The translations under genes and the position numbers were made by a program. A DNA stretch of 64,000 nt from Aminobacter anthyllidis. Lineage in GTDB: Bacteria; Pseudomonadota; Alphaproteobacteria; Rhizobiales; Rhizobiaceae. Location: NCBI RefSeq assembly GCF_018555685.1, contig NZ_JAFLWW010000005.1, positions 62,001-126,000 on the forward strand, given 5' to 3'. Positions 1 through 64,000 of the stretch are shown in pieces. Within the stretch, counting starts at the first letter, position 1. Each line of letters begins with the position of its first letter. Below the pieces are notes generated by a model. The model had not been told where the DNA came from. It made no database searches and worked only from the letters and a program-made list of their open reading frames with translations.

Positions 1-42
1 GGTCCGACATCTAATCAATTTTCTCCGGAGCCGGGTATCACG

Positions 43-1443
43 ATGAGCGACAAGAAGGCCAGCAACCAGATGTGGGGCGGACGTTTTGCCTCGGGCCCGG
101 CTGCGATCATGGAAGCGATCAACGCCTCGATCGGCTTCGACAAGAAGCTCTACGCCCAAGACATCCGGGGTTCCGTCGCCCACTCCGAGATGCTGGCGGA
201 AACGGGCATTATTTCTGCCGACGATCAACAGAAAATCGCTCACGGCCTGAACACGATCCTGCGAGAAATCGAAGACGGCAAGTTCGCCTTCTCGACCCGC
301 CTCGAAGACATCCACATGAACATCGAGTCGCGGCTGGCCGAGCTGATCGGCCCTTCCGCCGGGCGCCTGCACACCGCGCGCTCGCGCAACGACCAGGTCG
401 CCGTCGACTTCCGGCTCTGGGTCAAGGACGAGTTCCACCGTGTCGCTGCAGCGCTGAAGGGGCTGATCGCCGCCTTCCTCGAACGCGCCGAGCAGCACGC
501 CGCAACCGTCATGCCCGGCTTCACCCATCTGCAGACGGCACAGCCGGTGACCTTCGGCCACCATTGCATGGCCTATGTCGAGATGTTCGCGCGTGACTTG
601 AGCCGCGTCCGCGACGCCATCGAGCGCATGAACGAAAGCCCGCTCGGTGCCGCGGCCCTTGCCGGCACCGGCTTCCCGATCGACCGTTTCCAAACCGCCA
701 AGGCGCTCGGTTTCCGCGAGCCGACCCGCAACTCGCTCGACTCCGTCTCTGACCGTGACTACGCGCTCGAATTCCTGGCGATCGCCGCGATCTGCGCCAC
801 CCACATGTCGCGGCTGGCCGAAGAGATCGTGATCTGGTCGACGCCGCAATTCGGCTTCGTGCGCCTGTCGGACAGCTATTCGACCGGCTCGTCGATCATG
901 CCGCAGAAGAAGAACCCCGACGCCGCCGAGCTGGTGCGGGCCAAGACCGGCCGCGTCAACGGCCATCTGATCGGGCTGTTGACCGTGATGAAGGGCCTGC
1001 CGCTGACCTATTCCAAGGACATGCAGGAAGACAAGGAAGCGGTTTTCGACGCCGCCGAGACGCTCGACCTGATGCTGGCGGCGATGACCGGCATGGTCGG
1101 CGACATGACGATCAACGACCAGGCGATGAAGAAGGCCGCCGGCTCGGGCTACTCGACCGCGACCGACCTTGCCGACTGGCTGGTGCGCGAGATCGGCCTG
1201 CCCTTCCGCGAGGCGCATCATGTCACCGGCCGTGCCGTGGCGCTGGCCGAGAGCAAGAAGCTCGGCCTGGAAAAACTTGCGCTCGAAGACCTGCAGTCGA
1301 TCCATCCGGGCATCACCGCCGACATCTTTTCGGTGCTGTCGGTGCAGAACTCGGTCAAGAGCCGGACCTCATTTGGCGGCACAGCACCTGTCGAAGTGAA
1401 GAAACAGATCCGCTACTGGAAGAAGAGACTGACGAAAGCTTGA
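43..1443 (+). CDS. argH: Argininosuccinate lyase
   Basis: Cleaves argininosuccinate to arginine and fumarate, the last step of arginine biosynthesis, in the cytosol. The 466 residues match the usual family length. The fumarase/aspartase superfamily signature [12 protein letters not shown] lies near residue 282, in the mobile catalytic-serine loop; HTARSRND near 110 and [10 protein letters not shown] near 160 are the other conserved substrate regions. A GGAG Shine-Dalgarno sequence precedes the ATG. It is followed closely by a small lipoprotein gene and lysA on the same strand, an order I remember from many alphaproteobacteria. Only 42 bases upstream are visible, so the promoter cannot be assessed. 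Confidence 0.97.
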
Positions 1444-1513
1444 TTGAGCCGGGGTGCAAAGCCCAAAAATCTCCGCTACAAGCGGCGGGGAAATTTTCTC
1501 GGATGGATGGGTC

Positions 1514-1720
1514 ATGACCGCTGGCAGGATTTTGGTGACGCTCGGGCTGATGGCGGCGGTCGGCATGGTTTCGGCCTGCGGCCGCAAGGGCGATCTCGAC
1601 ACGCCTTATGACGCCGCCGTGCAGGCGCAGAAGGATGCGCAGAAGGCCGGCCAGCCTGTTGGCCCCGCCCCGGTGAAACCGGTCGCCGACAAGCCTTTCA
1701 TCCTCGACCCGCTGCTTTGA
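1514..1720 (+). CDS. lptM: Small lipoprotein, LptM (YifL)-like
   Basis: A 68-residue protein with a lipoprotein signal peptide: a short basic N-terminus, a hydrophobic stretch and a lipobox VSAC with the modified cysteine near residue 22, followed by GRKGDL. The CGxKG motif just after the lipidated cysteine is typical of the LptM/YifL family, which in E. coli helps mature the LPS translocon in the outer membrane. An upstream in-frame start at 1454 would add a hydrophilic stretch before the signal peptide, so the ATG at 1514 is preferred. The tail is rich in Ala, Pro and Lys. It lies between argH and lysA. Family assignment is likely; the function here is inferred. Confidence 0.75.
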   Translation: MTAGRILVTLGLMAAVGMVSACGRKGDLDTPYDAAVQAQKDAQKAGQPVGPAPVKPVADKPFILDPLL

Positions 1721-1750
1721 GCCGCGCTCACCTTTCGAAAGCCTGCTGCC

Positions 1751-3019
1751 GTGAACCATTTCGACTATCGTTACGGCGTCCTGCACGCCGAAGACGTGGC
1801 GCTGACCGATATCGCCGCTGCCGTCGGCACCCCGTTTTACTGCTACTCCACCGCGACGCTGACGCGCCATTTCCAGGTTTTCTCAAAGGCCTTCGCCGAT
1901 CTCGACGCGCTGGTCTGCTATGCGCTCAAGGCCAATTCCAACCAGGCGGTGCTGACGACGCTGGCAAGGCTCGGCGCCGGCGCCGACACGGTTTCGGAAG
2001 GCGAGATGCGGCGCGCACTGGCCGCCGGCATCCCGGCTGAGAAGATCGTGTTTTCGGGCGTCGGCAAGACGGCGCGCGAGATGGACTTCGCGCTCAAGGC
2101 CGGCATCTTGTGCTTCAACGTCGAATCCGAGCCGGAGCTCGAACTGCTGTCGGCGCGCGCGGTAGCCAACGGCAAGACGGCACCGGTGTCGCTGCGCATC
2201 AACCCCGATGTCGACGCCAAGACGCACAAGAAGATCTCGACCGGGCTTGCCGAAAACAAGTTCGGCATTCCGCGCCAGCGGGCGCGTGAGGTCTATGCCC
2301 GCGCAGCCGCCCTGCCCGGTCTCAAGGTGACCGGCATCGACATGCATATCGGCAGCCAGATCACCGAACTGCAGCCCTTCGACGACGCTTTCGCGCTGCT
2401 GGTCGAGCTGGTCGCCATGCTGAAGGCAGACGGCCACGCCATCGACCATGTCGACCTCGGCGGCGGGCTTGGCATTCCCTACAAGACCGACAACTCGCCG
2501 CCGCCCTTGCCCGACGCCTATGCCCGGATCGTGCACAAGCATGTCGGCAAGCTCGGCCTCAAGGTGATGTTCGAGCCGGGCCGCCTTATCGTCGGCAATG
2601 CCGGAATCCTGGTGTCGGAAGTCATCTTCGTGAAGGAAGGCGACGCCAAGAACTTCCTGATCGTCGACGCGGCGATGAACGACCTGATCAGGCCGACGCT
2701 CTACGACGCCTATCACGACATCCGCCCGGTGGTGCAGGCTGCTGCCGATGCACCGCGCATGAATGTCGACATCGTCGGGCCGGTCTGTGAAACCGGCGAC
2801 TATCTCGGCCTCGACCGCGACCTGCCGAAGCTCAAGGCAGGCGACCTGATCGCCGTCGGCACCGCCGGCGCCTATGGTGCGGTCCAGGCCGGCACCTACA
2901 ACACCCGGCTTCTGATCCCCGAAGTGCTGGTCGACGGCGACCGTTTCCATGTCGTGCGCAAGCGCCAGAGCTATGACGAGCTGATCGGCCTCGATTCGGT
3001 ACCGGACTGGCTGGCCTGA
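1751..3019 (+). CDS. lysA: Diaminopimelate decarboxylase
   Basis: Converts meso-diaminopimelate to L-lysine with PLP, the final step of the lysine pathway. The 422 residues contain the PLP-lysine motif CYALKANSNQ (Lys near 60), HIGSQI near 199, the phosphate-binding GGGLGIPY near 237 and the C-terminal CETGDYL motif near 345, all standard for fold-type III decarboxylases. The start is a GTG 30 bases after the preceding lipoprotein gene, suggesting cotranscription with argH and lptM. Nothing in the protein looks unusual. Confidence 0.96.
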   Translation: MNHFDYRYGVLHAEDVALTDIAAAVGTPFYCYSTATLTRHFQVFSKAFADLDALVCYALKANSNQAVLTTLARLGAGADTVSEGEMRRALAAGIPAEKIVFSGVGKTAREMDFALKAGILCFNVESEPELELLSARAVANGKTAPVSLRINPDVDAKTHKKISTGLAENKFGIPRQRAREVYARAAALPGLKVTGIDMHIGSQITELQPFDDAFALLVELVAMLKADGHAIDHVDLGGGLGIPYKTDNSPPPLPDAYARIVHKHVGKLGLKVMFEPGRLIVGNAGILVSEVIFVKEGDAKNFLIVDAAMNDLIRPTLYDAYHDIRPVVQAAADAPRMNVDIVGPVCETGDYLGLDRDLPKLKAGDLIAVGTAGAYGAVQAGTYNTRLLIPEVLVDGDRFHVVRKRQSYDELIGLDSVPDWLA

Positions 3020-3065
3020 CGGCCGCGGACTGGAAGCTGCGGCGGGACCGAGTTTGATTTGCTGG

Positions 3066-3251
3066 TCGGTCGTGCGTCCTTCGACAAGCTCAGGATGAGG
3101 ACGACAAGCTCAGGATAAGGACCGTTGGTGCTGACAGCGTTCATGTTGAAGAGTTCGACTTGAACGCTACTTCGAGACGGCGATAGCGCAAACAGTCCTC
3201 ACCCTGAGCTTGTCGTCCTCATCCTGAGCTTGTCGAAGGACGCACGACCGA
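3066..3251. repeat. Long inverted repeat with 49-bp arms
   Basis: Positions 3066-3114 and 3203-3251 are exact reverse complements (49 of 49 by eye), separated by 88 bases. Each arm holds two copies of the core CAAGCTCAGGAT, so there is also an internal repeat. The core resembles dispersed intergenic palindromes common in rhizobial genomes. In RNA it would form a very stable stem between lysA and the next gene, where it could act as a terminator or 3' stabiliser. No other feature is seen in the 350-base gap. Confidence 0.85.
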
Positions 3252-3368
3252 TCAACGGCACTCAATTGATCTTTCACGATTACGTTGGTCGCCTCGCCTT
3301 CGCCGCGATTGATGGTATTCTGCCAGAGGCAAGTGGCTGCATCCCGCGCCGCCCAAGCGGAAGGGCCG

Positions 3369-5945
3369 ATGACGGAACCGACAAGACCAGCGCTGCATCG
3401 TAACATTGCCGTAAGCCTGGGCAGGACGCGCCTGGCCATCGCCACGGCCATGGTCGTCGAGCGCGGCTGGCCGCTTGTGCTGCCGCTGATCGTCGTTACG
3501 AGCCTGTTCGTCAGCCTGTCGTGGCTCGGCCTGTTCCGGGTCCTGCCAGATATGGCGCGCATGGCGCTGGCCGCAGCCTTCGCTCTCGCCGGACTGGCCT
3601 CGATTTATCCGCTGCGGTTTTTCCGCTTGCCATCGTGGGCGGAGATCGACAGCCGTCTCGAACGCGCCAACCAGCTGCTGCACACACCGGTCCAGGTCCA
3701 GACCGACCGGCCCTCCGGCAGGCCCGACAGCTTCTCCGACGCCTTGTGGCGCGAACACCAGAAGCGAATGGCCGAAAGGCTCGGCACGCTCGGCGGCGAC
3801 CTGCCGCAGACGCGCGTGCCCGAACGCGACCCATGGGCGCTGCGCGCCGCGGCTGCCCTGCTGTTCGTCTGTGCCTTTGCCTTTTCCTTCGGCCCGATTG
3901 GCGGGCGGCTTGGCGATGCCTTCAGGGCGCATGCGGCGCGCGATGCGGTTCCGCCGCGCATCGACGCCTGGGTGACGCCGCCGACCTACACCGGCAAGGC
4001 GCCGATCTTCCTGACCGCCGATGCCAGCAAGGATACCCCTGTCATCAACGTGCCCGAAGGCAGCGAATTGTCGCTGCGCGTCACCGGCGGCGCCGGCGAC
4101 GAAACGCTCGCCTTCTCCGACGCCACAGGTGCCGTGCGTGACATCGCGCCGATGGACCAGAAAGCCGATCCAGCCGCCCCTGTGACGCCAGGGCCTGTCG
4201 CCACCGTGCGGCAGTTCTCCGAAAAGCTTGTCGCAGAGGGCAAGCTGACGCTGAAATCCGGCGACAACGAACTCGACAGCTGGGGTTTTGCCGTCACCCC
4301 CGACAATCCCCCCAAGATCAGCTTTGCCGGCGAGCCCAAGCGCGCCGTCAACGGCACGCTGGAGCTGAATTACAACGTCGAGGACGACTATGGCGCAGCC
4401 TCGGCCAAGGCCGGTTTTGTGCTCGCAGAAGACCAGTCGCCAAATGCCCGCCCGCTCTACGGCCCGCCGGAAATGCCGCTTTCCCTGCCGCGCCGAGGCG
4501 CTGCCAAGAAGCCGACCAAGGCGACACGCGACCTGACAGAGCACGTCTGGGCCGGCGCGTCGGTGAAGCTGACGCTGCAAGCGGTGGATGATGCCGGCCA
4601 GGAGGCGAAGAGCGAAACCAAGACGATCATCCTGCCCGAAAAGCCGTTCACCAACCCGCTTGCCCGGGCGGTGATCGAACAGCGGCGCCTGCTGGCGCTT
4701 GACGCCAATGCCAAGCCGCGCGTGCTCGAGCTGATGGACGCGATCACCCTGCGCCCCGAAGACACGATCGAAAATCTCTCGCATTACCTAGCTTTGATGA
4801 GCGCGCGCACGCGGCTGCAGATGGCGGGTTCCGAGGACCAGTTGCGCGAGGAAGTCGCCTATCTCTGGCAGGTCGCGCTCGGCATCGAGGAAGGCGACCT
4901 GTCGGCGGCGGAAAAGCGCCTGCGCCAGGCGCAGCAGGCATTGCAGGACGCGCTCGAACGCGGTGCCAGCGACGAGGAAATCGACAAGCTGATGGCCGAG
5001 TTGCGCGACGCTATGAACGACTTCCTGCGCGAATTCGCCGAACGCAACCAGCAAAACCAGAACGCCCAGAACCAGTCGCCGGCCCAGGAGCTGCGCCAGA
5101 GCGACCTGCAGCGCATGCTCGACCAGATCGAGAACCTGGCCAAGTCGGGTAACCGCGACCAGGCTAAGGAGCTTCTGTCCCAATTGCAGGACATGATGAA
5201 CAACTTGCAGGCCGGCAAGCGGCAGCAAGGCCAGCAGGGCCAGCAGAACTCCGAGATGCGCCAGCAGATGGACAAGCTTGGCGAGATCATGCGGCGCCAG
5301 CAGGAGATGATGAACGAGACCTTCCGCATGGACCAGATGCAGCGCGGTCCACAGGGCGACCAGCAGAGCGATCCGTTCGGCGACAATGGCGAGCCCGGTC
5401 AACAGCAGGATAAGCAAGGCAAAGGCCAGCAGGGCAAGCCGATGACGCCGCAGGAGTTCGCCGATGCGCTGAAACAGTTGCAGCAGGGCCAGGGCCAGCT
5501 GGAGAAGGACCTCGAAGCGCTGATGAAGAGCCTCGAAGGCCTTGGCATCAAGCCGGGCGAAGGCTTTGGCGACGCGGGCGAATCGATGAACCAGGCAGAG
5601 GGCTCGCTCGGCAAGGGCGAAGGCGACCGTGCCGTCGGTCATCAGGGCCGTGCGCTGGAAGCACTGCGCAAAGGCGCCCAGGACATGATGCAGCAGATGC
5701 AGGCGATGCAGGGCGACCAGGGCGGCAGCGGCGAAGGCGGCCGCCAGCAGAATGCCGGTCGCGACCCACTCGGCCGTCCGAGCGCCTCCGATGGTCCCGA
5801 CCAAGGCGATACGACGACAGTGCCCGACGTGATCGACGCGCAACGCGCGCGCCAGATCCTCGACGCGATCCGCAAGCGGCTCGGCAACGCGCTGAGCCCC
5901 GAACTGGAGCGCAGCTATCTCGAGCGACTGCTGGAGTTGAAGTAG
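3369..5945 (+). CDS. TIGR02302 / DUF4175 family membrane protein
   Basis: An 858-residue protein. The N-terminus has two adjacent hydrophobic segments (about residues 30-50 and 58-80) and a third near 160-180, followed by a long presumably periplasmic region. Residues about 560-720 are extremely rich in Gln, Asn and Met (many QQGQQ and NQQNQN runs) and a Gly/Gln-rich stretch follows. This layout matches the alphaproteobacterial TIGR02302 family, whose function is unknown to me. Longer in-frame starts exist at 3285 and 3315, but the ATG at 3369 has GGAAGGG just upstream. It follows lysA, from which it is separated by the long inverted repeat. Confidence 0.82.
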   Translation: MTEPTRPALHRNIAVSLGRTRLAIATAMVVERGWPLVLPLIVVTSLFVSLSWLGLFRVLPDMARMALAAAFALAGLASIYPLRFFRLPSWAEIDSRLERANQLLHTPVQVQTDRPSGRPDSFSDALWREHQKRMAERLGTLGGDLPQTRVPERDPWALRAAAALLFVCAFAFSFGPIGGRLGDAFRAHAARDAVPPRIDAWVTPPTYTGKAPIFLTADASKDTPVINVPEGSELSLRVTGGAGDETLAFSDATGAVRDIAPMDQKADPAAPVTPGPVATVRQFSEKLVAEGKLTLKSGDNELDSWGFAVTPDNPPKISFAGEPKRAVNGTLELNYNVEDDYGAASAKAGFVLAEDQSPNARPLYGPPEMPLSLPRRGAAKKPTKATRDLTEHVWAGASVKLTLQAVDDAGQEAKSETKTIILPEKPFTNPLARAVIEQRRLLALDANAKPRVLELMDAITLRPEDTIENLSHYLALMSARTRLQMAGSEDQLREEVAYLWQVALGIEEGDLSAAEKRLRQAQQALQDALERGASDEEIDKLMAELRDAMNDFLREFAERNQQNQNAQNQSPAQELRQSDLQRMLDQIENLAKSGNRDQAKELLSQLQDMMNNLQAGKRQQGQQGQQNSEMRQQMDKLGEIMRRQQEMMNETFRMDQMQRGPQGDQQSDPFGDNGEPGQQQDKQGKGQQGKPMTPQEFADALKQLQQGQGQLEKDLEALMKSLEGLGIKPGEGFGDAGESMNQAEGSLGKGEGDRAVGHQGRALEALRKGAQDMMQQMQAMQGDQGGSGEGGRQQNAGRDPLGRPSASDGPDQGDTTTVPDVIDAQRARQILDAIRKRLGNALSPELERSYLERLLELK

Positions 5946-6269
5946 GTTTAGCAGCGGCGGGAGCTACCTTGCTTCATTCGCCACCCAGCACCGACGACGG
6001 CCCGATCTCCCCCCTTGAGGAGGAGATGTCCGGCAGGACACAGGGGGGGGTGCGAAGAAGCGCGGGTCCGAAAGTGTCGCTATCACTGCCGCTCGGACGC
6101 CGTCTCCCGGCCTCAGCCGGGAACCATGCCAGCTTCTTGCGCCATGATCATGGCTTTCTCCTCGTTTGATGCAGCCGCAATAGCATCTCCCTCCCAACAC
6201 CATTTTGTCAGGAGCCTTGGCAGCAAGTCGACTCAGTTCGCAATCAGCGCCGGTGATGGCCGCGCGCGA
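5946..6269. other. Intergenic gap with a short palindromic repeat
   Basis: A 324-base gap between two convergent genes. I see no credible coding sequence. Around 6009-6052 there is a C-run/G-run segment (CCCCCCTTGAGG, then CAGGGGGGGG) of the type found dispersed in rhizobial genomes. It could act as a bidirectional transcription barrier, but no clean U-tract follows it. Confidence 0.45.
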
Positions 6270-7130
6270 TCAGCGCCGCTGATGAAAAGCATCCCGGATG
6301 GCATCGGCCATGGCGTCGACGGCTTCGCTGTTGGCGCGTGGATTGCGATGCATCACGACCCTCGTCGTGTCGATCTGCCCGAAACCTTCGGCATCAGTCA
6401 GTTCGCGGCAGTCAACGGGAATGTTGCTGCGCGCCATCGGCGCGAGGGCCAGCCCGGCGGTGACGGCAAGGGTAAGCCCGTTCGTGGTGTCGCTGGTGTA
6501 GGCGAAGCGGTAGTCGATGCCACGCTGCTCCAGCGAGCGAAGTGCATATTCGCGCGACCAGCCATGGCGCGTGTACATGGCGATCGGCAGCGGCCGCTCC
6601 AGATGAAGGTGATGATGGAGGGAAGCCACCCAGACGGTGGGATCGTTCATCAGCACCTCGGCGCCCGAAGGCTGTTGCCATTCGAAGACCACCGCCAGGT
6701 CGAGCTCTCCCGCCGCCAGTGCCGCCAGCTGGGAGACCGAATAGCCGAACCGGACGGTTATCTCGACCTGGGAGTGGCGCTTCGTAAAAGCTCCAAGCGC
6801 GCGCGACAGGACGGGCTGTCCATACTCCTCGGGGATGCCGATCCGCACCGGCCCGCCAAGCGGCGCAGCGCGCATCGACGAGGCGGTTTCATCGAGCAGG
6901 GCAACGATGCGGCGGGCATTGCCGACAAGCTCGGTGCCGCGCTCGGTGAGCGTGACACCGCGCGCGCCGCGCTCGAACAGCACGCCGCCGACAACCTCCT
7001 CGAGGCGCTTGATCTGCATGCTGATGGCCGACTGGGTACGCCCGACGCCTTCGGCAGCACGGGTGAAGTTGCCGCTCTCGGCGACGGCCAGGAACGTGCG
7101 CAACAGGTCGCTGTCGAGGCGTGCGGTCAT
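6270..7130 (-). CDS. LysR-family transcriptional regulator
   Basis: A 286-residue LysR-type regulator. The N-terminal winged helix-turn-helix covers about residues 1-60 (LRTFLAVAESGNFTRAAEGVGRTQSAISMQIKRLEE), written here only as a region; the rest is a periplasmic-binding-protein-like effector domain. ATG at 7130 gives the usual family N-terminus; another in-frame ATG at 7148 is possible. The 12-bp palindrome GAAAACGTTTTC (7131-7142) lies directly before the chosen start. The next gene, a transporter at 7522, is divergent and is the natural candidate target. The effector is unknown. Confidence 0.9.
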   Translation of the reverse strand: MTARLDSDLLRTFLAVAESGNFTRAAEGVGRTQSAISMQIKRLEEVVGGVLFERGARGVTLTERGTELVGNARRIVALLDETASSMRAAPLGGPVRIGIPEEYGQPVLSRALGAFTKRHSQVEITVRFGYSVSQLAALAAGELDLAVVFEWQQPSGAEVLMNDPTVWVASLHHHLHLERPLPIAMYTRHGWSREYALRSLEQRGIDYRFAYTSDTTNGLTLAVTAGLALAPMARSNIPVDCRELTDAEGFGQIDTTRVVMHRNPRANSEAVDAMADAIRDAFHQRR

Positions 7131-7142
7131 GAAAACGTTTTC
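7131..7142. promoter_or_regulatory. 12-bp perfect palindrome, possible operator
   Basis: GAAAACGTTTTC is a perfect palindrome directly upstream of the preferred LysR start. It resembles LacI/PurR-type operator cores in symmetry and central CG, but no LacI-family gene is nearby. It could be an operator of the regulator gene. Confidence 0.35.
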
Positions 7143-7281
7143 AGTCATGAGAAAATCTAATGGCTGTCATCATTCCAATTCGTTTGCATCGTGTCAAACG
7201 CCAAGGAATAGTCGCCCTACCCATTGGAAGGTGGCTGCAAGAGATGCGGCTACGGACTGGTAAGTACCGTCCTTACTTTCA

Positions 7282-7312
7282 CCCGCCGCGACTTTGCCGG
7301 CGGGTTTTTTTT
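7282..7312 (+). terminator. Intrinsic terminator with no obvious upstream gene
   Basis: A 7-bp G+C stem (CCCGCCG at 7282-7288 with CGGCGGG at 7298-7304) is followed by eight T residues, a textbook plus-strand Rho-independent terminator. No plus-strand gene lies upstream, because the preceding LysR gene runs the other way. It may end a small RNA or an attenuated leader of the transporter gene at 7522. Confidence 0.75.
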
Positions 7313-7521
7313 GGCCGGTGCATGGCTCACGAAAATCGGAAATCGGTGTTCGGAAGGATCAGGCACACGTTCAAAGTGCTGCCGCGTCCTTTGCGCTTAC
7401 AATTGGACGCGGCGCACTGTAGACCCCTGGCCCAACAGGAGGCGGCGACAAGCGCTCTCGCCCTGCCCCATCCCAAGATAGAATTGGTCAAACGACCTCA
7501 TATGACAGGCAATCCAGGCAA

Positions 7522-8466
7522 ATGCGCAACAGAACGCTTCTCGGCATCCTCTGCCTTTGCCTGGGCGTGCTGGTGTTTTCGATCCAGGACGCCCTGATCA
7601 AGGCCGTGGCCGGCACCTACCCGGTAAGCGAAGCCCTGCTGATCCGCGCCATGGTGGCGCTGCCGATCCTGCTGTGGATGGTGCATCGCGATGTCGGCCT
7701 GGCGGCACTGGCCTCGCCCAACTGGCGCTTCCTCGCCACCCGCTCGTCGATCCTGTTCGTGTCCTACTGCGCCTACTACCTGGCGATCCCGGCGCTGCCG
7801 ATCGCCGATGCGGCGGCACTGTTTTTCCTGGCGCCGCTGCTGATCATGACGATGGCCGGTCCGTATCTCGGCGAGCGTGTGCCGTGGCAGAGCCTCGCCG
7901 CCGGGGCTGTCGGCCTGCTCGGCGTCATCGTCATGGTCAATCCGGGGGCAGGCATCTTCGAATGGGCGGCATTGCTGTCGCTGGTCTCGGCCGGCCTCTA
8001 CAGCTTCTCGCAGCTGATGGCGCGCAAGATCGGCGTGACCGAAAGCGCAACGACGATGGCCTTCTACCAGAACGCCGCCTATCTCATCGGCGCGGTGGTG
8101 ATCACGACGGTCTTCACGGCCACCGGCTTCCAGCAGACCGGACACCCTAGCCTCGACTTCCTGATGCGGCCTTGGATCTGGCCAAGCCTGCGCGACTTCC
8201 TGATGATGGGCGCCTGCGGCATCATCGCCGCTGCCGGCATGGTGCTGCTTGGCCAGGCCTACCGGCTGACGCCGGCCAACAAGGCGGCGACGTTCGAATA
8301 TACCGGCCTGTTGTGGGCGCCGTTATGGGGCTTCCTGTTCTTCGCCGAAATCCCTGGCAGCGGCACGGTGATCGGCGCGCTTTTGATCGTCGGCGCCGGT
8401 ATCTTCGCGCTCAATGTCGGGACGCGGCCGCCTCAGGCAGCACCGGCAAGTGCCACCGCCGACTGA
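7522..8466 (+). CDS. DMT-superfamily (EamA) transporter
   Basis: A 314-residue protein made almost entirely of hydrophobic helices, consistent with ten transmembrane segments in two EamA repeats (about residues 5-140 and 150-290). The second repeat ends with the typical EYTGLLWAPLWGF and GALLIVGAG segments. The family exports amino acids, metabolites or drugs across the inner membrane; the substrate cannot be read from sequence. It is divergent from the LysR gene, with 390 bases between them. Its 3' end overlaps the end of the opposing response-regulator gene by 34 bases. Confidence 0.88.
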   Translation: MRNRTLLGILCLCLGVLVFSIQDALIKAVAGTYPVSEALLIRAMVALPILLWMVHRDVGLAALASPNWRFLATRSSILFVSYCAYYLAIPALPIADAAALFFLAPLLIMTMAGPYLGERVPWQSLAAGAVGLLGVIVMVNPGAGIFEWAALLSLVSAGLYSFSQLMARKIGVTESATTMAFYQNAAYLIGAVVITTVFTATGFQQTGHPSLDFLMRPWIWPSLRDFLMMGACGIIAAAGMVLLGQAYRLTPANKAATFEYTGLLWAPLWGFLFFAEIPGSGTVIGALLIVGAGIFALNVGTRPPQAAPASATAD

Positions 8467-8828
8467 GCGGCGAGCGCTAGCGAAACGCGGTCGCGGATCT
8501 CCGACAGGGTGAACGGCTTTTGCACGACATCGATGATGATCGCGTCGAGTTCCTCGGCGCGCTCGCGCTGGTCGGCATAGCCGGTCATCAGCAGGATCGG
8601 CAGCCCGGGAAAGGAGCGTGCCGCATTCTGCGCCATCTCGATGCCGTCCATCTCCGGCATGCGGATGTCGGAGACGACAAGGTCGTAGGCGCCCTTGCGG
8701 GCATGGATACGCTCCAGCCCTTCGGCGCCGTCGCAAGCGACATCGACACTATGGCCGGCGCGCTCCAGCGCGCGGGCAGCAAGGGTACGGACGGACTCGT
8801 CGTCCTCAACGATCAGAAGTTTTGCCAT
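8433..8828 (-). CDS. CpdR-like single-domain response regulator
   Basis: A 131-residue stand-alone receiver domain with no output domain. The acidic pocket (E8, D9, D10), phospho-acceptor Asp54 in SDIRMP, Thr82 in MTGY and Lys104 in QKPF are all present, so it should be phosphorylatable. Length and the MDGIE motif resemble CpdR, which in Caulobacter and Sinorhizobium controls ClpXP-mediated proteolysis of cell-cycle proteins, but the match is not close enough to call it cpdR. It lies next to hpt on the same strand with a 63-base gap. Its 3' end overlaps the opposing transporter gene. Confidence 0.78.
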   Translation of the reverse strand: MAKLLIVEDDESVRTLAARALERAGHSVDVACDGAEGLERIHARKGAYDLVVSDIRMPEMDGIEMAQNAARSFPGLPILLMTGYADQRERAEELDAIIIDVVQKPFTLSEIRDRVSLALAAQSAVALAGAA

Positions 8829-8891
8829 GGCGGCGATATTTGCCGCGACTGGTTGACGATTCCTGAACGCCGCAAAATTTGTGATCGCCGC

Positions 8892-9434
8892 TCAGGCCTC
8901 GCCCTTGACCACGCCGACAAAGGGCAGCTCGCGGAAGGCGTGCGCCACGTCCATGCCGTAGCCGACGACGAAATAGTCCGGGCAGTCAAAACCGACATAG
9001 TCGGCGTCGAGGTCGGTCTTGCGGCGCATGCGCTTGTCGAGCAGCACCGCGATCGAGCAGCTCTTGGCGCCGCGCGACATCATCAGCTCACGGGTGAACT
9101 TCAGCGTCTTGCCCGATTCGAGAATGTCGTCGATCAGCAGAACGTCGCGGCCGGCGACTTCGTTGTCGATGTCGCGCAGCACGCGAACCTCGCCGCTGGT
9201 CGTGCCGGCGCCGTAGCTCGAGATGAAGATGAACTCGACTTCCGGCGACAGGCCGACGTCGTGCATGGCGCGGATCAGGTCGGCGGCGAAGATGAACGAG
9301 CCCTTGAGCACCGAGATGACCAGCAGGTCGGTGTAGTCGTGCGCTGCGATGTCCTTGGCGAGTTCGAGATTGCGCCGCGCAATCGCCGAGGCGGAGAACA
9401 GCACTTCGATTTCCTTGTCGCGCACAACTGGCAT
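8892..9434 (-). CDS. hpt: Hypoxanthine phosphoribosyltransferase
   Basis: Salvages hypoxanthine (and usually guanine) to the nucleoside monophosphate using PRPP in the cytosol. The 180-residue length is normal. The PRPP-binding signature VLLIDDILESGKTL spans residues 98-111, VLKGSFIFAADL near 42 is the first conserved loop, and DYVGFDCPDYFVVGYGMD near the C-terminus holds the purine-binding residues. The ATG lies 9 bases from the end of the upstream unknown gene on the same strand, so the two are probably cotranscribed. Confidence 0.95.
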   Translation of the reverse strand: MPVVRDKEIEVLFSASAIARRNLELAKDIAAHDYTDLLVISVLKGSFIFAADLIRAMHDVGLSPEVEFIFISSYGAGTTSGEVRVLRDIDNEVAGRDVLLIDDILESGKTLKFTRELMMSRGAKSCSIAVLLDKRMRRKTDLDADYVGFDCPDYFVVGYGMDVAHAFRELPFVGVVKGEA

Positions 9435-9443
9435 GACGGCATC

Positions 9444-10082
9444 CTATTCCGAGAAAGCGACCGTGACGGTCTTTATCCCGTTCATAGGCAGGTCGAGCCG
9501 GCTCGAAAAGTCCCATCTTGCGCCGGGCGCCACCGCAACCGCTGATGTCCCCAGCCTGTAACGCAGGATCTTGCCGTCATTTCCGGCGACCGCAATATCG
9601 ATCGGCGGCAACACTGCAGTGCTGTTGCCATCATTGAACGCGGCGCCGTCGATGAGCAGCAGCGGCTTGCCGCCGGAGCTGTCGACGCGTGAATTGATGT
9701 CGGCGATGCGCAGATTTGACGCCTGCCAGGACAACGGCAAAGCCGCTGCATGCATGACGGAATGACCGCCAGCCGCCCAAAATGCCATTGCGGCCAAGGA
9801 GATACCGGAGATCCAGAAGATCGGCCCACCTCGAACAGGGCCAGCGTCAGGACGCAATTGCGCGGAACGCAGCATCTCCATTCCGCCAACATTTGCCGAT
9901 GGGTTGGCGAAAACGGGCTGGGCGGCAGATGATTCGTCAGGGCGAGCGGCGTGCGTCACGACCTCGAAATCGGCGTCGATGATATCGTCCGGAACCACGC
10001 GCTGGGGCTGGGCGCATGTGTCGCGGCCGTCATCGGTCATGATTTCGCCGGAAACCGGGCGTGCTTTCCGCTGCTCAGTCAT
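9444..10082 (-). CDS. Unknown single-pass membrane protein
   Basis: A 212-residue protein I do not recognise. The first ~85 residues are hydrophilic and acidic, one hydrophobic segment (IFWISGISLAAMAFWAAGG) lies near 88-106, and the C-terminal ~105 residues look like a small extracytoplasmic beta-rich domain (ADINSRVD, PLLLIDGAAFND, VAPGARWDF). An alternative start at 10040 (MTDDGR) would remove 14 residues. It sits directly upstream of hpt, and a CtrA half-site lies 41 bases before its start, opposite the ftsE promoter, suggesting cell-cycle control. Orthologues next to hpt are what I would expect in related genomes. Confidence 0.65.
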   Translation of the reverse strand: MTEQRKARPVSGEIMTDDGRDTCAQPQRVVPDDIIDADFEVVTHAARPDESSAAQPVFANPSANVGGMEMLRSAQLRPDAGPVRGGPIFWISGISLAAMAFWAAGGHSVMHAAALPLSWQASNLRIADINSRVDSSGGKPLLLIDGAAFNDGNSTAVLPPIDIAVAGNDGKILRYRLGTSAVAVAPGARWDFSSRLDLPMNGIKTVTVAFSE

Positions 10083-10122
10083 CAGACCCCTTAGACATTT
10101 TGCCGATAGGGGGTAAACGGAA

Positions 10123-10130
10123 ATGGTTAA
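10123..10130 (-). promoter_or_regulatory. CtrA half-site (TTAACCAT on minus strand)
   Basis: ATGGTTAA on the plus strand is TTAACCAT on the minus strand, the 8-base CtrA recognition sequence. It lies 41 bases upstream of the minus-strand membrane protein gene and about 46 bases from the full CtrA box on the ftsE side. Confidence 0.6.
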
Positions 10131-10175
10131 TGCTTCGCCACCGAGGTGCCATAGCGCCCCACCCCGGACGGAAAC

Positions 10176-10194
10176 TTAACCGTCCGTTAACCAT
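10176..10194 (+). promoter_or_regulatory. CtrA box upstream of ftsEX
   Basis: TTAA (10176-10179), seven bases, TTAA (10187-10190) is an exact TTAA-N7-TTAA CtrA consensus, and the right half extends to TTAACCAT (10187-10194). It lies about 105 bases before the ftsE start. CtrA is the essential cell-cycle response regulator of alphaproteobacteria and is known to control division genes; binding here is inferred. Confidence 0.75.
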
Positions 10195-10296
10195 GCGGAC
10201 CCATGGTCGTTTCGTAGAAACGGGCAGCCAGGGTCCCGATGAATCTCCGTGGATTCGCAAGTTCCCAGGGTTTCGCAAGTTCAAGGTCTGCAGCAC

Positions 10297-10956
10297 GTGA
10301 TCCGCTTCGAGAATGTCGGCCTCAGATACGGGATGGGACCGGAGATCCTGCGTGACATCTCCTTCCACATCCCCGAGCGCTCGTTCCAGTTTCTGAGCGG
10401 GCCTTCCGGTGCCGGCAAGACGACCCTGCTGCGCCTGCTTTTCCTGTCGCTCAAGCCGACGCGCGGACTGATCAGCGTCTTCGGCAAGGACCGCTCGCGC
10501 ATCTCGCGCACCGAACTGCCGCTCCTGCGCAGGCGCATCGGCGTGGTGTTCCAGGATTTCCGCCTGCTCGACCACATGACCACCTACGAGAACGTGGCGC
10601 TGCCGCTTCGCGTGCGCGGCCGTGAGGAAGCGAGCTACCGCACCGATGTCACCGAGCTTTTGAAATGGGTCGGCCTGGGCGAACGCATGCATGTGCTGCC
10701 GCCGGTGCTCTCAGGCGGCGAAAAGCAGCGCGCAGCGATCGCCCGCGCGCTGATCGAGCAGCCGGAGATCCTGTTGGCCGACGAGCCGACCGGCAACGTC
10801 GATCCGCCGCTGGCACGGCGCCTGCTCAGGCTGTTCATCGAACTCAACCGGCTCGGGACCGCCGTTGTCATCGCCACCCACGATCTCGGGCTGATGGACC
10901 AGGTCGATGCGCGACGCATGATTCTCGCCGGCGGAAGGCTCGACATCTATGACTGA
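10297..10956 (+). CDS. ftsE: Cell division ATP-binding protein FtsE
   Basis: The ATPase of the FtsEX complex, which sits at the division septum and activates periplasmic cell-wall hydrolases. Walker A GPSGAGKT is at residues 35-42, the Q-loop Gln at 86, the signature LSGGEKQ at 138-144, Walker B ILLADEP at 158-164 and the H-loop His at 195. A GTG start at 10297 gives 219 residues, close to other FtsE proteins; an ATG at 10249 would add a 16-residue hydrophilic extension. The gene overlaps ftsX by 8 bases, and a consensus CtrA box precedes it. Confidence 0.93.
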   Translation: MIRFENVGLRYGMGPEILRDISFHIPERSFQFLSGPSGAGKTTLLRLLFLSLKPTRGLISVFGKDRSRISRTELPLLRRRIGVVFQDFRLLDHMTTYENVALPLRVRGREEASYRTDVTELLKWVGLGERMHVLPPVLSGGEKQRAAIARALIEQPEILLADEPTGNVDPPLARRLLRLFIELNRLGTAVVIATHDLGLMDQVDARRMILAGGRLDIYD

Positions 10957-11962
10957 GGCCGCCACCGACGCACGCGCCCATGACGAAGACTTCGAGGACG
11001 AATTCGAAGACGGGCCGCAACAACAGCAGGCGCCACGGCTGCAGCGCAAGACCGCGCCGATCGTGCCGTCGCAGAACATCGCCGGCCGTGCGCTGGTGCT
11101 CGTCATCGCCATCATGACCTTCCTGTCATGCCTGACGCTGGGCGCCGTCACGCTGGTGCGCGACACCGCCTCGGTGTGGGAGAACCAGATTTCGCGCGAG
11201 GCAACGATCCAGATCAAGCCCGCCGACGGGCTCGATATGGAGGCGGCACTGGAGACCGCGGCCCGCATCGCCGGCGAGTTCGCAGGCGTCAGCAGCACCA
11301 AGATCGTCGACCGCGCGGCCACCGCCCGGCTACTCGAACCCTGGCTCGGCTCGGGGCTGAACATCGACGAATTGCCGGTGCCGCGGCTGGTGATCGTCAC
11401 CATCGACCAGACAAGCCCGCCGGATTTCGGCGCGATGCGCCAGGCGATCACGCCAAAAGTGCCGACCGCCACGCTCGACGATCACCGCACCTGGGTCGAC
11501 CGGCTGGTGGCGATGGCGCGCACAACAGTGACCATCGGCACCGGCGTGCTGGTGCTGATGCTGGCGGCGACTGTCCTGTCGGTGGTGTTTGCGACGCGCG
11601 GCGCCATGGCCGGCAACGGGCACATCATCGAGGTGCTGCATTTCGTCGGCGCCGAGGCCAATTTCATCGCCAGCGAATTCCGCCGCCACTTCCTGCTGAC
11701 CGGCATGAAGGGCGCTGCCGCCGGCGGCGTCGCTGCGGTGTTCGTGTTCATCATCTTTTCGTGGTGGTCGTCGCTCAACCTCGCCACGCCCGAAGCCGAC
11801 CAGGCGACCGCGCTGTTTGGCAACTTCGCCATCGGCGTGAACGGTTATCTCGGCGTCGCCGTCATCGTCGCCGTGATCGGCGCGCTGACGGCGGCGACGT
11901 CGCATTTCACCGTCGTCAATTATCTCGGCGACATCGACGTGCAGCATCCGGAGAGGATGTGA
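10949..11962 (+). CDS. ftsX: Cell division protein FtsX
   Basis: The membrane partner of FtsE. The 337 residues start with an acidic, Gln-rich cytoplasmic tail (about 1-40). TM1 is near 45-66, a periplasmic domain of about 110 residues follows, and three further membrane segments lie near 190-212, 248-270 and 292-315, the standard FtsX topology. The N-terminal tail is longer than in E. coli family members. Its start overlaps the end of ftsE by 8 bases, which implies translational coupling and equal production of the two subunits. Confidence 0.9.
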   Translation: MTEAATDARAHDEDFEDEFEDGPQQQQAPRLQRKTAPIVPSQNIAGRALVLVIAIMTFLSCLTLGAVTLVRDTASVWENQISREATIQIKPADGLDMEAALETAARIAGEFAGVSSTKIVDRAATARLLEPWLGSGLNIDELPVPRLVIVTIDQTSPPDFGAMRQAITPKVPTATLDDHRTWVDRLVAMARTTVTIGTGVLVLMLAATVLSVVFATRGAMAGNGHIIEVLHFVGAEANFIASEFRRHFLLTGMKGAAAGGVAAVFVFIIFSWWSSLNLATPEADQATALFGNFAIGVNGYLGVAVIVAVIGALTAATSHFTVVNYLGDIDVQHPERM

Positions 11963-12017
11963 TCACCGATGATGTCACAATGTTGCAGAATGTGCTTAGA
12001 TAGGCGCTGCAAAAGCC

Positions 12018-12032
12018 TTAATCCCTGCGTAA
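12018..12032 (+). promoter_or_regulatory. Near-consensus CtrA box before the YdcF gene
   Basis: TTAA (12018-12021), seven bases, then GTAA (12029-12032) followed by CCAT. It differs from TTAA-N7-TTAACCAT by one base. It lies 11 bases before the YdcF-family start and would overlap its promoter. Confidence 0.4.
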
Positions 12033-12042
12033 CCATGGTTTC

Positions 12043-12756
12043 GTGATGGGTCAGAACGCGCTCGCCGCATCGGGGACGGTTTCGGAAAGGAAATTCTACC
12101 CGGCCGGGCATTCGCCGCGCCGGAGAATGATTTTTTTGCGCCGCATATTGTTCATCCTCATCGCAGCAGCCTTCATCTTCACCGGCGGCTTCGCGCTTTT
12201 CGCGACCCATGTCAGCGGTCTCAGCACGCCGAAGGACCCAGCCAGGGCCGATGCCATCATCGTTTTGACCGGTGGCCAGGCGCGCCTCGATGCAGCACTT
12301 GGCCTGCTCAAGGCCGGCAAGGGCGAACGGCTGCTGATCAGCGGCGTGCACCCCGCGGCGACGCGACGCCAGCTGCAGCTGGCAACGGGCAGCGACAAAT
12401 CGCTGTTCAACCGGGTCGACATCGACCGCGCCGCACTCGACACAATCGGCAATGCCGAGGAAAGCGCCAAGTGGGTCGAGAGCCATGACTATGCCCGCGT
12501 CATCCTGGTGACCAACAACTACCACATGCCGCGCAGCCTGCTCGAAATGGGGCGGCTGCTGCGCAACGCCAGACTTGAGCCCTACCCGGTGGTCAACTCC
12601 AAGCTCGACGACGGCCGCTGGCTGACCAAGCCCGAGGCATTCCGCGTGCTGTTCACCGAGTACAACAAGTACTTGCTGGCGCTGGCCCGCGGCATCGTGC
12701 CGGTCAAGCCCACGGCGGACGGCATGGTTGTGGTCCAGGCCCAGGCGGTCGAGTAA
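12043..12756 (+). CDS. YdcF/SanA family (DUF218) membrane protein
   Basis: A 237-residue DUF218 protein. One transmembrane segment (about 28-50) anchors it, and the domain begins with the typical ADAIIVLTGG motif near residue 68 and contains RLLISGVHP, ILVTNNYHMPRS and FTEYNKYL motifs. Family members (SanA, ElyC, YdcF) are linked to envelope integrity and polysaccharide handling, but a biochemical function is not settled. It follows ftsX on the same strand by 80 bases and precedes plsC, an order I associate with rhizobial genomes. A near-consensus CtrA box overlaps its leader. Confidence 0.83.
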   Translation: MMGQNALAASGTVSERKFYPAGHSPRRRMIFLRRILFILIAAAFIFTGGFALFATHVSGLSTPKDPARADAIIVLTGGQARLDAALGLLKAGKGERLLISGVHPAATRRQLQLATGSDKSLFNRVDIDRAALDTIGNAEESAKWVESHDYARVILVTNNYHMPRSLLEMGRLLRNARLEPYPVVNSKLDDGRWLTKPEAFRVLFTEYNKYLLALARGIVPVKPTADGMVVVQAQAVE

Positions 12757-12867
12757 TTTTCGCAATCCGCCGGCGGTTCCATCACGAGCGGCACCATCCG
12801 CCGTTTTCCTTTTTGGACGGCTTGGTGTAACCAACGGCGAATTCCCGTCCTCAGGCGCTCCTCACAA

Positions 12868-13656
12868 ATGCTCTATATCCGCTCGCTGGCATTCAACTTC
12901 GTCTTCTATGTCAGCCTGGTCGTCCAGATGATCCTGTGGACGCCCTATTATTTCCTGTCGCCGCGCCACCGCGCCTGGTTCGTGCCGAAATTCTGGGCGC
13001 GCACGAGCCTTTGGCTGCAGGAGAAGATCGCCGGCACCAGGAGCGAAGTGACCGGCATGGAGAACCTGCCCGAGGGCTCGTTCATCCTGGCGCCCAAGCA
13101 CCAGTCGTTCTGGGACGCCATCGCCTTCTTTCCCTATCTGCGCGACCCGCTCTACATCCTCAAGCGCGAGCTGATGTGGATCCCGTTCTTCGGCTGGTAC
13201 ATCGCCAAGATGAAGATGATCCCGGTCAACCGCGGCAAGCGCTCGGTGGCGCTGAAGGCCGTCGTCGTTGCGACCCGCAAGGAGATGCAGAACGACCGCC
13301 AGCTGATCATCTATCCCGAGGGTACGCGCCGCGCGCCCGGCGACGAGCCGGCCTACAAATGGGGCATCGCCGAGCTCTATTCGGCACTCGACCTGCCGGT
13401 GGTGCCGGTCGCCCATGTCGCCGGCCTGTACTGGCCGCGCCGCAAGTTCCTGCGCTTCCCCGGCACGATCAAGGCACGCTTCCTGCCGCCGATCCCGGCG
13501 GGCCTAGACAAGGACGAATTCATGCGACGCCTGATCTCGGAGACCGAGGCCGCCTGCGACGCGTTCCTGATCGAAGCGGCAACCTCGGCAAACCCGCCGC
13601 CGATGCCGCCGACGGCTGCAAAACGGCTGAAGGAGCTGGGTGTGAAGGCCGGCTGA
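12868..13656 (+). CDS. plsC: 1-acyl-sn-glycerol-3-phosphate acyltransferase
   Basis: Adds the second acyl chain to lysophosphatidic acid to make phosphatidic acid at the inner membrane. The 262 residues have an N-terminal membrane segment (about 8-30), the catalytic HX4D motif as KHQSFWD (His78, Asp83), and the acceptor-phosphate motif YPEGTR at 149-154. A second conserved region, PVNRGKRSV, is near 119-127. The tail after residue 240 is Pro/Ala-rich. It follows the YdcF gene by 111 bases. Because rhizobia often carry several PlsC-like acyltransferases, the exact substrate is not certain. Confidence 0.88.
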   Translation: MLYIRSLAFNFVFYVSLVVQMILWTPYYFLSPRHRAWFVPKFWARTSLWLQEKIAGTRSEVTGMENLPEGSFILAPKHQSFWDAIAFFPYLRDPLYILKRELMWIPFFGWYIAKMKMIPVNRGKRSVALKAVVVATRKEMQNDRQLIIYPEGTRRAPGDEPAYKWGIAELYSALDLPVVPVAHVAGLYWPRRKFLRFPGTIKARFLPPIPAGLDKDEFMRRLISETEAACDAFLIEAATSANPPPMPPTAAKRLKELGVKAG

Positions 13657-13665
13657 TATGGTTGT

Positions 13666-14721
13666 CTAGCGAGCCGCCATGCGCCGCTCGTGTTCGAGCA
13701 GCCAGCGCTTGCGCCACAGCCCGCCGCCATAGCCGGTGAGATCGCCGCTGACGCCGACCACGCGATGGCAGGGAATGACTACCGCGATCGGGTTGGCGCC
13801 ATTGGCACGGCCGACCGCACGCACGGCAGCGGGATTGCCGATCTCAGTGGCAAGGCCGGAATAGGTCGCCGCAGCGCCCGCCGGGATGCGCCGCAGGCCG
13901 TCCCAGACCTGGCGTTCGAAGGCGGTGCCTTGCGGCGCGAGCCGGGTGGCAAAATCGGCGGATTTGCCCGCGAAATAGGCGCCGAGCTCGGCCTCGATCT
14001 GGTCGATGGGCGCGGCCCTGCCGAAGGCGATGGCCGAGCCGGTGACAGCCTGCATCTTGGCGACTTCTGTCGCCAGCGCCTTGCGCTCGAGAAACTCGAG
14101 GATGTGCAGGGCATGCCGGTCGGCAACGGCGATCATCGGACCGATCGGCGTTTCGATCCAGTCCGCCTTGAGCATGGTCTTGCCGCGCAATTTGGCCGGG
14201 GCTTCGCCGAGCAGCCTTGTCACCGCGGCGCGGAAGCCGCTGCCGGAATCAAAACCCGCCTCGACCTGCGTGTCGACAACGCTGTCACCTGACGTCAGCC
14301 GCTCGGCCGCCTGCCCGAGCCGGCGCAGCCTCGCCATTTCGAGGAAACTCATACCGAAGCGCTTCTTGAAGGCGCGACGCACTGTCGATGCATCGAAGCC
14401 CATGGCGACGATATCGGCTTCCAGCCAACGCCGCTCCGGCTCGCGTTCGAGCGCATCGACGAGCGCCGACACAAGCGGCTCCGGTTCGCCGGTGCCCATC
14501 ATCGGCCGGCAGCGCTGGCAAGGGCGAAAGCCGGCATGCAGGCATTCGGCCGTGGTGTCGAAGAACTGTACGTTTTCGCGCTTGGGCTTTCGCGCGGCAC
14601 AGGTCAGCCGGCAGAAGATGCCAGTCGTCCTCACACCGACATAGGCGAAGCCGTCATAGCCGGGGTCGCGCGCGATCAGGGCATCATAGAGCGTATCGTC
14701 ATCGGGGCGTTGGAACAGCAT
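13666..14721 (-). CDS. ada: Bifunctional DNA repair methyltransferase / activator Ada
   Basis: A self-methylating regulator of the adaptive response to alkylation damage. The 351 residues show the full Ada layout: an N-terminal zinc domain with Cys37, Cys41, Cys68 and Cys71 (Cys37 corresponds to the phosphotriester acceptor of E. coli Ada), an AraC-type helix-turn-helix around 90-180, and a C-terminal O6-methylguanine methyltransferase with the acceptor Cys318 in IPCHRVVG. All catalytic cysteines are present, so both activities are expected. It is convergent with plsC. No alkB or alkA neighbour is visible. Confidence 0.94.
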   Translation of the reverse strand: MLFQRPDDDTLYDALIARDPGYDGFAYVGVRTTGIFCRLTCAARKPKRENVQFFDTTAECLHAGFRPCQRCRPMMGTGEPEPLVSALVDALEREPERRWLEADIVAMGFDASTVRRAFKKRFGMSFLEMARLRRLGQAAERLTSGDSVVDTQVEAGFDSGSGFRAAVTRLLGEAPAKLRGKTMLKADWIETPIGPMIAVADRHALHILEFLERKALATEVAKMQAVTGSAIAFGRAAPIDQIEAELGAYFAGKSADFATRLAPQGTAFERQVWDGLRRIPAGAAATYSGLATEIGNPAAVRAVGRANGANPIAVVIPCHRVVGVSGDLTGYGGGLWRKRWLLEHERRMAAR

Positions 14722-14789
14722 GGCGAACCCTTAGCGCAAACCTGCCCGGCGCGCCGCCGAAAAACGGGCGTTGATTTTGCCTCCTGACA

Positions 14790-15308
14790 CTACTTGCCGA
14801 CGAGCCGCGCCACCTCTTCGAGCCAGTGGTCGCGGATGCCGAGCGCCTGGAGATGCTCGACGGTGCTGAGGAGGTAGTCCTCGTTGCGGCCAGACTGGCC
14901 AACGGCGCCGGTGACGATCTCGGCCGCATGCGCCGCATCGAGATTGCCGGCATACTGGCGGTGCTTGCGGTCGGCGATATAGCAGACCGCCTCTACCTTT
15001 TCGCCCTGGTCGAGTTGGATCGCCAACAGCCGTTCAAGATAGACGCTGGTGACCAGTTCCCGGTCGCGCAGATAGGCAAGCACTTCGTCGCGAAGATCGC
15101 CAGGAACGCGGAAAGCAAGACCGACGCAGGAGCCGCCACGGTCGAGGCCGAGCACCAGGCCCGGTCGTTGCTCGGTGCCGCGATGCACCCAGGAGCGGAT
15201 GCACAGCGAGCGGCGAAAACCCATCAGCCGGGCACGGCGTGTCTCGATATGCGCGAAACCTGGCCGCCACATCAGCGAACCGTAGCCAAAAACCCAAAAA
15301 TCGCCCAT
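14790..15308 (-). CDS. Gamma-glutamylcyclotransferase, ChaC-like
   Basis: A 172-residue ChaC-family protein, likely degrading glutathione to 5-oxoproline and Cys-Gly in the cytosol. The N-terminal substrate-binding motif FGYGSLMW is at residues 7-14, close to the ChaC consensus (YGSLxW), and RRSLCIRS, GLVLGLDRGGSC and GLAFRVP follow in the expected order. It lies 68 bases upstream of ada on the same strand, which could let the two be cotranscribed. The divergent gene on the other side is the DUF2125 protein. Confidence 0.85.
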   Translation of the reverse strand: MGDFWVFGYGSLMWRPGFAHIETRRARLMGFRRSLCIRSWVHRGTEQRPGLVLGLDRGGSCVGLAFRVPGDLRDEVLAYLRDRELVTSVYLERLLAIQLDQGEKVEAVCYIADRKHRQYAGNLDAAHAAEIVTGAVGQSGRNEDYLLSTVEHLQALGIRDHWLEEVARLVGK

Positions 15309-15364
15309 ATCGCCAGCCTGTTGGTGATCGCGGTGAACAGAACCGCGTTAGCGAGAGCCCGAGC

Positions 15365-16363
15365 ATGCCGTCAAGCCAGGAACCGAAACCCAATTCCAGC
15401 CGCCGCTTCTTCTGGCTCGGAGTTTTCATCGTGCTGTTGTTCGGCGGCTACAGTGCCGGCTGGTTCTGGTTCGCCGGCAAGGCCGAAAGCGAGGTGCGCA
15501 AGGCGATCGCCGGCGTCAACCGCGATGGCGTGTCGCTCGAATGCGCCAACCCTCAGATCAAGGGCTTTCCGTTCCGCATCGGCCTGTTTTGCGACAGGCT
15601 GGACTATGAGGATGCCGGACGCAGGATTTCGGCAAGTGCGGGCAGTTTCCGCACCGCTGCCCAGGTCTACCAGCCGATGCGCACGGTGCTGGAGGTCGAC
15701 GGGCCGCTGCTCGTTACCGCGCCCGACCTGCCGCAGCTGCAGTTCAACTGGGACCTGCTGCATGCCAGCGCCCGGATCGCCCAGCCCCTGCCCGAGCGGC
15801 TTTCGCTGGAGACGCGCAAGCTTTCTGGCCAGGCCGCGTTCATCGACGGCGTGGCGAAGCCCCTGTTCACCGCCGAAGAGACACAGACGCATCTGCGCCC
15901 CAACGGCGCCAACATCGATCTCGCCGGCACCTTCACCGGCCTCGTCATCGATCCCCAGGCGATAGGCGGCCGCACACTGCCCAAGCTCGACGGCAGCGCC
16001 GACACCACGCTGAACAATGGCGTTGCCCTTGTGGCGAGCCGGCAGCCGGCGCTGCGCGGCCAGTCGGGCACCATACGCTCGCTGACGCTGACGTCAGGCG
16101 GCACGTCAGGCGTAGCGCTAAGCGGCCCATGGTCGATCGCCGAGGATGGATTGGTCGACGCCGACCTGAAGGTGACGATCCAGAACCCGCGCGAACTGTC
16201 GCGTATCCTGTCGGAGGTCATCCCCGAGCAGAAGAAGCAGTTCGAGACCGCGTTCACCGGCCTCGCCTTGCTCGGCGACGCGCCGACCCTGCCGCTGAAG
16301 ATCGTCAAGGGCAAGGCGACGCTGGGGTTCATCCCGTTGGGGATGGTGCCGGCGGTGGAGTGA
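15365..16363 (+). CDS. DUF2125 domain protein
   Basis: A 332-residue protein with an N-terminal membrane anchor or signal (FFWLGVFIVLLFGGYSAGWF, about residues 14-33) and a long extracytoplasmic region. The repeated beta-strand-like pattern matches the alphaproteobacterial DUF2125 family, which has no assigned function that I know of. The ATG at 15365 places the hydrophobic segment close to the N-terminus; the longer in-frame start at 15239 would overlap the divergent chaC gene and was rejected. It is convergent with tyrC, separated by a short repeat. Confidence 0.75.
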   Translation: MPSSQEPKPNSSRRFFWLGVFIVLLFGGYSAGWFWFAGKAESEVRKAIAGVNRDGVSLECANPQIKGFPFRIGLFCDRLDYEDAGRRISASAGSFRTAAQVYQPMRTVLEVDGPLLVTAPDLPQLQFNWDLLHASARIAQPLPERLSLETRKLSGQAAFIDGVAKPLFTAEETQTHLRPNGANIDLAGTFTGLVIDPQAIGGRTLPKLDGSADTTLNNGVALVASRQPALRGQSGTIRSLTLTSGGTSGVALSGPWSIAEDGLVDADLKVTIQNPRELSRILSEVIPEQKKQFETAFTGLALLGDAPTLPLKIVKGKATLGFIPLGMVPAVE

Positions 16364-16454
16364 GCGAGTAGCGAGTAGCGAGTAGCGCAGATGCCCGCCT
16401 GTGCGGCGGACACAAGGCACTTTTCCCTATTCGCTACTCACTATTCCCTACTCG
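16364..16454. repeat. Inverted GAGTAGC-type micro-repeat between convergent genes
   Basis: About three tandem copies of a 9-base unit (GCGAGTAGC) at 16366-16388 face related complementary copies (TTCGCTACTC, CCCTACTCGCTAG) at 16430-16458. Together they can form an imperfect hairpin between the DUF2125 gene and tyrC and may end transcription from both sides. The right end touches the tyrC stop codon. Confidence 0.6.
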
Positions 16455-17390
16455 CTAGCTTTTCACCGGATGTTCGATGGCCTCGCGGCCGAAGTTCGGC
16501 ACGTCGACCTCCTGGCCGGCGTCGATGATCGAGCGGCGGATGGCCCGGGTGCGGGTGAACATCTCGAACAGCTTGTCGCCGTCGCCCCAGCGGATCGCCC
16601 GCTGCAGCGAAGCGAGATCCTCGGAGAAGCGTGACAGCATTTCGAGGATCGCGTCCTTGTTGTGCAGGCACACGTCGCGCCACATCGTCGGATCGGAAGC
16701 CGCCAAACGCGTGAAGTCGCGGAAACCCGAAGCCGAATACTTGATCACTTCCGACTTGGTCACCGACTCGAGATCGTCGGCGGTACCGACGATGTTGTAG
16801 GCGATGATGTGCGGCAAATGCGAGACGATGGCGAGCGTCATGTCGTGATGCTCGGGGTCCATCGTGTCGATGTTGGAACCGCAGCGGCGCCAGAACTCCG
16901 ACAGCTTTTCAAGCGCCACCGGGTCGGTATCCGGCAGCGGCGTGAAGATGCACCAGCGGTTCTCGAACAGCTCGGCGAAACCGGCGTCCGGGCCCGACTT
17001 CTCCGTGCCGGCCAGCGGATGGCCGGGGATGAAATGCACGCCTGCCGGCACATAAGGCAACATCTGGGCGATGACGGAGGCCTTGGTCGAGCCGACGTCG
17101 GTGAGGATGGCGCCCGGCTTCAGCGCCGATGCGATGTCGGCCGCCACGACACCGGAGGAGCCGACCGGCACCGAGACGATGATGAGGTCGGCATCCTTCA
17201 CCGCCACCTTGGCGTCGGTCGAGTAGCTGTCGCCGAGGCCGAGCTCTTCGGCGCGGGCGAGTGTGGGTGCGCTGCGTGTCGAGATGGCGATGTGGCGGGC
17301 AAGGCCCTCGCGCCGGATGACCCGGGCGAGCGAGGAGCCGATCAGGCCGATGCCGATCAGGGCGATCTTTTCAAAGACAGGGTCTGACAT
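16455..17390 (-). CDS. tyrC: Prephenate/arogenate dehydrogenase family protein
   Basis: Oxidative decarboxylation of prephenate or arogenate in tyrosine biosynthesis. The 311 residues begin with a Rossmann nucleotide-binding motif GIGLIGSSLAR near 12-22 and contain the conserved active-site segment HFIPGHPLAGTEKSGP (about 111-126) and SHLPHIIAYN near 197. No chorismate mutase or ACT domain is present, as is usual for this class in alphaproteobacteria. It begins 3 bases after the hisC stop codon, so the pair is almost certainly cotranscribed; linked hisC-tyrC genes are common because HisC-type enzymes can also transaminate aromatic precursors. Confidence 0.9.
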   Translation of the reverse strand: MSDPVFEKIALIGIGLIGSSLARVIRREGLARHIAISTRSAPTLARAEELGLGDSYSTDAKVAVKDADLIIVSVPVGSSGVVAADIASALKPGAILTDVGSTKASVIAQMLPYVPAGVHFIPGHPLAGTEKSGPDAGFAELFENRWCIFTPLPDTDPVALEKLSEFWRRCGSNIDTMDPEHHDMTLAIVSHLPHIIAYNIVGTADDLESVTKSEVIKYSASGFRDFTRLAASDPTMWRDVCLHNKDAILEMLSRFSEDLASLQRAIRWGDGDKLFEMFTRTRAIRRSIIDAGQEVDVPNFGREAIEHPVKS

Positions 17391-17393
17391 GGT

Positions 17394-18506
17394 TCAACTT
17401 TTCAGGAATTCGGTGAGTGCGGCAATCACGCCGCGATTGGCTTCTTCGGTGCCGATGGTCATGCGCAGCGCATTGGGGAAACCGTAACCGGTGACCCTGC
17501 GCAGGATATAGCCGCGCGCCGTCAGATAGTCGTCGGCGGCAGCGGCCGAGTGCTTGCCGTCATCGGGGAAGTGCACGAGCAGGAAATTGCCGACCGAAGG
17601 CGTGACGCGGAAGCCGAGCTTTTCGAACTCGGCGACCAGCCACTCCGCCCATAGCGTGTTGTGCGCAACCGTGCGCTCGACATGGCCGCGGTCTTCCATC
17701 GCCGCGACACCGGCTTCGATTGCCGCCGCATTGACGTTGAATGGACCACGCATGCGCTCCAGCACGTCGATGATGTGCGCCGGCGCGTAGACCCAGCCGA
17801 TGCGCATGCCACCCAGGCCGTGGATCTTGGAGAAGGTGCGCGTCATCACCACGTTTTCGTTGGCCGCGACCAGCTCGACGCCCGACTCGTAGTCGTTGCG
17901 GCGGACATATTCGGCATAGGCGGCATCAAGCACCAAAAGCACGTTCCTGGGCAGGGCGGCGTGCAGGCGGCGCACTTCCTCGAACGGCAGATAGGTGCCG
18001 GTGGGGTTGTTCGGATTGGCCAGGAAGACGATCCTGGTCTTCGGCGTCACGGCTGCGATGACTGCGTCGACATCGGCCCTTTCGGCTGTTTCCTTGGCGA
18101 CGACCGGCGTGGCGCCTGCGGCCTGGATGTAGTTCTTGTAGACCATGAAGCCATGTTCGGTGAACACAGCCTCATCGCCAGGCGAAAGGTAGCTCTGCGC
18201 AAGCAAGCCGAGGATCTCGTCGGAGCCATTCGAGCACAGGATGTTGGCCGGGTTGAGCCCATGGGTCGCCGCGATCGCCTGCCTCAGGCGTGACGACGAC
18301 CCGTCGGGATAATATTCCATCTTATGCGCCAGTTTCTGGACCGCCTCGATCGCATGCGGCGAGGCACCCAGCGGGTTTTCGTTCGACGAGAGCTTATGGA
18401 CCTTGGCGACGCCTGCCGGAGCTGCGCTCTTGCCGGGGACATAGGCTGCGATGTCCTTGATGCCGGCGCGGGGTTCGGGGCGAATCTGCTCAGGTGCCTT
18501 GGTCAT
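17394..18506 (-). CDS. hisC: Histidinol-phosphate aminotransferase
   Basis: A PLP-dependent aminotransferase (fold type I) acting in histidine biosynthesis and possibly on aromatic 2-oxoacids. The 370 residues contain [10 protein letters not shown] near 39, [10 protein letters not shown] near 67, the [12 protein letters not shown] motif near 163 and [17 protein letters not shown] near 219, where the Lys of TFSK binds PLP. A longer in-frame start at 18635 would run over the divergent metA promoter; ATG 18506 has an AGGA upstream and starts with the expected hydrophilic N-terminus. It forms an operon with tyrC. Confidence 0.92.
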
Positions 18507-18626
18507 TTCGAAATATCCTGGATTGGCGCCTCCGATCGGAGGCCGCAGCGGAAATACCGCCCAGGGCGCGCAATGTCGAGGAAAACCGGCGTAAGCGGCG
18601 GGTCTGGCCGGACGTTTGGGTCGCTG

Positions 18627-18655
18627 TTGACGCAATCCGCGCCCAGGCGTAATAG
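18627..18655 (+). promoter_or_regulatory. Sigma-70-type promoter for metA
   Basis: TTGACG (18627-18632), a 17-base spacer, then TAATAG (18650-18655). Transcription would begin around 18662, just before the SAM-II aptamer, which supports both calls. Confidence 0.7.
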
Positions 18656-18666
18656 CAGGGCATGGA

Positions 18667-18722
18667 CCCGTGGTGATTTGGCCGGTCGGCTTGCAGCCAC
18701 GTTAAACAAGTCGCTAAAGGGC
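18667..18722 (+). ncRNA. SAM-II riboswitch (metA motif)
   Basis: The stretch CGTGGTGATTTGGCC, then GGCTTGCAGCCACG, GTTAAAC and GTCGCTAAAGG reproduces the conserved SAM-II elements in order: a P1 stem CGTGG/CCACG, the GTGATTT segment, CTTGCAGCC, TTAAA, and the GCTAAAGG tail that forms the pseudoknot. SAM-II senses S-adenosylmethionine and is typically found in front of methionine genes of alphaproteobacteria, exactly as here. A terminator and metA follow directly. Confidence 0.93.
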
Positions 18723-18736
18723 CGTTTGCGATCCGT

Positions 18737-18776
18737 AAACCGGCTTTGCGACAGCAATGCCGGTTTTTGTTTTTTT
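18737..18776 (+). terminator. Terminator in the metA leader (expression platform)
   Basis: AAACCGGC (18737-18744) pairs with GCCGGTTT (18759-18766), with an inner TTGC/GCAA stem and GACA loop, followed by a T-rich run ending at 18776. The metA Shine-Dalgarno GGAG is immediately downstream. The hairpin sits 15 bases after the SAM-II aptamer and looks like its transcription-termination switch. Confidence 0.8.
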
Positions 18777-18788
18777 GGAGTTCGCACA

Positions 18789-19712
18789 GTGCCAATCAAG
18801 ATCCCGGATCAACTCCCCGCCCGCGAAGTGCTGGTGAAAGAGGGCGTGTCCGTCATGGACGAGCAAACCGCCCTGCGCCAGGACATCCGTCCGCTGCAGA
18901 TCGGCCTGCTCAACTTGATGCCCAACAAGGTGCGGACGGAGACGCAGATCGCGCGGCTGATCGGTGCCAGCCCGCTGCAGGTGGAACTTACCCTTGTGCG
19001 TATCGGCACACACAAGGCCAAGAACACATCGGAAGACCATCTGATCTCCTTCTACCAGACCTGGGAAGAGGTGAAGGACCGCAAGTTCGACGGCTTCATC
19101 ATCACAGGCGCGCCAATTGAGCTGCTGCCCTTCGAGGACGTGACCTACTGGGACGAACTCAAGCAGATCATGGACTGGACGACGACCAACGTGCACTCGC
19201 CGTTCTTCATCTGCTGGGGAGCGATGGCCGCCGCATGGCATTTCCACCGTGTTCCTAAGCACACGCTGGAGGAGAAGGCGTTCGGCGTCTATCGCCACAA
19301 CAACAACGCGCCCGCCTCGCCCTATCTCGCCGGCTTCTCGGACGATTTCGCCATTCCGGTGTCGCGCTGGACCGAAGTCCGTGCCGCCGACATTCCCGAG
19401 GGCTCCGGGCTCGAGTTGCTCATGGAATCGGAAGAGACCGGCCCGAGCCTGCTTTCCGAGGAAACCGGCAACCGGCTCTACATGTTCAACCACATCGAAT
19501 ACGACTCGACCTCGCTCAAGGAAGAGTACGACCGCGACGTGGCCGCCGGCGTGACCATCGCCGTGCCGCACGAATATTACCCCGATGACGACCCGCAGCG
19601 CCGGCCGCTCAACCGCTGGCGCTCGCACGCCCACCTGCTGTTCGGCAACTGGATCAACCGCGTCTACCAGACCACCGAGTACAACATGGAAGACATCGGC
19701 AAGGGTCGCTAG
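18789..19712 (+). CDS. metAA: Homoserine O-acetyltransferase (MetA family)
   Basis: Activates homoserine for methionine synthesis. With the GTG at 18789 the protein has 307 residues and starts [11 protein letters not shown], the standard MetA N-terminus; GGAG lies 9 bases upstream. The catalytic residues line up with E. coli numbering: Cys142 in FICWGAM, His235 and Glu237 in FNHIEYD. Residue 111 is Glu (GAPIEL), where E. coli MetA has Gly. In published work Glu at this site favours acetyl-CoA and Gly favours succinyl-CoA, so acetyltransferase activity is predicted. Expression should fall when SAM is abundant, through the SAM-II leader. Confidence 0.93.
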
Positions 19713-19785
19713 CCGATCGGCTCACGACCGCGCTCGGCGCCGAGCGCGGTCCTTCAAATACCCGGCAGCGAAGACGCTTCAGTTG

Positions 19786-20643
19786 CTACTCCGCCGAAGC
19801 GCGGTGCTCCCGGAAGGCGCAGGCGAGAATGCGCAGCGCTTCGCGCGAGCGGCGGTCGGTCAGCGTCGAGTGCAGCACGATCTCCGACGACGGCACCTGA
19901 GGCAGGTCGAACTTGCGGCTGATTTCGATGGTGCCGGGCGGTGACAGCCGGCTGGAGAACACCGCCGTGGCAAGGCCGGCCGAAACGGCTGCCGTCACCA
20001 CCGACGAGCCGCCGCCAAGAAACACCTCGACCCAGGGAATGCCGGCATCGTCGAGCGTGCGCGTGGCGAGGTCACGGACGCCACAGGCGCGCGACAGCGC
20101 AGCGAGGCGTATCGGCTCGCCCTGACGATGATGGAAATCGGGTGTTGCGAACCAGCCGAAATGCTCCGGTCCCAGAACCTCGCCGTCGCGGCGGTCATCC
20201 TCGCGCCTGACGATCGCCGCATCCAGCTTGCCGCGATCGAAGGCGTCGAGCAGGACGCTCGAATTGTCGACCTGGACCTCGATGGTCAGCGCCGGGTCGT
20301 GCTGGTTGAGCCGGGCGAGCAGCGTCGTCACCTCCGGGCCGGCAACATGTCCGGCGATGCCGAGCGCAAAACGACGCGTGCCGCATGACAGCCCGGCGAC
20401 CGCCTCGTCATGCGCGACCAGGAATGCGCGTGCGGAATCGATGAACAGCGCGCCCTCGGCGGATAGCCGGACGCGGCGTGGCGTGCGTTCGATGAGCTTG
20501 CGCCCGACCTTTTCTTCCAGCCGCTTCAGCTTGACGCTGACGGCAGCCTGCGTCGACCCCATGGCGTCGGCGGCGCGGGTGAAGCTTTGCAGTTCGGCGA
20601 CCATGACGAAGTTCCGCACGGCCTCGGCATCGAGCCACAACAT
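19786..20643 (-). CDS. LysR-family transcriptional regulator
   Basis: A 285-residue LysR-type regulator with its winged helix-turn-helix in residues 1-62 (FTRAADAMGSTQAAVSVKLKRLEEKVG is split across helices 2 and 3) and a typical substrate-binding domain after it. It is divergent from an MFS transporter, with a 136-base A+T-rich gap that contains a T-N11-A box. The arrangement suggests it controls the transporter, with an unknown inducer. Confidence 0.9.
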   Translation of the reverse strand: MLWLDAEAVRNFVMVAELQSFTRAADAMGSTQAAVSVKLKRLEEKVGRKLIERTPRRVRLSAEGALFIDSARAFLVAHDEAVAGLSCGTRRFALGIAGHVAGPEVTTLLARLNQHDPALTIEVQVDNSSVLLDAFDRGKLDAAIVRREDDRRDGEVLGPEHFGWFATPDFHHRQGEPIRLAALSRACGVRDLATRTLDDAGIPWVEVFLGGGSSVVTAAVSAGLATAVFSSRLSPPGTIEISRKFDLPQVPSSEIVLHSTLTDRRSREALRILACAFREHRASAE

Positions 20644-20662
20644 CTTATATATTCCACTTTGT

Positions 20663-20675
20663 TATCACTGAAATA
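20663..20675. promoter_or_regulatory. Candidate LysR box between regulator and transporter
   Basis: TATCACTGAAATA fits T-N11-A with TAT/ATA ends. It lies 20 bases before the LysR start and about 105 before the transporter start, where an autoregulating LysR protein would bind. Such motifs are common by chance, so support is modest. Confidence 0.35.
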
Positions 20676-20779
20676 GAATTGCATAGCATTTTTATATGTT
20701 CAAGCTTCGCCTATGTCCAATGTTTCCAGACAACCAGCGGTACCGGACCTCCCCCGGCACCGCCAGCCGGAGACACGGG

Positions 20780-22324
20780 ATGAAGCTGACGATGAGAGAC
20801 AGTCTGGCGCTGGGGGCGATCTGCCTGTCCGCGCTGATGTTCGGCCTTGAGATATCGAGCGTGCCGGTGATCCTGCCGACGCTCGAACATGTGCTGGATG
20901 CCGACTTCAAGGACATGCAATGGATCATGAATGCCTACACCATCGCCTGCACGACGGTGCTGATGGCGACGGGAACGCTGGCCGATCGCTTCGGCCGCCG
21001 GTTGGTGTTTGCCATCACCGTTGCCGCCTTTGGCGTAACGTCGCTGATGTGCGGCCTCGCCCCCAACACGACGGTGCTGATCATCAGTCGCTTCCTGCAG
21101 GGCATGGCCGGCGGCGCCATGTTCATCTGCTCGATCGCCATTCTTTCGCACCAGTTCCAGGACGCGAAGGCGCGCAGCGGCGCATTCGCCATCTGGGGCG
21201 TCATCTCAGGCATCGGCCTGGGCTTCGGCCCGATCATCGGCGGTGTGATCGTTGCGCTGTCGACGTGGCAGTGGGTGTTCCTCGTGCACGCGCCGCTAGC
21301 GTTGCTGTGCCTTGCGCTTACCTTCGGCAGCGTGAAGGAATCGCGCGACCCGCAGGCCACCAAGCTGGACCTGCCCGGCATCGTCATCCTGAGCGCCGCT
21401 GTCTTCGGACTGACCTACTACATCACGCAAGGCGCCGATCTCGGCTTCCTCAGCCCGACGGCCATCGCCATCGCCGCGGCGACGCTTGTCGGGCTGATCG
21501 CCTTCGTCGCGGTCGAGCGCTCGCATCCGCATCCGATGTTCGACTTCTCGGTGTTCAGGATCCGCGACTTCTCCGGCGCCATCGTCGGCTGCGTCGGCAT
21601 GAACTTCAGCTACTGGCCGTTCATGGTCTACCTGCCGATCTACTTCACCGTCGGCCTCGGCTATGACAGCACCGAAACCGGGCTCGCCGTGCTCGCCTAT
21701 ACGGTGCCGTTCCTGGTGATGTCGCCAGTGGCGCAGTACCTGTTGCTGCGCACCAGCCCCCGTGTCGTCATCCCGCTCGGCCTGTTCACCATCGGTCTCG
21801 GCTTCATCGCCATGTGGCTGGGCAGCCCGGTCGAAGGAGCGAGCGGCCTGACCGTGCTGCCCGGCGCGCTGCTCGCCGGCATCGGCCTTGGCCTGACGAC
21901 GACGCCCGCCACCAACATGACCACAGGCTCGGTGCCGGCCAGCCGCGCCGGCATGGCTTCGGGCATCGACGCCAGCGCCAGGCTGATCGCGCTCGCCGTC
22001 AACATCGCGATCATGGGCTTCGTGCTCGTCGAAGGCATCCTTGCTGGTCTGCGCGACGCACTGCCTATAACTACCGACAGCGGTCAACTCCGAGTGCTGG
22101 CCGAGCGCATCGCCGCCGGCGGTGGGCTCGAGGGTTCCGGGGGCGCCCTTACAGTGCCGGCCGACGCGGTCCATGCCGCGCTGGTCAATGGCTTCCACTG
22201 GGTGATGCTCTATGGCGGCATCGGCGTCTGGGTGCTGGCAGCGATCAGCTTCGCGTTGTTCGGCGCCGGCAAGTCGTCAGGGGTGTCCAAGCCTTGCCCG
22301 GAGACACAGGCACCTGCCATCTGA
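20780..22324 (+). CDS. MFS transporter, DHA2 (EmrB/QacA)-like
   Basis: A 514-residue hydrophobic protein with about 14 predicted membrane helices. The MFS motif A appears as GTLADRFGRR near residues 66-75, and the proline-containing motif C region GVISGIGLGFGPIIGG near 140-155 marks the drug/H+ antiporter group. ATG 20780 is preceded by GGAG; the ORF extends upstream to 20696 without a convincing start. It is divergent from the LysR gene, which probably regulates it. The substrate is unknown; no membrane fusion protein gene is adjacent. Confidence 0.88.
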   Translation: MKLTMRDSLALGAICLSALMFGLEISSVPVILPTLEHVLDADFKDMQWIMNAYTIACTTVLMATGTLADRFGRRLVFAITVAAFGVTSLMCGLAPNTTVLIISRFLQGMAGGAMFICSIAILSHQFQDAKARSGAFAIWGVISGIGLGFGPIIGGVIVALSTWQWVFLVHAPLALLCLALTFGSVKESRDPQATKLDLPGIVILSAAVFGLTYYITQGADLGFLSPTAIAIAAATLVGLIAFVAVERSHPHPMFDFSVFRIRDFSGAIVGCVGMNFSYWPFMVYLPIYFTVGLGYDSTETGLAVLAYTVPFLVMSPVAQYLLLRTSPRVVIPLGLFTIGLGFIAMWLGSPVEGASGLTVLPGALLAGIGLGLTTTPATNMTTGSVPASRAGMASGIDASARLIALAVNIAIMGFVLVEGILAGLRDALPITTDSGQLRVLAERIAAGGGLEGSGGALTVPADAVHAALVNGFHWVMLYGGIGVWVLAAISFALFGAGKSSGVSKPCPETQAPAI

Positions 22325-22374
22325 GTGCTCCGGCTGCAGGCCCGCTTCGGCGGGCCTGCAGCGAAGCAACGGCA

Positions 22375-24180
22375 TCAGGCGGGAGCCGCGGCCTTTGCCA
22401 CATCCTTGATACGGACCGGCTTGAGCACCGGTCCGCGCTTGTCCTTTGCGAGATGGACGGTCCTGCCAAACAGGCCGCCATTGTGACGCTGCGGGCCGAA
22501 ATAGATGATGCCGGTATTGGCGAGCTCGCCCTTGAACATGTCCTTCACCCGCGCATGCGCGGCAGCGTCGAGCGTCTCGAAGGCCTCGTCGACGATCACC
22601 CAGTCGGGCTTGTGCAAGCGCAGCCGGGCGAAGGCGACGAGCCGGAGCTCATCGCTGGTCAGTTCCTCGTTCCAGTGCGCGACGCGGTCGAGCGAAGTTG
22701 CCAGGCGCTCAAGCCCGACGGCCGCGAGCGCCTCGGCAAAATCCTTGTCGTCGAGCGCGGTGCCGCTGGTGGGATAGGCCAGCACCTCGCGCAGCGTGCC
22801 GGGCGGCAGGTAGGAAACGCGCGGCAGGAAGGCGACCTGCTTGCCGGCAGGCAGCTCGATGCGGCCCTTGCCCCATGGCCAAAGCCCGGCCAACGCGCGG
22901 AACAGCAGCGTCTTGCCGGCGCCCGCCTCGCCCGTGACCTGCAGGCGCTCACCCGGCTTGACCCTGAGATGCGGCTCCGAAAGCCTGATGCAGCCGCTCG
23001 GCGAGACCAGTTGGAGATCGTCGAACGCCAGGCTGCCATCGCGGCTTTCAGTCAGGTCGATGCGCTCCTCCTTGTCGTGCAGCACGTCGGCGGCGACCAG
23101 CACGCGGCGGATCACGCCGACACGCATCAGCGTGGCACGCCAGTCGGCGATGGCGCCGACATTGTTGATGAACCAGCGCAACGAAGCGTGGACCTGGTTG
23201 AAGGCGCTGACCGCCATCATCAGCCCGCCGAAGCTGATGTCGCCGGCGAAATAGACCGGTGCCGCGACCAGGATCGGCGCGACCACTGTGAACCAGCCAT
23301 AACCGTCGGTGACCCAGCCGAGATTGATCTGGGTGGCGAAGATGCGGCGCAGCGAATTGAGCACACCGGCGAGATCCAGTTCCAGACGGCGCTTTTCATC
23401 GGCTTCGCCGCGCGCCAGCGAGATCGCGTCGATGTTCTGGTTGATGCGGACCATCGAGAAGCGCAGTTCGGCTTCGCGCGAATATCGGTCGGCGTTTTGG
23501 GCAATCAGCGGCCGGCCGACGAGCCAGCTCAGCAGCGAGGCGGACCCGGCATAGACGATCGCCGCCCAGACCATGTAGCCGGGGATGCTGAACGAGCGAT
23601 CACCGACGTGGAAGACGAAACCGGACGACAGGCTCCACAACACGCCGACGAAAGACACCAGCAGGATCGAGGCCTGCAACAGGCCGATGGCAAGGTCGGT
23701 GGTGAGGTCGGCAAGGTGCCCGGCATCCTGCTGCATGCGCTGGTCGGGATTGACGCCGACGGCACCAGCATTGGCGAGGCGGAAGGCGCGGCCTGGCCGC
23801 AGCCATTCGGTGATGAGGTCGAGCGTAAGCCCCTCGCGCAGCTTGAGCCGGATCATCTGGTTCAGCCATTGCTGGCCGACATTGAGCACCAGCAGGCAGC
23901 CGGCAATCGCTGCAAAGATCGTCAGCTGATGCAGGAAGGCATCGAGGTCGCGGTTTTCGAGCGCGTCGTAGAACGGCTTGTTCCAGCGGTTGAGCACGAT
24001 CTGCCCGGCCGACGTTGCGAGGATGACGGCAAGGATCGACAGGCCGAGCCAGAGAAGCGTCCTGCGCACCGGCGAGCCGGCAAGCGCCTGCCGCGCCATC
24101 TTCAAATGGTCGAAAAACCCGCCGTCGACATCCGCTGCCAGAGGCTCACGATTGGTCTGGATGAACGATTGGCCTGGCAT
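22375..24180 (-). CDS. ABC transporter, fused permease and ATPase, YddA/SbmA-like
   Basis: A 601-residue half-transporter of the group that combines an SbmA/BacA-like membrane domain (about residues 40-310, with roughly six helices) with a C-terminal ATPase domain. Walker A is GEAGAGKT near 420 and Walker B is VIVDEAFETLD near 532. The ABC signature is LTSDELR instead of the usual LSGGEQ/LSLGEQ, without the conserved Gly. ATG 24180 has GGAGG six bases upstream; an ATG at 24186 overlaps the ribosome site. It is a single-gene unit. The substrate is unknown; relatives import peptides, fatty acids or vitamins. Confidence 0.85.
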   Translation of the reverse strand: MPGQSFIQTNREPLAADVDGGFFDHLKMARQALAGSPVRRTLLWLGLSILAVILATSAGQIVLNRWNKPFYDALENRDLDAFLHQLTIFAAIAGCLLVLNVGQQWLNQMIRLKLREGLTLDLITEWLRPGRAFRLANAGAVGVNPDQRMQQDAGHLADLTTDLAIGLLQASILLVSFVGVLWSLSSGFVFHVGDRSFSIPGYMVWAAIVYAGSASLLSWLVGRPLIAQNADRYSREAELRFSMVRINQNIDAISLARGEADEKRRLELDLAGVLNSLRRIFATQINLGWVTDGYGWFTVVAPILVAAPVYFAGDISFGGLMMAVSAFNQVHASLRWFINNVGAIADWRATLMRVGVIRRVLVAADVLHDKEERIDLTESRDGSLAFDDLQLVSPSGCIRLSEPHLRVKPGERLQVTGEAGAGKTLLFRALAGLWPWGKGRIELPAGKQVAFLPRVSYLPPGTLREVLAYPTSGTALDDKDFAEALAAVGLERLATSLDRVAHWNEELTSDELRLVAFARLRLHKPDWVIVDEAFETLDAAAHARVKDMFKGELANTGIIYFGPQRHNGGLFGRTVHLAKDKRGPVLKPVRIKDVAKAAAPA

Positions 24181-24294
24181 GCGCATCCTCCGGCTGGCCG
24201 CTTCGTGCGAATCGGCGCGGCCGAGTGTGCCATCCAACCGCGCCGCTGCGTATCGCGACGCTGAACGAGACGCGTTGCGATCGGCGCGGCGGCG

Positions 24295-25182
24295 TCAGGC
24301 CTTCGGCACGAAAACGTTGACCGATTTCGGGCGGATGCGGAAATGCGCCGGCGTCCAGGTGACCAGTTCGCCGTCGGTGTTGACCGGGCGCGGCTGCTTG
24401 GTGCGGATCGTCACTTCGGTGGTTTTGAAGGCGCGGACGTCGTCCCACTGCCCTTGCGTGCCCTTGCGCAGGCTGGGCAAGAGCCTGAGCAGCCGCCACC
24501 AGTGGTCGACCTCGAGGCTGTAGAGATCAAGCCAGCCGTCGTCGGCGGTCGCGGTTTCCTCGACCGTCATGCCGCCGCCATAGTGACGTCCGTTGCCGAC
24601 CGAGACCTGCATGGTGCGGATCTTTTCGGTGGTGTCGTCATGGTCGACATAACAGGTGAACAGGCGCGAGCGCATCAACATCCGGGCCGCGACGATGCCG
24701 TAGCCGAGCGTGCCCCAGCGCTTCTTGGCATGCTCGGTCAGTTCGCCGGCCAGTTCGGCGCTGAAGCCGATGCTGGCGACATTGAAGAACAGATGGCCGT
24801 TGACCTCGCCGAGATCGACCGTCGTCTGGTGGCCGGCGGCGATGATCTCGGCCGCCTTCACCGGGTCCGGTGCAATGCCCATGGTGCGCGCGAAATCATT
24901 GGCGGTGCCCAGCGGCAGCACGCCGAGCGTCAGGCCGGAATGGGCAAGACCGGCAGCCGCGTTGTTGAGCGTTCCGTCACCGCCGCCGACGATCGCTATG
25001 TCGAAATGATCGGCGTGGCGCGAGATCAGCTCGGAGGCGTTCTCGTCCTTGCTCGTCGCCATCTCCTCGATTTCAAGGCCGGCGTCGACGAGCACCTGGC
25101 GCGCGGCGTCGATCGACCCGCCGCCACGGCGGGCACGCGGGTTGACGATCAGCATTGCGCGCTTGCCTTTCGAGTGCTGCAC
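24295..25182 (-). CDS. Diacylglycerol/lipid kinase family protein (YegS-like)
   Basis: A DAGK-catalytic-domain protein. AMLIVNPRARRG near the N-terminus is the first nucleotide-binding strand, AIVGGGDGTLNNAAAGL near 63-79 is the conserved GGDGT phosphate-binding loop, and LPLGTANDFART near 91-102 is the substrate motif. The start is uncertain: GTG 25182 gives 295 residues, ATG 25155 gives 286 and the ORF itself opens at 25260. The family phosphorylates diacylglycerol or related lipids, but the substrate here is not determined. It stands alone on the minus strand. Confidence 0.85.
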   Translation of the reverse strand: MQHSKGKRAMLIVNPRARRGGGSIDAARQVLVDAGLEIEEMATSKDENASELISRHADHFDIAIVGGGDGTLNNAAAGLAHSGLTLGVLPLGTANDFARTMGIAPDPVKAAEIIAAGHQTTVDLGEVNGHLFFNVASIGFSAELAGELTEHAKKRWGTLGYGIVAARMLMRSRLFTCYVDHDDTTEKIRTMQVSVGNGRHYGGGMTVEETATADDGWLDLYSLEVDHWWRLLRLLPSLRKGTQGQWDDVRAFKTTEVTIRTKQPRPVNTDGELVTWTPAHFRIRPKSVNVFVPKA

Positions 25183-25315
25183 GGCGCGTTTTTGTTGGAT
25201 GACGTCGGTCAGGTGGAAAATCCCTATGTTGGCGTACGGGCAAATAGAAGCCCGCGTCATCTAGGGTGGAAACTGTTCGATTTTAAGGTGTGTCCCGAAA
25301 TCAGGGCAGGAAAAC

Positions 25316-26158
25316 CTAGCGGTCGAGCTCCGGAAAATAGGGATCTGAGTAGATCCGCCGGTCGCGTTCGCCGGCCATGCAGTCGACCGCGTCTTCAGTC
25401 TCGATCCTGACGAGCGGCAAGACGTGGGTATCGCCGCTGACTTCGAGTACCAGCTTGCGCCGGATCGCGGTGGCGAATTCCGACGCCGCCTTGATCGGCA
25501 GGACAAACGAGCCTGGGCCGCCGGTGACACATTCGGCATAGTAGCGATCGAGCCTGGCCGCCGTTCGCGACGGCCGGATCAGAATCGGCAGGCCGTTGAT
25601 GACGATGCCCTGGGCAAGCGCTGCATTGCGCGCCGGGATCACCGGGTTTCCGAAATTGTTCGGTCCATCGCCTGAGATGTCGATGACCCGGCGAAAGCCA
25701 TCGGCATCGTTGCGGTCGAACAGGGCGGCACCATAAGTCACGGCACCCGAGATCGAGGTGCCGCGAAAGCCACTGAATGGCCGCGCCTCGAGCCGGGCGG
25801 CGAAGGCTGCGGCACTCTGCGGCCCGTCGATGATCTGCCAGGGCACCACCGATTCCTCGCGCACCGTGCCTGCCCATTCGAAATAGGTGATGGCGACGCG
25901 CCCATTCTTGCCGGACAACACAGCATCGACGAAATCGGGATGACGTAGTGCTGCGACATAACCGGCGCGCTGCAGGGTGAATTCTTCCAGGTCCATCGAC
26001 CTGGAAACGTCGACAGCCAGCACCAGCTCGACGTCGACAGCGACACCGGCCACCGGCACGGCGACTGGCTTGGGCAATTCGCAGCCCAGACATGAGACTA
26101 TGGCCAGCACGCCCAGCATTCGCAGGCTCTCCGGTCGGAAAAGCCAGTGTCGCGGCAA
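25316..26158 (-). CDS. DUF1194 (von Willebrand A-like) lipoprotein
   Basis: A 280-residue protein with an N-terminal hydrophobic segment ending in LGC, consistent with a lipoprotein signal (cysteine near 26). The mature part starts with LVLAVDVSRSMD, a DxSxS metal-ion-dependent adhesion motif typical of von Willebrand A domains, and shows the DUF1194 features GFRGTSISGAVTYG and VIDISGDGPNN. The family is common in rhizobia and has no defined function; ligand binding through a Mg2+ site is expected. The gene is followed on the same strand by the lipid kinase gene, 130 bases away. Confidence 0.8.
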   Translation of the reverse strand: MPRHWLFRPESLRMLGVLAIVSCLGCELPKPVAVPVAGVAVDVELVLAVDVSRSMDLEEFTLQRAGYVAALRHPDFVDAVLSGKNGRVAITYFEWAGTVREESVVPWQIIDGPQSAAAFAARLEARPFSGFRGTSISGAVTYGAALFDRNDADGFRRVIDISGDGPNNFGNPVIPARNAALAQGIVINGLPILIRPSRTAARLDRYYAECVTGGPGSFVLPIKAASEFATAIRRKLVLEVSGDTHVLPLVRIETEDAVDCMAGERDRRIYSDPYFPELDR

Positions 26159-26207
26159 TGGCGCCGGAATGGAAGTGGCGCGGCTTCACCCCTTCGTGAG
26201 GTGCCGC

Positions 26208-26978
26208 TCAGCCGCCGTGCTCTGCATCCTCACGCCGCAGCGCCGGGAACCCACGCGAGGCGCCGCTGGGCGACAGCACCGGCACGAACACGCGCCGCGA
26301 AGCGCGCTGCGCCACCGGAATGCCCTGGTAGACGCGTTTTTGCGCCTCGACGACGATGGCGCCGGAAAAGATCGGCCAGAAGCGGCGGCCGGCGCGCTCG
26401 AACAGATGGTCGAACTTCATCATCCACTTGCGCCGCGACGGCGGGAAATGCAGCGCATCGGACCAGGCCGAGACGGTGAAATTGGCCTCGCGCAACAGTT
26501 CGTTGAGCTGGCCCGAAGAAAACGGCCGGCCGGTGCCGAAAGGCGTGTGTTCGAAGCGCGCCCACATGCCGCGCCGGTTGGGCACGACGATGACGATGCG
26601 CCCCGCCGGCGACAGCACCCGCCAGATTTCCTTCAGCGTCTCGCGCGGGCTTTCGGCATGTTCGAGCGAATGAACGAGCAGCACCCGGTCGATCGACGAA
26701 TCGACGAGCGGCAGTTCCTCGTCGAAGACAAGTGCGGTCGACGACGGCCCGTTCGCCGGCCAGACGACAGCACCTTGCGTTGCCGGCATGAAGGCGAAGA
26801 CCCGCTCGGCGTCAGTGCCGAAGCGGTCGAGCCATGGCAGCGTGTAGCCGAGCCCGACCAGGCGTTCGTTGGGCAGCCCGGCCCACACCGACGACAATGC
26901 CATTGATATCGACTGCTCGGCGAGGCGGCCAAGCGGCGTCGAGTAGAAGGAGCGAAGGTCGACGATGTCGGAATTCAT
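26208..26978 (-). CDS. Class I SAM-dependent methyltransferase
   Basis: A 256-residue protein with a methyltransferase type-11 core. [20 protein letters not shown] (about 100-119) matches the post-motif region of type-11 enzymes, and [18 protein letters not shown] near 120-137 is the following strand and loop. The classical SAM motif I (GxGxG) is weak: the expected N-terminal region reads [18 protein letters not shown] 26978 begins [17 protein letters not shown]. It is divergent from gloB, a neighbourhood I associate with rhizobia. The methylated substrate is unknown. Confidence 0.75.
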
Positions 26979-27083
26979 CGCTGGAAGGTAGACGCGCCGA
27001 CGGTCGACTTCAACGACCCCGGCCCATTTGGCGTGACAGGTTTGCCGGCGCGCCCTATCGTTCTTGAGAAATGGAGTTTTGCG

Positions 27084-27851
27084 ATGGCCGTCGAGATCAA
27101 GCTTTTCATGTGCCGCACCGACAATTTCGGCGCGCTGCTGCACGACCGCGAAACTGGCGAGACAGCCATTGTCGACGCGCCGGAGGAGGCTCCAATCCTC
27201 TCGGCGATCGAACAGAGCGGCTGGACGCCGTCGACGATCCTGACGACGCACCACCATGCCGACCATGTCGAAGCCAATCTGGCGCTCAAGCAGCGTTTCA
27301 AGCTGCGCATCGTCGGCCCCGAGGCCGAACGCGACAAGATCCCCGGTATCGACGACACCGTCGAGCAAGGCTCGGTGATCCCGTTCGGCAGCGAGACCAT
27401 TGAGGTCATCGAGACGCCGGGCCACACCGCCGGCCATGTCTGCTATTACCTGCCGAAGTCGAAGGTGGCGTTCACCGCCGACACGCTGTTTGCGCTCGGC
27501 TGCGGCCGGCTGTTCGAGCGCCCGGCGCCCGTGATGTTCGAATCGCTGAACAAACTCGCCGCCTTGCCGCCTGAAACGGTGATCTATTGCGGCCACGAAT
27601 ACACACTCTCCAACGCGCGTTTTGCGCTCACCATCGACCCGGACAATGCGGCGCTGCGCGCCCGCAGCGAAAAGATCGAGGCCTTGCGCGCCGACGGCAA
27701 GCCGACGCTGCCGACCACCATCGGCGAGGAGCTCGCCACCAACCCGTTCCTGCGCTGGGCCGATCCGGCGATCCGCACACATCTCGGCATGGAGAAAGCG
27801 GCTGATGTCGACGTCTTTGCCGAAATCCGCAAACGCAAGGACAATTTCTGA
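27084..27851 (+). CDS. gloB: Hydroxyacylglutathione hydrolase (glyoxalase II)
   Basis: Hydrolyses S-lactoylglutathione to lactate and glutathione in methylglyoxal detoxification. The 255 residues contain the metallo-beta-lactamase metal motif TTHHHADH at 54-61, ETPGHTAGH near 112, and the YCGHEYT substrate motif near 170. ATG 27084 is preceded by TGGAG; an upstream in-frame start at 27033 lacks this. Its TGA stop is two bases before an ATG that used to begin the cupin gene: see the duplicated junction. The downstream gene order has been interrupted by an inserted gene. Confidence 0.95.
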
Positions 27852-27894
27852 CCATGAGGGCTCAGGAGATCATCGCCACATTTAGCATGCAGCG
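27847..27894 (+). repeat. Direct repeat, upstream copy (duplicated gloB/cupin junction)
   Basis: Positions 27847-27894 match 28418-28465 at 44 of 48 positions by eye. Both copies contain a TGA stop, two bases, and an ATG followed by MRAQEIIAT. The upstream copy overlaps the gloB stop. Confidence 0.85.
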
Positions 27895-27904
27895 GGTGGG
27901 ATGA
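27854..27904 (+). pseudogene. Remnant 5' end of a cupin gene (16 codons)
   Basis: ATG 27854 opens a short frame, MRAQEIIATFSMQRVG, that repeats the first residues of the cupin gene at 28425 (MRAQEIIATLGMQRHPEGG) and then stops at TGA 27902-27904. That stop overlaps the next ATG as ATGA. It looks like the original start of the cupin gene, cut by an insertion, and it may still couple translation from gloB into the inserted gene. Confidence 0.7.
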
Positions 27905-28422
27905 TCAGTCACACGTCAGCCGCACGAAATGTTGCGGCCTTCCAGCATCGCTGCAATGATGGACAAATGGTAATAGCGACGCCCGATCCAGACTATGTGT
28001 ATCTGCTCACCGATGCAAAGGGCAAGAAACGCATCAGGGAAATCCTGACTGAGCGTGGTTTGACTTCATACATGAACGACACGAAGTGGCGGGAACTTTG
28101 TCGGGGTATGTATCAGCTGCCTTTTCCGCCCGCATACCAGGTCAAATACGTGCATCAGGCACCTGAGACACACGAGCTTGAGTACGCACCGGCATACTTC
28201 GGCGACTGGGCAAGAACCCACGAAGCGAGCCTTGGCCTGCACATCGAGTGGATAAGGATTGCACCCCGCTACACCGAGCACAGAGGCCTGTTGGTAAGCC
28301 CGGTGATACAGGATTGCTCAAGCGAACTGATCGCACTGCTCACACGGATCCACGTTCCATTTATCGAGCAGGATAGCTTCGTGGTGATCTATGGGCACGG
28401 CTCGGCTTCGACCCCGATCTGA
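27901..28422 (+). CDS. Inserted gene, DUF6678-like protein
   Basis: A 173-residue hydrophilic protein. Residues about 58-95 (MNDTKWRELC, LPFPPAYQVKYV) and the C-terminal LLTRIHVPFIEQDSFVVIYGH resemble DUF6678, a family of unknown function that I remember being found singly and scattered. The resemblance is from memory. The gene sits between 48-bp direct repeats that copy the gloB/cupin junction, and its base composition looks less G+C-rich than its neighbours. Start 27901 overlaps the remnant stop as ATGA; ATG 27967 is an alternative. I see no toxin partner nearby. Confidence 0.7.
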   Translation: MISHTSAARNVAAFQHRCNDGQMVIATPDPDYVYLLTDAKGKKRIREILTERGLTSYMNDTKWRELCRGMYQLPFPPAYQVKYVHQAPETHELEYAPAYFGDWARTHEASLGLHIEWIRIAPRYTEHRGLLVSPVIQDCSSELIALLTRIHVPFIEQDSFVVIYGHGSASTPI

Positions 28423-28465
28423 CCATGAGGGCTCAAGAGATCATCGCCACACTCGGCATGCAGCG
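28418..28465 (+). repeat. Direct repeat, downstream copy
   Basis: The partner of 27847-27894, with 4 mismatches in 48 bases. This copy spans the stop codon of the inserted gene and the true start of the cupin gene, so the inserted segment plus one repeat equals one 571-base unit. Confidence 0.85.
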
Positions 28466-28862
28466 CCACCCCGAAGGCGGCTGGTATGTCGAGACCTTTC
28501 GCGACAACCCGGCAAGCGGACCGCATGGTCCGCGCGGCAACCAGACGGCGATCTATTTCCTCCTGGAGCGCGGCGACGTCTCGCACTGGCACCGCGTCAG
28601 GGATGCCACTGAGATCTGGCACTTCCATGCCGGGGCGCCGATCGAGCTCAGGCTGTTCCAGCAAGGCGGCGACATCGTCGCCCACACGCTCGGCATCGAC
28701 ATCGCTGCCGGCCAGCGGCCGCAATGCGTGGTGCCATCAGGCTGGTGGCAGAGCGCACGCAGCCTGGGCGATTGGACACTGGTAGGCTGCACAGTTTCGC
28801 CCGGCTTCGAATTCGCACAATTCGAGCTGGCCAAGCCGGGCTGGGAGCCGAGTTTCGGCTAA
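28425..28862 (+). CDS. Cupin domain-containing protein (DUF985)
   Basis: A 145-residue DUF985 cupin. MQRHPEGGWYVETFR near residue 9, YFLLERGDVSHWHRV near 45-59 and EIWHFHAGAPIELRL near 64-78 are the cupin strands with candidate metal-ligand histidines; VPSGWWQSA near 104 is also conserved. The enzyme activity of this family is not known to me. It would originally have followed gloB directly (2 bases between stop and ATG) and now follows the inserted DUF6678-like gene with the same spacing. It is convergent with, and overlaps by 4 bases, the yddG-like gene. Confidence 0.85.
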   Translation: MRAQEIIATLGMQRHPEGGWYVETFRDNPASGPHGPRGNQTAIYFLLERGDVSHWHRVRDATEIWHFHAGAPIELRLFQQGGDIVAHTLGIDIAAGQRPQCVVPSGWWQSARSLGDWTLVGCTVSPGFEFAQFELAKPGWEPSFG

Positions 28863-29752
28863 GCCCCTGCTCCGTCCACTGCCGCCTTGCGCTCGCCGAA
28901 GATCAGCGACTTCGCCGCAAGCACGGCACCGCCGGTGATCAGCACGCAGGCCGCGAGGATGCGCAAGCTGGGCTCGGCGAAACCGGCTGCTATCAGCACC
29001 AGCGTCGACAGCAGTGGCGCGGCATAGCTCGCCGCCCCCAGCACCTGGATGTTGCCGCGCTTGACGCCGATGTCCCAGGCATAGAAGGCCGCACCCACCG
29101 GCATCAGGCCGAGGCCGAGCACGGCGAGCCACTGGCTGGTATTGGCCGGCAGCACGGTTTCCTCAAGCGCCAGGTGGCAGGCGAAGGACAGCACCGAGGT
29201 CGCCAAGCAGAACCAGGTGACGATTGTCGTCGGCACCGACGGAAACCGGCGCGACAACAGCGAATAGCCCGCCCACAGGAAGGCGCAGGCGAAGGCCATG
29301 GCGTAACCGAAGGCATAACGCGGCTCGAATGCCAGCCCGCCGCCCTTGGTAACGATCAGGAAGGTGCCGGCAAGGCCAAGCAAGGCGCCGGCGATATGGT
29401 TCCAGCGCAGCCGCTCGCCCGGCATCAGTGCCGAACCAAGGACGATGAACAGCGGCCAGAGATAGGCGATCAGGCTGGCTTCCACCGCAGGCGCGTTGCG
29501 CAACGCGGTGAAATAGAAGAAGTGGTAGCCGAACAGCCCGACGATGCCGATCACCCAGACCTGTGCCGGGATCTTCTCGGCCTTGTCGGGTTTCGGCATG
29601 AACAGCCGCGCAACGAGGCCGACACAGGTGCCGATGGCGAAGGTTATGGCCGACATCAGGAATGGCGGCACCGCACCCGACGCGTCGGTGAGCAGCGCCA
29701 GCAGCGCCCACATGGCGACCGCCGAAAACCCAATCAAAGTCGCGCGCCCCAC
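28859..29752 (-). CDS. EamA-family transporter, YddG-like
   Basis: A 297-residue DMT-superfamily protein with about ten hydrophobic helices in two EamA repeats. YHFFYFTALRNAPAVEASLI and LWPLFIVLGSALM (about residues 75-110) resemble the aromatic amino acid exporter group YddG; the substrate is only suggested by this likeness. It follows the DUF3108 gene by 14 bases on the same strand, so the two probably form an operon. Its stop overlaps the cupin gene end by 4 bases. Confidence 0.82.
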   Translation of the reverse strand: MGRATLIGFSAVAMWALLALLTDASGAVPPFLMSAITFAIGTCVGLVARLFMPKPDKAEKIPAQVWVIGIVGLFGYHFFYFTALRNAPAVEASLIAYLWPLFIVLGSALMPGERLRWNHIAGALLGLAGTFLIVTKGGGLAFEPRYAFGYAMAFACAFLWAGYSLLSRRFPSVPTTIVTWFCLATSVLSFACHLALEETVLPANTSQWLAVLGLGLMPVGAAFYAWDIGVKRGNIQVLGAASYAAPLLSTLVLIAAGFAEPSLRILAACVLITGGAVLAAKSLIFGERKAAVDGAGA

Positions 29753-29766
29753 ACACCCCTCCCGGC

Positions 29767-30549
29767 TTAGTCGATTGCCTCGAAACGCCGGGCCTTCACG
29801 GTGATCGTGCCGATCTGCGTGCTGACCGTGGCATAGATGGGCGCATATACGCCGGTTTTGCCGAGCGGCGCAAACGTCACCATGATGCGGCTGCGATCGC
29901 GCAGGAAGGTCAAAGCCTTCTTGTCGGTGCGGTAGCCAGAAACCGGCTTGAAGCCCATGCGGCAGGTGACCGTGTCGCCGGTGAAGCCTCCAACCGACAT
30001 CTTCTTGCGCGACACCTCGGTCAGCCTGAGGTCGGCGCGCAATTCACCGTCATAGATCCTGACCGTGCGGCCACAGACCTTGTCGAGGCCGGGGGCGCGG
30101 ATGACGGTTGCGGCGATCGGATCGGCAACGCCGCTGAGGTCGTTGGCGCCGAGAGGTATCCACGTCTTGCCGCGCTTCTTGGGCGGCGGCACGACCTGGG
30201 TGTTGGTGACGCGGTCGCCGGCGAAACGGATATCGACAAGCGAGCTGACCTTGCCCGAGACATAGTCGGCACGGAAGCTGCGCGGCTGGGTTCGGCCGTC
30301 GCCGAAACTGCCGCGCGACGAGATCGTGCCGCGCGTATCGTCGAAGAACGCCGCTAGGCCGGCGCTGGAGACCCTGCCGTTGACGACGTAGGAATCGCCA
30401 TCATAGCTGCTGTCGAAGGTTGCCTTGGCAACCGGAATGCCGAGGAACGAGAGCGAGTAGTCGCCGCTGAAGGATTTGCCGGCGGCCAGCAGCTGCGACG
30501 GCAACAGGACCAGGGAGAAAGCGAGCAGGAAAGGCGAAAGGCGGCGCAT
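29767..30549 (-). CDS. DUF3108 domain-containing secreted protein
   Basis: A 260-residue protein with a clear signal peptide (MRRLSPFLLAFSLVLLPSQLLAAG, cleavage after LLA-A). The mature part begins FSGDYSLSFLGIPVAKATF, the DUF3108 start, and continues with beta-strand-rich sequence. The ATG at 30549 has GAGGTG about ten bases upstream; a GTG at 30561 is also in frame. Function is unknown; the family is usually periplasmic. It lies upstream of the yddG-like gene in a likely two-gene operon. Confidence 0.8.
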   Translation of the reverse strand: MRRLSPFLLAFSLVLLPSQLLAAGKSFSGDYSLSFLGIPVAKATFDSSYDGDSYVVNGRVSSAGLAAFFDDTRGTISSRGSFGDGRTQPRSFRADYVSGKVSSLVDIRFAGDRVTNTQVVPPPKKRGKTWIPLGANDLSGVADPIAATVIRAPGLDKVCGRTVRIYDGELRADLRLTEVSRKKMSVGGFTGDTVTCRMGFKPVSGYRTDKKALTFLRDRSRIMVTFAPLGKTGVYAPIYATVSTQIGTITVKARRFEAID

Positions 30550-30675
30550 CGTCGGGAACACCTCATCGTCAGCGGAAGCTGACTTCGCGCTGTTCGTGTC
30601 CCTTGCGATCGGTTATAGAACCAATTCCGGCCATTCTGTGGAGTTGGGGACAACACCCGGAAACGACCACGACGC

Positions 30676-30704
30676 TTGACGCGTCAGCCAAATACAACTA
30701 TGGA
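30676..30704 (+). promoter_or_regulatory. Candidate rpmB promoter
   Basis: TTGACG (30676-30681), 17 bases, then TATGGA (30699-30704), which resembles rhizobial housekeeping promoters with a weak -10. It would give a leader of about 90 bases before rpmB. Confidence 0.45.
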
Positions 30705-30798
30705 ACGCCAACTTTTTCCATGAGGCCGCCTGACTGAGACCGCGCGCCATATCGGTGCGTTATCGTCGCTTGGTCCGCCAGAACTGAAGGTAAGTAAC

Positions 30799-31095
30799 AT
30801 GTCCCGCGCTTGCGAACTCACCGGCAAAGCCGTCATGACCGGCAACAATGTGAGCCACGCCAACAACAAGACCCGTCGTCGCTTCCTGCCGAACCTGGTC
30901 AACGTCACGCTCATCTCCGAGACGCTGAACCAGAACGTGCGCCTGCGCATTTCGGCCAACGCCCTGCGTACGGTCGAACATCGCGGTGGCCTCGACGCCT
31001 TCCTGGTCAAGGCTGACGCCGAAGAGCTGTCGCAGCGTGCGCGCCTGCTCAAGAAGCAGATCGCCAAGAAGACCGCCGAGCAGGCCGCAGCCTAA
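30799..31095 (+). CDS. rpmB: 50S ribosomal protein L28
   Basis: A 98-residue basic protein. [29 protein letters not shown] is the classic L28 start (the CELTGK and SHANNKTRR motifs), followed by the NLVNVTL and [10 protein letters not shown] segments. Alphaproteobacterial L28 is longer than the 78-residue E. coli protein, as here. AAGG lies upstream of the ATG. It is a single gene with its own promoter; the next gene is a queuosine-precursor transporter 121 bases downstream. Confidence 0.97.
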
Positions 31096-31189
31096 TCGAC
31101 GAATCAGGGCGGGGGACGACCGCCTGGAGCCTCTGACGGCCGCAAGGACGATGGAGGCTCCGCCCAAATGCCCGGGCATGGCCCGTACA

Positions 31190-31219
31190 GCTGGTTCCAT
31201 TACCCAGGATAAAAAAATG
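31190..31219 (+). ncRNA. Probable preQ1-I riboswitch
   Basis: CTGG (31191-31194) pairs with CCAG (31204-31207) around the loop TTCCATTAC, followed by GGATAAAAAAATGA. The order GGTTC-N-A...ACCC and an A-rich tail of the ATAAAAAA type is the preQ1-I aptamer layout, in which the tail folds back onto the stem. It lies directly before a queuosine-precursor transporter, a known target class. Unusually, the A-rich tail runs into the start codon ATG at 31217, so ligand binding could directly hide the start codon and the AGGA. Confidence 0.7.
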
Positions 31220-31894
31220 AACTCCGGTTCAAAATATCTGCCTTTCGTGGCAGCCATGGCGCTTGTCGTCGTCGCTTCCAACATTCTCGTCCAGTTCCCG
31301 ATGCAGGGACAGGTCGGATCTCTGGCGCTTGCCGATGTCCTGACCTGGGGCGCTTTCACCTATCCCTTCTCGTTCCTGGTCACCGACCTTGCCAACCGCC
31401 GCTACGGCCCGAGGCTGGCGCGGCGCATCGTCTTCGTCGGCTTCATGACCGCGGTGGTCTGCTCGATCGTCATCCCGCCGGTGCTGTTCCGCTATGGCCT
31501 GATCCCCTTCGACACGGCTGCCGACCGCTTGGCGCGCATTGCTGTCGCTTCCGGCGCCGCCTTCCTGACCGCACAGCTACTCGACATCACCGTGTTCAAC
31601 TGGCTGCGCCGGCAGAGCTGGTGGCGCGCGCCGATCTTCGGCACGCTTGTCGGCTCGGTTTTCGACACGGCGATCTTCTTCGGCATCGCCTTCGCCGCCG
31701 CCTTCGCCTTCCTCGGCCCCGAGGACGCCTTTGCGCTTGAAGCAGCACCCTTGTTCGGCGTGCTGTCGATGGAAGCGCCGCGCTGGGTCTCCTGGGCGCT
31801 GGGCGACCTGACGGTGAAGCTGCTGATCGCCCTGTTCGCGCTCATCCCCTACCGCCTGATCGCTGCGCGCTGGACGCAGCCGGCGCTGGCCTAG
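31217..31894 (+). CDS. yhhQ: Queuosine precursor transporter (YhhQ/VUT family)
   Basis: Imports preQ0/preQ1 for queuosine tRNA modification. The 225 residues form about six membrane helices. The segment ALADVLTWGAFTYPFSFLVTDLANRRYG (about residues 37-64) is typical of the COG1738 family, and a second conserved segment, FGTLVGSVFDTAIFF, is near 141-155. ATG 31217 has AGGA nine bases upstream. The probable preQ1-I riboswitch covers the start. The longer upstream frame overlapping rpmB is a shadow. Confidence 0.88.
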   Translation: MNSGSKYLPFVAAMALVVVASNILVQFPMQGQVGSLALADVLTWGAFTYPFSFLVTDLANRRYGPRLARRIVFVGFMTAVVCSIVIPPVLFRYGLIPFDTAADRLARIAVASGAAFLTAQLLDITVFNWLRRQSWWRAPIFGTLVGSVFDTAIFFGIAFAAAFAFLGPEDAFALEAAPLFGVLSMEAPRWVSWALGDLTVKLLIALFALIPYRLIAARWTQPALA

Positions 31895-31920
31895 CCACCA
31901 AGCACATACGACCACATTGC

Positions 31921-31953
31921 CAAGAGCAGCCGATGATCCATCGGCTGCTCTTG
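31921..31953. terminator. 15-bp perfect hairpin after yhhQ
   Basis: CAAGAGCAGCCGATG (31921-31935) is the exact reverse complement of CATCGGCTGCTCTTG (31939-31953) with an ATC loop. There is no T-run, so it may be a stabiliser or factor-assisted terminator between yhhQ and the LysR gene, or an operator-like site upstream of the LysR gene. Confidence 0.55.
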
Positions 31954-32010
31954 CATGTCGGACGCCGCCGAATAGGCTGCCGGCTCGCGCCACGGCATAG
32001 CAGGCAGATA

Positions 32011-32901
32011 ATGGCTCTCGATTCGGTTGATCTTTTCCTCGAGGTCGTTCGGACCGGAAGCTTCTCCGGCGCAGCGAGAGCCACCGGCATCCCCGTCTCC
32101 ACGGTAAGCCAGCGCATCGCCGCTCTCGAAGCGCGCCTCGGCAGCACCTTGCTCAAGCGCACGACGCGGCGCCTCGCATTGACCGAGGTCGGCACCAGCT
32201 ATCACGAGGTTGCGTCGCGGGCGCTCGCCGAACTGCGCGGCTACGAGGCCGAGCTGACGGATACGGCAGCAGGCCTGAGCGGCAAGCTCAGGGTGGCGAG
32301 CACGATCGCCATGGACGACGTGCTGGCACCGCTGCTGAGCAGCTATCTCGAGGCCCATCCCAACATGTCGCTGGAGCTTAATCTGAGCGGCCGCAACGCC
32401 GACCTGTTTGCCGACGGTATCGACGTCGCCATCCGTGTCGGGGCGCTGCGCGACGATTCGGGCCTTGTTGCCCGTTCGCTTGGCGCTGCCGCGCTGCAGC
32501 TTGTGGCCTCACCTGACTATCTCGCCGAACATCCGCCGATCGGCCATCCCGTCGACATCGATGCGCAAAAGCTGATGTCTTTTGCCGGATATGGCGCAGC
32601 CCAGCTCCGCCACGCCAATGGCGACACCTGCGAGGTCAACATCTCAGGCCGTTTCAGCGGCAACCAGCTGTCATCATTGCGGCACCAGACTGTCGCCGGC
32701 CGTGGCATAGCATTGGTGCCTGCCGCGTTCCTGGCGCGTGAGCTGGCGAGCGGCGAGCTTGTGACGGTGCTGCCCGAGTGGCGCGGCGAGGCCCAGCCGA
32801 TCCACATCGTCTATCTCAACCAGCGCATCGTCTCGAGGCGCCTGCGCTCCTTCATCGACCATGTCGTCGCGCATTTTCCGCGCCAGCTGTTCGCCGGCTG
32901 A
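32011..32901 (+). CDS. LysR-family transcriptional regulator
   Basis: A 296-residue regulator. The winged helix-turn-helix spans residues 4-60 (FSGAARATGIPVSTVSQRIAALE), followed by a substrate-binding domain with the DVAIRVGALRDDSGLVAR motif typical of the CrgA/PA-type LysR group. ATG 32011 fits the family N-terminus; the ORF opens earlier at 31933 within the hairpin region. It is followed by the monooxygenase-like and DsbA-like genes, which it may regulate, although they are on the same strand rather than divergent. Confidence 0.9.
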   Translation: MALDSVDLFLEVVRTGSFSGAARATGIPVSTVSQRIAALEARLGSTLLKRTTRRLALTEVGTSYHEVASRALAELRGYEAELTDTAAGLSGKLRVASTIAMDDVLAPLLSSYLEAHPNMSLELNLSGRNADLFADGIDVAIRVGALRDDSGLVARSLGAAALQLVASPDYLAEHPPIGHPVDIDAQKLMSFAGYGAAQLRHANGDTCEVNISGRFSGNQLSSLRHQTVAGRGIALVPAAFLARELASGELVTVLPEWRGEAQPIHIVYLNQRIVSRRLRSFIDHVVAHFPRQLFAG

Positions 32902-33001
32902 TCTTCCGTCGATCCGGAAGCTGCATCCTGAAATCCCCGGCTAATCCGGCCGGCCGCCTGTCCTTACCTTCGGCTCATCGAACCGGACAAAGGACAAGCA
33001 G

Positions 33002-33364
33002 ATGCAAGACACACAAGGTTTCTACTCGATCATCGACTACACCGTGGATGGCCCCGAGACGCAGCGCGAGCTGATAGACGGCTTCGCCGGCCTGCAGGAA
33101 AAATGGGTGCGGTTTTATCCCGGCTACAAGTCGGCGCATCTGTTTGCCAGCACCGACGGCACCCGCGTCTACAACATCATCCACTGGGAAAGCGAAGCCG
33201 CGCACCGCGAGTTCGAGCGCGTCTCCGACAATGCCGCGCGCATCGCGGCGATCCAGGGGGTGATCGACGGCCTCAAGGGCAAGGCCGAGCCCAAGATGAG
33301 CGGTCCGCCGCGATACAACCTCGTCCGCGAAGTGGCCCCCGGTCCGCGCCCAGTCGACGCCTGA
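33002..33364 (+). CDS. Antibiotic biosynthesis monooxygenase (ABM) domain protein
   Basis: A 120-residue small protein with the dimeric ferredoxin-like ABM fold: FYSIIDYTVDGPETQRELIDGFAGLQ, split over the first strand and helix (7-32), then YPGYKSAHLFASTDGTRVYNIIHWES (about 39-64). Members act as cofactor-free oxygenases or haem-degrading enzymes, but the specific reaction is unknown. It starts 100 bases after the LysR gene and ends 14 bases before the DsbA-like gene on the same strand, so the latter two are likely cotranscribed. Confidence 0.75.
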   Translation: MQDTQGFYSIIDYTVDGPETQRELIDGFAGLQEKWVRFYPGYKSAHLFASTDGTRVYNIIHWESEAAHREFERVSDNAARIAAIQGVIDGLKGKAEPKMSGPPRYNLVREVAPGPRPVDA

Positions 33365-33378
33365 GCCGGGAGGGCATC

Positions 33379-34008
33379 ATGCAAATCGAAATACATGCCG
33401 ATGTACTGTGCCCGTGGAGCTACATCGCCAAGCGCCGCCTCGAAGCGGCCTCGGCACTGGCCGGCACCCCTGTTACGACAGTGTGGCGCAGCTTCGAGCT
33501 TTCACCCGAAGGCGGCCCGATGCCGGGCGACAGTGCCGCCGACATGATCAGGCAGTGGCGCGGCGATGCGGCCGAGGCGCGGATCAACGAGATCATGTCG
33601 CTAGGGGCGGCCGAGGGGATCAGGCTCGACCTCGAGAATGCCCGTCCAGTCAACAGCTTCAACGCGCATCGCCTTGTTCATCTCGGTGCGGCTGTCGGCA
33701 AGGCCGATGCCGTGATGGAACGCCTGCTGCGCGCTTATCATAGCGAGGCACAAAACATCGCCAATCTCGGCGTGCTGGACCGGCTTGGCCGCGAGGCCGG
33801 ACTTGAGCCGAGTGCGGTGGCGGAACTGCTCGTCGGCAAGGACTTCGCCGATGCGGTGCGCGCCGACAGGCGGCTCGCCGTCGAACGGGGCATATCGGGC
33901 GTGCCGGTGATGGTCCTGGCCGGGGCCGCGCCGACTTCGGCGGTCAAGCAGGTGGAAGAGCTTGCCGGCCTGCTGCGACAGGCAGCCGGGAGCCAGCCGG
34001 GCGGGTGA
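33379..34008 (+). CDS. DsbA-family oxidoreductase, FrnE-like
   Basis: A 209-residue thioredoxin-fold protein. IHADVLCPWSYIAKRRLE begins the fold; the active site is CPWS, so only the first cysteine of the usual CxxC is present. The cis-proline loop SGVPVMVL is near 178-185. The FrnE group includes members with a single active-site cysteine and glutathione-S-transferase-kappa-like chemistry. ATG 33379 has GGGAGGG upstream; the longer upstream frame from 33103 overlaps the monooxygenase gene and is a shadow. No signal peptide is present, so it is cytosolic. Confidence 0.83.
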   Translation: MQIEIHADVLCPWSYIAKRRLEAASALAGTPVTTVWRSFELSPEGGPMPGDSAADMIRQWRGDAAEARINEIMSLGAAEGIRLDLENARPVNSFNAHRLVHLGAAVGKADAVMERLLRAYHSEAQNIANLGVLDRLGREAGLEPSAVAELLVGKDFADAVRADRRLAVERGISGVPVMVLAGAAPTSAVKQVEELAGLLRQAAGSQPGG

Positions 34009-34113
34009 TCACGTCAAGGCATCCAGCACTTGCGACGACGAGACGACCGGGGACATGCTTGCGTAATGCATCTCGTCAATTGTCGCCGGCATTACGTCAA
34101 ACACGGTGGATAC

Positions 34114-34563
34114 ATGACTACTACACTACGCCCGCTCGACGATACCGAGCGGGCAAGAATGCTTGAACTGCAGGTCGCTCCCGCACAGCAGGAGTTCGTC
34201 GCGAGCAATGAAGAATCGATCGAGGAGGCTGATGATGGCGACCATTGCGTGCCGTTCGCCATCTATGCCGATGACCGGCCGGTCGGTTTCGCCATGTATG
34301 CGCTCGATCCCGACGACGGTAACTACTGGATCTATAGGCTGATGATCGACCAGCGCTACCAGCGGCGCGGCTATGGCCGCAAGGCGCTGCTGGAAATGCT
34401 GACGCTGATGTCGAAGCTGCCCGGCTGCAGCCATGTCACCCTCGGCGTCGTGCCTGAAAACGAAACGGCGATGGCGCTGTATCGGGCGACAGGCTTCCGC
34501 GCCACGGGCGAGATCATCGGCGGCGAGGTCGTCTTCCGTCACGACCTGTCGGCGATCGGCTGA
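34114..34563 (+). CDS. GNAT family N-acetyltransferase
   Basis: A 149-residue acetyltransferase. The acetyl-CoA motif A is YRLMIDQRYQRRGYGRKAL, with the pyrophosphate loop QRRGYGRKA near residues 84-92, and the motif B region is LGVVPENETAMALYRATGF near 110-128. ATG 34114 has GGTGGA upstream. The likeness to spermidine/spermine-type acetyltransferases (PaiA/BltD-like, starting LRPLDDTER) is only suggestive. It is convergent with the Lrp gene. Confidence 0.82.
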   Translation: MTTTLRPLDDTERARMLELQVAPAQQEFVASNEESIEEADDGDHCVPFAIYADDRPVGFAMYALDPDDGNYWIYRLMIDQRYQRRGYGRKALLEMLTLMSKLPGCSHVTLGVVPENETAMALYRATGFRATGEIIGGEVVFRHDLSAIG

Positions 34564-34569
34564 AACGGC

Positions 34570-34998
34570 TCAGCGGTCTATCCGCGTCGACAGGATGATC
34601 GACGACAAGGTGCGCTCGACGCCTTCGAGCGCACCGATGCGGTCGATCAGCGCGTCGAGGTCGCGCACCGAAGGAGCCTCGACGACGACGATCATGTCGA
34701 AGTTGCCGCTGACCGAATGCAGCGTGCGGACCTCGGGAATGCGTTTCAGCACCGCCTCGACCGCAGCCGAGACCTTGGGCAAGGCGGTGACGAGGATGTG
34801 GGCGCGGACGAGGTTCTTCTCGTAGTCCGGCGACAGCCTGACGCTGTAGCCTGCGATCACCCCACGCTGCTCCAGACGCTCGATGCGGCTTTGCACTGTC
34901 GTCCGGGACACGCCGAGCTTGCGCGCCAGTTCAGCGGTCGAGGCACGCGCGTTGTCGCGCAGCAAGGCAAGCAGGGCACGGTCAGGGTCTGTCGTCAT
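34570..34998 (-). CDS. Lrp/AsnC-family transcriptional regulator
   Basis: A 142-residue feast/famine regulator. The N-terminal helix-turn-helix reads DRALLALLRDNARASTAELARKLGVSRTTVQSRIERLE (residues 4-41, shown as a region) and the C-terminal RAM ligand domain contains GVERTLSSIILST. It is divergent from a saccharopine-dehydrogenase-type gene with a 117-base gap, so it most likely controls that gene, probably in response to an amino acid such as lysine. Confidence 0.9.
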   Translation of the reverse strand: MTTDPDRALLALLRDNARASTAELARKLGVSRTTVQSRIERLEQRGVIAGYSVRLSPDYEKNLVRAHILVTALPKVSAAVEAVLKRIPEVRTLHSVSGNFDMIVVVEAPSVRDLDALIDRIGALEGVERTLSSIILSTRIDR

Positions 34999-35115
34999 TT
35001 CGTCAATACTCTACGTCGTTATGTCTAAAACATATCGGCTTTTCGGCAATATCGATACTGCCTTTCGACGAGGCGCGGACGTAGAATCCGCCACGAAATT
35101 CCAGTCGAAGGGGAC

Positions 35116-36222
35116 ATGACCATGAAACAGATCGTTGTTGTAGGCGCAGGCAAGATCGGCTCGACGATCGCCGACATGCTGGCCGAAACGGGCGACTACA
35201 AGGTAACCGTGGTCGATCGCTCGCAGGCGGCGCTTGATTCGCTCGAGACCGGCAACGCTGTTGAGACGCTGAAGGTCGAGATCTCGGAAGCCGGCGCGCT
35301 CGACGCCGTGCTGGCCGGCAAGTTCGCCGTGCTCTCCGCTGCCCCGTTCCACCTGACCACGCGCATCGCCGAGGCCGCTGCCAAGGCCGGCGTGCACTAT
35401 CTCGACCTGACCGAGGACGTCGCCTCGACCCGCATCGTCAGGGAACTGGCGTCGACGGCCAAGAGCGCCTTCATCCCGCAATGCGGCCTGGCGCCGGGCT
35501 TCATCTCGATCGTCGCCAACGATCTCGCCAAGCGCTTCGACACGCTGGAAAGCGTGCGCATGCGTGTCGGCGCGCTGCCGCAGTATCCGTCAAATGCTTT
35601 GAACTACAACCTGACCTGGAGCACCGACGGCGTCATCAACGAGTATTGCGAGCCCTGCGAGGCGATCGTCGAGGGTTCGCTGGTCGAAGTGCCGCCGCTC
35701 GAGGAGCGCGAGGAGTTCTCGCTCGACGGCATCACCTATGAGGCGTTCAACACCTCTGGCGGCCTCGGCACTTTGTGCGAGACCTACAAGGGCCAGGTGC
35801 GCACGCTGAACTACCGCACCATCCGCTATCCCGGCCACGCCGCGATCATGAAGGCGCTGCTCAACGACCTCGGCCTGCGCCACCGCCGCGAAGTGCTGAA
35901 GGACATCCTGGAAAACGCCCTGCCGGCAACCATGCAGGACGTGGTGGTGATCTTCGTCACCGTCAGCGGCCACAAGAACGGCCGCCTGATGCAGGAGAGC
36001 TACGCCAACAAGATCTACAGCCGCCAGATGGGCAAGATGACGCGCAGCGCCATCCAGATCACCACGGCATCCGGCATCTGCTCGGTGCTCGACATGCTGG
36101 CTTCCGGCGCGCTGCCGCAGCAGGGCTTCATCCGCCAGGAAGACATCGCGCTCGACGCCTTCCTCGCCAACCGCTTCGGCCACAACTACGCCCAGGCCGC
36201 GGCAAGCCATCTGGCAGCCTGA
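35116..36222 (+). CDS. Saccharopine dehydrogenase family protein
   Basis: A 368-residue NAD(P)-binding protein. The Rossmann motif is VVVGAGKIGSTIADML near residues 6-21, LSAAPFHLTTRIAEAA near 75 is the typical substrate-side region and CGLAPGFISIVANDL near 122-136 is strongly conserved in the family. Candidate reactions are saccharopine cleavage or lysine 6-dehydrogenation in lysine catabolism; the sequence does not decide. GAAGGGG lies directly before ATG 35116, and an ATG at 35122 is also in frame with better ribosome-site spacing. It is divergent from an Lrp-type regulator and ends with a strong terminator. Confidence 0.85.
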   Translation: MTMKQIVVVGAGKIGSTIADMLAETGDYKVTVVDRSQAALDSLETGNAVETLKVEISEAGALDAVLAGKFAVLSAAPFHLTTRIAEAAAKAGVHYLDLTEDVASTRIVRELASTAKSAFIPQCGLAPGFISIVANDLAKRFDTLESVRMRVGALPQYPSNALNYNLTWSTDGVINEYCEPCEAIVEGSLVEVPPLEEREEFSLDGITYEAFNTSGGLGTLCETYKGQVRTLNYRTIRYPGHAAIMKALLNDLGLRHRREVLKDILENALPATMQDVVVIFVTVSGHKNGRLMQESYANKIYSRQMGKMTRSAIQITTASGICSVLDMLASGALPQQGFIRQEDIALDAFLANRFGHNYAQAAASHLAA

Positions 36223-36270
36223 TCACGGGACGCCTTACGGGAAGGATATCCCGGAGGTCCGACTTATGCA

Positions 36271-36305
36271 GCGAGGGGTTGGGGAACCCCTCGCTTTCTT
36301 TTTGC
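36271..36305 (+). terminator. Intrinsic terminator
   Basis: GCGAGGGGTT (36271-36280) and AACCCCTCGC (36285-36294) form a 10-bp stem with loop GGGG, followed by TTTCTTTTT. It ends the saccharopine-dehydrogenase-type transcript. Confidence 0.88.
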
Positions 36306-36365
36306 CTGAAAGGCTGAGGTGGGTACGGCGTTGGACTCGGGCACCGATGGACGCATTCAAGCAGA

Positions 36366-36737
36366 TCAGATCGCCGTCATCGGCCCAAAGAAGCCGATGA
36401 TGCGCTCGATGCGCTGCCCGTCAGGCGCCAGCTCGACAAAGTCTATGCCTTCGGGCAGCGGCGTGCCGTCGGCCTCGACAACACGCCAGCCGAACCGGGC
36501 AACTCCGTGATGAAGGTCGACCGCCGTGGTGCGAACGATCTTCGCGCCGGGGCGGCTGGCCCGGATCTTTGCGATATGCGCCAAAAGCTCATCCGCGCCG
36601 ACAGTATCGGCACGCGGGTCGGTGTATGTCGCCCGCTCAGTCCAGACGGCTTCGAGCAACGCCTTGCGCCGCACAGCGTCGGGCTCGTTCCAGACCGCGC
36701 AGTAACGGTCGATGAGGCTTGTGACATCGAACGACAT
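36366..36737 (-). CDS. SnoaL-like / NTF2-fold protein
   Basis: A 123-residue protein of the SnoaL-like NTF2 fold. SLIDRYCAVWNEPDAVRRKALLEAVWTERATYTDP (about 6-40) is the helix-plus-strand start typical of nuclear-transport-factor-2-like proteins, ending in RIERIIGFFGP. The start at 36737 has GGGAG six bases upstream; the frame from 36788 is longer. The catalytic role cannot be inferred. It follows the phytase-like gene on the same strand by 47 bases. Confidence 0.7.
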   Translation of the reverse strand: MSFDVTSLIDRYCAVWNEPDAVRRKALLEAVWTERATYTDPRADTVGADELLAHIAKIRASRPGAKIVRTTAVDLHHGVARFGWRVVEADGTPLPEGIDFVELAPDGQRIERIIGFFGPMTAI

Positions 36738-36784
36738 GGCCGGCTCCCGCATCGCAAGCGCCGACAATAGCGGAAAATCGCCGC

Positions 36785-37906
36785 TCAATCGCCGTGCAGG
36801 ATGAATTCCAGGTAGAGATTGCGCTGCAGGATCGAGTGGTTGTCGTCGGAGACCAGCGACACCATCAGCGCGCCGTCGGCACGCTGCCAGACGTCGAGCC
36901 CTTCCATATTGTCGATCTGGTAGCCCATATTGGCTTCCAGCAGCACCGGACCATCGGCGACCTGGCCCCTGGCGATGGTTTCGGAGGCAATGCGTCGGAG
37001 CCGCATCTTGACGCCTGACGCCATCGAGAAGCTGCGTTCGAGCAGCAGCAGGTCGCCATCGGGCAGGAAGGCGCCGTCTGTGATGTCGAACTCGCCATTG
37101 CGCTTGACCGTGAAGACGCCCTTGCCGGGACCATCAAGCACGGCGCCGAAGATGTTGCCTGATTTGTCGAGGCTTTTTTCCGACACCACCACCAGACTGC
37201 CCTTTTGGGCGGAATAGGCGACGGTTTCGAAACCACGATTGATACGCAACTCGTTGCGCGGCACCAGGAAATCGAGCTCGCCGAATGGCGGCGCCATGTT
37301 GTCGGGATCGATCTTGTACTGGGCGACGCGATGCGTGCGCTCGAAACCGACGGTGGCGATGCCGTCCTTGACCGCAAGCCCTTCGGCATCGGCCTGCCAT
37401 TTCTTCTCGATGGCGCTGCCGGTGGCGTCGACCATCTGGACCATGCGGAAATTCTCGACGCCGGTCGGGCGCAGCGCCGAATCCCGCACGATGCGGCCGA
37501 AATACCAGAAACCAGTGTCGGCGACGCCGATGAAATCGCTGCCTGGCTTGAGGAAACGAAAAGCCGACAGCGCCCCGAGATTGCGCGACGACGAGGTCAT
37601 TTCGAGGCCGCCAACGAATTCGAGCGGGCCGAAAATCTTCTGGTCGAGCCCGATCTGGAAGCGGGCGATAGAACGGGCCGAAATCTCGATGCGCTCGATG
37701 TCAGGCTGTTCGGCCCGCGAGGAGGCGGTGACCAAGGTCGAAAGCGCGAGCGCCGCCGTTGCAGCGCACGCAAACTGCCGCAGTCGGGATAGAGCGCTGC
37801 CGCTTTTCTTCGAAACGCGGAAGCGCTCTAACTTCTTGTTTTTGCGCAATTCCGGACGGAAAACCGCTGCACACTTTTCCTGGAATTGCCTTGGCGACAA
37901 GATCAT
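36785..37906 (-). CDS. Esterase-like/phytase-like secreted protein
   Basis: A 373-residue protein with a signal peptide ([24 protein letters not shown], about residues 43-66) and the fold of the esterase-like activity of phytase family: [31 protein letters not shown], and [13 protein letters not shown]. Its ATG (37906) overlaps the cobT stop as ATGA, so it is coupled to cobT. Residues about 7-39, before the signal peptide, derive from a dispersed palindromic repeat rather than from the domain. Phosphate ester cleavage in the periplasm is inferred from the family. Confidence 0.8.
37791..37889. repeat. Dispersed palindromic repeat inside a coding start
   Basis: AGAGCGCT (37791-37798) faces AGCGCTCT (37822-37829), and GCAATTCC (37846-37853) faces GGAATTGC (37882-37889), giving two palindromic modules side by side. 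Both resemble repeats I remember as common between genes in Mesorhizobium and relatives. The element lies at the cobT/phytase-like gene junction and is translated in the second gene. Confidence 0.7.
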
Positions 37907-39801
37907 CCGGCGCGCCGGAAGCCGCCGCGGCGGTTCTCGCGCGCGCTCTCTTCGCCAAACAGCGACGCCAGCTGCTCGGTCATCGCACCGGCCAGTTCCT
38001 CGGCGTCGACGATGGTGACGGCGCGGCGATAGTAGCGCGTGACGTCGTGGCCGATGCCGATGGCCAGCAGCTCGACCGGCGAGCGTGTCTCGATGAGGTC
38101 GATGACCGCGCGCAGATGGCGCTCCAGATAGTTGCCCGGGTTGACCGACAACGTCGAGTCGTCGACCGGCGCGCCATCCGAGATCATCATCAGGATCTTG
38201 CGCTGTTCGGGCCGCGCGATCAGGCGCTGGTGCGCCCAAAGCAGGGCTTCACCGTCGATGTTTTCCTTGAGCAGGCCTTCGCGCATCATCAGGCCAAGGT
38301 TGCGGCGCGAACGCCGCCACGGCGCGTCGGCGCTCTTGTAGATGATGTGCCTGAGGTCGTTGAGGCGGCCGGGATTCGGCGGCTTGCCGTCCTTGAGCCA
38401 CTTCTCGCGCGCCTGGCCGCCCTTCCACGCACGCGTGGTGAAGCCGAGGATCTCGACCGAGACGCCGCAACGCTCCAGCGTGCGGGCCAGGATGTCGGCG
38501 CAGGTGGCGGCAACCGTGATCGGACGGCCGCGCATCGAGCCAGAATTGTCGAGTACCAGCGTGACGACAGTGTCGCGGAACTTGGTGTCGCGCTCCTGCT
38601 TGAACGACAGCGGCTGCATCGGGTCGATGACGACACGCACGAGACGCGCGGGGTCGAGATAGCCCTCTTCCAGGTCGAAGTCCCAGGAGCGGTTCTGCTG
38701 CGCCATCAGGCGGCGCTGAAGGCGGTTTGCCAGGCGGCCGACGACGCCCGACAGATTGGCAAGCTGCTTGTCGAGGAAGGCACGCAGACGGTCGAGCTCG
38801 TCCTCGTCGCACAGTTCCTCGGCACCCACAGTCTCGTCAAAGGCGGTGGTGAAGACCTTGTAGTCGATTTCCCGCGGCAGGTTGGCGAACGGGTTGTCCT
38901 GGCGACGGGCCTCACCCGGCGTCTCCGAATCGACGTCATCGTCGTCGGACATCTCGTCGGAGGTTGCGTCGGACGCCTCCATCTCGCCGGACTGATCTTC
39001 GTCTTCGGAGGATTCGGCATCTTCGGACTGCGCCTGCTCGGAGCCGGAATCGTCGTCGCCGCCCTCCTCGCTCTGCTCCTCGCCTTGCGGCTGGTCGTCG
39101 TCCTGGTCCTCGTTGTCCTCGGTTTCCTGGTCGTCGCCGTATTCCTCGGCCATCTCCAGCGAAGCAAGCATGTGGCGAACGGCGCGCGCAAATGCCTGCT
39201 GGTCCCCGAGGCTGCCAAGCAGGCCGTCAAAATCGCCACCGGCCTTCTGGTCAACCCATTCGCGCCAGAGCGCAACCATGCGCTCGCCGCTCTTGGGGAT
39301 GGGCTGGCCGGTCAGCTTCTCGCGCACCATCAGCGCCAGCGCTTCTTCGAGCGGTGCTTCCGATTGCTCGGTGACGTCGGAGAGATTGGCCTTGGCGTAC
39401 TTGTCCTCGAGCATCGAGGTGATGTTGGCGGCAACGCCAGCCATGGCGCGGCTGCCGATGGCCTCGACGCGGGCCTGCTCGACGGCGTCGAACACGGCGC
39501 GGGCCTGCTTGCCCTCCGGGGCCAGGCGGGCATGGATACGGGTGTCGTGGCAGGCGCGCTTGAGCGCCATCGAATCGCCAAGGCCGCGGGTGACAGCAAT
39601 GTCGCCGGCCGAAGCCTTCTTCGGCAGTTCAGGCAGGCGAGCACGATTTCCGGCAAGCGCCGGCCGTTCCTTGGCGAATGCCACTTCGAGGCCGTTGTCA
39701 CCCGAAATAGCGCGCATGCAAACGGTCACGGCGCGCTTGAAGCTGTCGGCTTCCGAGCCCGTCTTCGACTTGTTGCGTGTGTTGTCGCCCGGCCCCGCCA
39801 T
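37903..39801 (-). CDS. cobT: Cobaltochelatase subunit CobT
   Basis: Part of the aerobic cobaltochelatase (CobN-CobS-CobT) that inserts cobalt into hydrogenobyrinic acid a,c-diamide in cobalamin synthesis. The 632 residues have an extremely acidic middle (about 215-310, dense Glu/Asp) and a C-terminal von Willebrand A domain starting [12 protein letters not shown], whose DxSxS motif binds metal. This is the usual CobT layout and length. It follows cobS by 12 bases, and the next gene begins with ATGA overlap, indicating one transcript. cobN is not in the window. Confidence 0.95.
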
Positions 39802-39813
39802 TTGAGCCTGTTC

Positions 39814-40800
39814 TTATCCCAGCACGACGTTGGCGGCTGATTCGGGCAGGTCCTCGCCGAAGGCGCGCTGGTAGAACTCGGCAACCACGGAGCGCTCGAG
39901 TTCGTCGCACTTGTTGAGGAAGGTCAGCCGGAAGGCCATGCCGACATCGCCGAAGATCTCGGCGTTTTCAGCCCAGGTGATGACCGTACGCGGGCTCATC
40001 ACGGTCGACAAATCGCCATTGATGAAGGCCGAACGCGTCATGTCGGCGACGCGGACCATCTTGTTGACGATCTCCTTGCCCTTGGCGTCGCGATAGTGCT
40101 TGGCCTTGGCAATGACGATGTTCACCTCGTTGTCGTGCGGCAGGTAGTTCAGCGTCGTCACGATCGACCAGCGGTCCATCTGTGCCTGGTTGATCTGCTG
40201 GGTACCGTGATAAAGCCCGGTGGTGTCGCCGAGGCCGACCGTGTTGGCGGTGGCGAACAGGCGGAAGGCCGGGTGCGGACGGATGACGCGGCTCTGGTCG
40301 AGCAGGGTCAGGCGGCCCGAGGATTCGAGCACGCGCTGGATGACGAACATCACGTCCGGGCGTCCGGCATCGTATTCGTCAAAGCACAGCGCGACATTGT
40401 GCTGGTAGGCCCAGGGCAGGATGCCGTCCTTGAACTCGGTGACCTGCATGCCCTCCTTGACGACGATCGCGTCCTTGCCGACCAGATCGATACGGCTGAC
40501 GTGGCTGTCGAGGTTGACGCGGACCATCGGCCAGTTGAGGCGGGCAGCGACCTGCTCGATGTGGGTCGACTTGCCGGTGCCGTGATAACCCGAGACCATG
40601 ACGCGGCGGTTGTAGGCGAAGCCGGCGAGGATCGCCATCGTCGTCGCCTTGTCGAACAGGTAGTCCGGATCGATGTCGGGTACGTGCTCGGACGAGGCTG
40701 CGTAGGCCGGCACGACCATCTTCGAATCGAAGCCGAAGGTGTCTTTCACCGACACTGTCGTGTCCGGCAGATTGGTGATGTCGCGATCGACCTTGTTCAT
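39814..40800 (-). CDS. cobS: Cobaltochelatase subunit CobS
   Basis: The AAA+ ATPase partner of CobT in aerobic cobalamin synthesis. The 328 residues contain Walker [10 protein letters not shown] near 70-78, Walker [12 protein letters not shown] near 137-147 and the sensor segment [11 protein letters not shown] near 187. The N-terminal [12 protein letters not shown] is characteristic of CobS. It is the first visible gene of cobS-cobT and a third gene coupled to cobT. The gap to the DnaJ-domain gene upstream is 116 bases, so a separate promoter is possible. Confidence 0.95.
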
Positions 40801-40916
40801 AGCGTCTCCACGCGCGAGGCTTCAGGCCACGCCGGCAATCGAATTTTCTTCGGGGGCGGTCTTAAAGCCTTTTCCGATCAGATGAAAGTTGGAAAAAGGC
40901 CGCGGCCGCGGCTGGC

Positions 40917-41543
40917 TCAACACAATCCCGCTTGCTTGAGCACGCGGTATGCCTGGAGCACATCCCTGAAGCGCTCCTCGGAACCCCTGTCACCGCCATT
41001 GGCGTCGGGGTGGTGGCGCTTCACCAGTTCCTTGTAGCGCGTCTTGATATCGGTGCCGGTGGCCCGCGTATCAAGCCCGAGCGTCTCCAGCGCCTTGGCC
41101 TCCAGGGGCTTGGCCTTGCGCTGGCGTGGTGCGCCCTGCCCGCCGAACACATTGCTGCTGTCGCGCATGCGATTGTAGTAGCCGGCGCGGCCCGAGCGCT
41201 GCTGGGCAAAGTCCGGTGCCGAGCGCGCCGCGCCACTGGAACCGGCGGCAGCATTGGAGCCAATGGTCCAGGTCGGCCGGTGCCCGGTCAGCGCTTCCTT
41301 CTGGAAGCGCGCTATATCGCCGTCGGCGAGGCCGGAGAAATAATTGAACCCCTTGTTGTACTCGCGCACGTGGTCGAAGCAGAACTGGAAGTACTCGCCT
41401 TCCTTCATGCGGCCGACCGGTGCCTTGTGCGTTCCCGGCTGCTTGCAGCCGTCCCACTGGCAGACCGGCGCGTGCGACTTCACCTCCGTTTCCGGATCGG
41501 GCCGGACGCGGATTTTGTCGAAATATTTCGGATACGGCTTCAT
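40917..41543 (-). CDS. J-domain (DnaJ-like) protein
   Basis: A 208-residue protein with a C-terminal J domain: the hallmark HPD motif in VKRHHPDANGG near 174-184 and the flanking RFRDVLQAYRVL helix. The N-terminal part has Cys/His residues (CQWDGCKQPGTH, FCFDHVRE) that may bind zinc. It should stimulate an Hsp70 partner, but which one is not shown. It is divergent from bolA with a 141-base gap and sits upstream of cobS on the same strand, an arrangement I associate with rhizobia. Confidence 0.85.
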   Translation of the reverse strand: MKPYPKYFDKIRVRPDPETEVKSHAPVCQWDGCKQPGTHKAPVGRMKEGEYFQFCFDHVREYNKGFNYFSGLADGDIARFQKEALTGHRPTWTIGSNAAAGSSGAARSAPDFAQQRSGRAGYYNRMRDSSNVFGGQGAPRQRKAKPLEAKALETLGLDTRATGTDIKTRYKELVKRHHPDANGGDRGSEERFRDVLQAYRVLKQAGLC

Positions 41544-41684
41544 CGGATTGTATTTACCGCCTCTTGGCGCGGCGAAACAAGAATTGACATTTCAAGGATG
41601 TTGGCCCTAACGCCTGATTTGCGGCTCAATTGCGCCTGATAGCACGATTGTCCGCGGCGACACATGTGGTGAAAGGCGAGACCG

Positions 41685-41987
41685 ATGTCCATACAGGCGA
41701 CCATCGAAGACAAGCTGAACGAGGCTTTTTCGCCAGAACGGCTTGCCGTCCTCAACGAAAGCCACCTGCATGCCGGCCATCACCACGTTGATGGCGGCCA
41801 CCATGCAACATTTGACGGCTCGGGCGAAACGCATTTTCGCATCCGTATCGTCGCACCTGCTTTTGCCGGCATGAGCCGCATCGACCGCCACCGCGCGGTC
41901 AACGAAGCGCTGGCCGCTGAACTCAAGGCCGGGCTGCATGCGCTTGCGATCGAGCCGGCCGCCCCCGGCGAAAAGACGCGCTGGTAG
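41685..41987 (+). CDS. bolA: BolA-family protein
   Basis: A 100-residue BolA-like protein. ESHLHAGHHHVDGGHHATFDGSGETHFRIRIVAPAF (about residues 26-61) carries the conserved His-rich start and the following strand, and MSRIDRHRAVNEAL contains the RHR motif. BolA proteins pair with monothiol glutaredoxins in iron-sulfur cluster handling and affect cell morphology; the partner is not in the window. It is divergent from the J-domain gene. Confidence 0.93.
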   Translation: MSIQATIEDKLNEAFSPERLAVLNESHLHAGHHHVDGGHHATFDGSGETHFRIRIVAPAFAGMSRIDRHRAVNEALAAELKAGLHALAIEPAAPGEKTRW

Positions 41988-42039
41988 CTAAACCCTTGTG
42001 AACCTTGGCGGCGCCACTGCGCCGTCATGTGGCTGTCAC

Positions 42040-42063
42040 ATATATCCATTAGTCTGGATATAT
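42040..42063. promoter_or_regulatory. Candidate ArsR operator overlapping the arsR start
   Basis: ATATATCCA (42040-42048) and TGGATATAT (42055-42063) are exact reverse complements around a 6-base spacer, a typical ArsR/SmtB operator shape. The right arm includes the first bases of the ATG at 42062, so the repressor would sit on the translation start. Confidence 0.7.
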
Positions 42064-42406
42064 GGATGCGAACGACACGATAGACGCGCTGGCCGCCCTG
42101 GCCCAACCGACACGGCTCGAGGCCTTCCGCCGGCTTGCGGCAGCTGAACCTGGCGGCATCGCCGCCGGCGACCTGGCGCGCCGCCTCGACGTGCCGCAAA
42201 ATACATTGTCCGCGCATCTCGCCGTGCTCGCCCGTGCCGGCCTTGCGACAAGCGACCGCCAGGGCCGCTCGATCATCTATCGCGCCGACCTCCCTGCCCT
42301 GCGCAAGGTCCTGCTGTTCCTGCTGCAGGACTGCTGCGACGGCAGGCCGGAAATCTGCGCGCCATTGATTGCCGAACTCGCCCCTTGCTGCACCACATCG
42401 GAGTGA
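42062..42406 (+). CDS. arsR: ArsR-family metalloregulator
   Basis: A 114-residue winged-helix repressor. The helix-turn-helix is AGDLARRLDVPQNTLSAHLAVLARAGL (about residues 38-64). The C-terminal FLLQDCCDGRPEIC and LAPCCTT hold cysteine pairs that could bind As(III), a position differing from the helix-alpha3 cysteines of E. coli ArsR. It starts the operon arsR-arsC-aqpS, with 4 bases to arsC. An exact 9-bp inverted repeat overlaps the start and suggests autoregulation, released by arsenite. Confidence 0.9.
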   Translation: MDANDTIDALAALAQPTRLEAFRRLAAAEPGGIAAGDLARRLDVPQNTLSAHLAVLARAGLATSDRQGRSIIYRADLPALRKVLLFLLQDCCDGRPEICAPLIAELAPCCTTSE

Positions 42407-42410
42407 TGCC

Positions 42411-42941
42411 ATGACCCACCGCCCCTTCAACGTGCTTTTCCTCTGCACCGGCAACAGCGCCCGCTCGATCCTTGCCGAGAGCATCCTGCGCAAGGACGGC
42501 GCGCCCCATTTCAACGCCTTCTCTGCCGGCAGCCAGCCCAGGGGCAGCGTCAACCCCTTCGCGCTGAAGGTACTCGAAAGCTACGACTATCCGACCGACG
42601 GTTTCCGCTCGAAGACCTGGGACGAATTCGCGGTCGAAGGCGCACCCGAGATGGATTTCATCTTCACCGTCTGCGACGACGCCGCCGGCGAAGCCTGCCC
42701 GGTATGGCTCGGCCATCCGGCCAATGCGCATTGGGGCATCGAAGATCCGAGCCACATCGAAGGCACCGACCTCGAAAAGGAAGCGGCGTTCGTCACCGCC
42801 TTCAAATACATGCGCAACCGCATCAGGGCTTTCACCGCGCTGCCGCTCTCCAGCCTCGATCATCTGGCGCTGACCTCGCACCTCGACGACATCGGCAAGA
42901 TGGACGGCGCGAGCGCAAAGGCTGGCGATACCGGCAAATGA
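42411..42941 (+). CDS. arsC: Arsenate reductase, low-molecular-weight phosphatase type
   Basis: Reduces arsenate to arsenite. The 176 residues start FNVLFLCTGNSARSILAE; the catalytic P-loop CX5R is Cys12-Thr-Gly-Asn-Ser-Ala-Arg18, the LMW-phosphatase type of ArsC, and SKTWDEF and VCDDAAGEACP follow, with a second cysteine (C-terminal to VCDD) available for disulfide chemistry. It begins 4 bases after arsR and its stop overlaps the aqpS start as ATGA. The arsenite produced is then expected to leave through the aquaglyceroporin. Confidence 0.92.
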   Translation: MTHRPFNVLFLCTGNSARSILAESILRKDGAPHFNAFSAGSQPRGSVNPFALKVLESYDYPTDGFRSKTWDEFAVEGAPEMDFIFTVCDDAAGEACPVWLGHPANAHWGIEDPSHIEGTDLEKEAAFVTAFKYMRNRIRAFTALPLSSLDHLALTSHLDDIGKMDGASAKAGDTGK

Positions 42942-43648
42942 TCACACCGCTCGCCCGCCGCATGCTCGCCGAGGCGCTGGGCACGGCATTCCTGCTCGCC
43001 ACCGTCGTCGGCTCAGGCATCATGGCCGCACAACTGGCGGGCGGGAACATCGCGCTCGCCCTTTTGGGCAACGCCTTGGCGACCGCTGCCATGCTGGTCG
43101 TGCTGATCACCATCCTTGGGCCGGTTTCCGGCGCGCAGCTGAACCCGGCGGTCAGCCTGGTCATGGCGATCGAGCGGCGCCTGTCATGGTCGGCGGTCCT
43201 ACCATACATCGCAGCTCAGCTCGCCGGCGCTATCCTCGGCGTCTGGGCAGCGCACGCGATGTTCGACCTGCCGATCCTGCAGTTTTCGACAACCGTCCGC
43301 ACTGGCGCTGGCCAATGGCTCGGCGAAGCCATCGCAACATTTGGCCTGGTGTTGACCATCCTGGGCTGCACCGCGCAGGCGCCGAAATCGACGCCCTTCG
43401 CCGTCGGCCTCTACATCCTTGCGGCCTACTGGTTCACCTCGTCGACGTCGTTTGCCAATCCTGCCGTGACGATCGCACGCGCGCTGAGCGATACATTTGC
43501 CGGCATCGCCCCAGCCGACGCGCCGGCATTCATCGCGTCCCAAATCGTCGGGGCGCTTCTCGGACTGGCTGCGGGAAGACTGTTGTGGGCAGGCGTTACT
43601 TCGACGGGCGCGCTGCGGCCGTCTGCGGCTCCACCACCGCCGGCTTGA
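42938..43648 (+). CDS. aqpS: Aquaglyceroporin of the arsenic operon (AqpS-like)
   Basis: A 236-residue MIP-family channel with six membrane helices and two NPA motifs at 69-71 and 174-176. The residue after the second NPA is Val177, where most aquaporins have the selectivity-filter Arg; from memory Sinorhizobium AqpS shares this Val. Downhill flow of arsenite through AqpS replaces an active pump in this pathway, and no arsB or acr3 is visible. It overlaps arsC by 4 bases and its 3' end overlaps the opposing CBS gene. Confidence 0.88.
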   Translation: MITPLARRMLAEALGTAFLLATVVGSGIMAAQLAGGNIALALLGNALATAAMLVVLITILGPVSGAQLNPAVSLVMAIERRLSWSAVLPYIAAQLAGAILGVWAAHAMFDLPILQFSTTVRTGAGQWLGEAIATFGLVLTILGCTAQAPKSTPFAVGLYILAAYWFTSSTSFANPAVTIARALSDTFAGIAPADAPAFIASQIVGALLGLAAGRLLWAGVTSTGALRPSAAPPPPA

Positions 43649-44519
43649 TCCTGATTCGCGCCAGGCGGTTCTTGTCGCGCTTCATGACGATGAAGCGTTT
43701 GCCGTGGAAGGTGAAGGCCTGCTTTTCCTCGGGGATCGACTGCGTCTCGTGGATGACGAGGCCCGCGATCGTCGTAGCTTCGTCGTCGGGCAGATGCCAG
43801 TCGAGCGCCCGGTTGAGGTCGCGAATCGGCACGGTGCCGTCGACGACCACCGAGCCATCGGCCTCCTGCTTGACGCCCTGGACGTCGATGTCGTGCTCGT
43901 CGGCGATCTCGCCGACGATCTCTTCGATGATGTCTTCGAGCGTCACCAGCCCTTCGACCTCGCCATATTCATCGACGACGATGGCGAAATGCGCCTTTCG
44001 GCGCAAGAAGGCGTTGAGCTGTTCCTGAAGCGTGGTGGTGTCGGGCACGAACCACGGCTTGGAGGCGACTTTCGGCACGTCGACCCTGGAATAGTCGCCC
44101 TCGACGTCGTTGAGCGCCCGCAAAAGGTCCTTGGCATGGACGACGCCGACGATGTTGTCGATCGAACCGCGCCACAACGGCATGCGCGTATAGGGGCTCT
44201 GCAGGATCTCGCGGACCAGCGCCTCAGGCGCGATGTCGGCATTGACCGAACGCATGGCGGTGCGGTGGACCATGACGTCGGAGACTTCGAGTTCGTGCAG
44301 GTCGAGCAAACCGCCGACACGGTCGCGGTCCTGCTTGACCACCTGGCCGTCGCGGTGGAACTCGTCGACCGCCCCGCGCAGCTCGTCATGGGCGGAACGC
44401 TGCGGCGTCAGCGCAAAAAGCTCGTAGCCAAGCGATGCGAGCAGACGGTCGCGGAACGCCAGGGCCAACAAGATCAGCCCCGCCAGAATGCCTGCGACGA
44501 TCCAGCCAGCATTGATCAT
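43596..44519 (-). CDS. CBS/CorC-HlyC domain protein lacking the DUF21 domain
   Basis: A 307-residue protein with one N-terminal membrane helix ([17 protein letters not shown], about 5-21), two CBS domains (about 80-200) starting [14 protein letters not shown], and a C-terminal CorC/HlyC domain ending [24 protein letters not shown]. The usual ~130-residue DUF21 membrane domain of the family is missing and replaced by a single helix. Its start overlaps the aroB stop as ATGA, so it is translated with aroB. Relatives are magnesium or cobalt efflux proteins; without DUF21 a purely regulatory role is possible. Confidence 0.83.
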
Positions 44520-45628
44520 CCCGCGTGGTTCTCCTTGAGGAAGGAGATCACCTCGGAGGCCGGCACATCCCTGGCGATGAAGGACTGGCCGATGCCGCGT
44601 GTCAGGATGAAGGTCAACGCGCCGCGCGACACCTTCTTGTCCTGGGTGATGTAGCCAAACAGCGCCTCGGCATCCGGCAAGGCGCCGGGGATGTCGGCCA
44701 TGCGCCATGGCAGGCCGACATCGCGCAGATGCGCCTCGACACGCGCCGCATCGTCAGGGCTTGCCATATTGAGCCGCGCCGAGAAGCGATGCGCCAGCGC
44801 CATGCCGATGGCGACGCCCTCGCCATGAACGAGACGCGAACCGTCATAGGCGGTCGCGGCTTCAAGCGCGTGGCCGAAAGTGTGGCCGAGATTGAGCAAA
44901 GCGCGGTCGCCGGTTTCAAATTCGTCGCGGGCAACCACATCGGCCTTGGCGCGGCAGGACTGGGCGATGGCCTCGATGCGGGCCGCACCGCCTGAAAAAA
45001 CCTCGCGCCAGTTGGTCTCCAGCCAGGCGAAGAAGTCGGGGCGGTCGATCAGGCCGTATTTGGCGACCTCGGCATATCCGGCGCGGAATTCGCGCAGCGG
45101 CAGCGTGTCGAGGGCCGCGGTATCGGCCAGCACCAGCTTGGGCTGGTGGAAGACGCCGATCAGGTTCTTTCCGCGCGGGCTGTTGATGCCGGTCTTGCCG
45201 CCGACCGACGAATCGACCTGGGCCAGAAGCGAGGTCGGCATCTGCACGAAATTCATGCCGCGCCGGACGATACCGGCAGCAAAGCCGGTGAGATCGCCGA
45301 TGACGCCGCCGCCGAGCGCGATCACCGCATCGCCGCGTTCGAGGCGGGCAGCGATGATGTCGTCGACCACCGTCTGCAGCGAATCAAAGCTCTTGGTCTT
45401 TTCCCCCGCTGGCAGCTTGATCACCGCCGGCACATTGCCGGCAGCGCTAAGGCTTGCGACCAAAGGTTCGAGATGGGCGGCAGCGACATTTTCGTCGGTG
45501 ACGATCGCCGCGCGCGCCTTGGGCAGGCGCTGCTGGATCAGCTCGCCACCACGCGCGATCAGGCCCGGGCCGATCAATATGTCATAGGCGCGGTCGCCAA
45601 GCCCGACTTCGACAGTGACGACGCTCAT
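44516..45628 (-). CDS. aroB: 3-dehydroquinate synthase
   Basis: Second step of the shikimate pathway, converting DAHP to 3-dehydroquinate with NAD+ and Zn2+. The 370 residues contain [14 protein letters not shown] near 103-116 (NAD region), KYGLI near 184 and the metal ligands [11 protein letters not shown] near 254-264. The ATG at 45628 overlaps the aroK stop as ATGA, and the aroB stop overlaps the CBS gene start in the same way, giving a tight aroK-aroB-CBS operon. Confidence 0.96.
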
Positions 45629-46248
45629 TCGTGATCCTCCGAGGCTTCCGAGACATGTATCCTGCCGGGCACGCCGAGATGGTTGCACAACGCCTCGATG
45701 ACCTCGCTGGCGATTGCTTCCTTGCGGTCGTCGCGCGTCGCAACGGTGAGGTCGGCAAGCCCGTAGACCGGGTAGCGCTCGTCCATCAGCTTGGAAAGCA
45801 CCGCGCGCGGATCGGCATTCTGCAGCAGCGGCCGGTTCTGCTTCTTGGAGACGCGCTCCATCAACAGATCAAGCTCGGCCTTCAGCCAAACGGAGACACC
45901 ATGGCCTGAGATGGCCGACCTTGTCTGCGCGTTCATGAAGGCGCCGCCGCCGGTCGACAGCACCTGCGGCCCGTTCTCCAGCACGCGGCCGATGACGCGC
46001 TGCTCGAGCGCGCGGAACTCGACCTCGCCATAACGTTCGAACAGCTCGGGGATGCTCATCCGCGACACGCTTTCGATCTCGTGGTCGCTGTCGATGAAGC
46101 CAAGGCCGAGCGCCTGGGCGACCTTGCGGCCGATGGCGGTCTTGCCCGCGCCCATCAGGCCGACAAAGACGATCGAGCGCGTGCCGAGCCGTTCGAGCAG
46201 GGCAGCAACCGAGCCTTCAGGAAATGGAGTCTGCACGTCGGGTGTCAT
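45625..46248 (-). CDS. aroK: Shikimate kinase
   Basis: Phosphorylates shikimate with ATP. The 207 residues include Walker [14 protein letters not shown] near 36-48, DSDHEIE near 62-68 (shikimate binding), STGGGAFM near 107 and the lid region KKQNRPLLQ. The preceding ~25 residues form a short extension compared with E. coli AroK. ATG 46248 has AGGGACG upstream. It overlaps aroB by 4 bases. A longer ORF opening at 46749 is a shadow of the divergent small-protein region. Confidence 0.94.
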
Positions 46249-46380
46249 GGCGTCCCTTTCGCCGGCGTATCGACATGAAAAGCCCCGTTGCGTCAAGCGC
46301 ATGGCACCAAACGTGCCCTTGAATTGCCTGAAGCGGCGTCCCATAAGGGCACAGGATAGGACAGACGGGCAAACACATCG

Positions 46381-46530
46381 ATGCCGACACTTTTCCGGTT
46401 CCTTGTCACGCTCGCTGTTCTGGCGGGCATCGCTTACGGCGCCATGTTTGCGCTGGTGATGTTCGTCGAGCCCAAGAAGGCGGAAATCACCATACGCATC
46501 CCGCCGGAAAAGCTCGCGCCGAAAAAATGA
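46381..46530 (+). CDS. Small single-pass membrane protein coupled to xerD
   Basis: A 49-residue protein: a membrane helix near residues 5-28 ([21 protein letters not shown] is the core), then a short basic tail ending in [17 protein letters not shown]. Its TGA stop (46528-46530) overlaps the xerD ATG as ATGA, so translation is coupled. Such a short gene at this place fits what I remember from rhizobial genomes, but the function is unknown. The frame is open and the codon use is like its neighbours, which supports it being real. Confidence 0.72.
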
Positions 46531-47438
46531 AAAGCGGCGCGCGCATCGAGGCCTTCCTGGAAATGATGAGCGCCGAGCGCGGTGCCGCCGACAATACGCT
46601 GTCAAGCTACCGCCGCGATCTCGAAGACGCCTCCGAACATCTCGGCGGCCACCTTGCCGATGCCGATGCCGCTGCCATCCGCGGCTATCTCGACGACATC
46701 GCCGGCCGCGGCTTCGCCACCACCTCGCAGGCGCGCAAGCTCTCGGCACTCCGGCAGTTCTTCCGCTTCCTCTATGCCGAAGGGCTGCGAACCGACGATC
46801 CGACCGGCATCCTCGACAGCCCGAAAAGGCAACGGCCGCTGCCCAAGACGATGAGCGAGGCCGAGACCGGCCGGCTGCTCGACAGGGCAGCGGCGGAGGC
46901 CGCCGATCCCGACGGTGGTGGCAGCTTTGCAGCGGCCAGGATGCACGCGCTTGTCGAGGTGCTCTACGCCACCGGCCTGCGTGTCTCCGAACTGGTCAGC
47001 CTGCCGCTGACGGTGGCGCTGCGCGACGAGCGTTTTTTCGTCGTGCGCGGCAAGGGCGACAAGGACCGCATGGTGCCGCTGTCAGCCAAGGCGCGCGAGG
47101 CGATGCGGGCCTGGCTCGACCAGCGCAATCGCGACCCCGGGCAAGCCGAAAGTGTGTTCCTGTTTCCCGCTTCATCCGAGATCGGACACCTGCCGCGCCA
47201 GGTTTTCGCCCGCGACCTCAAGGGGCTTGCCGCGCGTGCCGGCATCGCCTCGGCAAAAATTTCGCCGCATGTGCTGCGTCATGCCTTCGCCAGCCACCTG
47301 CTGCAAAATGGCGCCGACCTGCGCGCCGTGCAGCAATTGCTCGGCCATTCCGACATTTCGACCACCCAAATCTATACGCATGTTCTGGAAGAACGGCTGC
47401 TGAAACTGGTCAACGAGCATCATCCGCTTGCCGATTAG
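46527..47438 (+). CDS. xerD: Tyrosine recombinase XerD
   Basis: Resolves chromosome dimers at dif with XerC at division. The 303 residues show the catalytic tetrad: Arg in [11 protein letters not shown] near 148, HVLRHAF near 249 (His and Arg), His in [15 protein letters not shown] near 272, and the nucleophile Tyr in IYTHV near 281. The N-terminal SAM-like domain (residues 1-95) is complete. It overlaps the 49-residue protein gene by 4 bases. It is a housekeeping recombinase, not a phage or integron integrase. Confidence 0.92.
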
Positions 47439-47536
47439 GGCCCATATCGCTATGTGAGTGCCACGTTCCACTGGCGCGGTGCCACATTCCCCGGCCCCCG
47501 GTGCCTCAAATTTTCAGCGTGGTAGTCCGCTCGCCA

Positions 47537-48487
47537 ATGTACAATTACCTCGATTTCGAAAAACCGGTCCAAGATCTCGAAGGCAAGATCCTCGAGCTCA
47601 AGAAGCTTGCCGAGAATGGCGAAGCCGTCGATGTCGGCGACGAGATCAAACGGCTGGAGAAACGCTCGCGCGACGCTCTGCGCGACGCCTACAAGGCGCT
47701 GACGCCGTGGCAGAAGGTCCAGGTGGCGCGCCACCCCGACCGTCCCCATTGCCTCGACTACATCAACGGCCTGTTCACCGACTTCACGCTTCTGGCCGGC
47801 GACCGCAACTTCGGCGAAGACAACGCCATGGTCGGCGGCTTCGCCCGCTTCCGCGGCGAGCCGGTGCTGGTGCTCGGCCAGGAAAAGGGCAACGACACCA
47901 AGAGCCGCCTCAAGCACAATTTCGGTTCGGTTCGCCCCGAGGGCTACCGCAAGGCGGTGCGCCTGCTTGAAATGGCCGACCGCTTCAAGATTCCTGTCGT
48001 CATGCTGGTCGACACCGCCGGTGCTTATCCAGGCGTCGGTGCCGAGGAGCGCGGTCAGGCCGAAGCCATTGCGCGCTCGACCTCGACCTGCCTTGGCCTC
48101 AAGGTGCCGTCGATCGCCATCGTCATCGGCGAAGGCGGTTCGGGCGGCGCGATCGCGATCGCTGCGGCCAACCGTGTCTTCATGCTCGAACATGCGATCT
48201 ATTCGGTGATCTCGCCGGAAGGTGCGGCTTCCATCCTGTGGCGCGACACGACACGCTCCAAGGACGCGGCAACCAACATGAAGATCACCGCGCAGGATCT
48301 GCTCGGCCTCAAGATCATCGACAAGATCATCGACGAACCGCTCGGTGGCGCCCACCGCAACGCCGAAGCCGTCATTTCGGCCACCGGCGACCTGATCGCC
48401 AGCACGTTCGCCGAATTCAACGGCTCTAACATCGATTTCCGCGAGCAGCGCCGCGAGAAATATCTGGCGATCGGTCGCAGCCTCTAA
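47537..48487 (+). CDS. accA: Acetyl-CoA carboxylase carboxyltransferase subunit alpha
   Basis: Alpha half of the carboxyltransferase that makes malonyl-CoA for fatty acid synthesis. The 316 residues begin MYNYLDFEKPVQDLE, the typical AccA start, and contain RHPDRPHCLDYI near 78, GDRNFGEDNAMVGG near 95, and the GEGGSGGAIAI oxyanion/CoA region near 200-210. ATG 47537 is chosen over an upstream ATG at 47501. accD is not in this window. A hairpin repeat follows the stop codon. Confidence 0.95.
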   Translation: MYNYLDFEKPVQDLEGKILELKKLAENGEAVDVGDEIKRLEKRSRDALRDAYKALTPWQKVQVARHPDRPHCLDYINGLFTDFTLLAGDRNFGEDNAMVGGFARFRGEPVLVLGQEKGNDTKSRLKHNFGSVRPEGYRKAVRLLEMADRFKIPVVMLVDTAGAYPGVGAEERGQAEAIARSTSTCLGLKVPSIAIVIGEGGSGGAIAIAAANRVFMLEHAIYSVISPEGAASILWRDTTRSKDAATNMKITAQDLLGLKIIDKIIDEPLGGAHRNAEAVISATGDLIASTFAEFNGSNIDFREQRREKYLAIGRSL

Positions 48488-48493
48488 GCATCG

Positions 48494-48534
48494 GCGCGAA
48501 AATCGAAACCGATTTTCGGAAAAGCACGATGCGC
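48494..48534. repeat. Dispersed hairpin repeat after accA
   Basis: GAAAATCG (48498-48505) pairs with CGATTTTC (48510-48517), followed by AAAGCACGATGCGC. The last part recurs in the thiC leader at 63022-63034, so the two belong to one family. It may serve as the accA terminator. Confidence 0.6.
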
Positions 48535-48766
48535 AGCCTGTGATTGCACAAACTGTGGCCTCAACGGGCCACGGCACCTTTTCGCCACAAAATTGCCGCC
48601 TCGCCACGGTCAATGAACGGGCCGTGATTTTTGCGCGTGGGACGGGCCAGGAACTTGCGGTAAGGAATTTTCAAGGTTAACGACCCTAAAGTCGAAGCAG
48701 TATCAGGACGGGCCGGTCGATGGCGCTAGGCGCCATGACTGCAATGTAGAGACGACTTTTAGACCG

Positions 48767-50035
48767 ATGATCGCCAATATCGCACGTACCGGACTGCTTT
48801 TCGCTGCGCTCGCGCTGGCCGGCTGCTCCGAATCTTCCGTGACTGATTTTGTGCCGCAGCACGCCAACAGGCAGCTGCCGGCCAAGATCGTGGCGGAAAT
48901 GAAAGCCAAGGGCATGACGCGCACCTCGCCTGTGCTGGCGCGCGTGTTCAAGGAAGAGGCCAAGCTGGAGGTCTGGAAACAGAAGACCAACGGCCGCTAC
49001 GACCTGATCGCCACCTACGACATCTGCAAGATGTCGGGCAAGCTCGGCCCCAAATTCACCGAGGGCGACCGCCAGTCGCCGGAAGGCTTCTACACCGTGC
49101 GTCCGGGGCAGATGAACCCGAACTCCAGCTACCACCTCGCCTTCAACATCGGCTATCCCAACACCTATGACCGCGCCAACGGCCGTACCGGCTCGAACCT
49201 GATGGTGCATGGCGCCTGCTCGTCGTCAGGCTGCTTTTCGATGACCGATGCGCAGATCGAGGAGATCTACGCCTTCGCGCGCGACGCCTTCAAGGGCGGC
49301 CAGACCGAGTTCCAGGTCCAGTCCTATCCGTTCCGCATGACCGCCGCCAACATGGCGCGTTACCGCAACGACCCGAACTACCAGTTCTGGGCGATGCTGA
49401 AGGAAGGCTACGACCACTTCGAGATCACCAAGGTGCCGCCGAAGGTCGACGTCTGCGAGAAGCGCTACGTCTTCAACCAGGTCCCGGAAGCGGGCGGAAC
49501 GTTCAATCCGACCGGCGCCTGCCCTGCCGTGACCCAGCCGCAGGCGCTGCAGACCGCCTATCAGGCCTACAAGAGCAAGTATGACGCGGCTTTCGCCAGC
49601 GCCACCGGCGGCGACATTCCCGCGCCCAAGCCGACGATCGCCGGCCTCAAGGAAGCGGCCATCGTTTCGGACTGGACCAAGAAGCGGGCCCGCGGCGAGC
49701 GCGTGCCGATCGAGCCGCCATCGCTCAACCAGGATGGCACCGTGACGGTCACCTCGCGCATGGGCCGCATCGATTCGGCTGAAGGCCGCCGCATGGCAGC
49801 GCTTGACGCCGCCGCCGAAGCCAAGAAGAAGGCGGCTGAGGAGAAGCTTGCCGCGGTCGCTGCCGCCAAGGCTGCCAAGCTTGCCGCCCAGCAGCAGGTG
49901 GTGACCGCGACCGTGCCGCAGCCCGAGCCCGCAGCAACCGAAGCGCCGAGGCAGGCCGCCCAGGTCGCGCCCGTCGAAGAGGCAGGTGCCGCCACCAAGC
50001 TCAAGAAGAAGCTGCTCGGCCTGTTCGGCAGCTGA
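48767..50035 (+). CDS. L,D-transpeptidase family lipoprotein (YafK-like)
   Basis: A 422-residue envelope protein. Residues 1-20 are a lipoprotein signal ending LALAGC, with the lipidated Cys20. The YkuD-type catalytic motif is HGACSSSGCFSM near 147-158, with the nucleophile cysteine. The C-terminal ~90 residues are Ala/Lys-rich and likely a linker. YkuD enzymes crosslink peptidoglycan through meso-DAP or attach proteins to it; the YafK group is less studied. The following gene is tusA, 5 bases downstream. Confidence 0.84.
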   Translation: MIANIARTGLLFAALALAGCSESSVTDFVPQHANRQLPAKIVAEMKAKGMTRTSPVLARVFKEEAKLEVWKQKTNGRYDLIATYDICKMSGKLGPKFTEGDRQSPEGFYTVRPGQMNPNSSYHLAFNIGYPNTYDRANGRTGSNLMVHGACSSSGCFSMTDAQIEEIYAFARDAFKGGQTEFQVQSYPFRMTAANMARYRNDPNYQFWAMLKEGYDHFEITKVPPKVDVCEKRYVFNQVPEAGGTFNPTGACPAVTQPQALQTAYQAYKSKYDAAFASATGGDIPAPKPTIAGLKEAAIVSDWTKKRARGERVPIEPPSLNQDGTVTVTSRMGRIDSAEGRRMAALDAAAEAKKKAAEEKLAAVAAAKAAKLAAQQQVVTATVPQPEPAATEAPRQAAQVAPVEEAGAATKLKKKLLGLFGS

Positions 50036-50040
50036 GCGGC

Positions 50041-50274
50041 GTGAGCGAAACCACCGACATTTACGACCTCAGGGGGCTCAACTGCCCCCTGCCGGTGCTC
50101 AAGGCCAGGCGCCGCCTCGCCGACATGGCATCAGGCGAGCTGTTGTGGCTCGAAACCACCGACCCGCTCGCTGTCATCGACATCCCGGCCTTCTGCCAGG
50201 ACGCCGGCCACCGGCTGGTCGAGACGACAGCCGTCGCAGGCGGTCATCGCTTTCTGGTTGAACGCGGAAGCTGA
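50041..50274 (+). CDS. TusA-family sulfurtransferase
   Basis: A 77-residue sulfur carrier. The CPxP active-site motif is LNCPLPVLKAR near residues 13-23, with the sulfur-carrying cysteine; the rest is the compact TusA fold. GTG start at 50041 is 5 bases after the transpeptidase stop. Members pass sulfur for tRNA thiolation or molybdenum cofactor work. No partner is visible here, so the exact pathway is unknown. Confidence 0.88.
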   Translation: MSETTDIYDLRGLNCPLPVLKARRRLADMASGELLWLETTDPLAVIDIPAFCQDAGHRLVETTAVAGGHRFLVERGS

Positions 50275-50287
50275 GTTAGCGTCGATC

Positions 50288-50668
50288 CGTCCTTCGAGGC
50301 TCGCCCGCCTACGGTATCCCTGGTTCTGCCGCGCATTGCGGGCTCGCACCTCAGGATGAGGACCGCTTGCGCCATCAGCTCACGCCGTCACCTGCCGGAG
50401 ATGTTTTAGCAGACTCGATGTCTCCGCAAGCTCAAGGCACCAGGCCGGCCTGCATCAACAGTCCTCACCCTGAGGCGCGAGCCCGCAAAGATGAGGACCG
50501 CTTGCGCCACCGGCTACGCAGTCGCCTGTCGGATATGTTTCAGCAAGCTCGATGTGTCCGCAGACTCAAGGCACCATAACCAGCATCAAAGGTCCTCATC
50601 CTGAGGTGCGAGCCCGCAAGGCGCGGCAGAACCAGCGATATCGTTGGCGGGCGAGCCTCGAAGGACGC
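50288..50668. repeat. Repeat island: inverted arms around tandem 135-bp repeats
   Basis: Positions 50288-50364 and 50591-50668 are imperfect reverse complements (the arms include CGTCCTTCGAGGCTCGCCCGCC and the complementary GGCGAGCCTCGAAGGACG). Between them, 50355-50489 and 50490-50624 are two diverged direct copies of about 135 bases, sharing GATGAGGACCGCTTGCGCCA and the TCAAGGCACCA region. No coding sequence is credible in this 405-base gap between tusA and the COG0523 gene. Confidence 0.75.
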
Positions 50669-50679
50669 AGCGGCAGAAC

Positions 50680-51810
50680 CTACAGCCCGGCGATCGCCAG
50701 CGGGTTGTTTTCCATCGCCGCGCGGTCCGGCGTGTCGATGGCAGGCTTGTTGACGAAGGCTGCAAACAGCCGTTCGACATAGTCGCGCGGCAGGTCGATG
50801 CCGATCAGCACCAGCCGCGTGCCGCGCACCGCATCGGGCCAGGACGGCAAGCGTGCCGGCGGATGCAACAACTTCTGCACGCCATGGATGACCAGCGGCC
50901 GTGCCCGGTCCTCCATCAGTTCGACGATGCCCTTGATGCGCAAAAGCCTGTCGCCCTGGGTCGACAGCAAAAGATCGAGGAACATCTCGACGGTCGAAAA
51001 CGGCAGCGGGCCGTCATGTGTCAGCGTAAACGAGCCGATACGGGCATCGTGATGGCCGTGGGCGGGGTGATGGTCGTCATGATCATGATGGTGGTGATGA
51101 TGATCGTGCTCGCCATGGTGATGATGATCATGCGCCTGCGCCTCGCCGAGCCAGCGGCGCACATCGGCGGTCTTGGTCGCCGGATCGTAGAGCCCGCATT
51201 GCAACAGCTTGGCGACCGCAGCCCCTTCGACTTCGCGGATTTCAGCGCCCGGATTGATGCGGGTGATCCGCGCCTTGAGCGTGCGGAGCCATTCCGCGTC
51301 GTCGACGAGGTCGGCCTTGGTCAGCACGATGCGGTCGGCCACCGCCACCTGCTTGACCGCCTCGACATGGGCGTCGAGCGTCGCCGACCCATTGACCGCA
51401 TCGACGACCGTGATGACGCCGTCGAGCCGGAAGGCATGGATCAGTGCGGGATGGCCCATGATCGACTGCAGCACCGGCACCGGATCGGCGAGGCCGGTGG
51501 TCTCGATGACGATCCGCGCCAGCCGCTCGATGCGGCCGGTCTGCAGGCGGTCGACGAGATCGGCCAGCGTGTCGACCAGTTCGCCACGCACCGTGCAGCA
51601 CAGGCAACCATCGGACAATTCGATGACGCCGTCGGAAGCCTTTTCGACCAGCAGGTGATCGATGGCGACATCGCCGAACTCGTTGATGATGACGGCCGTG
51701 TCGGTGAGCTCGGGGTCCTTGAGCAGCCGGTTGAGCAGCGTCGTCTTGCCGGCGCCAAGAAAGCCGGTCAGCACCGATACCGGGATCGGGAACGCTGCCT
51801 GCGGGTTCAC
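50680..51810 (-). CDS. COG0523 GTPase, CobW/ZinU-like metallochaperone
   Basis: A 376-residue G3E-family GTPase. Walker A is GFLGAGKTT at residues 16-24, the CxCC metal motif is GCLCC at 68-72, and a CobW C-terminal domain follows. Between the domains, about residues 222-255 carry a His-rich loop with many HDHHHH runs, expected to bind Zn, Co or Ni. This type delivers metal to target enzymes. GTG start 51810 overlaps the dacA-like stop as GTGA, so the two genes are coupled. Target metal and enzyme are unknown. Confidence 0.9.
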   Translation of the reverse strand: MNPQAAFPIPVSVLTGFLGAGKTTLLNRLLKDPELTDTAVIINEFGDVAIDHLLVEKASDGVIELSDGCLCCTVRGELVDTLADLVDRLQTGRIERLARIVIETTGLADPVPVLQSIMGHPALIHAFRLDGVITVVDAVNGSATLDAHVEAVKQVAVADRIVLTKADLVDDAEWLRTLKARITRINPGAEIREVEGAAVAKLLQCGLYDPATKTADVRRWLGEAQAHDHHHHGEHDHHHHHHDHDDHHPAHGHHDARIGSFTLTHDGPLPFSTVEMFLDLLLSTQGDRLLRIKGIVELMEDRARPLVIHGVQKLLHPPARLPSWPDAVRGTRLVLIGIDLPRDYVERLFAAFVNKPAIDTPDRAAMENNPLAIAGL

Positions 51811-52955
51811 GACCGGGCCTGGCTGTTGCTCGAAACCACCGGCACGGCACCTGTCGGCGCCGGCCTGTCGGGGCGCCAGGTCGGCAGCGGCACGTCGGCC
51901 TGTTCGACGATGTCACGCCCGCCAAGCGCCTTGGGCCTGGGCCCGGTGGCGCCGCCAAGGCTGACGGTCACCCAGTTACGCGGGCGCGTCATCTCGGGGA
52001 TGATCGAGACCTTTTCAGGTGCAGCACCCGTTTCGGTCGGGCCGTCGGAAGCCACGTGCTTGGCCTTTTTCGAGCAGACCACTTCGCGCATGTCGGTGGC
52101 CAGGTCGCGGTTGTCGCCATAAGGTGCCAGCGTTGCAACCGTCACCGAGCTGATGCCGGTCCGGCCGAAACCACCCTGCAGCATCTTGGCCGCCTCTTCG
52201 GCGCGGTCACCCGGCGACGTCGCGCCGAGCACGATCGCAGCCAGCGTCTGGCCGCCGCGATTGGCCGAGGCGATCAGGTTGAAGCCCGATTCGCAAACAA
52301 AGCCCGTCTTCATGCCGTCGGTGCCGGGAAAGCGGCCGACCAGCGGGTTGAAATTCTTGAGCTTGGCCTTGCCGGCGACGATGCCCTCGATGTCGAAATA
52401 GGCGGCGTATTGCGGGTACTCCAGGCGGATCGCCCTGACCAGGATCGCGAGGTCGCGCGCCGTGGTGTACTGCTCGGGGTCATGCAGGCCGTTGGCATTG
52501 ACCCAGTGGCTGCCGGACATGCCCAGGCGCTGCGCCTCGGCATTCATCCGCGCGGCGAAGGCCTCTGACGTGCCGCCGACATTCTCGCCGATCGCCGCGG
52601 CAACGTCGTTGGCCGACTTGACCATGATGATCTTGAGCGCATTGTCGAGCGTCAGCACCGAGCCGGGCTTGTAGCCCATCTTGGCCGGCGGGAAGGCCGC
52701 CGCCTTCTTGGAGATCTTGATCGGCGAGTCGAGCGCCAGTTCCCCCGCCCGGACGGCGCGGAAGGTGGTGTAGGCCGTCATCAGCTTGGTCAGCGATGCC
52801 GGGTGCCAGCGCTTGAACGCATCCTGGTGCTCGATGATGGCACCTGAATTGATGTCGAAAAGCATCACCGGATTGGCAGCGGCCGGCGCTGCACCGAGCA
52901 CGGTTGTGGCTACAAGGCCAAGGAGCATGCTTTTGACGAACTGCATCTTCATCAT
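51807..52955 (-). CDS. D-alanyl-D-alanine carboxypeptidase (DacA/DacC type)
   Basis: A 382-residue low-molecular-weight penicillin-binding protein that trims peptidoglycan stem peptides in the periplasm. A signal peptide covers about residues 1-28 (VATTVLGAAPAAAN). The active-site SxxK is Ser54-Leu-Thr-Lys57, SxN appears as SAN near 115 and the KTG triad as KTGFVCESG. The C-terminal part past 300 is Pro-rich. Start 52955 is chosen over the ORF opening at 53024, which adds a non-signal extension. It overlaps the COG0523 gene by 4 bases. Confidence 0.9.
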   Translation of the reverse strand: MMKMQFVKSMLLGLVATTVLGAAPAAANPVMLFDINSGAIIEHQDAFKRWHPASLTKLMTAYTTFRAVRAGELALDSPIKISKKAAAFPPAKMGYKPGSVLTLDNALKIIMVKSANDVAAAIGENVGGTSEAFAARMNAEAQRLGMSGSHWVNANGLHDPEQYTTARDLAILVRAIRLEYPQYAAYFDIEGIVAGKAKLKNFNPLVGRFPGTDGMKTGFVCESGFNLIASANRGGQTLAAIVLGATSPGDRAEEAAKMLQGGFGRTGISSVTVATLAPYGDNRDLATDMREVVCSKKAKHVASDGPTETGAAPEKVSIIPEMTRPRNWVTVSLGGATGPRPKALGGRDIVEQADVPLPTWRPDRPAPTGAVPVVSSNSQARS

Positions 52956-53180
52956 CAAATCCGAAATCGCCTCTTGCCGATCATAGCCGGCCGTCCATAA
53001 GATTTCCGTAAACCGGGATGGCAACGCGCTGGCCGGTACAAAAGACCCATGGCCACGGCGCCGCCGCCGCTGCTAAATAACCTATGTGACGCCAAGATGG
53101 CAGAGCTTGGACGATCACAATTGCGAATCCGGACCCTGGCGCAACTCAGCCGGTCCAACACACAGGAAGTCGAGACAAAC

Positions 53181-54344
53181 ATGCCGATCCTGAACCGAGC
53201 CGCCGAAATGCAGGACGAGATCGCCGGCTGGCGCCGTCACCTGCACCAGAAGCCGGAGCTCAATTTCGACGTCTTCGAAACCGCCGACTTCGTCAAAGCC
53301 AAGCTTGCGGAATTCGGCTGCGACGACATCGTCACCGGCCTGGGCAAGACGGGCGTGGTCGGCATCATCAAGGGCAGCCTGGGCGCTGGCGGCGTGGTCG
53401 GCCTGCGCGCCGACATGGACGCGCTGCCGATCGAAGAGATCACCGGCAAGCCTTATGCCTCTCAAGTCCCCGGCAAGATGCACGCCTGCGGCCATGACGG
53501 CCACACCGCCATGCTTTTGGGCGCTGCCAAATATCTCGCCGAAACCCGCAATTTCGCCGGCTCCGTCGCGGTCATCTTCCAGCCCGCCGAAGAGGGCGGC
53601 GGCGGCGGCAACGAGATGGTCAAGGACGGCATGATGGAGCGTTTCGGCATCCAGAAGGTGTTTGGCATGCACAACATGCCGAGCCTGCCGGTCGGCCAGT
53701 TCGCCATCCGTCCGGGCGCGATCATGGCGGCGACCGCCGAGTTCACCATCACCGTCAAGGGCAAGGGCGGCCATGCCGCCATGCCGCACCGCGCCATCGA
53801 CCCGATCGTCGCCGGCAGCCAACTGGTGACAGCCCTGCAGGCAATCGCCTCACGCAGCACCGACCCGGCCGAGGCGATCGTCGTTTCGGTGACCAAGTTC
53901 AATGCCGGCACCGCCTACAACATCATTCCCGAACAGGCTGTCATTGCCGGCACGGTGCGCACGCTGAAAAAGGAGATCGCCAAACTCGCCGAAGAGCGCA
54001 TGAATGCGATCTGCCGCGGCATCGCCGAAGCCACTGGCACGGCGATCGAGCTCGACTATGACACCAATTATCCCGTCACCTTCAACCATGAAAACGAGAC
54101 GGTGTTTGCCGGCGATGTCGCCGCGTCAGTCGCCGGCGAAGCGCAGGTCCACCGGGCGATCCAGCCCTTGATGGGCGGCGAGGACTTTTCCTACATGCTC
54201 GAAGCCCGCCCCGGCGCCTTCATCTTCATCGGCAATGGCGACACCGCCAACCTCCACCACCCGGCCTACGACTTCAACGACGAAGCCATCCCGCACGGCG
54301 TCAGCTACTGGGTCCGCCTCGCCGAGACGGCCCTGGCGGCCTGA
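53181..54344 (+). CDS. M20 family amidohydrolase (HipO-like)
   Basis: A 387-residue zinc hydrolase removing acyl groups from amino acids. The motifs are GLRADMDALPIEE near 75-87, HACGHDGHTAMLLG near 97-110 (metal ligands) and FQPAEEGGGGG near 130-140 (catalytic Glu). The C-terminal ligand segment is LMGGEDFSYMLEARPG near 330. ATG 53181 has AGGAAG upstream; the longer frame from 53049 starts inside the dacA-like gene promoter region. It is divergent from that gene. The natural substrate is not defined; hippurate-type N-acyl amino acids are the family range. Confidence 0.88.
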   Translation: MPILNRAAEMQDEIAGWRRHLHQKPELNFDVFETADFVKAKLAEFGCDDIVTGLGKTGVVGIIKGSLGAGGVVGLRADMDALPIEEITGKPYASQVPGKMHACGHDGHTAMLLGAAKYLAETRNFAGSVAVIFQPAEEGGGGGNEMVKDGMMERFGIQKVFGMHNMPSLPVGQFAIRPGAIMAATAEFTITVKGKGGHAAMPHRAIDPIVAGSQLVTALQAIASRSTDPAEAIVVSVTKFNAGTAYNIIPEQAVIAGTVRTLKKEIAKLAEERMNAICRGIAEATGTAIELDYDTNYPVTFNHENETVFAGDVAASVAGEAQVHRAIQPLMGGEDFSYMLEARPGAFIFIGNGDTANLHHPAYDFNDEAIPHGVSYWVRLAETALAA

Positions 54345-54455
54345 CCGTCTCCGCCCAAACGCGTCCATGGCCGCCTGCCGGCCCTGGACGCGGAAACAGC
54401 ATTTGGCCGGGCCGGAACCCGCCAAAACGTTTCACAACCGGCCCGCCAAAAACCG

Positions 54456-54484
54456 TTGGCGAATCCGTTCTAAGCCGCTATGTG
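54456..54484 (+). promoter_or_regulatory. Candidate tRNA-Arg promoter
   Basis: TTGGCG (54456-54461), 17 bases, then TATGTG (54479-54484). The predicted start near 54491 fits the mature tRNA end at 54496 with a very short 5' leader. Confidence 0.5.
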
Positions 54485-54495
54485 TGCAGCCGAGT

Positions 54496-54572
54496 GGTCC
54501 CGTAGCTCAGTAGGATAGAGCGGCAGATTCCTAATCTGTAGGTCACAGGTTCGATTCCTGTCGGGATCACCA
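54496..54572 (+). tRNA. tRNA-Arg (anticodon CCT)
   Basis: A full cloverleaf is present: acceptor GGTCCCG/CGGGATC with one G-U pair, D-arm GCTC...GAGC, anticodon stem GCAGA/TCTGT with loop TTCCTAA (anticodon CCT, reading AGG), and the TTCGATT T-loop. The 3' CCA is encoded (54570-54572). It sits in a gap between the M20 hydrolase and LVIVD genes, and I found no integrase or repeated att site near it. Confidence 0.95.
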
Positions 54573-54797
54573 CTCGCTGCTCTCGATATCTCTGATGCAT
54601 TTGCAAGCGTTTCGACTGCATCTTGCATGCCGTTTAACGCACCGTGCATGCATATTCATCCGCTTCAGCACCTACCTATGCCACCCCCTCATACCCAGCT
54701 GCCAAAAATTCACTTTTCTGACTGACCGAACTTTCCTCAACTGGCCGGGCCGGCCTAATGCGAAGAACGCGGGCGGCCAACCGTCGGGAGGGACGTC

Positions 54798-56534
54798 ATG
54801 ACACCAAGGATTATCGCGATCAGCTGTTCGGTGCTGGCGCTGACGGCCGGCGTGGCCCGGGCCGCCGACTGGGGCAGCAAGGTGCCGAGCGAGATCAACA
54901 TCACCGATCCCTACCTCAAGCAGTGGAACGCCTTGACCTATGACAAGGCGCCGCCGGCGCTGGAGCCCGGCAAGGATTATGGCATGGCGGAGGACGGCAC
55001 GTTCCGCGCGCCGCGCGCCACGCCTTTGGGCGAAAGCCCGGCCTTTCCCGGCCAGCTCGAGGCCTGGGACGACAACAGCTACAGCCACAATGTCGAGGAG
55101 ATCGCGTTTTATCCGCATATAAGCTCGCCCTGGCATGCCTGGCCCGACGTCGCCGACTTCGACGGCAAGCGCTATATGTATGTGCACGACCGCGACTATA
55201 TGCGCGTGCTCGACATCACCGACCCGGCCAAGGCCAAGGTCGTCTATTCCAAGGGCGGTGTGTGGGGGCCGGAAGGTTCGAGCGAGGACTGGGACGCCAA
55301 GACGGTCCAGGACTATTTCGGCGGCATCACCATCGCCTGGAGCGCGAAGCTTCAGAAGAATGTCGTCGTCGCTTCCTACGAGATCGGCCGCTTCGGCATC
55401 CTCGACAACAAGCGCACCCAGCCCGACATCGTCGCGAGCTTGCGCAACTACAATTCGCTCAAGGGCTTCAAGGTCTATGAGATGAACGGGCCGCTGCCCG
55501 ACGACTGGAAGCTGATCGCCACCCGCACCACCGACACCAAGAACCCGGATGCGCCGATCGGCAAACAGCAGGGCTCGGGCTCGCTCGACGCGCCGGCCTG
55601 GTTTGGCGGCAAATACATGTATCTGTCGGCGGCTCCGGACGATTCCTACGCGCTGACCGAATATCCTGACTACCTGCACTCGCCGGGCTACCAGGTCTGG
55701 GACATGTCGGACCCGGCCAATCCGGTCTTTGTCAGCCAGGTCACGGTGCCGGGCCAGGTGGTCGGCGACAAGGCAAGCGAGGACGCGTACCTGATGAACC
55801 CACGCGCCGGCAACCGCACGTCGTGGATGGGTTCGCGCATGCCGCCGTTCCTGCCGACGCCGGTCGAAAAGGGCGGCAAGATAGCCTTCGGCGCCATGGG
55901 CGGGCTCGGGCTCTACACCTTCGATCTGAGCAATCCCGACAAGCCTGAGATCAAGGGCCATGTCGCGACAGCACCGAGCTTTGCCGGCACCGAGTTCGAC
56001 AATGTCGACACCTCGCAATATGCCCGCACCGGCTATGTCCTTGCCAATGGCTATCCGATGAACTCGAACTGCTACGAGCCCTACAAGGACGTGCTGGTGA
56101 TCGACGCCAAGGATGTGGCGGCACCCAAGGTGGTGGCGACCTTGCCGCGCCCGACCCCGCCGAAGGAGGCGAAGTTCAGCGATTTCTGCCAGCGCAAGGG
56201 CAGCTTCGGGCCCAAGCGCTCCGGCACCACGCACCAGCCCGGCCATGGCCACGACGGCATCGTGCCTTATGCCTTCTACAATGCCGGGCTGCAGATCTTC
56301 GACGTCAAGGACCCGGCACAGCCGAAGATATCAGGCTATTTCGTGCCGCGTTTCCCCACGACATCGGAAATGCCCGACTACACTTTCGACAATGCCAGCT
56401 TTGCGGTGTTCACCGAATATGACCGCAACATCATCTGGCTGTTTTCGGTCAATGGCGTGCATGCGCTGAAGACGCCGCTGCTCGGCGAGCCCAGGATGGG
56501 GATGAGCGATCAGCTCTGGCCGCCGCGCGACTGA
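54798..56534 (+). CDS. LVIVD-repeat secreted protein
   Basis: A 578-residue exported protein. The signal peptide is about residues 1-23 (SCSVLALTAGVARA). The mature protein has LVIVD-type beta-propeller repeats (MRVLDITDPAKAKVV near 135, YQVWDMSDPANPVFV near 297, LYTFDLSNPDKPEIKG near 373, LQIFDVKDPAQPKISG near 500). The fold is expected to be a propeller; no activity is known. GGGAGGG lies before the ATG. A strong terminator follows, and the next gene (atpB) is convergent. Confidence 0.8.
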   Translation: MTPRIIAISCSVLALTAGVARAADWGSKVPSEINITDPYLKQWNALTYDKAPPALEPGKDYGMAEDGTFRAPRATPLGESPAFPGQLEAWDDNSYSHNVEEIAFYPHISSPWHAWPDVADFDGKRYMYVHDRDYMRVLDITDPAKAKVVYSKGGVWGPEGSSEDWDAKTVQDYFGGITIAWSAKLQKNVVVASYEIGRFGILDNKRTQPDIVASLRNYNSLKGFKVYEMNGPLPDDWKLIATRTTDTKNPDAPIGKQQGSGSLDAPAWFGGKYMYLSAAPDDSYALTEYPDYLHSPGYQVWDMSDPANPVFVSQVTVPGQVVGDKASEDAYLMNPRAGNRTSWMGSRMPPFLPTPVEKGGKIAFGAMGGLGLYTFDLSNPDKPEIKGHVATAPSFAGTEFDNVDTSQYARTGYVLANGYPMNSNCYEPYKDVLVIDAKDVAAPKVVATLPRPTPPKEAKFSDFCQRKGSFGPKRSGTTHQPGHGHDGIVPYAFYNAGLQIFDVKDPAQPKISGYFVPRFPTTSEMPDYTFDNASFAVFTEYDRNIIWLFSVNGVHALKTPLLGEPRMGMSDQLWPPRD

Positions 56535-56557
56535 GCCGATCGATCTGCTTCGGCGTT

Positions 56558-56588
56558 CAAACCCCGGCCTGACGCCGGGGTTTTTGTT
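56558..56588 (+). terminator. Intrinsic terminator after the LVIVD gene
   Basis: AAACCCCGGC (56558-56567) and GCCGGGGTTT (56573-56582) form a 10-bp stem with loop CTGAC, followed by TTTTGTTTT. The stem's A-run side makes it usable from either strand, and atpB converges on it. Confidence 0.88.
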
Positions 56589-56599
56589 TTCTGCGCCGG

Positions 56600-57349
56600 T
56601 CAATGCCCGGGGTGCAGCGCGTCGTTGAGATACATGCAGGTCAGCATGGTGAAGATGTAGGCCTGGATCACCGCCATCAGAAGTTCGAGCGCGGTCAGCG
56701 CGACCGTCATGGCAAGCGGCAGCACGGCGGCGAAGATGCCGAGCGTGCCCATGCTGCCGAGGCTGACGACGAAGCCGGCAAAGACCTTGAGCGTGATGTG
56801 GCCGGCCAGCATGACGGCAAACAGCCGCACCGAATGGCTGATCGGCCGCGAGATGTAGGAAACGATCTCGATCGGCACGATGATCGGCGCCAAAGCCAGC
56901 GGCACGCCGGATGGCAAAAACAGCCTGAAAAAACCGAGCCCGTTCTTCCAGATGCCGTAGAGCGTCACAGTGCCGAACACGATCATGGCGAAAGAGAAGG
57001 TGACGATGATGTGGCTGGTGACCGTGAAGGCATAAGGAAACATGCCGGCCAGGTTGGCGATCAGGATGAAGACGAACAGCGAAAACACCAGCGGGAAGAA
57101 CTTCATGCCGCCCTCGCCGGCATTTTCGCGCAAGGTCTTGGAGACGAATTCATGGATCAGCTCGGTGATCGACTGCAGCCGCGTCGGCACCAGCGCACGG
57201 GCACTTGTCGACACCAGCAGGAACAGCCCGCCGAACACCGCGACGCCGACCATATGGGCGGCGGAGTTGGTGAAGGCGATTTCCTGGCCGGCAAACTCGA
57301 ACACGGTGAAGATCGGCTTGATTTCAAATTGTTCTATCGGTCCGGCCAT
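56600..57349 (-). CDS. atpB: F0 ATP synthase subunit a
   Basis: The proton-channel subunit of F0. The 249 residues form about five to six membrane helices; the essential Arg is in [14 protein letters not shown] near 175-188 and the C-terminal [19 protein letters not shown] is also conserved. The stator loop [11 protein letters not shown] near 67 and [13 protein letters not shown] near 97 are typical. It stands alone: no atpI, atpE or atpF genes are adjacent on the minus strand, unlike the usual atpI-atpB-atpE-atpF cluster. It is convergent with the LVIVD gene. Confidence 0.9.
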
Positions 57350-57546
57350 GGCGCCTCTCCGGTCTGGTCAATGCGAATGCGAAAGCGCGCGCCCCGGAAC
57401 CCGATCCGGAAGCCGGACAGGGTCGAGCGCACAGGGCAGTCCGCCGCGCGGAGGCTGCATGTTTTCGCGGTTTCAAGGGGTGAATAGGTTCAGGTGACAA
57501 GTCTGCGGCGCCATCTCTTGGATGGGGCCGTCCCCGAACGTACTAG

Positions 57547-57633
57547 GCACTGGTCGTCCAGTGCGTGGGCTTGTTAGCCCAGCTTGGCTGATTGGGCAAG
57601 GCAGGAAGGGACGCGGCGCAAGGCCGCGTCCCT
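57547..57633. other. Three adjacent hairpins in an intergenic gap
   Basis: The 294-base gap between atpB and lpdA has no gene. Within it are three consecutive perfect hairpins: GCACTGG/CCAGTGC (57547-57564), TGGGCT/AGCCCA (57566-57581), and AGGGACGCGGC/GCCGCGTCCCT (57607-57633). The last is a plausible terminator for the minus-strand branched-chain operon, but no T-run follows on the minus strand. Confidence 0.5.
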
Positions 57634-57643
57634 CGATAGGCGA

Positions 57644-59041
57644 TCAGATGTGCAGCGCGTGGCCGAGCGTGCGCAATGCCGCTTCCAGGAAGGCCTCGCT
57701 TTGGGTCGGATGCGCGTGGATGGTGCCGGCGATGTCTTCCAGCCGCGCGCCCATCTCGATTGCCAGGCTGAAGGCAGAGGACAGCTCCGATACACCGGTG
57801 CCGACGGCCTGGATGCCGAGCACCAGATGGTTGTCGGCGCGGGCAACGATGCGTACAAAGCCGTCTTCGCCGAGCAGGGTCATCGCCCGGCCATTGGCAG
57901 AGAACGGGAATGACGACGACTTGATCTCGATGCCGAGCGCCTTGGCTTCCTCGGGCGACAGGCCCGCGGTGACGACCTCTGGATCGGTGAAGCAGACAGC
58001 GGGAATCGAGCGCTTGTCCCAGCTGCGCTTGTGGCCGGCGACGATCTCGGCGACCATTTCGCCCTGGGCCATGGCGCGGTGCGCCAGCATCGGCTCGCCG
58101 GTGACGTCGCCGATGGCATAGATGCCACGCATCGAGGTGCGGCACTGCTCGTCGATGCGGATGAAGCGGCCGTCGCGGTCGAGGTCGATCTCCTCGAGGC
58201 CCCAGCCTTCGACCAGCGGCTTGCGCCCGACCGTCACCAGCACCTTGTCGGCGGCAATCTTCTGCTCGCTGCCATCGGCGGCCTCGACCAGAAGCGCATC
58301 GCCCTTGGCTGAAAGCCCCTTGGCCTTGGCGCCGGTCAGCACCTTGACGCCGAGCGCTTCAAGCCGCTTGGCGACGGGCCGGGTCAGCTCGGCATCATAT
58401 TGCGGCAGGATGCGCGGCAAGGCCTCGACGACAGTCACCTTGGCGCCGAGCTTGGCAAAGGCGGTGCCGAGCTCGAGGCCGATGTAACCGCCGCCAACGA
58501 CGGCCAATGCTTGCGGCACCTGCTTCAGCGCCAGCGCCCCGGTCGACGAGATCACCGATCCGCCAAAGGGCAGGAACGGCAATTCGACCGGCACCGATCC
58601 GGTGGCGATGACGATGGTTTCGGCGCGGATCACCTGCAGCCCGGTCTCGGTGTCGACCTCGACGGTCTTGCCGTCGCGGAAGCGCGCCCAGCCCTGCACC
58701 GACTTGACCTTGGCCTTCTTGAGCAGGCCGGCAACACCTGTGGTCAGGCGGCCGACGATCCGGTCTTTCCAGGCAACCGTCCTGGCGAGATCGAGTGCCG
58801 GTCCCGACAGGGAGATGCCGAGCGGGCTTGTGCCCGACGCCATCTCCGAAACCTTGAGATATTCGTCGGCGGCATGGATCATCGCCTTGGAGGGGATGCA
58901 GCCGACATTGAGGCAGGTGCCGCCGGGCTTGACGGCTTCGACGATGACGGTGTCGATGCCGAGCTGGCCGGCACGGATGGCGCAGATATAGCCGCCGGGG
59001 CCGGCACCGATGATCAGAAGCTTGCAGGAGATTTCCTTCAC
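57644..59041 (-). CDS. lpdA: Dihydrolipoyl dehydrogenase (E3) of the branched-chain complex
   Basis: A 465-residue flavoprotein that reoxidises dihydrolipoamide. The FAD-binding [10 protein letters not shown] is near 12-21, the redox disulfide is [13 protein letters not shown] with Cys43 and Cys48, and the C-terminal interface histidine lies in [11 protein letters not shown] near 443. It is the last gene of an E1alpha-E1beta-E2-E3 operon, 4 bases after the E2 gene. The position in this operon indicates a dedicated E3 for branched-chain 2-oxoacid oxidation. Confidence 0.93.
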
Positions 59042-59045
59042 AGCC

Positions 59046-60332
59046 TCAGCCCTCCACGAAGATCATTGCCGGCGCTTCGAGCAGCGCCTTGAGGCGCTGG
59101 ACAAAGACCGCCGCGTCCCAGCCATCGATGACACGATGGTCGAAGCTCGACGACAGGTTCATCATCTTGCGCGGCACGAACTGGCTGCCGTCCCACATCG
59201 GCCGGATCATGATCTTGTTGACGCCGACGATCGCCACTTCCGGGTAGTTGATGACAGGAGTGGTGGCGACACCGCCCATCGCCCCCAAGGAGGTGATGGT
59301 GATGGTCGAACCCGTCAGCTCCTCGCGTGTCGCCGTGCCTGCCTTGGCGGCCTCGGCGAGGCGATTGACCTCGACGGCGCAGTCCCACAGGTCGCGTGCC
59401 TCGGCGTGCTTGACGACAGGCACCATCAGGCCACCGGGGGTCTGGGCGGCCATGCCGATATGCACGCCGGCATGGCGGTGGATGATGCCGGCATCGTCGT
59501 CATAGATCGCATTGAGCTGCGGCTGTTCGGCCACCGCCTTGACCAGCGCCCGCATCAGGAACGGCAGCAATGTCAGCTTCGGCCGATCCGGCTTCTTCGT
59601 GGCGTTGAGCTTGGCGCGCAACTCCTCGAGCGCTGTGACATCGACCTCTTCGACATAGGTGATGTGGGGGATGCGCGACTTGGCCAGTGCCATCTTTTCG
59701 GCGATGCGCCGGCGCAGTCCGATGACCTTGATCTCCTCGACGCCTGTTTTGGCCTGCAAGCCGGCCACCGGGACCGCCGCACCGCGCGCGGCAAAACCGT
59801 CGAGATCCTCATGGGTGACGCGGCCGGCCGGACCGGTGCCGGGGATCTGGCGCAGGTCGATGCCGGCTTCCTTGGCGCGCAAGCGCACGGCGGGCGAGGC
59901 CAGCGGGCGTTCGCCTTCCGGCCTGGGCAGGCCGAGCGTTGTCGCACGTGGCACAGGCTTGAGTGCTGCCGCAGGCTCGGCTTTCTTAGCCGGCGCAGGA
60001 GCCGCTTCCACAGCTGCCGGGGCCGGCTGCCTGGCTTCGCTTTTCGGCTCGGCCGGCGCGGCCTCAGCCACAGTTTCCGCCGGTCCGTCGCCGGCAATTT
60101 TGATGCGCACGATCGGCGAACCGACCGCGACGGTTTCGCCGATCTCGGCGCCGAGCCAGATGATCTCGCCATCGACCGGCGAGGGGATTTCGACCGTCGC
60201 CTTGTCGGTCATGACGGCGGCGATCACCGCGTCCTCGCGCACGAGGTCGCCGATCTTGACGTGCCATTCGACCAGTTCGGCCTCGGCCACGCCTTCGCCG
60301 ACGTCGGGAAGCTTGATGACATGTTCGCCCAT
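59046..60332 (-). CDS. bkdB: Branched-chain 2-oxoacid dehydrogenase E2 (dihydrolipoyl acyltransferase)
   Basis: Core of the branched-chain complex, transferring acyl groups to CoA. The 428 residues have a lipoyl domain with Lys44 in DKATVEI, a linker rich in Ala/Pro/Glu (about 80-140), an E1/E3-binding domain with [19 protein letters not shown] near 145-163, and a catalytic domain with HRVIDGWD near 399-406. One lipoyl domain is present. ATG 60332 is 2 bases after the E1beta stop, so the genes are coupled. Confidence 0.93.
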
Positions 60333-60334
60333 GT

Positions 60335-61348
60335 TCAGGCCCCCATCGTTTCGATCAAAGCTTCGCCGACCCGCTTGGGGCCGGGGAAATAATCCCATTC
60401 CTGGGCATGCGGATAAGGCGTATCCCAACCGGTGACACGTGCGACCGGAGCTTCGAGATGGTAGAAGCAGTGCTCCTGCACCAGGGCTGCCAGCTCGGCA
60501 CCGAAGCCCGAGGTCAGCGTCGCCTCATGCACGACGACACAGCGGCCGGTCTTCTTGACCGAGGCGATGATGGTTTCGAGGTCGAGCGGCAGCAGTGTCC
60601 TGAGGTCGATGATTTCGGCGTCGATGCCGGTCTCCTCAGCCGCCGCCTGGGCGACATAGACCATGGTGCCATAAGCAAGCACGGTGACGGCTGAGCCCGC
60701 CCTGCGGATCTCCGCCTTGCCGAGCGGGGTGGTATAATGCCCCTCCGGCACCTCGCCGAGCTCATGCTTCGACCAGGCCGTGACAGGCCGGTCGTGATGG
60801 CCGTCGAAGGGGCCATTGTACAATCGTTTCGGCTCCAGAAAGATCACCGGATCGGGGTCTTCGATCGAAGCGATCAGCAGGCCCTTGGCATCGAGCGGGT
60901 TCGACGGAACGACGACTTTCAGGCCCGAAACATGGGTGAACAGCGCTTCCGGGCTCTGGCTGTGGGTCTGGCCGCCGAAGATGCCGCCGCCGGTCGGCAT
61001 GCGCACGACGATCGGGCAGGTGAACTCGCCATTGGAGCGGTAGCGCAATCGTGCCGCTTCCGAAACGATCTGGTCATAGGCTGGATAGACATAATCAGCG
61101 AACTGCACCTCGACACAAGGCTTGAGCCCGTAGGCGGCCATGCCGATGGCGGCACCGACGATGCCGAGTTCGCTGATCGGCGCGTCGAAGCAGCGCGAGC
61201 GGCCGTATTTCTGCTGCAGCCCCTGGGTGCAGCGGAAGACGCCGCCGAAATAGCCGACGTCCTCGCCAAAGACGACGACATCGTCGTCGCGCCCCATGGC
61301 AACGTCCATGGCGCTGCGGATGGCTTCGATCATGGTCATGCGCGGCAT
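60335..61348 (-). CDS. bkdA2: Branched-chain 2-oxoacid dehydrogenase E1 subunit beta
   Basis: The beta half of the thiamine-diphosphate decarboxylase. The 337 residues show GEDVGYFGGVFRCTQGL near 28-44 and RMPTGGGIFGGQTHSQSPEA (about 114-133), typical of branched-chain rather than pyruvate E1beta. Its start follows the E1alpha stop by 3 bases. Thiamine diphosphate is bound between the alpha and beta subunits, so both are needed for activity. Confidence 0.93.
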   Translation of the reverse strand: MPRMTMIEAIRSAMDVAMGRDDDVVVFGEDVGYFGGVFRCTQGLQQKYGRSRCFDAPISELGIVGAAIGMAAYGLKPCVEVQFADYVYPAYDQIVSEAARLRYRSNGEFTCPIVVRMPTGGGIFGGQTHSQSPEALFTHVSGLKVVVPSNPLDAKGLLIASIEDPDPVIFLEPKRLYNGPFDGHHDRPVTAWSKHELGEVPEGHYTTPLGKAEIRRAGSAVTVLAYGTMVYVAQAAAEETGIDAEIIDLRTLLPLDLETIIASVKKTGRCVVVHEATLTSGFGAELAALVQEHCFYHLEAPVARVTGWDTPYPHAQEWDYFPGPKRVGEALIETMGA

Positions 61349-61351
61349 GGT

Positions 61352-62644
<1,293 letters not shown>

Positions 62645-62714
62645 TTATGTCAGCAACGCTGACCTATTATCCCAACGCTTTCGAAACCGCAATGGCTGCT
62701 GATGCGAGTTTGGC

Positions 62715-62728
62715 ATTGTCGCGACAAT
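62715..62728. promoter_or_regulatory. 14-bp perfect palindrome between bkd operon and thiC
   Basis: ATTGTCGCGACAAT is a perfect palindrome 127 bases upstream of the bkdA1 start. No cognate regulator gene is adjacent. It is positioned as an operator for the bkd operon, close to the thiC promoter. Confidence 0.45.
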
Positions 62729-62741
62729 ATCGAAAGCCCGG

Positions 62742-62770
62742 TTGACAGCACCGGCCTTCCTCCCTCATGT
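62742..62770 (+). promoter_or_regulatory. Candidate thiC promoter
   Basis: TTGACA (62742-62747), 17 bases, then TCATGT (62765-62770). The expected start, about 62777, falls just before the TPP aptamer. Confidence 0.6.
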
Positions 62771-62779
62771 TGCCGGCCT

Positions 62780-62876
62780 CACCAGGGGGGTCCCGACAAG
62801 GGGCTGAGATACTGCTCGCTAACGCAGCGCAGTGACCCGTTGAACCTGATCCAGTTCACACTGGCGTAGGGACGGT
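62780..62876 (+). ncRNA. TPP riboswitch (THI element)
   Basis: CACCAGGGGGGTCCC, then AAGGGGCTGAGATACT, and later GACCCGTTGAACCTGATCC and AGTTCACACTGGCGTAGGGACGG carry all THI-box blocks in order: the GGGGxxC P2 start, CTGAGA, ACCCG, the TGAACCTGATC block and the TAGGGA end. It senses thiamine diphosphate and is followed by thiC, its classic target. No clear terminator follows, so translational control is possible. Confidence 0.97.
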
Positions 62877-62985
62877 GCGAGGCGTTGCGGGTCGGGCATT
62901 CCGGCTTTGGCATTCGGGCTCATGCCCGAAGTCCCTCAGGCAAACCTCACCTCCTCCTCATCGCACGAACTGGGTCTCCATTGCA

Positions 62986-63034
62986 GCGCATCGCGTCCGA
63001 AAACCGGTTCTCGGTTTCGGCAAGCACGATGCGC
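62986..63034. repeat. Dispersed hairpin repeat in the thiC leader
   Basis: GCGCATCG (62986-62993) pairs with CGATGCGC (63027-63034) around an inner CCGAAAACCG / CGGTTTCGG stem with one bulge. The AAGCACGATGCGC part matches the repeat after accA. It separates the TPP riboswitch from the thiC ribosome site and lengthens the leader to about 230 bases. Confidence 0.6.
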
Positions 63035-63070
63035 AAACCCAAGGACCCGGAGCGTCCTTGTGCGTCCTAG

Positions 63071-64000
<930 letters not shown>

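Follow-up and report, generated by a model that had tools for sequence, protein, structure and literature searches.

A DUF6678 gene whose closest relatives are transposon cargo, inserted between gloB and a cupin gene with a long target duplication and recently exchanged between species

How can a single foreign gene come to stand between two housekeeping genes and leave every reading frame intact? The question is raised by a junction in the window, the whole stretch of 64,000 nucleotides analyzed here (contig C26:62001-126000 of the genome that we call G000), in which the end of gloB and the start of a Cupin_5 gene occur twice, with a gene of the DUF6678 family between the two copies (Table 1). 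We find that the gene was inserted with a long target duplication, that the filled site was recently shared by horizontal transfer, and that the closest relatives of the inserted gene are transposon cargo.

Table 1. Features of the gloB-cupin interval (positions in the window)
Feature	Position	Strand	Evidence or remark
gloB (hydroxyacylglutathione hydrolase), intact upstream neighbor	27084..27851	+	TIGR03413, E 1.5e-95; HAGH_C and Lactamase_B
Repeat copy 1: end of gloB and remnant of the cupin start	27847..27894	+	Also in G001
16-codon open frame of the cupin remnant in copy 1	ends at 27903
Stretch of 29 bp between copy 1 and the part aligning with relatives	27895..27923	+	Shared with G001
DUF6678 leader	27924..27966	+	Homologous to the interval that separates the transposase start from the cargo in IS5-type elements (L057, L123, and L150 alignments)
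DUF6678 gene, 151 aa, likely original start	27967..28422	+	PF20383, E 2.6e-29; L057 alignment
Repeat copy 2: DUF6678 stop and working cupin start	28418..28465	+
Cupin_5 (DUF985) gene, intact downstream neighbor	28425..28862	+	PF06172, E 3.3e-51
Widest extent of the high-identity tract common to G000 and G001	27863..28506	n/a

A preliminary description of this DNA had read the junction as doubled, and the two 48-nt copies are indeed present, identical at 44 of 48 positions (92%) and spaced by 571. Among the 56 non-overlapping window ORFs of at least 100 aa and at most 3 kb, only the DUF6678 ORF is flanked by a direct repeat of at least 25 bp, so the repeat is not due to chance. The insert between the copies is 523 bp long and encodes the DUF6678 protein; the ORF first proposed for it (27901-28422) is there, and its suspected family is confirmed by a score of 102.2 bits against PF20383, whose curated cut-off is 24.5. 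The impression of a low G+C content was also accurate, the insert having 55.1% against 63.5% in gloB, 65.3% in the cupin gene, and 64.1% in the window, with third-position values of 65%, 83%, and 79% for insert, gloB, and cupin gene, respectively.

The insert holds the DUF6678 frame only, with no transposase gene, as had been stated earlier, and no short TA or CTAG target, the target repeat being 48 bp. In the ORF list of 22000-34000 we saw by eye neither an integrase nor a transposase, and four of those proteins were also scanned with profiles; the terminal inverted repeats of the IS5-type element discussed below have no match in the window at up to three mismatches. A second copy of the insert was not found in G000, and its DNA was absent from the plasmid records, among which records near G000 may be left out. 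Alignment with close relatives covers the insert from 27924 to 28422, the end of the stop codon. The right end of the insert is thus the gene's own stop codon, and the motif TCTGA is shared by the ends of the insert and of gloB, so that all three frames end and start correctly. Between 27700 and 28600 there are no promoter-like sites and one terminator-like site on the opposite strand, as expected by chance. The DUF6678 gene runs in the same direction as gloB and the cupin gene, with which it is probably co-transcribed.

Comparison within the genus shows what the site looked like without the gene. The gloB-cupin stretch was found in 10 of 10 genomes, with the insert in two of them (G000 and G001) and a single junction in the other eight; the relatives thus show the empty site rather than all carrying the gene, and the earlier reading of a foreign single gene inserted here is upheld. 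The DUF6678 family itself occurs in 3 of the 10 genomes, the third (G009) having its copy at another place and with an internal stop codon. Samples that overlap with one another gave DUF6678 in 17 genomes out of 394 for the bacterial family, 7 out of 397 sampled from the order, and 13 out of 398 sampled from the phylum, with 11 of the 13 over the cut-off. One genome of the same bacterial family, G188, has five matches on four contigs (L062, L068, L069, L070, and L071), one with an internal stop codon and two below the cut-off.

The two filled sites are far more alike than their surroundings. Across the insert, the sequences of G000 and G001 match at 514 of 523 positions, leaving 9 differences against about 12% in the flanks (672 of 763 positions identical in gloB; 351 of 397 in the remainder of the cupin gene). 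The flanks align over 17.5 kb with 88.4% identity, and every 1-kb bin stays at or below 92%; the flank difference nearest to the insert is at 27862 on the left side, and those on the right side start at 28475, with the next at 28507. At third positions, the DUF6678 genes differ at 2 of 152 codons (1.3%) and the gloB genes at 74 of 256 (29%). Constraint on the protein does not explain the identity of the insert, because dN (0.017) is about equal to dS (0.019) for this pair; against the more distant copies, dN and dS are 0.118 and 0.356 for L057 and 0.117 and 0.295 for L123. In a flank tree (11,064 columns, nine genomes, G008 left out), the filled G001 pairs with the empty G007 (support, 1.000) and then with G000 (0.977), with G002 outside, so the two filled species are not sisters. 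Taken together, the contrast in divergence and the tree show that the filled site passed between lineages after these had diverged, and that the tract measured no more than about 645 bp. The preliminary description had invoked homologous recombination, and this is supported in part: with the insert at 98.3% and the flanks at about 88%, homologous recombination is probably the route of this later passage between species.

Where did the gene come from? In named genomes, from which records near G000 may be left out, its relatives are at most 53% identical. Its closest relatives in DNA are two loci, L057 in G330, a genome of another genus in the same bacterial family, and L123 on an IMG/VR contig, each about 85% identical over 27924-28422. 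These two are homologous to each other beyond the limits of the insert on both sides, the right limit of their homology being AATGAGTTCA, then C or T, then GGCCTAG. In L057 the DUF6678 gene stands head to head with the start of an IS5-type transposase gene (DUF4096, E 5.3e-17), and the element ends at 972 and 1928 are inverted repeats with 14 of 17 bases alike. Passages of PMC9330008 describe transporter insertion sequences (tIS) as IS derivatives with passenger genes, and both L057 972-1928 and L123 3493-5492 fit this description, having cargo and transposase within one pair of terminal repeats. The closest relatives of our gene, a link that the preliminary description had missed, thus sit between the transposase start and the right terminal repeat of such elements. 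Both elements are degenerate, with a partial transposase in each, that of L057 lacking about 400 bp and the ends of L123 being nested. The L123 contig resembles, by eye, a prophage with structural genes; the DUF6678 gene and nested IS5-type ends at L123:3493-5492 lie among these in a moron-like setting, together with a Sel1-repeat gene.

Similar parts are found elsewhere. IS5-annotated transposase copies on Mesorhizobium plasmids have the same kinds of ends, and on a Mesorhizobium amorphae plasmid the transposase side is followed by what appear by eye to be the first bases of a DUF6678 gene. Elsewhere in its genome, G000 carries a diverged transposase relative, near which no element end was found. 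By protein search, 2 of 72,556 plasmid records match DUF6678, both distantly, and the phage records contain no match to the protein.

To place these elements in context, we examined 19 loci, namely L057, L123, 13 of 15 listed from 336 matches, and 4 of 40 listed from 447 matches, using a degenerate pattern for the element ends with up to two mismatches. Left and right ends were found in 16 loci, and L150, L163, and L168 have one end only. Three of the 16 elements (L171, L173, and L174) are free of cargo and span 827 to 853 bp; 12 span 957 to 2000 bp and have extra sequence between the transposase start and the right end; and one, L166, is doubtful as an element at 2955 bp with two ordinary genes inside. 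In L172 the extra sequence holds nothing but short frames, and in L123 it includes a second right end. Where it is coding, the cargo varies: besides DUF6678 in L057 and L123, it is a 286-aa protein without a Pfam match in L151:379-2184, a protein with a sub-threshold match to DUF7684 in L161:2556-3747 (a similar protein is present in L152), a 74-aa protein without a match in L162:2556-3716, a DUF6980 protein in L165:2556-3670 (E 1.4e-15), and an SMI1/KNR4 (SUKH-1) protein (E 2e-10) in L164:2556-3831, a 1276-bp IS427-like element on the Agrobacterium plasmid pAtCFBP5877b. Other elements of the group therefore carry other single genes at the same position, a further likeness to tIS. IS5-family elements favor CTAG-type targets, and in 10 of the 16 elements the base before the left end is C and the base after the right end is G, the pattern that such a target would give. 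In an incomplete search of the literature on IS427/IS5 passenger genes, the passages found do not describe this element group.

The insert in the window differs from these elements in having neither transposase nor terminal repeats around the gene. Since, in addition, the right end of the insert coincides with the stop codon of the gene, the insert was not placed by the transposition of an element. We consider it probable that the gene was captured as cargo with duplication of a 48-bp target and that the filled site was exchanged between species later. In such a history, the ancestor of the DUF6678 gene would have been the only cargo gene of an IS5/IS427-like transporter IS; a fragment comprising this gene and a short piece of the element's interior, free of transposase and terminal repeats, would have been captured between gloB and the cupin gene, where 48 bp of target were duplicated; and the filled site would then have moved between at least two species of the genus. 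The join itself was probably illegitimate, for instance by end-joining of the fragment into a staggered break followed by fill-in, which would be the simplest route. G000 has three Ku genes, at C3:13793-15169 and C1:619100-619642, two of which are side by side. Against capture it counts that close element-borne relatives number only two, both in degenerate elements, and that the 29-bp segment on the left has no sure source, although it may perhaps be partly element-internal, which makes the left join uncertain.

Insertion with long target duplication is a mechanism reportedly described by Nobusato et al. in 2000 (Gene 259:99). Passages in PMC1643837, PMC3154945, and PMC3031569 report long target duplications, without a transposase, for restriction-modification genes, and bacterial end-joining that acquires heterologous DNA is the topic of a reference in PMC7719229. 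Our locus resembles the known cases in that relatives have the empty single-copy site, the gene lies between two long target copies, and the repeat, at 48 bp with 44 identical, exceeds a transposon duplication. It differs in two ways, in that the known cases are restriction-modification genes whereas the gene here is a DUF6678 gene of transposon-cargo origin that matches no PADLOC family (the association with restriction modification is reported but not strictly defining), and in that the filled site has spread between species.

The strongest rival concerns the origin of the repeat, which could have arisen by replication template switching at short homologies instead of end-joining into a staggered break. 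The TCTGA shared by insert end and gloB end and the short segment of unsure source at the other join would suit such switching, and the sequence, which bears no direct trace of end-joining, fits both routes equally; a template for the 29-bp segment was, however, not found among the loci examined, and we regard template switching as a possible but secondary reading.

Less likely is that the gene travels as a repeat-bounded cassette, in which a crossover between the 48-bp copies would release a 571-bp circle that enters the single junction of another strain and recreates the repeats there. The shared tract ends inside or just beyond the repeats on both sides, and copy 2 of G001 has a left half of the type seen in copy 1 of G000, while copy 1 of G001 has a left half of its own, as a cassette would predict. 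Yet a linear double crossover yields the same pattern, decay can account for the changes private to copy 1 of G001, and we saw neither a circle nor an empty junction inside a filled strain. An extension of this idea, about as unlikely, would make the IS427-like clade a shuttle for single orphan genes (DUF6678, SUKH-1, DUF6980, and others), whose freed cargo would become a cassette bounded by the 48-bp repeats and would use these to move from species to species at one constant chromosomal site.

The preliminary description had explained the four mismatches between the copies by a homologous-recombination capture in which one copy came from a diverged strain, which the comparison makes very unlikely. 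Copy 1 of G000 is nearest to the second copies of the filled lineages themselves, with 3 differences from that of G001 and 4 from its own, and no sampled junction is nearer: G002 has 6 differences, G007 has 7, and the other six empty-site genomes have 11 to 22. All four differences between the copies of G000 are transitions and three are common to both filled genomes, which fits the decay of an untranslated remnant.

Transposition of a complete IS5-type element into the junction, with later loss of its ends and transposase, would agree with the residence of the gene's close relatives in such elements but is highly improbable, because no CTAG or TA target or terminal repeat is left and such an event does not make a 48-bp duplication. 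Weakest of all is an ancestral insertion with vertical descent and loss from the empty relatives by recombination of the repeats: direct repeats do permit precise loss, and the flank tree places G000 and G001 together with G007 and G002, but the third-position contrast between the gene and gloB, with differences in the gene that are not concentrated at silent positions, refutes it unless rates differ some 20-fold over 600 bp.

We return to the captured gene itself and to its start. The preliminary description had placed the start at 27901, where the stop codon of the 16-codon cupin remnant would overlap it as ATGA and let translation flow on from gloB. Both filled genomes do contain the remnant, with TGA or TAA as its stop, and the overlap is present in G000, but G001 has ATA at 27901 and hence ATAA at the overlap, which is therefore private to G000 and speaks against a conserved coupling. 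The ATG at 27967, giving 151 aa, appears likelier as the original start, because L057 starts at the aligned ATG and the codon at 27901 varies between the filled genomes. In L123 the codon aligned to 27967 is changed, and the frame begins a few codons downstream. Because purifying selection is not visible in the comparison of the two filled genomes and the codon at 27901 has changed, the gene may not work here.

As to function, none of the papers in the literature searched names DUF6678 (PF20383), a family with no known function. The model of the DUF6678 protein is confident, with a mean pLDDT of 86.8 and a pTM of 0.81, and a fold search with it gave no significant match (best E, 0.47 against PDB and 0.23 against viral models); the predicted fold may be new to these libraries. 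A sequence search among solved structures found no relative up to E 1. An alignment of 26 sequences has ten invariant columns, which include M36, T39, K40, W41, E94, and W95. The neighbors of DUF6678 genes include several small proteins (DUF2750, DUF4303, and DUF7668); toxin families were absent from the 20 of 30 neighboring ORFs that were scanned, in 13 of 15 loci. The DUF6678 protein itself matches neither the defense families of PADLOC nor the phage families of PHROGs up to E 1. We guess at an orphan immunity-type role because SUKH-1 is an alternative cargo and the distribution of the family is scattered.

Repeats also surround some other DUF6678 genes. In the named loci, 3 of 32 DUF6678 ORFs are repeat-flanked compared with 1 of 290 other ORFs (Fisher p 0.003), but we do not lean on this as a general property of the family, because the three (L077, 192 bp; L085, 29 bp; and L090, 84 bp) lack a confirmed empty site. 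In L077 (4677-4868 and 5707-5898), the repeats (93% identical) are the end of a DUF3137-type gene; this gene is tandemly repeated and the pattern may be paralogy, and the relative L128 has no clean empty site. In L090, a Ruminococcus contig, the repeats at 389-471 and 921-1003 (87%) hold, by eye, a promoter-like motif, so that the gene and its neighbor each have a copy. Weak or distant repeats span DUF6678 in L061 (35 bp, 77%), L113, L117, and L123, and L115 has a nest of repeats; these five loci were viewed more loosely and stand outside the Fisher test.

In this locus a step that is usually invisible seems to have been caught, with a transposon passenger gene found without its vehicle, set into a housekeeping pair with the frames intact, and exchanged between species as a short tract. 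The case suggests a concrete path, open to testing, along which single orphan genes may enter operons, and it widens the range of insertion with long target duplication by another class of genes. For the DUF6678 family, the link to IS5-type elements with interchangeable cargo, SMI1/KNR4 in one of them, is a first lead on how the family spreads.
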